26,868 nucleotides of DNA from a virus. Below are positions 1 to 26,868 of the stretch, one piece after another; positions within the stretch are counted from its first letter, which is position 1; each line of letters starts with the position of its first letter. The stretch is taken from positions 1 through 26,868 of IMG/VR virus record IMGVR_UViG_3300042861_000319. One strand, 5' to 3'. Both the position numbers and the translations under genes were made by a program. The notes under the pieces are model-generated. The model was not told where the DNA came from, did no database searches, and saw nothing but the letters and a program-made list of their open reading frames with translations.

Positions 1-335
1 TCATCTACATCTAGAACATCATCTGAGATGTCAAAGAATTCACCTTGACCGAAGATAGCTTCCATGATCTCAGCATGGCGAGTCTCAATAGCTTGCTGAG
101 TAGCTGGAGAGATGATGCGTGAACGCTCTGACTCACGAGTCTTATCCTCAGAAGCCCAGATACCACGGAAGACTCGCTCATACTCCTGCCACAAGTCCAT
201 GTAGTTAGCATCTCGGTGGTCACGCCAGCGAGTAATGTGCTGAGTAATCCATGAAGTTAGTTCTTTCTCAGTCTCTGTAGGTTCCTCGAACTGATTATTA
301 TTTTCATCGAACTGATTGTTATTAGTTAAAGCCAT
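1..335 (-). CDS. Portal protein, N-terminal part (cut by window edge)
   Basis: The 111 visible codons start at ATG 335 and run off the left edge without a stop. A low-complexity Asn/Gln-rich start is followed by a segment containing ITRWRDHRDANYMDLWQEYE and then SRIISPATQQAIETRHAEIM. The 'sites of attachment' helix and the 'SPATQQAIETRHAEI.EAIFG' stretch resemble portal proteins of T7-like and N4-like podophages. The portal forms the dodecameric ring through which DNA enters and leaves the capsid. Its position two genes after the large terminase in the same direction fits a packaging operon. The assignment rests on sequence memory and gene order; the missing remainder prevents a length check. 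Confidence 0.7.
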   Translation of the reverse strand, partial: MALTNNNQFDENNNQFEEPTETEKELTSWITQHITRWRDHRDANYMDLWQEYERVFRGIWASEDKTRESERSRIISPATQQAIETRHAEIMEAIFGQGEFFDISDDVLDVD

Positions 336-337
336 AA

Positions 338-622
338 TTAAAGTTTCTTCCATTCTTCGTATGACAGACGGATAGCATTAGGATCACCTTGCTCTTTTTC
401 GTGTTGATACTGTTCACGACTATTGGGTGCTCGGCTACGTGCTTCTTGTTCTTGCTCAACCATATTGGCACGCATATTAGCTGAAGCATAAGCTTCGTCA
501 TCAGACTTCTTACGTGTATTCTTATAGACTATTTCTGGTTTTGCAATATTCTTAGGATTATAGAACTGTGCTTGAGCTTTTAAGCGAGAGCGTTTATCTT
601 CAAGTTCTTTATCTGTAGCCAT
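338..622 (-). CDS. Hypothetical protein between large terminase and portal
   Basis: This 94-residue protein is highly charged, rich in Lys, Arg, Glu and Gln, with no membrane segment or cysteine pair and probably mostly helical. ATG 622 follows an AAGGAATTT stretch (minus strand) that serves as ribosome-binding site. It ends two bases before the portal start, so it is probably translated as part of the terL-portal operon. I do not recognise a family. Its location suggests a role in head assembly or packaging, but this is only positional. Confidence 0.7.
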   Translation of the reverse strand: MATDKELEDKRSRLKAQAQFYNPKNIAKPEIVYKNTRKKSDDEAYASANMRANMVEQEQEARSRAPNSREQYQHEKEQGDPNAIRLSYEEWKKL

Positions 623-645
623 TTTAAATTCCTTTGTGTGTTAGG

Positions 646-1905
646 TTAATATCCGCTGATAATATCTAAGACTTCGTAGTCATCATCTTCGTAGTCTGTG
701 TTGTAGCTTGTGATAGCTAACTGGTCAATGTAACTTAAAGCATCTACCAAGTCATCATGTACACCAGCTGTGGGGAACATCACTAATTGATCTCTAAACT
801 CACTCCAGTCTTCTTTCTCATTGAAGGATACCCTTCCATGTTCCATACGACCTTGTAAGCTCCAGACAACCCTGTCAGTCTTCTTCTTATTCCCGTGAGT
901 TAAGTCCTGTATGTGAGCATAGATGTTATTCTTCCTCATCAAGTCATTCAGGTAAGGCAGTACAGCATTCTTCAATGCTCCTCGCTCAATACCAATGCTT
1001 GTAGGCTGGAAGTCTCTAACCACCTTCAAGATGTTAACTGCAGTCTCTCTAATGTCCCACCTACCATGCTGGATCTTGTGAACCCACCAGTCACCATTGT
1101 CCTCAAGCTTAACCACTGCAATGGCTGTCTCATCCAGTCTCTTCTTAGATGCACCTGCATTTTTACCAACTTCTTCAAAGCCAGCTAAGTCAATGGCTAC
1201 AATGTATGTACCAAACTGAGGTTCTTCAGCAGTCTTAAACCATTCCTCTTTAAAGACATCTGCACCTGCAGTATCAAAGCTAGACAGGTATTCCTGCTTG
1301 AATGCAAATGAACTCAGTGTTCTCTTTGCAGCCTCAACTTCCTTAGGATCAATAGTCTCATTGTCAGCTGTGGTGAAGTGCCAACTCTTCCATTCTTCGT
1401 CATCAGTATCTTTTCCAAGATTAAAGATGTCATAAAACCAGTTTCTACCGCTGGGTGTTGAGATAAACAAAGCTCGTCCCTTTTGGTCAGACAAAGAAGC
1501 TCGAATTACCTTTTCCCAAATATCTTGTTTAATAAAAGCACATTCATCTAGGACAACATAAGTTAGTGAGACACCACGCAAAGAGTCGGGATTATCAGCT
1601 CCTCGCACTAGAATCTTACGCCCATTAACCAGTGTAATCTCAAGGTTGTTAACGTGACTTGACTTAATTACAGGTCTTCCAAGATCGTGTAGCAAGTCCC
1701 AAAGAATCGATCGGGCTTGTCCCAAAGTAGGCGCAATATACATTACAGCCGAACCTTCAGGACAGTTTAATGCTTCAATCAATAAAGACACAGCCGATAG
1801 TCTGGATTTACCACAACGACGACCAGCGGCTACAACTTTAAAACGGTGAGTATCCTTAAATACGTTTTGTTGCCAGTTTAGAAGCTTAAAATCAAGAGTT
1901 GCCAC
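646..1905 (-). CDS. terL: Terminase large subunit (TerL)
   Basis: This is the packaging motor ATPase and headful or site-specific nuclease that cuts concatemeric DNA and pumps it into the prohead through the portal. In the 419 residues the Walker A motif is GRRCGKS (28-34), Walker B is VVLDE (117-121) and the coupling motif is STPSG (149-153). The RNase H-like nuclease domain shows AIDLAG (Asp239), GIERG (Glu307) and HDDLVDAL (384-390). Length is short but ordinary for podophage TerL. The start is GTG at 1905, preceded by AAGGA six bases upstream inside the 3' end of the HNH gene; the two genes overlap by 14 bases. The acidic C-terminal tail (YEDDDYEV) is typical of portal- or TerS-contacting tails. 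Confidence 0.96.
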   Translation of the reverse strand: MATLDFKLLNWQQNVFKDTHRFKVVAAGRRCGKSRLSAVSLLIEALNCPEGSAVMYIAPTLGQARSILWDLLHDLGRPVIKSSHVNNLEITLVNGRKILVRGADNPDSLRGVSLTYVVLDECAFIKQDIWEKVIRASLSDQKGRALFISTPSGRNWFYDIFNLGKDTDDEEWKSWHFTTADNETIDPKEVEAAKRTLSSFAFKQEYLSSFDTAGADVFKEEWFKTAEEPQFGTYIVAIDLAGFEEVGKNAGASKKRLDETAIAVVKLEDNGDWWVHKIQHGRWDIRETAVNILKVVRDFQPTSIGIERGALKNAVLPYLNDLMRKNNIYAHIQDLTHGNKKKTDRVVWSLQGRMEHGRVSFNEKEDWSEFRDQLVMFPTAGVHDDLVDALSYIDQLAITSYNTDYEDDDYEVLDIISGY

Positions 1906-2311
1906 TATGTTTCCTTAAATAATCCGCTGCCTTTATTAGCAGTTCTGGATTGTCTTGAAACTGTCCTAAACCTGTATTGCAAGGCCCACACAACAGTTCC
2001 CTTATCTTTCCTGTAGCATGACAGTGATCTACTGCCAGTTGCTTACTTTCTTGTTTCTTACCGCAAATACCACAACCATAGTTCTGGTACTTTAATTTCT
2101 CATAGTACTCATCAGCACTTATGTTGTAGGCTTTCTTTAAAGTGTAGTCTTTACGTTTAACTTTATAGTTGTCTTGCCGTTGTCTTTCTTTTTCAACATT
2201 GCTACGACAAATCTTACAACTATGTCTACGTACACCTCTACTTTTATAATGCCAGTGAAAATCCTCAATACCTTTTATTGTACCACATGAAGTACATTGT
2301 TTAGTTTCCAT
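1892..2311 (-). CDS. HNH endonuclease of the recombination endonuclease VII type
   Basis: In 139 residues there are N-terminal Cys pairs (C6/C9, C32/C35), a basic linker, and a beta-beta-alpha-metal core with C80-x2-C83, the DHCH motif (95-98), C108-x2-C111 and Asn112. This is the pattern of Pfam endonuclease VII (T4 gp49-like) nucleases, many of which behave as free-standing homing endonucleases in phages. It sits between the small and large terminase genes, overlaps the terL start by 14 bases and supplies the terL ribosome-binding site. It may be a homing gene that invaded the packaging operon, or an HNH packaging partner as known next to terminases of some siphophages. Sequence alone does not decide. 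Confidence 0.88.
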   Translation of the reverse strand: METKQCTSCGTIKGIEDFHWHYKSRGVRRHSCKICRSNVEKERQRQDNYKVKRKDYTLKKAYNISADEYYEKLKYQNYGCGICGKKQESKQLAVDHCHATGKIRELLCGPCNTGLGQFQDNPELLIKAADYLRKHSGNS

Positions 2312-2333
2312 TCCGATTCCCTTTCAAAGGATT

Positions 2334-2363
2334 AAAAACAGGTGTTCGACCGTACGCACCTGT
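2334..2363 (-). terminator. Rho-independent terminator-like hairpin between terS and the HNH gene
   Basis: On the minus strand, perfect 7-bp arms ACAGGTG (2363-2357) and CACCTGT (2344-2338), separated by a 12-base loop containing CGTACG, are followed by four further T residues. This is a stem plus U-tract in the direction of transcription. It lies in the 75-base gap between terS and the HNH gene and would reduce read-through to HNH, terL and portal. The stem is short, so partial termination is more likely than complete. Confidence 0.55.
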
Positions 2364-2386
2364 AACGTACTGAAAGCCCTCTCGGG

Positions 2387-2758
2387 TTAGTCTTTAACTT
2401 CTACGTCTAACACATTCTCTACTGTTTCCAGTGTAGGACTATTAAGCCCTGATATATTGATACTGATCTGTGGCATATTACCACTACCTGACTTCTGTGC
2501 CTCAAAGACACTCACTGGGACAATCCTATCAACAATTAACTTCCACGCTGCTGCTTGATTCTTATGTTCATCATTCAATGCTGCATCATATATAGCTTCT
2601 AACACCTTAGCACTCTTAGGTGAGTTTAACATCCTAAGCTTGTACTCATTGATGATTGCAGCATCACCCTTAGGTCTACCTACACCACGGTTCTCACTTA
2701 TAGACTTTAAAGCCTTAGTGGATGTTCGACCTATCTTATTACCTGTTGGTTTAGTCAT
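2387..2758 (-). CDS. Probable terminase small subunit (TerS)
   Basis: The 123-residue protein is basic at the N-terminus (GRTSTKALKSISENRGVGRP), helical in the middle (KVLEAIYDAALNDEHKNQAAAWKLIVDRIVP) and acidic at the end. The basic, DNA-binding-like head with 'GRPKG' and the 'A..W.LIVDRI.P' helix resemble DNA-packaging or small-terminase proteins of podophages. TerS recognises phage DNA and hands it to TerL. It is the first gene of the leftward operon and lies directly upstream of HNH-terL, the usual TerS position. No catalytic motif is present. The name rests mostly on size, composition and order. Confidence 0.65.
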   Translation of the reverse strand: MTKPTGNKIGRTSTKALKSISENRGVGRPKGDAAIINEYKLRMLNSPKSAKVLEAIYDAALNDEHKNQAAAWKLIVDRIVPVSVFEAQKSGSGNMPQISINISGLNSPTLETVENVLDVEVKD

Positions 2759-2847
2759 TGCCCGTCTTTGTCCTATATCAAGGAGACATTTAAGTGGAGT
2801 ACTATATAGTACTAAGACATTATATTAAAGTTATAAGACATAATATT

Positions 2848-2897
2848 AATTATACTTATAAAGTATGTATTTAATACAACTTAAATTATACTTATAA
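2848..2897. repeat. 14-bp direct repeat in the leader of the leftward transcript
   Basis: AATTATACTTATAA occurs at 2848-2861 and 2884-2897, 36 bases apart, within the untranslated leader of the terS transcript. The core TATACTTATAAAG of the first copy recurs exactly at 6560-6572 in the leader of the rightward promoter. Its presence in two opposite leaders makes a regulatory or processing element more likely than AT-rich noise, but low complexity lowers confidence. Confidence 0.5.
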
Positions 2898-3022
2898 TAG
2901 TTTTATTTAAGTGTGTTTAACTACTATGTTCCCCTACTAGGGTGTACACCTCAGGCTTAGAAGACTTAACTTAGTAGTGGGGTCAGGCTACTTAGTAAAC
3001 ACAATTATTTCCTATAGAGAAT

Positions 3023-3051
3023 ATTGTATCATACTTTTGTCTATTTGTCAA
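3023..3051 (-). promoter_or_regulatory. Strong leftward sigma70 promoter for the packaging operon
   Basis: Read on the minus strand: -35 TTGACA (3051-3046, perfect), 17-base spacer, -10 TACAAT (3028-3023), with TATGA just upstream giving an extended TGn -10. Transcription would begin near 3016, leaving a leader of about 258 bases before terS. The spacer end AAGTATGA closely matches the two other promoters found in this window (AAGTGTGT, AAGTGTGC). Confidence 0.85.
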
Positions 3052-3087
3052 GCTTTTATTGTCATGTACACATATATTTCTTCTTTC

Positions 3088-3105
3088 ATGTGATTGTAGT
3101 CACAT
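3088..3105. promoter_or_regulatory. Perfect CRP-type binding site
   Basis: ATGTGATTGTAGTCACAT contains the exact TGTGA-N6-TCACA core recognised by the cAMP receptor protein of enterobacteria, vibrios and relatives, extended by one matching base pair on each side. Its centre (3096.5) lies about 80 bases upstream of the predicted leftward start near 3016, close to the -82.5 class I activator register. FNR-type regulators use a different core (TTGAT-N4-ATCAA), so CRP is the better match. A chance palindrome is possible. Confidence 0.55.
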
Positions 3106-3128
3106 ATATGTTTACTTATACGCTTCGC

Positions 3129-3359
3129 TGAAGTTCCCCATTTTTAGGGTGTCTGGTTAGTACTTTGAAGTTCTACTTTAGCCTTACAAATCATAGGGTT
3201 ATGTCTCAGGACTCTGATGGTCTATATTCTTCTTTTTGTGTACTCCCATACTCTTTTTTGTGAACTTCAGAGGCTCCTACAATAACATTCATAGCTACGA
3301 TGACCCTCCCCCCTATGAAGTTAGTACTTACTTACATTGTAGTGTCTCTGAAGTTAGTA
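3129..3359. repeat. Dispersed TGAAGTT repeats
   Basis: TGAAGTTC occurs at 3129-3136, 3166-3173 and, inverted, at 3262-3269. The longer TGAAGTTAGTA occurs at 3316-3326 and 3349-3359. Five copies of the TGAAGTT core in 231 non-coding bases suggest binding sites for a protein, for example an initiator or repressor. No obvious periodicity holds across all five, although the last two are 33 bases apart. Confidence 0.45.
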
Positions 3360-3399
3360 AGCACTCACTCTAAACTCATATGTACACTTATGATCTAGG

Positions 3400-3439
3400 G
3401 TGTCGGAATATTGACAGTGTAGTGTCGTAAAGTCGACAG
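3400..3439. repeat. Tandem dyad repeats, operator-like
   Basis: Two 18-base units begin with GTGTCG and end with GACAG (3400-3417 and 3422-3439), a 22-base period that is about two helical turns. The second contains the inverted repeat TGTCG-N6-CGACA; the first has the shorter TGTC-N8-GACA. Side-by-side dyads on the same helix face are typical of repressor or initiator binding sites. The site lies 98 bases before the DnaA boxes. Confidence 0.45.
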
Positions 3440-3536
3440 GTGTGCAGGGCAATGTAGCACCCTTTGAAGTATACCTATACTGGTAGGGGTATATACTCTG
3501 CAGGGTATACAGTGTTGCTAATATACAACACAAGAG

Positions 3537-3634
3537 TTATCCACAGGTTACTCACAAGGTGTGGATAAGATACTCCTAGGGGTATACAGTTATGCACAGG
3601 CAAAGTCTTATATAAGACCTAGAATTGTGGATAA
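3537..3634. promoter_or_regulatory. Cluster of four DnaA boxes; candidate replication origin
   Basis: Four perfect matches to the DnaA-box consensus TTATNCACA lie within 98 bases: TTATCCACA at 3537-3545 (plus), its complement TGTGGATAA at 3560-3568, TTATGCACA at 3590-3598 (plus) and TGTGGATAA at 3626-3634. Orientations alternate and spacings grow (centres 23, 30 and 36 bases apart). Known biology: host DnaA binds such clusters to open bacterial and plasmid origins. Location in the non-coding region between divergent operons supports an origin, or alternatively a DnaA-controlled promoter. Confidence 0.75.
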
Positions 3635-3872
3635 GTACTAGTTGTGGTGTTAGTAACTTTGTCTAAGGGGGTAGTGGCTTGACACCCTGTTATGGCCTCT
3701 GAGGGCTTCTAATCGCTTCGACTGGTGCAAGGCATTAGGGTTTATACGTAAGGGTTTAAAGTTTGCAAATAATTGTCAAAAACAGGTGTTTGTAAGTTTC
3801 GTGTAAGGTTCAGCTGGATAATAGAGGACAAGGAAGGCAAGGAGCTGACCTACTAACCCAAAGGAGCACAAC

Positions 3873-4094
3873 ATGGCGACACTGACATACTGGTACTGCG
3901 AGTGCAAGGACGATGCAGACGCATACTCGATCATCTCGAAGACCAAGAAGGACGCTGAGGCACAAAGGTACAGTCGAGGCGGCAACCGCTTTGAAGCACC
4001 AGTTAAGAAGACACTGCAGTATAAAGACGCATTTGACCTGCTAGACTGGGCAACTGGTGAAGCTGGTGGTCGTGGTTGCGGTTCAACAATATAA
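3873..4094 (+). CDS. Small early protein, unknown function
   Basis: The 73-residue product begins MATLTYWYCECKDDADAYSI, is rich in charged residues and has a Cys pair near the start (C9, C11) but no complete zinc motif. The ribosome-binding site AAAGGAG lies six bases before ATG 3873. Codons ending in C or G are more frequent here than in the neighbours (many TAC, GAC, AAG, ATC), suggesting strong expression or separate origin. I recall similar small proteins in other phages without known function. As the first gene of the rightward early cluster it is a candidate host-takeover gene by position only. Confidence 0.75.
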   Translation: MATLTYWYCECKDDADAYSIISKTKKDAEAQRYSRGGNRFEAPVKKTLQYKDAFDLLDWATGEAGGRGCGSTI

Positions 4095-4105
4095 AGGATT
4101 ATATC

Positions 4106-4282
4106 ATGTCATACTTACCAACACCCAGTGGCTGGACACTGCAGGAACTGAGGGACTGCCTAGAGAAAACTAAGGAGGCATTGACAGAGACAAGTGATGT
4201 CTCATATAGTTGGTCACTGTTGGTTCAGCAACAGGACAAGCTTCAACGACTCATTAACGACATAGAAACTTCGGAGATTTAA
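4106..4282 (+). CDS. Small early protein, unknown function
   Basis: The 58-residue product starts MSYLPTPSGWTLQELRDCLE and is predicted to be mostly helical, without membrane segments. ATG 4106 is chosen because AAAGGA lies seven bases upstream; an alternative ATG at 4076 would overlap the previous gene by 19 bases and has no such site. It is followed one base later by the next start. No family recognised. Confidence 0.65.
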   Translation: MSYLPTPSGWTLQELRDCLEKTKEALTETSDVSYSWSLLVQQQDKLQRLINDIETSEI

Positions 4283-4283
4283 A

Positions 4284-4379
4284 ATGTTAGATAAGATTAT
4301 AGACGTATGCTTCGCAGTACTTATCGGCCTAATGTTGGCGGGTGGTGCATTGGCTTATTTTGATGTATTAGTAAAGTAA
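4284..4379 (+). CDS. 31-residue single-span membrane peptide
   Basis: The product has a short charged start (MLDKIIDV), one hydrophobic segment (CFAVLIGLMLAGGALAYF, about residues 9-26) and a short tail. GGAG lies nine bases before ATG 4284, inside the end of the preceding gene, and the start is one base after that gene's stop. It is too short for routine gene calling but the ribosome-binding site, spacing and membrane segment support it. Possible roles include inner-membrane interference or superinfection exclusion; this is a guess. Confidence 0.5.
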   Translation: MLDKIIDVCFAVLIGLMLAGGALAYFDVLVK

Positions 4380-4391
4380 AGGGTTATTATC

Positions 4392-4553
4392 ATGAACTAT
4401 TTTGACACACGCTATCAAGCACAGAAAGCATTTCCTAATGCGATTATTCGCAAGGTTTTGAACTATCATGTAAATTCTAACGCAGGTCAGTTTGTAGTCT
4501 TTAATGACTACACTACATACGAAGACTGGAAACGTTGCGGGCACGTCTCCTAA
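4392..4553 (+). CDS. 53-residue early protein, unknown function
   Basis: The product starts MNYFDTRYQAQKAFPNAIIR, is basic to neutral, and shows no membrane segment. It begins 12 bases after the upstream membrane peptide; the upstream AAAGGG is a usable ribosome-binding site. No family recognised. The pattern of aromatic and basic residues (FVVFNDYTTYEDWKRCG) suggests a small folded domain. Confidence 0.55.
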   Translation: MNYFDTRYQAQKAFPNAIIRKVLNYHVNSNAGQFVVFNDYTTYEDWKRCGHVS

Positions 4554-4569
4554 GTGACAGTTTACCATG

Positions 4570-4638
4570 ATGAAGTGTGACAGACTTCATTGTAGTGCAC
4601 TGTCGCACTTTAAAGGCTACGGCCTAACTTTGAAAGTT
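4570..4638 (+). promoter_or_regulatory. Series of short hairpins in the leader of the 4644 gene
   Basis: Four inverted repeats follow each other in 70 bases: ATGAAGT/ACTTCAT (4570-4590, loop GTGACAG), AGTGC/GCACT (4594-4609), AGGC-TACG-GCCT (4614-4625, a UNCG-type stable tetraloop in RNA) and AACTTT/AAAGTT (4626-4638). GTGACAG also occurs at 4554-4560. No T-tract follows, so this is not a plain terminator. It could be an RNase III processing region or translational control element. Confidence 0.4.
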
Positions 4639-4643
4639 AAACC

Positions 4644-4973
4644 ATGAAAACAACTGTCACGTTCTCAGACTTTAGACAAGCTTTTAAGGCTATTCGACCC
4701 GATAACTTTAGTCACGAAGGCTTGGAGCAATTATGGGACTATTTCGAATCTTATGAGCGAGATACTGGCGAAGAAATTGAGCTTGATGTTATCGCTATTT
4801 GTTGCGAATACAGTGAGCAGACTTGGCAAGCCATAGCCTCAGATTATGACATTGACATCGATGAAAATGAGAACGAGGAAGAACAAGCCCAGCAGGTAAT
4901 GAATTATCTGTGCGATAGTACATCAGTCATTGGGTCAACATCTGACGGTAAGTTTATCTATCAGAATTTTTAA
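4644..4973 (+). CDS. Strongly acidic conserved early protein
   Basis: The 109-residue protein carries about 25 Asp/Glu against 6 Lys/Arg, concentrated in EIELDVIAICCEYSE (about 43-57) and an acidic patch DIDIDENENEEE. I recall the 'EIELDVIAICCEY' type motif from uncharacterised proteins in many phages and plasmids, but no proven function. Size and charge are reminiscent of DNA mimics such as T7 Ocr (116 residues, the first early gene of T7), but no sequence similarity is claimed. ATG 4644 follows the structured leader. A small domain with Cys pair CC53-54 is an alternative reading. Confidence 0.75.
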   Translation: MKTTVTFSDFRQAFKAIRPDNFSHEGLEQLWDYFESYERDTGEEIELDVIAICCEYSEQTWQAIASDYDIDIDENENEEEQAQQVMNYLCDSTSVIGSTSDGKFIYQNF

Positions 4974-4986
4974 GGAACTAAATAAA

Positions 4987-5193
4987 ATGATTGAAACAAC
5001 GCACAATAAACCTTTGGCAATCAAAGGCCTTAAAAGCTACCGCTACAGAGGCCGTTATGGTTTCATAATGATTGGGGCTACTGACTCTCAGGATGCGCTT
5101 AGAGAGGCTTCTAGAAGCACTGAAAGCACTGTAATAATTGATAACTTAGAAGCATGGGATTATTCTAAGTATATGTACATTCAAGCTATATAG
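4987..5193 (+). CDS. Small early protein, unknown function
   Basis: The 68-residue product starts MIETTHNKPLAIKGLKSYRY. AAGGAA lies about ten bases before ATG 4987; an upstream ATG at 4930 would overlap the acidic gene by 44 bases and lacks a ribosome-binding site. The pattern of alternating beta-like stretches (YGFIMIGA, STVIIDNLEAW, KYMYIQAI) suggests a compact alpha/beta fold. Similar small proteins in phages have no known role, to my recollection. Confidence 0.65.
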   Translation: MIETTHNKPLAIKGLKSYRYRGRYGFIMIGATDSQDALREASRSTESTVIIDNLEAWDYSKYMYIQAI

Positions 5194-5209
5194 GGAAACA
5201 GTAACTAAA

Positions 5210-5374
5210 ATGAATACTAAACTATTAAAACACACACGTGAACTATTCAAGTCTTACGATGTCCCTGAGCACGTGCGACGAAGTTATAGGCTCAAATGGG
5301 TGAGATCAATCAGAAACCTAGGCGATAAGTGGCTATTTGCTAAACCTATTACACGTAAGGAAAACACACAATGA
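5210..5374 (+). CDS. 54-residue basic early protein, unknown function
   Basis: The product starts MNTKLLKHTRELFKSYDVPE and is strongly basic (HVRRSYRLKWVRSIRNLGDK), in contrast with its acidic neighbours. It is probably helical and could bind nucleic acid. It ends in an ATGA overlap with the next gene (5371-5374), which supports translation as part of the chain. No family recognised. Confidence 0.6.
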   Translation: MNTKLLKHTRELFKSYDVPEHVRRSYRLKWVRSIRNLGDKWLFAKPITRKENTQ

Positions 5375-5667
5375 CTATCGACACAATAACCTTTCACTTT
5401 GTAGGTCAATTAGAGGATTCAGGTGCTATTGTAGATGTCCAATGTCAGATTGACGAAGACGGGGATTGTATAAGCTTAGATTCTGCAATGTATCAGGGCA
5501 TTGATGTACTTGAGGTGATCTCAAACGATCAACAGGAGAATCTTCAATGGGAGGCATCAAAGGCTTACAAAGCTGAGCAATATGAACAACTGACCATTGA
5601 CCATGACAACAATAGCACTTTGGAAGCCATCTATGGCCTCTTTAAGCCATCATTTTACATTAGGTAA
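5371..5667 (+). CDS. Acidic early protein, unknown function
   Basis: The 98-residue protein has about 19 Asp/Glu against 4 Lys/Arg. It begins MTIDTITFHFVGQLEDSGAI, with alternating beta-strand-like stretches, and continues into a helical, Gln/Glu-rich segment. AAGGAAA precedes ATG 5371, which overlaps the previous stop by four bases (ATGA). No family recognised; with 4644-4973 and 6223-6459 it forms a group of acidic proteins in the early cluster. Confidence 0.65.
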   Translation: MTIDTITFHFVGQLEDSGAIVDVQCQIDEDGDCISLDSAMYQGIDVLEVISNDQQENLQWEASKAYKAEQYEQLTIDHDNNSTLEAIYGLFKPSFYIR

Positions 5668-5679
5668 GGGGTACATACT

Positions 5680-5871
5680 ATGCTATACACAAAAGGCTCT
5701 ATTGTAGGGTTTACAAATGATAACCCTAAAGTGGAAGTGGTTACTATAAAGTTTGATGCTTTGCTCGATGACAAAACCATTGAGGCAGTATTGGACACGC
5801 TCAGGGGTAAGTTCAACGACTGGGGTGAGCACCTGCACTTTAAAATGACCTTAGAAAGTGAGGATGTATAA
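5680..5871 (+). CDS. Small early protein, unknown function
   Basis: The 63-residue product begins MLYTKGSIVGFTNDNPKVEV and is mildly acidic, without membrane segments or cysteine motifs. TAAGGGG lies eight bases before ATG 5680. The stop is directly followed by the next ATG (TAAATG), indicating coupled translation. No family recognised. Confidence 0.6.
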   Translation: MLYTKGSIVGFTNDNPKVEVVTIKFDALLDDKTIEAVLDTLRGKFNDWGEHLHFKMTLESEDV

Positions 5872-6087
5872 ATGCTATCAGAGATTGACTTAAAAGACTG
5901 GATTGAACAACCTTCAATTCCACTGTATGACGTACCTAAGGAGACACCCATTAAAACACCTATGGGTATGTTATGGTTCAAACACATTGACGGGATGTAC
6001 AGTCTAAATTATGATGCCAATGGACACCCAGTGCACATGAAAGCATGGGTCAAAGTTAACCCTTACAGGAGAAAATCAGATGAATGA
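5872..6087 (+). CDS. Conserved small early protein, unknown function
   Basis: The 71-residue product starts MLSEIDLKDWIEQPSIPLYD and contains MLWFKHIDGMYSLNYDANGH. The 'W..QP.IPLYDVP.ET' and 'WFKHIDGMYS' phrases resemble small proteins I recall from other T7-like phages, function unknown. The start is immediately after the previous stop, and the end overlaps the next gene by eight bases. Confidence 0.7.
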   Translation: MLSEIDLKDWIEQPSIPLYDVPKETPIKTPMGMLWFKHIDGMYSLNYDANGHPVHMKAWVKVNPYRRKSDE

Positions 6088-6226
6088 GTACTGCTATCAG
6101 GTAAGCCCTACAAAGGATGTATGGGTCTATGCAAGCAATGAGGAAGAAGCTGAAAGCATGGTCTATGAGCAGCTAGGTTATGACCTTGATGATATGAACT
6201 TGATTGAAGTGAGGGAAGATGTATGA
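6080..6226 (+). CDS. 48-residue acidic early protein, unknown function
   Basis: The product starts MNEYCYQVSPTKDVWVYASN and has an acidic second half (EEEAESMVYEQLGYDLDDMN). The ribosome-binding site CAGGAG lies about seven bases before ATG 6080. It overlaps its upstream neighbour by eight bases and its downstream neighbour by an ATGA (6223-6226). The strand-helix-strand pattern looks like a small folded domain. No family recognised. Confidence 0.6.
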   Translation: MNEYCYQVSPTKDVWVYASNEEEAESMVYEQLGYDLDDMNLIEVREDV

Positions 6227-6459
6227 AATGCTTATGTTGTGATAGGATATTGACAGACTATGAAAGTACACGTAAACACGCAGTGACAGGTACATTCATT
6301 GACCTATGTCAGCAATGCTTTAAAACTGTACAGGCTGACTCTCACCTACCTACAAAGGACAGGAAAGACCTTATATCCTCCGATGATATAGATGACAGTG
6401 CTGAGGCTGAGGAAGATGACTGTCACGTTGGAGACACTAACAGTGAAGGAGATCATTGA
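6223..6459 (+). CDS. Zinc-ribbon-like protein with acidic tail
   Basis: The 78-residue protein has Cys pairs MKCLCCDR (C3, C5, C6) and LCQQCF (C29, C32) separated by about 23 residues, a plausible four-Cys zinc-binding domain. It is followed by an acidic tail (SSDDIDDSAEAEEDDCHVGD). I recall similar small CxxC proteins in other phages with unknown function. ATGA coupling joins it to the previous gene. Its stop overlaps the -35 element of the following promoter, so it closes the early cluster. Confidence 0.7.
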   Translation: MKCLCCDRILTDYESTRKHAVTGTFIDLCQQCFKTVQADSHLPTKDRKDLISSDDIDDSAEAEEDDCHVGDTNSEGDH

Positions 6460-6484
6460 CAATCTGTACTAAGTGTGCTACCCT
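6456..6484 (+). promoter_or_regulatory. Rightward sigma70 promoter for the replication operon
   Basis: -35 TTGACA (6456-6461, perfect), 17-base spacer ending AAGTGTGC, -10 TACCCT (6479-6484) with an extended TGn. The spacer end and -10 match the leftward promoter at 26471-26499 (AAGTGTGT-TACCAT). Transcription would start near 6491 and run into the primase-helicase and polymerase genes. Confidence 0.7.
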
Positions 6485-6492
6485 AACTTTAA

Positions 6493-6572
6493 AGATACTA
6501 CAAAGTATCTAGGATGATTCATAGAAGTTAAATACACTATATAAGTATTATTTAAGTAATATACTTATAAAG
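6493..6572 (+). promoter_or_regulatory. Structured leader after the rightward promoter
   Basis: A 7-bp stem with a four-base loop (AGATACT-ACAA-AGTATCT, 6493-6510) would lie at about +3 to +20 of the transcript, where hairpins can protect mRNA 5' ends. A second inverted repeat TATAAGTAT/ATACTTATA (6540-6548, 6561-6569) follows, and its right arm is part of TATACTTATAAAG shared with 2851-2863. ACTTTAAAG occurs at 6486-6494 and 6573-6581, and also at 4607-4615. The remaining bases to 6638 hold no gene that I can see. Confidence 0.45.
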
Positions 6573-6638
6573 ACTTTAAAGTGTGAAAGTTGGACTGTAA
6601 ACCCCAGTGTCTTACGACACGATTGAAAGGATAATTTT

Positions 6639-6836
6639 ATGTCTATAGAAATGATGAATGATGATGACATGGACTTGGTACAGTATGAATGCTGGTATTG
6701 GTCTGTCATTGACAGTATGGCTGAATTAGTTATGAACAATGGTCGTGATAAGGTTATGTCTCATGTTGCTGAGGCAGTCTTAAACAAGGTTCACAGTGGG
6801 TATGTACCTCCTCAGGAAGACCCTTTCGCATGGTAA
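6639..6836 (+). CDS. Small acidic protein, unknown function
   Basis: The 65-residue product starts MSIEMMNDDDMDLVQYECWY and is acidic and rich in Met and aromatic residues in the first half, then helical (DSMAELVMNNGRDKVMSHVA). GAAAGGA lies about eight bases before ATG 6639. It is the first gene after the rightward promoter. The stop forms TAATG with the next micro-ORF. No family recognised. Confidence 0.65.
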   Translation: MSIEMMNDDDMDLVQYECWYWSVIDSMAELVMNNGRDKVMSHVAEAVLNKVHSGYVPPQEDPFAW

Positions 6837-6889
6837 TGGCTATCTTTGTCGCCATCGTAACTGTAATTAAACTGGTACTAAGCAAATGA
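6836..6889 (+). CDS. 17-residue hydrophobic micropeptide
   Basis: The product is MAIFVAIVTVIKLVLSK, almost entirely hydrophobic with a Lys end. It is coupled on both sides: its ATG overlaps the previous stop (TAATG, 6834-6838) and its stop overlaps the next ATG (ATGA, 6886-6889). It could be a tiny membrane peptide, or only a translational bridge between two genes. The double coupling is the main evidence. Confidence 0.4.
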   Translation: MAIFVAIVTVIKLVLSK

Positions 6890-7107
6890 ACATAGACGAT
6901 AACAAACCATGGCCTTTCCCGTCACACTTTGGTGACACCCATGAGGATGACAAACTAAAGGCTGATTGTCTAGCCTTGCTACAGGACTTCACTGCCTTCC
7001 AGCTTAGGGGTGAAATCTACTATGGCTACCTTGATGTGAGAGCATTGAAGGTCATTGAAGAACTACGTAAGGACATAGACACAAATGAAGCTAAACCTAG
7101 TACGTAA
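6886..7107 (+). CDS. Small protein upstream of primase-helicase, unknown function
   Basis: The 73-residue product starts MNIDDNKPWPFPSHFGDTHE, with an aromatic/Pro-rich start followed by helices (KLKADCLALLQDFTAFQLRG). It overlaps the primase-helicase start by 23 bases. No family recognised; its position suggests a replication accessory role, but nothing in the sequence proves it. Confidence 0.65.
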   Translation: MNIDDNKPWPFPSHFGDTHEDDKLKADCLALLQDFTAFQLRGEIYYGYLDVRALKVIEELRKDIDTNEAKPST

Positions 7108-8701
7108 ACCACAACCAACTTCTAGGTTTCTCAAGCATACTGCTTGTGATAACTGTGGAAGCTCAGATGCCAACAGTCTCTATGATGATGGTCATTCATA
7201 TTGTTTTAACTGTCACCAAACTGTATCGTTAGAACAAGATGTTGCATATCAACAAAGTAGCCCAAGAAAGACCCAGATGCTAGACATCAAAGGAACCATC
7301 AAGTCGATACCTGATAGAGGTATTACCCTTCAAACCTGTGAGAAATATGGAGTTACACAAGAAAATGGACAGCACTTTTATCCTTACACTGACGATGCCG
7401 GAGGAGTTGTTGCAGCAAAACTTAGACGAGTGGCAGACAAAACTTTCAGCATTCTTGGAACATTCACGAATGCTAGGCTTTTCGGACAGCAGCTCTTTCA
7501 CGCTGGTGGCAAAGCAGTCACCATCACTGAAGGAGAACTTGACGCTCTAGCAGCTTTTCAGATGAATGGTAGCCTCTACCCTGTGGTGTCAGTTAGAAAC
7601 GGTGCACAGGCTGCTTTAAAGGACTGCAAGGCACAGTATGAGTGGCTTAACTCCTTCGATAGCATTGTTATCTGCTTTGATGCTGATGAGCCGGGTAAGA
7701 AGGCATCTAAGGAAGTGGCTGAACTGTTTGGTCAGAAGGCTAAGATTGTGAAGCACCTGAGTGGCTACAAAGATGCTTGTGATTACCTGATTGCAGGTGC
7801 TACCAAAGAGTTCGTGAATGAGTGGTGGAGAGCTGAGGTGTACATCCCTGATGGCATCATCAATGCAGCCTCACTGTGGGAAGAAGTGATTAAACCTGAG
7901 GCTAAGGCTGAGGCTATGTACCCTTGGAAGGGCTTGAACAAGCTCCTCTATGGTATGAGGCCATCGGAGTTAATCACAGTCACTGCTGGTTCAGGCTTGG
8001 GTAAGAGTCAATTCCTACGTGAAATATTGTTCAATATACTGAACACTACCAAGTGGAATGTTGGAGGTTTATTCCTTGAAGAGTCCACTCGTAAGACAGC
8101 TAGAAGCATTATGTCGTTACACGCTAACAAGCTTCTGCACTTGCCTGACACACCAACAACTGAGAAGGAACTTAAAGATGCTTTCGATGCAACACTTGGT
8201 ACTAATCGTGTTTATCTCTTTGACCATTTCGGTAGCAGTGACGTTGACAACATTGCCAACAGAATCCGATACATGGCTAAAGCTTGCGATTGCAGGGTTA
8301 TCTTTCTTGACCACATCAGTATTGTTATATCTGGTCAAGACAATGGAGATGAGCGTAAGGCTATTGATAACATGATGACGAAGCTTCGTACACTGGTTCA
8401 AGAGCTGGAGATAACCTTGATTTGTGTCAGTCACCTTCGTAGACTTCAAGGCAACCAAGGCCACGAAGACGGAGGCAGTGTGTCATTGTCGCAGCTCAGA
8501 GGCTCAGGTGCTATTGCTCAACTGAGTGATGCTGTGATTACATTGGAGCGTAACAGCATGGCAGCAGATGACAATGAACGTCACATGACTAAAGTGGCTG
8601 TGGCTAAGAATCGTTACAATGGTTATACAGGGCCAGCTTGTGTGCTAAAGTATGACATGAACACTGGTCGCATGGTTGAGGTACAAGAGGAGGTATTATG
8701 A
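7085..8701 (+). CDS. Bifunctional DNA primase-helicase (T7 gp4-like)
   Basis: This protein unwinds the replication fork and primes lagging-strand synthesis. The 538 residues show an N-terminal zinc-binding domain (C21, C24, C40, C43), a TOPRIM primase core (TITEGELDALAAF at 146-158 with Glu149; VICFDADEPG at 195-204 with Asp199) and a DnaB/gp4-type helicase: Walker A AGSGLGKS (301-308), Walker B IFLDH (406-410) and LRGSGAIAQLSD (471-482), the region holding the arginine finger in T7 gp4. Length is close to T7 gp4 (566). ATG 7085 follows AAGGA by about ten bases and overlaps the previous gene. It is the first enzyme of the replication operon. Confidence 0.96.
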   Translation: MKLNLVRKPQPTSRFLKHTACDNCGSSDANSLYDDGHSYCFNCHQTVSLEQDVAYQQSSPRKTQMLDIKGTIKSIPDRGITLQTCEKYGVTQENGQHFYPYTDDAGGVVAAKLRRVADKTFSILGTFTNARLFGQQLFHAGGKAVTITEGELDALAAFQMNGSLYPVVSVRNGAQAALKDCKAQYEWLNSFDSIVICFDADEPGKKASKEVAELFGQKAKIVKHLSGYKDACDYLIAGATKEFVNEWWRAEVYIPDGIINAASLWEEVIKPEAKAEAMYPWKGLNKLLYGMRPSELITVTAGSGLGKSQFLREILFNILNTTKWNVGGLFLEESTRKTARSIMSLHANKLLHLPDTPTTEKELKDAFDATLGTNRVYLFDHFGSSDVDNIANRIRYMAKACDCRVIFLDHISIVISGQDNGDERKAIDNMMTKLRTLVQELEITLICVSHLRRLQGNQGHEDGGSVSLSQLRGSGAIAQLSDAVITLERNSMAADDNERHMTKVAVAKNRYNGYTGPACVLKYDMNTGRMVEVQEEVL

Positions 8702-8907
8702 GAGACTCAGACGTAAAACGAGAGATTGATAACATGACTAAAAAGAAGGCTAATCCTTTCAGTGTAGCTCAGGAGCAGTACGATGCTCGATGGGACATGA
8801 TCTTTGGTCGTGATAAGGGTGATAAAGAACGTGATAGGCGTGAAGATGCCTTAGCTGAAGTACAACGATTAGGACAAGAGATTCAACCTGAGGAGCAAGA
8901 CAAATGA
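8698..8907 (+). CDS. Small charged protein, unknown function
   Basis: The 69-residue protein is highly charged and helical (MRDSDVKREIDNMTKKKANP to GQEIQPEEQDK), without membrane segments. GAGGAGG precedes ATG 8698 by about four bases; ATGA overlaps exist at both ends (8698-8701 and 8904-8907). I do not recognise a family. It sits between helicase and polymerase genes and could be a replication accessory protein by position. Confidence 0.65.
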   Translation: MRDSDVKREIDNMTKKKANPFSVAQEQYDARWDMIFGRDKGDKERDRREDALAEVQRLGQEIQPEEQDK

Positions 8908-9050
8908 GTGCATGGTTAATCGCTGTAGTTGGGGTGGTCTACACTATCGTAGCTGTGGACTTACTCTACAAAGGGAATACTGGTCTGGGTATAGCCTTTG
9001 TAGGTTATGCACTAGGTAACGTGGGTCTGTACATGGAGGCTGCAAAATGA
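8904..9050 (+). CDS. 48-residue two-span membrane protein
   Basis: The product starts MSAWLIAVVGVVYTIVAVDL and has two hydrophobic stretches (about residues 3-21 and 27-44) linked by the short polar YKGNTG turn. Similar short hydrophobic proteins beginning MSAWLIAVVG occur in other T7-like phages as I recall, without known function. ATGA overlaps join it to both neighbours. Its presence among replication genes is unexpected for a membrane protein; anchoring replication to the membrane or immunity to other phages are possible roles (inference). Confidence 0.7.
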   Translation: MSAWLIAVVGVVYTIVAVDLLYKGNTGLGIAFVGYALGNVGLYMEAAK

Positions 9051-9313
9051 GTAAGTGGGTTAAGAACGTTAAGAATCAAGACGAAGCTGATGCTATCATT
9101 GAAGCCCGTAAGGAGAATAATAGACAGAAACAAAGAGCATGGGCTAAAGCCAACAGGGACAAGGCCAATGCTTACAGGAGAAGAGCTAAGGAACGTAAGA
9201 GGAATACATTACTAGTAACCGCAGTAGACCCTGTAAAGACTGCCTACCATACTGACTGGAAGGGTACACTGTATCATTGCCCTGAACTAACTTATAGAGG
9301 TAAGGTAACATGA
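9047..9313 (+). CDS. Basic helical protein, unknown function
   Basis: The 88-residue protein has a long, very basic helical stretch (ARKENNRQKQRAWAKANRDK followed by a run of Arg/Lys) and a more folded C-terminus with Tyr and Trp. It probably binds nucleic acid. ATGA overlaps exist at both ends. I do not recognise a family; the basic region resembles the Arg/Lys linker of HNH-type small proteins, but no HNH motif is present. Confidence 0.65.
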   Translation: MSKWVKNVKNQDEADAIIEARKENNRQKQRAWAKANRDKANAYRRRAKERKRNTLLVTAVDPVKTAYHTDWKGTLYHCPELTYRGKVT

Positions 9314-9510
9314 TTGACGTAGACACGATAGCTGGTAGAATGTTGGACTTGGAGACTAAGTACTATGAAATGCAGGACAAGTATCAGTTACTCATTCACC
9401 ATTATGAAGACTTGAAAGCAGAATATGAAGAGTACAAACTCGGAGAAGCGTATCGTATTGGACATAGAGACAACCTTAGATCACAACACGATTTGGATGG
9501 TGGTAACTAA
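9310..9510 (+). CDS. Coiled-coil-like protein overlapping the polymerase start
   Basis: The 66-residue product starts MIDVDTIAGRMLDLETKYYE and continues as a heptad-like helix (DLKAEYEEYKLGEAYRIGHR). ATG 9310 is in an ATGA overlap with the previous gene, after AAGG. Its last 28 codons lie in another frame over the first 86 bases of the DNA polymerase gene, an unusually long overlap. The polymerase start is firm, so either the overlap is genuine dual coding or only the N-terminal part of this protein matters. Confidence 0.6.
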   Translation: MIDVDTIAGRMLDLETKYYEMQDKYQLLIHHYEDLKAEYEEYKLGEAYRIGHRDNLRSQHDLDGGN

Positions 9511-11203
9511 GGACATTGACAGTGGAGAAGTGAACGTATGGAAAGCAGCAGACAGCCTCGTGGAGTATTTAAAGGACGTTACATTGATCTGCGGTCACAA
9601 TCTAATCGGGTTCGATGCACCGATCCTCAATCGTATCTGGAATACGAAGATTCGCTTGAACCAAGTGTTCGATACACTGATAGCCTCAAGACTGCTAGAT
9701 CCCTCAGTAGAGAACGGGCACAGCTTAGACGCATGGGGCAACAGGATGGGGACAGTTAAGAAGGTAGACTACAAAAGGATATGGGAATGGTTGATGGAAC
9801 GACGAGAGGAATACAAAGGTGAGTGCTTTAACATTCCTCACATGGCTCTTCTGGAGTATTATTGCATTAGGGACGTTGAGGTCACTTGTAATCTTTATAA
9901 GCACCTTAATTCTAAACTGGATACTTTCTATGAGTTTTACCATCCTATTCTCTTTGAAGAAAAGAAGGACGAGAAGAACAAAGAGTGCCTTGAACTTGAG
10001 CATAAGGTAGCAGCTATCATCTCTGAACAGGAACGCCATGGATTCAAACTCGATCAAGTCTATGCCACTTGCTTACTTGCTGACATCAAGGGAAAGATGG
10101 CTGAAATCTATGAGCAGATGCAAGAGAGATGGCCTCCAACAGTCACACCAAGGTTCCACAAGACAAGTGGAAAGCCCATCAAAGACTGCATTGATACTTT
10201 CAATCCCGGAAGTAGAAAGCAGATCGGAGAGAAGCTGATGGAACTAGGATGGAAGCCTAAGGTGTTTACTGAGAAGGGTCAGGCTATTGTCGATGAGTCT
10301 GTGCTTGCTAAGGTTCCTCTACCGGAAGCTCAGTTGATTGCCACGTACCTGATGCTGCAGAAACGTGTAGCTCAGATTGAAAGCTGGCTTGAAGCTGTAG
10401 GTAAGGACGGTAGAGTACACGGTAAGGTTATAACGAATGGAGCTGTAACTGGTAGGATGACACACAGTAGTCCTAACATGGCACAGATTCCTAATGCTGG
10501 GAGTATTTATGGCCCTGAGTGCAGAGAGTGTTGGACTGTGGAAGCAGGTAACGTATTGGTTGGTTGTGACGCTAGTGGCCTTGAGCTTCGTATGCTTGCA
10601 CACTATATGAAAGATGAAGATTATGTTAAAACGGTCACTGAAGGATCATCAAAGGATGGAACTGACGTTCACACGCAGAACCAAAAAGCTGCGGGTCTCC
10701 AGACAAGGGATCAAGCGAAGACATTTATTTACGCATTTTTATATGGAGCAGGGCCATCTAAGATTGGTTCCATTGTCGGTGGTAGTGCTAAAGAGGGACA
10801 GAAACTTATCGATGCCTTTCTTACGAACACGCCCGCCTTACAACTGCTTAGAAGTACGGTTGTCGGATATGCGAGTAAGGGCTTTGTACCGGGGCTTGAT
10901 GGTCGTAAGATATGGGTTCGCTCCGAACACGCAGCTCTCAATTCGCTCCTTCAAGGGGCTGGGGCGATTGTGATGAAGAAGGCTTTAGCTATCTTTTATG
11001 ATAAGGCTAAGGCTAGAAAGTTGCCTTTCAAACTGGTAGCAAATGTACATGATGAATTTCAACTTGAAGTTCCGAAGTTATATGCTACAATGGTAGGTGA
11101 GGCTGCTAAGAGAAGTATTGTTGAAGCTGGGTTGCATTTCAAGCTTCGTTGTCCACTAGACGGGGAGTACAAGATTGGTAACAACTGGCGTGAAACACAT
11201 TGA
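9425..11203 (+). CDS. DNA polymerase, family A (T7 gp5-like) with 3'-5' exonuclease
   Basis: The replicative polymerase, 592 residues. Exonuclease: DIETT (13-17), GHNLIGFDAP (57-66) and YYCIRD (145-150). Polymerase: motif A CDASGLELRM (Asp382), motif B with R428, K432, Y436 and Y440-G441 in the same spacing as T7 R518/K522/Y526/Y530, and motif C VHDEFQ (His542-Asp543-Glu544). It is about 110 residues shorter than T7 gp5, so the thioredoxin-binding insertion may be reduced or absent. ATG 9425 is fixed: a stop lies at 9413-9415 in frame and no other start codon precedes the exonuclease motif. Confidence 0.96.
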   Translation: MKSTNSEKRIVLDIETTLDHNTIWMVVTKDIDSGEVNVWKAADSLVEYLKDVTLICGHNLIGFDAPILNRIWNTKIRLNQVFDTLIASRLLDPSVENGHSLDAWGNRMGTVKKVDYKRIWEWLMERREEYKGECFNIPHMALLEYYCIRDVEVTCNLYKHLNSKLDTFYEFYHPILFEEKKDEKNKECLELEHKVAAIISEQERHGFKLDQVYATCLLADIKGKMAEIYEQMQERWPPTVTPRFHKTSGKPIKDCIDTFNPGSRKQIGEKLMELGWKPKVFTEKGQAIVDESVLAKVPLPEAQLIATYLMLQKRVAQIESWLEAVGKDGRVHGKVITNGAVTGRMTHSSPNMAQIPNAGSIYGPECRECWTVEAGNVLVGCDASGLELRMLAHYMKDEDYVKTVTEGSSKDGTDVHTQNQKAAGLQTRDQAKTFIYAFLYGAGPSKIGSIVGGSAKEGQKLIDAFLTNTPALQLLRSTVVGYASKGFVPGLDGRKIWVRSEHAALNSLLQGAGAIVMKKALAIFYDKAKARKLPFKLVANVHDEFQLEVPKLYATMVGEAAKRSIVEAGLHFKLRCPLDGEYKIGNNWRETH

Positions 11204-11366
11204 TAAGAATCAAATACTATTTAATGTTGAAGGTGAAACTTTCAGGATTAAGATAGGAGAGGATCTAGATCTTGAAGAGGTATATACTGTGCTATTATCT
11301 GCACTTGTGTACTTAGAAGATCTGGCATCGGGTAATACAGCTCACCCGTCACAAGAGCTGCATTGA
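11175..11366 (+). CDS. Small protein following DNA polymerase, unknown function
   Basis: The 63-residue product has the look of a small beta-alpha fold (NQILFNVEGETFRIKIGEDL, EVYTVLLSALVYLEDLASG). No ATG fits. TTG 11175 has a GGGGAG ribosome-binding site seven bases upstream inside the polymerase 3' end and gives a 29-base overlap; GTG 11190 is an alternative. No family recognised. Confidence 0.55.
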   Translation: MVTTGVKHIDKNQILFNVEGETFRIKIGEDLDLEEVYTVLLSALVYLEDLASGNTAHPSQELH

Positions 11367-11401
11367 TAGTTGAGCAGGTTTACTGCGTAAAGGAAAATGA
11401 A

Positions 11402-11830
11402 ATGAGTATTGATAGCATGAAACCCGTTAAAGTTGCTGGTGAAATCTTCTGGAGCAACTGGATGAATAACTTTAACACTAAGTTCAACGAAGACAACAAG
11501 AAGTACGAATGTACCATTGGTAACTTGAGCGATGCAGCTTGTGAGAAGTTGAAAGAGCTGGGCATCAACATCAAGAACAAAGAGAGCATGGGTAACTTCA
11601 TTGTTGCTAAGTCAACTTACTTGTTCACACCTGTGGATGAGGAAGGCAATCCTGTAGACATTGCCATGATGGGTAATGGTACTAAGTGTCACGCAGTTAT
11701 CTCTTCGTATCGTCACAAGATGTCAGCTAAGTTCGGTGCTGCACCTTCCATCAAGAAGTTGGTAGTGACTGAGCTGAAGGTGTACGTCCCTGAAGGTGAA
11801 GAGCAAGAGACTGCGGACGATGTCCTCTGA
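11402..11830 (+). CDS. Single-stranded DNA-binding protein (gp2.5-like)
   Basis: The 142-residue protein starts MSIDSMKPVKVAGEIFWSNW, has an OB-fold-like pattern of strands (FIVAKSTYLFTPVDEEGNPV, KKLVVTELKVYVPEGEEQ) and ends in an acidic tail (EGEEQETADDVL) with a hydrophobic residue last. Acidic tails of this sort are used by T7 gp2.5 to bind polymerase and helicase. It is shorter than gp2.5 (232). ATG 11402 has AAAGGA seven to ten bases upstream; an earlier TTG (11363) has no good ribosome-binding site. Position between polymerase and exonuclease supports the role. Confidence 0.75.
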   Translation: MSIDSMKPVKVAGEIFWSNWMNNFNTKFNEDNKKYECTIGNLSDAACEKLKELGINIKNKESMGNFIVAKSTYLFTPVDEEGNPVDIAMMGNGTKCHAVISSYRHKMSAKFGAAPSIKKLVVTELKVYVPEGEEQETADDVL

Positions 11831-12530
11831 AAAGCCAACTGAGGCTATTGTAGATGCTGACTTTTTAGTTTATAAAGTTGGCTTCTCATGTGAGGAGGAA
11901 GAGGAACGGTGGGCACTAAATCGACTCACAGAGTGGTTTACTGATATAATCTATATGCGCTTGAAGTGTGATGACTACAGAGCATGGATTACAGGTAAAA
12001 CTAACTTTAGATTCGAGGTAGCTACCACTGTTCCTTACAAAGGTAATCGTAAGGATGCTCCCAAGCCTAAGCACTATGAGGCTCTTCGCAAACATCTCAT
12101 GAAGCTCGGTGCTAAGATGTCTGAGAACGAGGAAGCTGATGACTCTGTAGGCATAGCGTCCACTGAAGGTAACTACTGGATCGTCCACGTTGACAAGGAT
12201 CTAGATCAGTTACCGGGGTGGCACTATAATCCTGTAAAGGATGAGGAGTATTATGTTACTGAGTTTGAAGGCTTGTACAGTTTCTATAAACAGATACTTA
12301 CAGGTGACAGAGTTGATAACATTGAAGGTATCCGAGGTATTGGCCCTGTAAAGGCTGATAAGATTCTCAAAGACTGTACAACCGAAGAGGAATTATATGC
12401 AGCTTGTATCAAAGCTTATGACGGCAATACTGACAGGGTACTGGAAAACGGTAAGCTTTTATGGTTAAGAAGAAAACCAAACCAGATGTGGCAACCACCT
12501 TCAGTCTCGCAGGAGCAGTCTGGACAGTAG
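11820..12530 (+). CDS. 5'-3' exonuclease (T7 gp6/FEN-like)
   Basis: The enzyme removes RNA primers and degrades host DNA in T7. The 236 residues contain the metal-binding acids expected of FLAP/PIN nucleases: IVDADF (Asp12, Asp14), ENEEADD (Glu105-Asp108), DKDLDQ (Asp125, 127, 129) and a helix-three-turn-helix region GDRVDNIEGIRGIGPVKADK (162-181). ATG 11820 gives an 11-base overlap with the SSB gene; a GTG at 11796 is a weaker option. The last 70 bases overlap the following metallopeptidase gene in another frame. Confidence 0.92.
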   Translation: MSSEKPTEAIVDADFLVYKVGFSCEEEEERWALNRLTEWFTDIIYMRLKCDDYRAWITGKTNFRFEVATTVPYKGNRKDAPKPKHYEALRKHLMKLGAKMSENEEADDSVGIASTEGNYWIVHVDKDLDQLPGWHYNPVKDEEYYVTEFEGLYSFYKQILTGDRVDNIEGIRGIGPVKADKILKDCTTEEELYAACIKAYDGNTDRVLENGKLLWLRRKPNQMWQPPSVSQEQSGQ

Positions 12531-12754
12531 AGTTTGTTAATCATTTAGACGATATGGGTAAGTGTGATTCTGAGAAACAGACTATCTCAATTCGTAGTGG
12601 AATGAACAAACAAAGTACTGAGCAAACCTTTTATCATGAGTTAGTTCATGCCATTATGTTTACAATGGGTAAGCTAAACCACGATGAAGAGTTTACAGAT
12701 GCTTTCGGAGCTTTACTGCACCAGTATCACAGGACAAAATCAGATGAAGCCTAA
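12461..12754 (+). CDS. Small HExxH zinc metallopeptidase-like protein
   Basis: The 97-residue protein contains HELVH (59-63), the zinc-binding HExxH motif with catalytic Glu60, preceded by strands (TISIRSGMN) and followed by a helix with acidic residues (NHDEEFTDAF, 73-82), where a Glu could be the third ligand. The size and layout resemble minimal metallopeptidase domains of the IrrE/ImmA or SprT type, without a close match known to me. It starts at ATG 12461 within the exonuclease gene (70-base overlap) and overlaps the endonuclease I gene by 11 bases. Possible targets include a host regulator; this is inference. Confidence 0.7.
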   Translation: MVKKKTKPDVATTFSLAGAVWTVEFVNHLDDMGKCDSEKQTISIRSGMNKQSTEQTFYHELVHAIMFTMGKLNHDEEFTDAFGALLHQYHRTKSDEA

Positions 12755-13181
12755 GCGTAAGAAGCCACTGACAGTTAGACAAGTAGCTTTGAAGCATGGC
12801 TTTAGATCTGGCTTAGAAGACAAAATAGCTGATAACCTAACAGCCTTAGGTGTTCCATTTGAGTATGAGAAGCTAGTGATTGCATATACGCAGCCTGAGA
12901 AGAAGCGTACATACACTCCTGACTTCTTATTACTGAGTAACGGTATTATCATTGAGAGCAAGGGCAGGTTCGTGACTGCTGATAGACAGAAACACTTGAT
13001 GGTGAAGGAACAACATCCTGAACTTGATATTAGATTTGTCTTCAGTAACTCTAGGTCTAAGCTATCAAAGTTAAGCCAAACTACATACGGGGATTGGTGC
13101 ACTAAGCATGGATTCAAGTATGCCGATAAAGATATTCCTATGTCATGGTTAAATGAAAGAGGTTCTAAATATGATAAATAA
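12744..13181 (+). CDS. Endonuclease I, Holliday-junction resolvase (T7 gp3-like)
   Basis: This nuclease resolves branched DNA before packaging and helps degrade host DNA. The 145-residue length is close to T7 endonuclease I (149). Catalytic residues align in spacing with T7 Glu20, Glu35, Asp55, Glu65 and Lys67: here Glu25, Glu40, Asp60 (YTPDF), Glu71 and Lys73 (IIESKGRF). ATG 12744 is chosen over an upstream ATG 12684 because its product begins MKPKRKKPLTVRQVALKHGF, the basic N-terminus usual for the family, and AGGA lies about ten bases upstream. Confidence 0.92.
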   Translation: MKPKRKKPLTVRQVALKHGFRSGLEDKIADNLTALGVPFEYEKLVIAYTQPEKKRTYTPDFLLLSNGIIIESKGRFVTADRQKHLMVKEQHPELDIRFVFSNSRSKLSKLSQTTYGDWCTKHGFKYADKDIPMSWLNERGSKYDK

Positions 13182-13428
13182 TCTAATTCAAGCAATGATG
13201 AAGTCTCCTGAGATTAAGAATGCTTGGGAAGACTTTACAGACGCTATCACAGTTGAGACTATGAAGAGTACTTACTTGAATACTCTTGATGGTGGTTGGA
13301 GTAGTCATCCTGAAGACATTGCCAGCTGCAAGGAAGTCAACGAAGCTCTGGCTGTGTGTCTTAGATACTTCATGTTTGTTAATGATGCTGAAGAATTCTT
13401 GAAGGAGGCTAACAAAGATGCAAGTTGA
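13171..13428 (+). CDS. Small protein, unknown function
   Basis: The 85-residue product starts MINNLIQAMMKSPEIKNAWE and is mostly helical and mildly acidic. AGAGG lies eight bases before ATG 13171, which is preferred over ATG 13153. It overlaps the endonuclease I gene by 11 bases and the next gene by 11. No family recognised; it lies in a block of nucleic-acid enzymes. Confidence 0.65.
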   Translation: MINNLIQAMMKSPEIKNAWEDFTDAITVETMKSTYLNTLDGGWSSHPEDIASCKEVNEALAVCLRYFMFVNDAEEFLKEANKDAS

Positions 13429-13600
13429 CCTTATCAAAGAGCATGAGGATGGTAGTGCTACATTTCAGTTTGATCTCACTAACGAAGAAGCTAAGGCACT
13501 GCTTACTTTTGGAATCTTAGAAGCCATCAAAGCTGGCTTACGTGAAGGTGAGAGACTAACAGTTGAAGGGGATGACATTGAAAATCTTAGTGATACCTGA
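13418..13600 (+). CDS. 60-residue protein, unknown function
   Basis: The acidic product starts MQVDLIKEHEDGSATFQFDL and continues with a helix (NEEAKALLTFGILEAIKAGL). A strong GGAGG site lies nine to ten bases before ATG 13418. Small proteins beginning with the same 'DLIKEHEDGSAT' phrase are familiar from other podophages without a role, as far as I recall. Its end overlaps the start of the phosphoesterase gene. Confidence 0.7.
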   Translation: MQVDLIKEHEDGSATFQFDLTNEEAKALLTFGILEAIKAGLREGERLTVEGDDIENLSDT

Positions 13601-14342
13601 TACACAGTGTAAACCAGATGTTTCTATGGAGCACCTCACTTGGGCTGGTAAAGCTATTGTTGATTACAAGCCTGATGTTGTAGTACACCTTGGAGATCAT
13701 TGGGACTTTCCTAGCCTTAGCAGTCATGATAAAGCTGGCAGCAAATACTTTGAAGGTAAAAGGTATCTTGCTGATGTGGAAGCTGGAAACAAAGGAATGG
13801 AACTTCTTTTAGCACCTTTAAAAGCAACTCAGAAAGCCCAGAAAGAATCTAAGCATAAGGTATATAAGCCTTATCTGGTTTTCTTAATGGGTAATCATGA
13901 GAATAGACTTTCAAGGGCTGTTCAAAATAATCCTATGTTAGAAGGTTTAATGACATACGATCATTTAAATACTAAAGATTGGGAAGTTCACTCCTTCTTA
14001 GAGCCTGTGTTTATTAATGGTATTGGGTTTAGTCATTACTTTCCAAGTGGTGCTATGGGTCGTCCTACAGGATCTGCACAGCAGTTGATTACTAAACTAC
14101 ATCAATCTGTTGTATGCGGACACCAGCAAGGAAGACAAGTAGCCTATGGAAAACGTGCTGACGGTAAGTCAATTACAGCTATAATTGCAGGAAGTTACTA
14201 TTTACATAACGAGGACTATATGGATTCTTTGTCTAACAAACACTGGCGAGGTTTGGTTGTTTTAAATGAAGTTAAAGATGGTACATCGGATGAAATGTTT
14301 TTAAGTGTTGAATACCTAGGGAGGAAATATGGACGAGCTTGA
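13578..14342 (+). CDS. Calcineurin-like metallophosphoesterase
   Basis: The 254-residue protein shows the dimetal phosphoesterase motifs: IPDTQ (Asp8), GDHWD (39-43), GNHENR (105-110) and VVCGHQQG toward the C-terminus, with a HYFP metal His between. Members hydrolyse phosphomono- or diesters, some acting on nucleic acids; the substrate here is unknown. The start TTG 13578 is favoured because AAGGGG lies six bases upstream and yields MKILVIPDTQ, the usual beginning of such phage enzymes. ATG 13572 would sit directly against that ribosome-binding site. It overlaps both neighbours. Confidence 0.88.
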   Translation: MKILVIPDTQCKPDVSMEHLTWAGKAIVDYKPDVVVHLGDHWDFPSLSSHDKAGSKYFEGKRYLADVEAGNKGMELLLAPLKATQKAQKESKHKVYKPYLVFLMGNHENRLSRAVQNNPMLEGLMTYDHLNTKDWEVHSFLEPVFINGIGFSHYFPSGAMGRPTGSAQQLITKLHQSVVCGHQQGRQVAYGKRADGKSITAIIAGSYYLHNEDYMDSLSNKHWRGLVVLNEVKDGTSDEMFLSVEYLGRKYGRA

Positions 14343-14766
14343 TAAGAAATGTAAAACCTGCTTTTATAGTAATCTTGATAAAGGTATTCACCCATGTAAC
14401 CACTGCTTTCAGTTTGATAGATGGGTTGACCGTAACATTTACATTCGACAAGAAGCAGCTAAGCCTCTAAGTGAAGCCATTAAAGAGTGGGTAGACTGCA
14501 AGGATGATGAAGAGATAGATGAGTTCTTTCAAAGAGCTAAGGATGTAGTTAACAGACCTCCTCACTACACTGCACATCCCTCAGGTATTGAATGTATCCA
14601 AGTTACAGAACACATGGGCTTTAACTTAGGTAATGCAATCAAGTACATCTGGCGGTGTGACCTTAAGCAAGATGCCATTGAAGACCTGAAGAAGGCTAAA
14701 TGGTACATTGACAGAGAGATTGATAAACGTGTGCGGAGCAACGAATGTGTTAAACATAACATTTGA
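14329..14766 (+). CDS. DUF3310 protein (T7 gp1.7-like nucleotide kinase family) with zinc-ribbon N-terminus
   Basis: Residues 74-130 carry the DUF3310 signature: VNRPPHYTAHPSGIECI, then NAIKYIWRC and a helix ending KAKWYIDREID. T7 gp1.7, the founding example, phosphorylates dTMP and dGMP. The N-terminal 30 residues hold two Cys pairs (C8/C11, C23/C26), a possible zinc-binding addition. GGAGG lies four bases before ATG 14329, within the phosphoesterase 3' end (14-base overlap). Next to a ribonucleotide reductase it fits dNTP supply, although kinase activity of this member is not shown by sequence. Confidence 0.85.
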   Translation: MDELDKKCKTCFYSNLDKGIHPCNHCFQFDRWVDRNIYIRQEAAKPLSEAIKEWVDCKDDEEIDEFFQRAKDVVNRPPHYTAHPSGIECIQVTEHMGFNLGNAIKYIWRCDLKQDAIEDLKKAKWYIDREIDKRVRSNECVKHNI

Positions 14767-14905
14767 AGAACTGAAAGAGGCTCTCAAGCGTTTAGATGAG
14801 GTCACACTCGTGGAACTGTTAGGACTCCAGAGTGATGACCTTGTCGAAAGATTTGATGATGTGATTGAGAAGAAACAAGAATATTTAATAAAGGAACTAG
14901 ACTAA
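14747..14905 (+). CDS. 52-residue protein upstream of nrdJ, unknown function
   Basis: With GTG 14747 as start the product is (M)LNITFEELKEALKRLDEVTL followed by an acidic helix (DDLVERFDDVIEKKQEYLIK). GGAG lies eight bases upstream, within the end of the DUF3310 gene (20-base overlap). Further upstream GTG or TTG codons lack such a site. The product is amphipathic and probably a helical bundle or coiled coil. It is followed directly by the nrdJ ATG. Confidence 0.65.
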   Translation: MLNITFEELKEALKRLDEVTLVELLGLQSDDLVERFDDVIEKKQEYLIKELD

Positions 14906-16813
14906 ATGAATACAACTATGACACCATACCAAGAGTACATTGGCAAGAGCCGCTACTCTCGCTACTTAGATGATAAAGGCCGTAGAGAGCACTGGCCTGA
15001 GACTGTGAATCGTTACTTTGAGTTCATGACCAAGCACTTAAAAGACAAGCACGACTACACACTGACACAGCCACTGCGTGATGAGCTGCAGAATGCTGTA
15101 ACTAACTTAGAAGTGATGCCATCAATGCGAAGCATCATGACAGCTGGTGATGCTTTAGAGCGTCAGAACATTGCAGGTTATAACTGCTCATACCTACCTA
15201 TTGATGATCCCAAAGCCTTTGATGAGGCTATGTACATTCTACTGTGTGGTACTGGTGTAGGCTTTAGTGTGGAGCAAAAGTATGTATCTAAGTTACCTGA
15301 GATTCCAACTGAGTTGTACAATAGTGGCACTGTCATTAATGTTAAGGACTCCAAAGAAGGATGGGCTAAAGCCTTACGACAAGTCATTGCCTTGCTATAC
15401 GCTGGAGAAGTGCCTAAGTGGGATGTTTCTGGTGTACGTCCGGCAGGAGCGAGACTTAAGACCTTTGGTGGAAGAGCATCAGGGCCAGAACCACTCGTTG
15501 ACCTCTTCAAGTATGTGGTTGCAAAGTTCCATAAAGCGGTTGGACGGAAGCTCACCTCACTTGAGGCACACGATATTCTATGTAAGGTCGGAGAAGTCGT
15601 GGTTGTCGGTGGTGTACGACGATCAGCAATGATTTCCCTATCAGACTTGAGTGATGACCGTATGGCTCATGCTAAAGCTGGTAACTGGTGGGACGGTAAT
15701 GGTCAACGTGCATTAGCTAACAACAGTGCCATCTACGAAGTTAAGCCTGACGTAGGTAAGTTCATGCGTGAGTGGTCAAGCATTTATGAATCACATTCTG
15801 GAGAGCGAGGCATCTTTAATCGTTATGCAAGTGAACTTCAAGCAGCTAAGAGTGGACGTAGGGAATTGGGTAAAGAGTGGGGTACAAACCCTTGCAGTGA
15901 GATTATCCTTAGACCTTATCAATTTTGTAATCTGTCTTCTGTTATTGTTCGGAGCGATGATAGTGTGGATACTCTACGGAATAAAGTGCGCTTGGCTACT
16001 ATTCTGGGGACTTTTCAATCGACGATGACTAACTTCCCGTACCTTCGTAAGGTGTGGCAGACAAACACTGAAGATGAGCGTTTGCTGGGCGTGTCTATGA
16101 CTGGTATCTTGGACAATGCCTTGTTGAATAATCCTGATAGTGTTGAACTACCAGCTATTTTGGAAGGAATGAAGAATGTTGCTATTGACACTAACGCTGA
16201 GTTTGCTGACGCTATCGGTATTAATCGTAGTGCTGCCATTACTGCCATTAAGCCTGAAGGAACTGTATCGCAGCTCACAGGCACTGCTAGTGGCATTCAC
16301 CCTCAGCACAGTCAGTACTTTATTCGTCGTGTACGGTCTGATAACAAAGACCCTCTGACTGCATTCTTGAAAGAGCAAGGGTTCCCGTCTGAGCTGTGTG
16401 TGATGAAGCCAGATAGCACCACTATCTTTAGCTTCCCAATGCGAGTTGAGAAAGGTGCTGTACTGCGTGAAGACTTGAATGCTATCCAACACTTGAAACT
16501 GTGGTTACTGTTCCAGCGACACTACTGTGAGCACAAGCCATCAGTGACTATTTCAGTGACTGAGACTGAGTGGCCTGAAGTTGGTGCATGGGTGTGGAAT
16601 AACTTTGATGAGATTACAGGTGTGAGCTTCTTACCTATGGATGGTGGAACATACCGACAAGCTCCTTATGAGTCCATGACTGAAGAAGAGTATCATGCAA
16701 TGGTTGCTGCTATGCCAGCTGGTATTGATTGGGACAAACTGGTTGAAGGTACTGACAACGTAGAAGGTGCTCAGACACTGGCTTGCACTGCTTCTGGCGG
16801 TTGCGAGATCTAA
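14906..16813 (+). CDS. nrdJ: Ribonucleoside-triphosphate reductase, class II (adenosylcobalamin-dependent)
   Basis: The enzyme makes deoxynucleotides from ribonucleotides using coenzyme B12, independent of oxygen. The 635 residues show a monomeric class II layout: AGYNCS (Cys94, substrate-reducing), GTNPCSEIILRPYQFC (thiyl-radical Cys330, Glu332, second Cys341, with the same 11-residue spacing as Lactobacillus RTPR C408/C419), GVSMTGILDN, and a C-terminal redox tail CTASGGCEI (Cys627, Cys633). AAAGGA precedes ATG 14906. Such B12-dependent reductases are typical of marine podophages called cobaviruses. The 3' end is the likely insertion point of the following endonuclease gene. Confidence 0.95.
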   Translation: MNTTMTPYQEYIGKSRYSRYLDDKGRREHWPETVNRYFEFMTKHLKDKHDYTLTQPLRDELQNAVTNLEVMPSMRSIMTAGDALERQNIAGYNCSYLPIDDPKAFDEAMYILLCGTGVGFSVEQKYVSKLPEIPTELYNSGTVINVKDSKEGWAKALRQVIALLYAGEVPKWDVSGVRPAGARLKTFGGRASGPEPLVDLFKYVVAKFHKAVGRKLTSLEAHDILCKVGEVVVVGGVRRSAMISLSDLSDDRMAHAKAGNWWDGNGQRALANNSAIYEVKPDVGKFMREWSSIYESHSGERGIFNRYASELQAAKSGRRELGKEWGTNPCSEIILRPYQFCNLSSVIVRSDDSVDTLRNKVRLATILGTFQSTMTNFPYLRKVWQTNTEDERLLGVSMTGILDNALLNNPDSVELPAILEGMKNVAIDTNAEFADAIGINRSAAITAIKPEGTVSQLTGTASGIHPQHSQYFIRRVRSDNKDPLTAFLKEQGFPSELCVMKPDSTTIFSFPMRVEKGAVLREDLNAIQHLKLWLLFQRHYCEHKPSVTISVTETEWPEVGAWVWNNFDEITGVSFLPMDGGTYRQAPYESMTEEEYHAMVAAMPAGIDWDKLVEGTDNVEGAQTLACTASGGCEI

Positions 16814-16814
16814 G

Positions 16815-17321
16815 ATGACAGCCTATAATGGACTCCATAACAAGGAAGACATGATAGGTGTTCGCTTTAATAAGTGGACAGTGCTGGAGTATTCACATAA
16901 GAATGAACGCTCCGGCAACTGGTTTTATATTTGTAAATGTGATTGTGGGAACACAGCAACTGTTACAGGTACTAACCTTAGAAACGATAAATCTAAACAA
17001 TGTAAAAGCTGTTCTAGTAAAGTTAATGGTCGTAAAGGAATTTATGCACAGAACGTAGAAACAGACTTATATGTTATTAAATGTAATGACCACTATTACA
17101 AAATAGGAACTACGTCAAATCTTGAACAACGTTTAAAAACAATTAAGTCAAACAATCCTTATGCCCTAACCTGTGTTTATCACGGTAAAGGAAGAGGAAA
17201 TGAAGAAGAGTTTTGGCATAAATACTTTGAGAAACACCATTGGGAAGGTGAGTGGTACGTGTTCAATAACGAACAAGCTACTGAAGCAATATCAGCCATT
17301 ACTAAAGGATGTGAAATATGA
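16815..17321 (+). CDS. GIY-YIG/T5orf172-type endonuclease, probable homing endonuclease
   Basis: The 168-residue protein starts at ATG 16815, one base after the nrdJ stop. The N-terminal half (residues 14-68) resembles the zinc-containing DNA-binding module of phage homing endonucleases (GVRFNKWTVLEY, YICKCDCGN, Cys63/Cys66). The C-terminal half (84-150) has the T5orf172/MUG113-type GIY-YIG pattern: LYVIKC, YYKIGTTSNLEQRLKTI, EEFWHKYFEKHHWEGEWYVF. The final residues GCEI followed by a stop repeat the NrdJ C-terminus, in different codons. Its codon use is more AT-rich than nrdJ. Together these suggest a mobile gene inserted at the nrdJ 3' end. Confidence 0.8.
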   Translation: MTAYNGLHNKEDMIGVRFNKWTVLEYSHKNERSGNWFYICKCDCGNTATVTGTNLRNDKSKQCKSCSSKVNGRKGIYAQNVETDLYVIKCNDHYYKIGTTSNLEQRLKTIKSNNPYALTCVYHGKGRGNEEEFWHKYFEKHHWEGEWYVFNNEQATEAISAITKGCEI

Positions 17322-17473
17322 TGCTTGACTTTGAATTCAAGACTGGCTTAGTCTTTGGTATTGAAGCTGATGAACTCTACATCATGGATGAGGAGAACAA
17401 TATGTCAGATGAAGCTAACCAAGTCATCTACTTACATATAGGATTCTTAACCTTAGCATTTATCCTTGATTAA
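17318..17473 (+). CDS. 51-residue protein, unknown function
   Basis: The product starts MMLDFEFKTGLVFGIEADEL and ends in a hydrophobic strand-like segment (VIYLHIGFLTLAFILD). Similar short proteins ending the early operon of podophages are familiar to me but uncharacterised. ATG 17318 (or 17321) overlaps the endonuclease stop (ATGA), and AAAGGA lies eight bases upstream. It is the last plus-strand gene before the terminator. Membrane association via the C-terminus is possible. Confidence 0.65.
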   Translation: MMLDFEFKTGLVFGIEADELYIMDEENNMSDEANQVIYLHIGFLTLAFILD

Positions 17474-17509
17474 TCGTCATGAACTGAAGAATATACTAGG
17501 ACAGTAACT

Positions 17510-17545
17510 AAAAAGCCCCTTAGGAGTGATCCTTTGGGGCTTTTC
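17510..17545. terminator. Bidirectional rho-independent terminator
   Basis: AAAAGCCCC and GGGGCTTTT form a perfect 9-bp outer stem; an inner AGGA-GTGA-TCCT stem extends it after a small T-T internal loop. T-runs follow the stem on both strands. It lies exactly where the rightward early/replication genes and the leftward lysis genes converge, and would end both transcripts. Confidence 0.9.
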
Positions 17546-17551
17546 TGTATC

Positions 17552-17992
17552 TTAGAACAGTGCTATCTCAGCTTTCCTTCGCTTATCAAGGCCAGCAAGT
17601 ACTTTACCGCCTCCCTTGTTCCACTTAAGTAGCTCTTCCTTAGCTGCATCCCATTCCTGAGCATTAATCTTCCTACGAAGTGTACTGCTTTGTAGTCTAC
17701 CAACACCCAGATTGTAGGTGAAGTCAACAATGGCATTAAGCTTTCTGTTGTCAGTAGCTAGAATAGGACAGTATCTTAAGACACCCGGTAGGTAAGTATG
17801 CTCAAGCTCCTTCATGAGAAGCTCTGCAGCCTCAGGTTCACTCATGGGAGCATCCTGCAGAGTTACCTTAGTGCCGTTAGCATAATAAGTACTACCATAA
17901 CCTATCGTAGCTACATTAGCAGGACAGAGGTAGGGCTTACTTCTAAACCCTTCAAACCTCTTGCACAGCTCAGCTGCAATACTTAGATCCAT
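17552..17992 (-). CDS. Endolysin, glycoside hydrolase family 24 lysozyme
   Basis: The enzyme cleaves peptidoglycan at the end of infection. The 146 residues have the catalytic pattern E-x8-[D/C]-x5-T of phage lysozymes: Glu14, Cys23 and Thr29 in KRFEGF...YLCPANVATIGYGS. The Cys version occurs in P1 Lyz, where most relatives have Asp. VDFTYNLGVG and LDKRRKAE support the family. There is no signal peptide or signal-arrest-release segment, so export would need a holin. The start is coupled to the holin-like gene (TAATG at 17990-17994). Confidence 0.92.
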   Translation of the reverse strand: MDLSIAAELCKRFEGFRSKPYLCPANVATIGYGSTYYANGTKVTLQDAPMSEPEAAELLMKELEHTYLPGVLRYCPILATDNRKLNAIVDFTYNLGVGRLQSSTLRRKINAQEWDAAKEELLKWNKGGGKVLAGLDKRRKAEIALF

Positions 17993-18489
17993 TACAGACC
18001 TCGTTTAGCCAGTGTACGGTCTAGGAACCAGTAGTTCAAAGTACCTGATACCAAGGCTGCAAAGTCAGCTGACATCATGATCTTGAATACTTCCATTGGA
18101 GGCATACCTGTAGACCATGCGTTATAGGACAACCATACATGAATGAAACTCCAAAGACCTAAGATCCAGTAAGTCACCACAGGACGTACAGAGGCAGACA
18201 GAGAAGCTACCCATCCAGCTCCAGCAGCTTTAACCATCTCAGTCTGTTGCTCAATAGCTGACTGGAAGGCATCCATGACACCAACATCAATAGCAGCTTC
18301 ACGTTGAGCACCAATCTCAGATAACCTTTGAGCACCTCGTTGAGCTTCTAGTTGACACTGGAACTGAAACATATTCAGCTCATGTGAACGCTCATTCTTC
18401 TTGTCTAGCCACTTAAGGACTTCCGGAGCCATTCGGAATAGACCTCCGAAGATACTACCGAGTAAGCCACCACCTAACATATCTAACAT
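17992..18489 (-). CDS. Membrane protein resembling GTA-type 3TM holins
   Basis: The 165-residue product begins MLDMLGGGLLGSIFGGLFRM (hydrophobic, Gly-rich), then an amphipathic helical region (QLEAQRGAQRLSEIGAQREA), then hydrophobic segments around VVTYWILGLWSFIHVWL (about 107-123) and DFAALVSGTLNYWFL (about 143-157), ending DRTLAKRGL. This arrangement resembles the 'holin of 3TMs, gene transfer' family (PF11351). Such holins permeabilise the inner membrane. ATG 18489 has AAGGG seven bases upstream, preferred over a TTG at 18495. It lies directly upstream of the lysozyme. Confidence 0.7.
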   Translation of the reverse strand: MLDMLGGGLLGSIFGGLFRMAPEVLKWLDKKNERSHELNMFQFQCQLEAQRGAQRLSEIGAQREAAIDVGVMDAFQSAIEQQTEMVKAAGAGWVASLSASVRPVVTYWILGLWSFIHVWLSYNAWSTGMPPMEVFKIMMSADFAALVSGTLNYWFLDRTLAKRGL

Positions 18490-18491
18490 AA

Positions 18492-18740
18492 TCAATCCCT
18501 TCTGTTACAATGTTTCTTATCGTCATCGTGAGATAACTTCACACCTGCTAATAGGCCAATAAAGCCACCGATAATAGTTTGAAAGGCTGGAGATAATAGT
18601 TTGAATATCTCAGCATTATCAACTTCCCTAGCCCATAGTCCTAAGACAAATGCAGACATCATGGCTAACACTGATATACACAATGTAAAACTAACCATGA
18701 AAGTAACATAGAAAGTTAGTTTACTTTTCACATCATCCAT
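18492..18740 (-). CDS. Two-span membrane protein, candidate holin
   Basis: The 82-residue protein has two hydrophobic segments (about residues 8-33 and 48-67, the second FQTIIGGFIGLLAGVKL) and a charged, His/Asp/Lys-rich C-terminus, a class II holin-like topology. ATG 18740 has AGGAG ten bases upstream; an upstream TTG (18749) is too close to that site. It sits in the lysis cassette between a coiled-coil gene and the 3TM holin-like gene. Two holin-like proteins together may form a holin/antiholin pair. Confidence 0.65.
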   Translation of the reverse strand: MDDVKSKLTFYVTFMVSFTLCISVLAMMSAFVLGLWAREVDNAEIFKLLSPAFQTIIGGFIGLLAGVKLSHDDDKKHCNRRD

Positions 18741-18753
18741 AATTATCAATCTC

Positions 18754-18990
18754 CTATGTGTATGTGTCTATTATTGTTGGTTTGTTAAACACTTGAAGTT
18801 CTATCTCTTGAACTCTAGCCTTCTTGTTATACAGCTCAAGCTCTAATTGAAGAGTAGCTAATTCAATCTTATTAGCTTCTATAGCTTGCTTATATTCATC
18901 CTGTACACGCTCTACTGCTTTATTGAAGGCCATAGCTTCTACACCTTGCTTAGGCTCTACCATCGGATAAAGCTTATCTAAGGTAATCAC
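18754..18990 (-). CDS. Small coiled-coil protein in the lysis cassette
   Basis: The 78-residue product has a long helix with heptad pattern (AVERVQDEYKQAIEANKIEL through YNKKARVQEIELQ). The start is GTG 18990, in a GTGA overlap with the preceding gene. It has no membrane segment or signal peptide. Its place between a secreted protein and a holin-like gene suggests lysis or virion-release function, possibly a spanin-like partner, but the usual membrane anchor is missing. Confidence 0.55.
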   Translation of the reverse strand: MITLDKLYPMVEPKQGVEAMAFNKAVERVQDEYKQAIEANKIELATLQLELELYNKKARVQEIELQVFNKPTIIDTYT

Positions 18991-19286
18991 TTAGACTCCC
19001 TTGCTTTAGCATTCTTGTAAGCAATAATAACCTTGTGCCTTAGTTCTGCACTATCTGCACTTCCAGCCCATTCACTCAGATTGTTCCATATTACGACCAT
19101 GTCGGAACTTTTACACAATGTCTGATGGTTTGTAAGCCACCTAGACATCTGTTGGTGACGCTCAGTAGGATTATGTACTGTGTAGGCTATACCATAGAAC
19201 TCACGTACACTACAGTTATCACTGGAACTAGAGGGAGTAGAAGCTAAAAGTCCTAGGGTTAGTAGGACTACTATTAGCTTTCTCAT
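18987..19286 (-). CDS. Secreted protein with signal peptide, lysis cassette
   Basis: The 99-residue product begins with a classical signal peptide (MRKLIVVLLTLGLLASTPSS), with possible cleavage around TPSSSS-DNC; the mature part has Cys25 and Cys58 that could form a disulfide in the periplasm, and no lipobox at the usual position. I do not recognise a family. It follows the internal virion gene by five bases and may act in the periplasm during lysis or exclusion. Confidence 0.65.
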   Translation of the reverse strand: MRKLIVVLLTLGLLASTPSSSSDNCSVREFYGIAYTVHNPTERHQQMSRWLTNHQTLCKSSDMVVIWNNLSEWAGSADSAELRHKVIIAYKNAKARESK

Positions 19287-19291
19287 GGCTG

Positions 19292-21832
19292 TTACTCAGC
19301 GTAAGGCTGTATTGGCTGTCTCTCGCTTAGTCCAAGTTCACCAGTAATCACAGGAGCTAGACCACCAAAGACACCCGCTGAAGCAGTGTTCTTAGCTAAC
19401 TTACCAGCTATACCTAAAACCTTTTTAATACCTTTATCAGAGGTATCATTCAAAGACTTTAATAGCTCAGCAGCATCTGCAACAGCTCCGGGATTCTTTA
19501 AGAACTCTTGTATCTCAGTAGCCTCTGACTTAGTAGCTTTATTCTCAACGAAGCGACTAAACAAAGTAGCTACTTTATAAAAGGTACTCTGAACTTGTTG
19601 ACGAACTAGAGAAGCAGCTCGTGCTGGGTCTGTACCAAACTCACGTTCAAAGCCAGTCTGCTGTGTCAGTGTCTGGTTAACCTTGTTACGCAGTGGATAC
19701 TGTGCAAGTCTCTGAGAACCTTCTAACAGATCCTTAACTGTCTGTGAGTGGTCTTTACCAAACAAACTATCAATGGTCTTAGCGTTATCAGTATAGAACT
19801 CTATCTTGTTAGGACTATTTAAACCAATATCTAATATGCTACTTTTAAGACCGTTACGAAGTGCAGGGTCTGAACCAGCCATCTTGATAAGCCTGTTCAT
19901 GTCTTCAGGAGTCTTTAAAGCATTGTTTACAAAGCCTTGAAAACCATTCTTAGAACCATAAGCCTCTGACCACACATTAGAGTACTTCTCAACTGCTGCT
20001 TGTGTTTGGTCAGTAATAATACGTTCTCTTTCTGTACGTAAACCAACTATGTTTCCAGACCTTTTCTCTAAGAATTCTTTTAAGCCCGGTACTTGTTCAA
20101 TAGTAGCACTGTTCTTTTTAAGGAATGATGTTAAAGCTGCTGGATTAATTTCCAATGTGTTCTTATTGACAATACCATCTGTCTGTGCAATACGCATTAA
20201 GAAAGCATCTTGAATAATCTTCACAGCTTCAGGTGAGTTATCAGAAGCTGCTAAGATCTGACGTACAGCAGAAGGCTTATTTGTAAGCATTGGAACTACA
20301 GACTCAACAAACCTAGCTCTGTCTACAGACACTACACCAGCTTCGTTAAAAGGCATTCCAACCTTAAATGCAAAATCTTTATCAGCTTGCTTATATGGAA
20401 CTGCAAAGGACTCAGGCATAGTACCAATAGCTTCATCTAGTTGTTTCTTAAAGCCAAGCAAGATACGTGATTGATCTCTGTCCTGAGTGTCTCCAATAGC
20501 TTTGTTAACAGCTCTCTTTAAAGAGTCAACATCAGTAACAGACACAGGCTCAAAAGTACCTTCAGTTGATTTAACAAGTTGTGGATACTTTGCAGCAAAC
20601 TTGCTACTTGTAGGTGCTCTCTTAGGTGCAAAAGCTTTATCAACTTGTGACAGTAAGCCGGGGAACTTAGCAAATACATCACTAGCTCTTTCCTGCTTGA
20701 TGTAGTTCCACACTACAGCAGCTACCTGAGACTCCATCTCAACACCGTCTGCTTTAGCTTTACTTAATAAAGGTGTGTATACATTCTTAGAGAAGTCATC
20801 ACGAACAGCCTTCTCTTTAGCAGACAAAAGACTACTGACACGGTTGCCAATGTCTTCTTTATTTGTAGATACATTCAAAGTATCCTCAGTAAGTTCTTGG
20901 ATACGGGTATTTATTTCTTCAATTCTGCGATTCTGATTAGCTAGACGCATCTCAGCTGCTGTCTCTCTACGGAAGTTCTCAAGCTCTACTTTCTTAGCTT
21001 CTACTTCAGCAATAGCTTCAGCATTCTTAGGATCTCCAGCAAGTCTACGCTGTGCTACTCTTACAGCCTCTAAAGCTTCTTTCTCTTGGTTAGCCATGAA
21101 AGCTGTAAATGAAGCATTCTCACCACGTGATGTCTGTGAACTAACCAAACCACCTAAAGTAGTATCTCCCTTGGAAGCAGCTGTAACTGGTAACTTTACA
21201 CCTGTAGAAGCTTCAATCTCTTTAGCTCTTAAAAGATCATCAGACAGTGTTGGGTTAGCTTCCATAGCTTGTGCCAACTTACCACGAGCACGAGCACCAC
21301 CAGCTGCTGTTGACACTTCATCTACAATGTTACCAGTCTGAGCTTTCCAAGCACCTATAGCCATCTCAGGTACGTTACGAGTAACTGTATTGGCAAACAT
21401 ACCTGAACCTAATCCACCTACAAACTCACCTACAGGTCTATAAGATTCTCCAAACTTCTGAGCAACCTGTTGGCCTGTCTCTCCACCAACTACACCACTA
21501 ACAGCTCCAATAGTTCCTTCAGCTGCTAATGCACGACCAGACTGAGGTAGAAATGCTTTAGCCAAGTTAGCTGTATATGGTGCTGCTCTACTTGTTTGTG
21601 TTAATGCTTGTAAACCTCTAGCAGCTGTACCGAGAATAGGAACTGCAGCAGCACCCATCACAGCATTATTGTACATACGCCAACCGGGAGACAGCTGAGG
21701 CTGCGTTGGAGGAGCTGGTGGATTACCTTCAGTAGGGATACCGCCACTTAAGTCAGCTGCAATCTCATCAATCTCAGCATCAGTTAGTTCTTTATCTACA
21801 GTAACAGGCTTACCGTTAATAATATATTTCAT
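19292..21832 (-). CDS. Large internal virion protein (DNA-ejection type)
   Basis: The 846-residue protein begins MKYIINGKPVTVDKELTDAE, followed by a hydrophobic, Gly/Ala-rich segment (about 50-150), a long charged coiled-coil-like region (about 270-325) and repetitive helical sequence to the end. Large helical proteins in this position, after the tail genes and before lysis, are usually internal core proteins that T7-like phages eject into the cell to form a channel. No transglycosylase motif was seen. GGAGG precedes ATG 21832 by eight bases. The name rests on size, composition and order. Confidence 0.65.
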   Translation of the reverse strand: MKYIINGKPVTVDKELTDAEIDEIAADLSGGIPTEGNPPAPPTQPQLSPGWRMYNNAVMGAAAVPILGTAARGLQALTQTSRAAPYTANLAKAFLPQSGRALAAEGTIGAVSGVVGGETGQQVAQKFGESYRPVGEFVGGLGSGMFANTVTRNVPEMAIGAWKAQTGNIVDEVSTAAGGARARGKLAQAMEANPTLSDDLLRAKEIEASTGVKLPVTAASKGDTTLGGLVSSQTSRGENASFTAFMANQEKEALEAVRVAQRRLAGDPKNAEAIAEVEAKKVELENFRRETAAEMRLANQNRRIEEINTRIQELTEDTLNVSTNKEDIGNRVSSLLSAKEKAVRDDFSKNVYTPLLSKAKADGVEMESQVAAVVWNYIKQERASDVFAKFPGLLSQVDKAFAPKRAPTSSKFAAKYPQLVKSTEGTFEPVSVTDVDSLKRAVNKAIGDTQDRDQSRILLGFKKQLDEAIGTMPESFAVPYKQADKDFAFKVGMPFNEAGVVSVDRARFVESVVPMLTNKPSAVRQILAASDNSPEAVKIIQDAFLMRIAQTDGIVNKNTLEINPAALTSFLKKNSATIEQVPGLKEFLEKRSGNIVGLRTERERIITDQTQAAVEKYSNVWSEAYGSKNGFQGFVNNALKTPEDMNRLIKMAGSDPALRNGLKSSILDIGLNSPNKIEFYTDNAKTIDSLFGKDHSQTVKDLLEGSQRLAQYPLRNKVNQTLTQQTGFEREFGTDPARAASLVRQQVQSTFYKVATLFSRFVENKATKSEATEIQEFLKNPGAVADAAELLKSLNDTSDKGIKKVLGIAGKLAKNTASAGVFGGLAPVITGELGLSERQPIQPYAE

Positions 21833-21835
21833 TAA

Positions 21836-22999
21836 TTATTCCTCCACAGAGTATTCAACACCACTCTTAGTTTTACGTGTAGTGGTAGGTGCGTTACCTC
21901 TTAGTGTAAAGATCTCTTTAATTTGCTCAGGTTTGTACAAGCCAGATAGTTCAGCTGTACGTTGTGTTTGTATAATCTCATTCTTCTCAAGAGCTTCATT
22001 CTTCTTCTTGATAAGTTGAGCAAGTTGTTTAAGTTTACGTGTTGTATCTGCAGTTGCTGTTCCTGTTGTAAGTTTAGAAACAGTATCAGACACCATACCA
22101 ACTAATGAAGGATCACCACCAAAAGCTTCTACGTCAGCTTTAGACAACTGTGTCTCACCTGCGGCCTTGGCTAATTGACGAGATAAAGCAGAAGCTGAAG
22201 CAAAGTTACCTGTCTTAAGAACATCATCAGCTAACTCAATAGCTGTAGCAGCTGCGTTGACAGCATCACGATAAGGCTTCAATGTAGTGTTTAGGTTTTG
22301 ACGAAGACTAACAATATCACCAGTTCCACTTATACCGGGAATTTGATTAATAATCTTAGTTGACTTACCTTCTCCAGCTGCTTTAATCACAGCATTCACT
22401 TCTGCAATCTCTTTGTCTTGAGCTGGTGAAACGAGTGTACGTCTATATGCTTGCAATGTTTCAATCTCTGATGGTGAGAACTCTTTATCTTTATACTTCA
22501 AGTCACTTACATTCTTAGATGTTTTGTACAATGCTAAACTTGCAGGAGTATAAACACCCTTCTCTATAAGCTTCTGGAAAGGATCTGCAGCTTCTCTCTC
22601 ACGCTCACGCTGTGTTTTAAGTGCTTGTTCAGAACCTAACTTAGCTTCAGACAATTCCATCTCACGAGCCATTGCCATAGCCCTGTTAGCCATCTCAGGA
22701 TTAACACCTTGAAGAGCTGCAGCATATTGCTTCATACCATCTACAGTTCCAGTATCAAACTGTGAAGCCAACTGACGAAGCATTGAAGCTTGTTTCATTG
22801 CTGGGTCTTGAATGTCAACACCAAAGGCACTAGCTAAGCCACGGCCTAGGTTAGCACCGCCTTTGTAACCCATTGCACCTAATTGTTGGTCTTGTGACAG
22901 CTGAGCAAACTGCATAGCCTTCTGTTCTAGTGCAGCACGTTGCGCTTCCTCAGGAGAACCCATGCCTCCAAACAAACCTTGAACTGATTGTGTTGCCAT
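21836..22999 (-). CDS. Probable internal virion protein
   Basis: The 387-residue protein is helical, Ala/Gln-rich (MATQSVQGLFGGMGSPEEAQ, then several AMAREME-type helices) with no catalytic motif. It follows the Gln/Ala-rich 337-residue protein and precedes the 846-residue one. In T7 the order gp14-gp15-gp16 places three internal proteins in this direction, so it may correspond to gp15; I see no direct sequence evidence for that correspondence. Confidence 0.6.
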   Translation of the reverse strand: MATQSVQGLFGGMGSPEEAQRAALEQKAMQFAQLSQDQQLGAMGYKGGANLGRGLASAFGVDIQDPAMKQASMLRQLASQFDTGTVDGMKQYAAALQGVNPEMANRAMAMAREMELSEAKLGSEQALKTQREREREAADPFQKLIEKGVYTPASLALYKTSKNVSDLKYKDKEFSPSEIETLQAYRRTLVSPAQDKEIAEVNAVIKAAGEGKSTKIINQIPGISGTGDIVSLRQNLNTTLKPYRDAVNAAATAIELADDVLKTGNFASASALSRQLAKAAGETQLSKADVEAFGGDPSLVGMVSDTVSKLTTGTATADTTRKLKQLAQLIKKKNEALEKNEIIQTQRTAELSGLYKPEQIKEIFTLRGNAPTTTRKTKSGVEYSVEE

Positions 23000-23013
23000 G
23001 TTGTTATTCCTTA

Positions 23014-24027
23014 TTATCGGGTAGGTGTAAAGTAAGGATTAATCACAGCATTGTAATTAACACCACCAGTATTACCACCACCTGTTAAACCTGCAATGAG
23101 TTGACTAATTGGATCTGTTAAGCCTCCAACAGTTCCCTGCAAAGCTGCACGTTGAGCTGTGTTAGCTGTATTCTGACCTTGCATATACAAGTTAGCTGCT
23201 TGCTGATTCTGAGCTGCACCTGCACCGCCTAATGCAGTACCTTGAGTCAAAGCATTCTGACCTAAGTTTTCCAAGTTAACAGCAGCTTGAGAATAGTTAG
23301 TGTATGGCGTAAGAGCTTGATTCTGTAATCCAAAGCCTTCACTTGCCAACTTCAAACCACCAGACAATAAACCTTGACCAAACTGTGCTTGTTGATTACC
23401 AAATGTTTGAGCATTAGCAGCCAACTGAGCATCTTGTTGTGCTCTGGCATTGTACATAGCTGCAAAATCAGGGTTTGAAGCTGCTAAGCCGGGAGCATTT
23501 GCTGTGTAACCTGCAGTAGTTGCACCTGTAGCTAGACCCATACGGCCTCGTTGCTGTTGTTGATTGCTCAACTGTGCAAGTTGCTGTTCACGACCGGGAG
23601 CAAGTAACTGCTGCTGCTGAGTCATGTACATCTGAGCTTGTTCTGCAGGTGTCTTAGCTAAGTAGCCTTGACCTAAGTTAAACAAACCTTGAGCAGCTTG
23701 ATTAACCTGTGGCTGGAATGCTTGAATCTGCTGAGCCTGACCTAAGCCAGTACCAGCCATGCCCATCAAACCTTCACGGGCTGCAGCTACGTCAGGAGCT
23801 ACCTGATAACCAGCACCGATAAGCTTTCCAGTATCGTCGTAGTTAAAGCCTGACTTACCAAAGCGAGTGGTAACTCCTACAGGTCTGAATTGAGCCATCT
23901 GTGCAGCTCGTTCAGCAGACTGTGTAGCTGCATTAGCTGCTTGGTTAGCTGCGTAGTTAGTACCAATAGAGCCTACAGCACCAGAGGCAATACCACCAAG
24001 TAAACTTGTCCAATCAAAATCACCCAT
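23014..24027 (-). CDS. Probable internal virion protein, Gln/Ala-rich (gp14-like position)
   Basis: The 337-residue product starts MGDFDWTSLLGGIASGAVGS, a Gly/Ala-rich hydrophobic stretch with potential to insert in membranes, followed by Ala/Gln-rich helices (NQAANAATQSAERAAQMAQF, QLAQLSNQQQQRGRMGLATG). This composition is typical of podophage internal virion protein A. ATG 24027 has GGGAG eight bases upstream; ATG 24045 would give a longer overlap with the preceding gene. The C-terminus has a Gly/Asn/Pro-rich tail. Confidence 0.65.
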   Translation of the reverse strand: MGDFDWTSLLGGIASGAVGSIGTNYAANQAANAATQSAERAAQMAQFRPVGVTTRFGKSGFNYDDTGKLIGAGYQVAPDVAAAREGLMGMAGTGLGQAQQIQAFQPQVNQAAQGLFNLGQGYLAKTPAEQAQMYMTQQQQLLAPGREQQLAQLSNQQQQRGRMGLATGATTAGYTANAPGLAASNPDFAAMYNARAQQDAQLAANAQTFGNQQAQFGQGLLSGGLKLASEGFGLQNQALTPYTNYSQAAVNLENLGQNALTQGTALGGAGAAQNQQAANLYMQGQNTANTAQRAALQGTVGGLTDPISQLIAGLTGGGNTGGVNYNAVINPYFTPTR

Positions 24028-24028
24028 A

Positions 24029-24259
24029 TTAGTAACTCCCGCCATCAATAGTAGCTGTTAAAGTACCAGAGACAGTAAGGTTTACTGCAGTGGTTGTTCC
24101 TGTCAATGCACCGTTATTAGCATCAGGTTTAGAGTTCACTGCTGAAGCAATGTTATCAAACTCAGTGTTAATCTCAGTACCTTTAATAATCTTTGCAGCA
24201 TTGCCTGTATTTAGGCTATCCTTAACTGCAAAGTTAGTTGCTTTTGTATAGTTACTCAT
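24029..24259 (-). CDS. Small virion-type protein, fibre-like repeat
   Basis: The 76-residue product starts MSNYTKATNFAVKDSLNTGN and ends with short beta repeats (GALTGTTTAVNLTVSGTLTA). The 'ATNFAVKDSL..GN..KI.KGTEINTEFDNI' phrase resembles the start of tail-fibre-like virion proteins in marine podophages. Length suggests a small fibre, spike-base or decoration protein rather than a full fibre. It overlaps or abuts both neighbours (TAATG at the 24259 boundary), consistent with stoichiometric expression. Confidence 0.6.
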   Translation of the reverse strand: MSNYTKATNFAVKDSLNTGNAAKIIKGTEINTEFDNIASAVNSKPDANNGALTGTTTAVNLTVSGTLTATIDGGSY

Positions 24260-25797
24260 TATCGTGTCTTTCCTGTCTTAACATAGACATCAAGTTTCTG
24301 AATGGATATTGCTTTATTAAATACATTGGTTTCAAAGCCAAGTTGAATAACCTTACCTGAACCACCAATGTTAATAATCTTATTGTCAAAAGCTGAACCA
24401 CCATACTCACCAATGTTAAACTCAGCTATGTTGTATTCAGCTACTGCAGCATTGGCCAAGTCAAACTGTCTGGTATTCAGAATGTCACTGTAATCAAAGC
24501 CAAACTTTAAAGTGACTGGATAACCCTGACCACCAATAACTGTAATGCCTACCTTCTTCATTAACTTAATCACAGTAGGTGATTGGAAGTCAAAGTAGTT
24601 AGTAAAGTATCTCATTAAGTATGAGTTAGCATTGTCTTTGTAACCATCATACTTACCAATGTATCCAGACTCACCAACTAACAAGTCTTTATTACGAGTG
24701 TACTTAAAAGCTGTTGGAACTAAGCCATCCCACGTTGTAACCCTGTTAGCTCCATTAGGTAGAGGTGCTCTCATGTCAAAGCAGTACACTAATTGACGAG
24801 CTGGGAGAGACAATAGGTAGAAGGCTTCCTTGTCTGAGTAGACAGCTTTAATATCAGCTGCAGTCTCTAAGCTAATCTCCAACACTAGGTCATCACGTAC
24901 ATTGGCACTAATGTCTCTCATTGGAGCTGACTTCTCTTGGATGGTACGCATTAATGAACGTACACCTGAATCAGACAAGAAGATAACGTCACCACCAGTA
25001 GCTACTACTGAGTCTCTGGCAACACACCCCATACCTGTAATGGCATCTGATAGTGTTAAGTTGTTAGGGTCAGTAGCATTGGAGTAGATAAGAATCTGTC
25101 TACGACCAAAGACAATCAAGAAGTTATTGTGAGCTGCTAAGGATATAATTTCATCAGCACCATTAGGCCACACTTGAGATACATCCAATGTACCAGCTGT
25201 ACCTGTACTTAAGACATGACCTGCAAGTAAGTCTGAGAACTGAATGGTACTCTTAACTGTTGCATTATTAGCTGACCATGTACGACCATAGGCACTGATA
25301 ACTGTATTGTTACTGGACACTGTAGCTACATAGCCAGTCTTCTCAGACACACGCTTAAATGTAGTTGCACTGACTGCTGGGTCAAACACTAAAGGATCAT
25401 GCCCAGCTTGATACAGATATAACACACCATTCAACGGAGCCATCTGCCAGTTACTGTCTGTGATGGTAGGAGCTGTACCGCCACCACCGTAGGTCAGTAG
25501 TGATAGTGTAGAACCTACAAGCTTAAACAGTTTATTGTTACCAGCAGCAATAATGTATGAGTTACCAGCATTATCAATTAACTCACCAAGAGCTTTAACG
25601 TCAGCAGTGCTTAAGTCGCTGTTAGAAGCGTGAGATAGAATCCATCCCTTACGAGCACCAATACGTCCAAACTTATCAATCACACAATTATTAGCCACAG
25701 TAGCATAACCAGCCTCAAGAGAGACTGAGCTATCCTGTGTATTCAGTCCTTGGAAGCCCGGAGCTGATATAGTTGTGGTTAAGAGTTTAGCTACCAT
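24259..25797 (-). CDS. Tail/stabilisation protein (tail tube B-like position)
   Basis: The 512-residue protein starts MVAKLLTTTISAPGFQGLNT and includes NNCVIDKFGRIGARKGW near the N-terminus, a phrase I recall from podophage stabilisation or tail-tube proteins that follow the head-tail adaptor. The sequence is beta-rich and lacks enzymatic motifs; a long propeller-like middle part is plausible. ATG 25797 is in a TAATG overlap with the adaptor gene; an upstream TTG (25812) is not needed. It probably corresponds functionally to T7 gp12, by position. Confidence 0.72.
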   Translation of the reverse strand: MVAKLLTTTISAPGFQGLNTQDSSVSLEAGYATVANNCVIDKFGRIGARKGWILSHASNSDLSTADVKALGELIDNAGNSYIIAAGNNKLFKLVGSTLSLLTYGGGGTAPTITDSNWQMAPLNGVLYLYQAGHDPLVFDPAVSATTFKRVSEKTGYVATVSSNNTVISAYGRTWSANNATVKSTIQFSDLLAGHVLSTGTAGTLDVSQVWPNGADEIISLAAHNNFLIVFGRRQILIYSNATDPNNLTLSDAITGMGCVARDSVVATGGDVIFLSDSGVRSLMRTIQEKSAPMRDISANVRDDLVLEISLETAADIKAVYSDKEAFYLLSLPARQLVYCFDMRAPLPNGANRVTTWDGLVPTAFKYTRNKDLLVGESGYIGKYDGYKDNANSYLMRYFTNYFDFQSPTVIKLMKKVGITVIGGQGYPVTLKFGFDYSDILNTRQFDLANAAVAEYNIAEFNIGEYGGSAFDNKIINIGGSGKVIQLGFETNVFNKAISIQKLDVYVKTGKTR

Positions 25798-26447
25798 TAG
25801 ACACCAACCCAAGTAGTCTCATCATCATAACGATTCTTCTCAATAGCTACAGCATCTGCTAGGGCTAAGCGGTACTGCTGATAAATCTCACTGAAGGATG
25901 TACCTCCATCTTCACCACGTTCACCAACAGCTTTAGCGTAGGCTAACATCTGTACTAGATATGCTGGAACCTTTAAAGTATCAGCATTGGCTGTTAGGTC
26001 AGCTTGAGGAATAACCAATTCAAACCTCAGTGAATATATGCCATCAGGATTAGGCCATACATCTACCTGAGTGTCATCACCATCAATACCACTGTAGTTA
26101 TAGTACGTAGGAGCTGCACCTTGTATAGTTCCTAAGAAGTACTGTCTATTCATCCAGTTAGTAGGTACTTGCTGCATTGGGATGTCTTGAGTATCATTTA
26201 AGACATCTTGAGTACGGAACCTTTGACCTGAACCTGTCAATGTATAGTTACGAGTACCTGCCACTGTTGGAAGTACAATCGTAGTTGTTAGGACATTCCA
26301 CTCATGAGCATCCTCAATCTCTCTCTTAGCATCATTAACGAATACACCAATCAAAGAACTATAAGGAGTATCTCCAACTGACGATACTTCAGTCTCTCTT
26401 AACCGTATCAATACGTTATTGACCAACTGTAAATAAGTCGTAGCCAT
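25797..26447 (-). CDS. Head-tail adaptor / tail tube A-like protein
   Basis: The 216-residue protein starts MATTYLQLVNNVLIRLRETE, followed by a helix with REIEDAHEWNVL and beta segments (VLPTVAGTRNYTLTGSGQRF, DDTQVDVWPNPDGIYSLRFE). The N-terminal 'L.NNVL..LRE..V.....Y..LI..F..DA.RE.E' pattern is characteristic of P22 gp4/T7 gp11-type adaptors that attach to the portal. It is the first gene after a strong leftward promoter, with AAGGAA upstream of ATG 26447. Confidence 0.82.
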   Translation of the reverse strand: MATTYLQLVNNVLIRLRETEVSSVGDTPYSSLIGVFVNDAKREIEDAHEWNVLTTTIVLPTVAGTRNYTLTGSGQRFRTQDVLNDTQDIPMQQVPTNWMNRQYFLGTIQGAAPTYYNYSGIDGDDTQVDVWPNPDGIYSLRFELVIPQADLTANADTLKVPAYLVQMLAYAKAVGERGEDGGTSFSEIYQQYRLALADAVAIEKNRYDDETTWVGV

Positions 26448-26470
26448 TAATATTCCTTATATCTTGTAAT

Positions 26471-26499
26471 ATGGTAACACACTTTTATTATCTTGTCAA
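26471..26499 (-). promoter_or_regulatory. Leftward sigma70 promoter for tail and lysis genes
   Basis: On the minus strand: -35 TTGACA (26499-26494, perfect), 17-base spacer ending AAGTGTGT, extended -10 TGT-TACCAT (26476-26471). Transcription would start near 26464, only about 16 bases before the adaptor ATG. The same AAGTRTGN-TACNNT arrangement occurs in the promoters at 3023-3051 and 6456-6484. Confidence 0.8.
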
Positions 26500-26508
26500 G
26501 TGTTTTTA

Positions 26509-26571
26509 TTACTTTTTCTTACGTTTCTTATTCTTAGCAGTACGTTGACCACGTGTAGGTAAATTATTCAT
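26509..26571 (-). CDS. 20-residue very basic micropeptide
   Basis: The product MNNLPTRGQRTAKNKKRKKK has 9 Arg/Lys residues, concentrated at the end. ATG 26571 is two bases after the previous stop, with GGAG ten bases upstream. It resembles the basic tails of nucleic-acid-binding or head-interior proteins. It is too short to prove by sequence alone, and lies just upstream of the tail-operon promoter. It could also be a chance ORF in AT/Lys-rich sequence. Confidence 0.4.
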   Translation of the reverse strand: MNNLPTRGQRTAKNKKRKKK

Positions 26572-26573
26572 GA

Positions 26574-26828
26574 TTACTTAACTCCATTAAAACGATTGTC
26601 AATAGCTAACCAAATAGCCCCGAAGAAAGCACCTATAATAATGATAGGTTTCACAGCTTTAGCAATCCATTCAAGTACTAGAAAAGCACCTGAAGCAGCG
26701 TTAAAGGCTTTGATTACGTGTTCTGTATTCTTCTCTATGTTATCTACTTTGGACTCTACAGCCAGTAGACGCTCATAGATTTGTTCATGAGATACTTCTT
26801 GTGTCATCATTGTCTTCGCTTCGCTCAT
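26574..26828 (-). CDS. Coiled-coil plus single membrane segment protein (XhlA-like)
   Basis: The 84-residue product has an N-terminal helical stretch with heptad pattern (YERLLAVESKVDNIEKNTEH), an amphipathic middle (AFNAASGAFLVLEWIAKAVK) and one hydrophobic span (PIIIIGAFFGAIWLAI, about 61-76). The layout resembles XhlA/haemolysin-type phage membrane proteins associated with holins, but it lies among head-tail genes rather than in the lysis cassette. ATG 26828 is in an ATGA overlap with the upstream partial gene. Confidence 0.65.
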   Translation of the reverse strand: MSEAKTMMTQEVSHEQIYERLLAVESKVDNIEKNTEHVIKAFNAASGAFLVLEWIAKAVKPIIIIGAFFGAIWLAIDNRFNGVK

Positions 26829-26868
26829 GGTGCATCAGGATATGTGATAGTCCAAGGGAAACCTTCTT
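26825..26868 (-). CDS. C-terminal end of an upstream gene (cut by window edge)
   Basis: Reading the minus strand from the right edge, one frame gives EGFPWTITYPDAP followed by TGA at 26827-26825, which overlaps the next ATG as ATGA. The coupling habit of this genome and the Pro/aromatic composition support a real gene end, but only 13 residues are visible, too few to identify it. Confidence 0.4.
   Translation of the reverse strand, partial: EGFPWTITYPDAP

Follow-up and report, generated by a model that had tools for sequence, protein, structure and literature searches.

DnaA boxes framing an SdhR-type operator core form a candidate interchangeable early-promoter cassette in phages

The window, a 26,868-bp virus fragment from IMG/VR, contains a cluster of DnaA boxes ahead of its early genes. 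On balance, we favour the interpretation that this cluster is an interchangeable early-promoter cassette under the control of host regulators, with DnaA acting mainly as a transcription factor. The sites and their geometry are evident in the DNA. So too are recurrence of the arrangement in unrelated phages, a palindrome identical to the core of a host operator and exchange of the cassette between relatives.

Four exact matches to the DnaA box, TTATNCACA, occur at positions 3537–3634 on alternating strands (+/−/+/−). Box 1 (TTATCCACA, 3537–3545, +) and box 2 (TTATCCACA, 3560–3568, −) are conserved in relatives with the same cassette, described below as type A. Box 3 (TTATGCACA, 3590–3598, +) and box 4 (TTATCCACA, 3626–3634, −) are the left and right arms of a core module. 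Two further positions are degenerate in the window. The first, TTACTCACA (3548–3556, +), has one mismatch, and its counterpart is a perfect TTATNCACA in relatives L030, L036, L051 and L064. The second, TGTTAGTAA (3648–3656, −), is 22 bp after box 4, where many relatives have a DnaA box. Exact matches in the whole window number 5, compared with 1.73 expected, and none of 3,000 dinucleotide shuffles placed more than 2 boxes inside 98 bp. The close-set TTWTNCACA matches are thus above chance.

These data confirm the starting point of a sequence-only reading of the same DNA, which had described four exact alternating boxes in 98 bases beside repeats; the flanking GGGTATAC-type repeats are indeed present. 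The AT-rich surroundings described in that reading are moderate only, with a GC content of 33–45% across the boxes (60-bp windows) and a minimum of 28% at 3740–3799, against a window average of ~42%. The central palindrome and the conserved box geometry had been overlooked. The cluster occupies a noncoding gap. On one side lies terL, with a presumed terS ORF upstream of it that Pfam did not confirm; both point leftward. On the other is a rightward early operon.

Between boxes 3 and 4 is a 14-bp perfect palindrome, GTCTTATATAAGAC (3605–3618). SdhR is a HutC-subfamily GntR regulator whose site is TCTTATGTCTTATATAAGACATAAGA (PMC4494728). It controls TCA-cycle genes, and the window palindrome is an exact match to the core of the published site; type C cassettes, described below, match longer stretches of it. 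A 19-mer, TCTTATATAAGACATAAGA, which also matches the SdhR site of PMC4494728, was present in 27 of 120 Burkholderiales genomes, while the reversed control was found in 0. On chromosomes, TCTTATATAAGACATAAGA separates mdh (malate dehydrogenase) from a gene for a GntR-UTRA regulator; it is also found upstream of isocitrate lyase. Shorter chromosomal matches precede genes that, judged by eye, encode aconitase B and acetylornithine aminotransferase. In likely hosts, the motif is therefore found near TCA genes and a HutC-type regulator. From these locations, together with the published SdhR site, we identify the phage palindrome as a host SdhR operator core, to which SdhR is predicted to bind.

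Searching with the helicase-primase identified 80 loci, with identity from 93% (full length) downward. Conservation of the boxes in related phages, which the sequence-only reading had proposed as a check, was evident: at least 3 exact boxes are upstream in 27 of the 50 relatives with enough upstream sequence. Most type A loci have boxes at offsets 0 (+), 23 (−), 52–53 (+) and 88–89 (−), often with another at 110–111 (−). The distance from box 1 to box 2 in type A relatives is 23 bp, and 34 bp in one relative.

The variable interval spans 3471–3735 and contains a type A cassette in the window and type B, C or D in relatives. Homology to relatives with another type ends near 3470, or earlier, and restarts near 3736 or 4280. 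The swapped stretch often takes in some small early genes. The left flank (2763–3470) is mostly noncoding and is ~73–89% conserved in stretches, irrespective of cassette type. Within this flank is a leftward promoter-like site (3051–3023) directed toward the terminase genes. The flank also contains repeats, GAAGTTAGTACTTACTTAC and GAAGTTAGTAAGCACTCAC, at 3313–3380; these are a candidate packaging or origin signal.

In type A cassettes, DnaA boxes frame the palindrome. Type B comprises four DnaA boxes in the same direction (offsets 0, 19, 38 and 73) with no adjacent palindrome. Type C consists of SdhR-type arrays, which match the published site at 21–24 of 26 bases, and type D of three CGGCAAWATTTGCCG-type dyads with 21-bp spacing; DnaA boxes are absent from both. 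A few more distant relatives match none of types A–D. Sigma54-like TGGCAY-N5-TTGC sites were found in 7 of 9 type B and 5 of 5 type D cassettes, against a background of 0.011 per kb-strand, and none was found in type A or C cassettes. With sigma54-like promoters in the swapped B and D cassettes, the interval has the behaviour expected of a promoter region. In type D, the three palindromic dyads (L010:5083–5158, L016:5268–5343 and L034:5715–5783) are followed by TGGCAT-N5-TTGC and then by early genes. The CGGCAAWATTTGCCG-type dyad also occurs in 17 of 120 Burkholderiales genomes. In type B (L027:4000–4200 and L002:1900–2130), repeated GGTGCA/AGTGCAC dyads upstream of the boxes look, by eye, faintly like NtrC sites.

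Relatives with differing cassettes have helicase-primases that are 84–100% identical. For instance, L021 (type A) and L016 (type D) have identical primase DNA. Placing the four types on a tree of 47 helicase-primases requires 19 changes, a number close to that for shuffled labels, which gave a mean of 21.1 and were as low in 23 of 200 trials. Metagenomic chimeras could make single cases, but would hardly account for intact cassettes recurring at the same place across many samples.

A predicted early promoter lies at 3791–3822 (+). It consists of TGTAAG-N5-TGTAAG (3791–3796 and 3802–3807) and a −10-like GATAAT (3817–3822); the −35 region is poor. The first early ORF (73 aa, 3873–4094, +) follows and is presumed to be the first gene of the controlled rightward operon. 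More generally, types A and C have TGTAAG-N5-(T/C)GTAAG and then a −10-like GATAAT or GATACT. The strict form of the motif accompanies the cassette at 15 of 24 type A loci, at 9 of 9 type C loci and at 0 of 14 type B/D loci. All 24 occurrences in 1.37 Mb of strand are at the cassette.

In the window, 184 bp separate the start of the repeat from the palindrome core, CTTATATAAG. The corresponding spacing is 171–174 or 183–184 bp in all forward-oriented window-clade loci with the motif. Hence, a predicted promoter-like sequence lies at a fixed distance from the palindrome and before the first early gene. The two spacing classes differ by one helical turn and the intervening sequence has diverged. 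The test for helical phase is weak (p ~0.04, from 12 distinct intervening sequences including reverse-orientation outliers), and constant spacing could partly reflect common descent. The 11-bp TGTAAG repeat suggests yet another activator. As a direct repeat at 3791–3807, directly before GATAAT, it resembles a response-regulator site.

The palindrome and boxes also occur together elsewhere. Our search for this combination identified at least 119 viral stretches, and the composite element is present in at least 3 phage lineages unrelated by gene content. Many of these loci have no tested gene in common with the window clade. Outside the clade, they fall into at least 2 groups: relatives of DC31, and phages whose large terminase is different. 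DC31 itself, a Limnohabitans phage found by similarity, carries the module. In the Curvibacter phage P26059A, TTATCCACA, the palindrome and TGTGCATAA occur in the same order as in the window. P26059A, a siphovirus, encodes a family B polymerase (PMC5964084). Among the matches listed, which include 110 distinct modules, the left and right boxes are 36–38 bp apart, with a few at 47–48 bp, equivalent to one additional helical turn. For the same modules, the right box is 21–22 bp from the next box in every group with data. Such constancy argues for proteins in mutual contact on one face of the DNA. Because boxes and geometry are kept in relatives and recur in unrelated phages, the earlier proposal of an element that host DnaA would bind is well supported. 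The module of P26059A has the opposite orientation relative to the next gene, and that of DC31 is inside a long gap, distant from replication genes. Both placements equally fit an orientation-independent element.

Not every palindrome match was retained. Those in L084–L096, L119, L140, L145, L186 and L189 were judged to be chance, being mostly the palindrome and a single box with no cluster, and some matches of this class sit within genes. One of them, L092, has a single box next to the palindrome upstream of atp genes and was treated likewise. We found no plasmid relatives of the module. Two other observations concern these phages. A P26059A gene (KY981271.1 60783–61100; L241:22909–23226) is annotated as integration host factor, which is a DnaA partner at origins. 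In another lineage (L102, L170, L174, L184, L198 and L208), ACCCACTGGGT dyads adjoin the palindrome-box module and are possibly another operator array.

In the regulatory mechanism that we favour, host DnaA would bind the paired boxes along one DNA face. Host SdhR (GntR/HutC) would occupy the palindrome that separates boxes 3 and 4, either competing or cooperating with DnaA. The DnaA-SdhR complex would then tune the promoter ~170–185 bp downstream, at ~3791–3822, and so drive the rightward early operon. As a result, early expression would follow host replication and carbon state. Since no phage RNA polymerase was found, the early operon must use host RNA polymerase. Binding by either protein and the promoter itself are predictions from the DNA, and each protein may either raise or lower expression. 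There are precedents for DnaA as an activator or repressor, including in lambda (PMC8203912). A role as transcription regulator had been listed among the alternatives in the sequence-only reading and is the best fit, given the host GntR-type operator and the fixed distance to the promoter motif.

Possibly, each interchangeable early-control cassette reads a different host physiological regulator, such that near-identical freshwater phages differ in the host signal that starts infection. In this set, DnaA would be combined with SdhR or with a sigma54-type promoter, SdhR would act by itself, or a dyad-binding activator would work with sigma54. Swapping would be frequent, and the DnaA-SdhR cassette would be common to unrelated phages of the same hosts.

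The replication genes bear on a different explanation. The window encodes a T7-type helicase-primase, a family A polymerase, a 5′-3′ exonuclease and endonuclease I, all confirmed. The rightward early operon leads to the replication genes and a class II ribonucleotide reductase. Two ORFs may be homing-type insertions: one at 1892–2311, HNH nuclease-like by eye, and one at 16767–17321, which starts inside the end of the ORF for ribonucleotide reductase and shares its GCEI ending. A search for a T7-type RNA polymerase gave no hit in the window, in eight relatives of 36–41 kb or in SIO1, and detected the enzyme in both CRP-361 and HTVC200P. Hence, the phage does have its own helicase, primase and polymerase with no visible RNA polymerase, as previously described. 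A DnaA-domain protein was likewise not detected in the window or the same eight relatives.

It had been proposed from these features that DnaA initiates replication in place of the RNA polymerase. In such a DnaA-assisted origin, DnaA would melt AT-rich DNA, and either the phage helicase-primase or host DnaB would load, replacing the T7-type start primed by RNA polymerase. Several exact boxes, or multiple pairs, in ~100 bp with helical phasing would suit this role, as would the missing RNA polymerase, the AT-rich stretch at 3740–3799 and the fact that unrelated phages encoding polymerases of their own carry the module. In cumulative GC skew, the window also reaches its minimum near the cluster. 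However, this minimum coincides with the switch in gene direction, which confounds it, and there is no skew switch at the DC31 module. We therefore did not rely on GC skew as evidence for an origin. Furthermore, type C and D relatives share the replication genes yet have no boxes at this place, and L021 and L016 differ in cassette despite their identical primase DNA. Since helicase-primases 84–100% identical coexist with box-less cassettes, the boxes are dispensable for this replisome. DnaA is not known to load T7-type helicase-primases.

The module is also not a copied host oriC. The compound pattern was found in 2 of 399 Burkholderiales genomes and the palindrome in 0 of 34 Burkholderiales dnaA regions, so we rejected this origin for the module. 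Its absence upstream of dnaA and near-absence from chromosomes likewise count against an origin function in the phage. Neither the box-less relatives, the flat skew of DC31 nor the operator and its spacing to the promoter motif favour DnaA as an initiator, and we consider a DnaA-assisted origin unlikely. It is nonetheless a serious competitor because transcription here could also prime replication. Indeed, the origin and promoter roles need not conflict; transcription from this region may help to start replication.

Titration is a less probable explanation again, and one that we regard as improbable. Phage genomes would act as decoys, titrating DnaA to stop host replication and an SdhR-type regulator to derepress TCA genes. 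Type A genomes do supply several DnaA sites and an operator core, and swaps for other operator arrays (types C and D) would suit a library of decoys. However, titration needs neither fixed site geometry, a single place before the early genes nor a fixed distance to the promoter motif. Very improbably, the 9-mers are read by some other host or phage protein and their likeness to DnaA boxes is coincidental: many copies are degenerate, but the consensus-free position 5 takes all four bases (TTATCCACA, TTATGCACA, TTATACACA and TTATTCACA), a pattern partly built into the search, and Burkholderiales dnaA regions contain the identical TTATCCACA box.

We compared the element, interpreted as a promoter cassette, with known systems. 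At lambda pR/ori-lambda, host DnaA near the early promoter activates transcription needed for replication (PMC8203912). The proposed element likewise places host DnaA near an early phage promoter. Lambda differs in being temperate, in encoding the O and P initiators and in having no paired boxes around the operator of a metabolic regulator. Like E. coli oriC, the module has several exact boxes in ~100 bp and in both orientations. Clustered DnaA boxes are also a feature of plasmid-like origins such as P1 oriR. Unlike these origins, the phage module has a central operator palindrome, no initiator gene or plasmid-type iterons were found with it, and its boxes are absent from close relatives with the same replisome. 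The palindrome core is identical to that of Burkholderiales TCA SdhR operators, but the phage copy precedes early genes of the phage and has DnaA boxes on both sides.

Temperate phages that are otherwise near-identical exchange immunity regions, which are control regions bearing operators. Operator-bearing regions are similarly swapped among relatives of the window, but here the sites resemble those of host regulators and the phages look virulent. Zobellviridae/cobaviruses (SIO1) and HTVC115P-type phages resemble the window in having a T7-type helicase-primase and polymerase, with early and structural genes on opposite strands. SIO1 also has a class II ribonucleotide reductase and no T7-type RNA polymerase. 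In contrast to the window, no DnaA-box cluster was found in the marine isolates examined (SIO1, HTVC115P, CRP-361 and HTVC200P). We conclude that the element would operate in the manner of lambda's DnaA-assisted control region and, on the tests made, belongs to no known origin family.

The host of the window phage is probably a member of the Comamonadaceae, within the Burkholderiales, because of the operator identity and the hosts of DC31 and P26059A. A TerL search of 399 Burkholderiales genomes, made without a positive control, gave no match. Phages of the window clade appear virulent, and we identified no phage repressor.

That phages make use of DnaA is already established. The phage literature that we searched contained no description of this element. 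Nothing there reported DnaA boxes paired with a metabolic operator, such a pairing shared by unrelated phages, or its exchange between near-identical phages. If our interpretation is correct, virulent-looking phages without an RNA polymerase would gate early expression, and perhaps replication, via host DnaA and a TCA regulator. Such gating would follow the replication and carbon status of the host. In lakes, exchange of the switch would then make the coupling of phage activity to host physiology evolvable. The shared cassette also provides a sequence marker for phages of the Comamonadaceae, few of which have been cultured.
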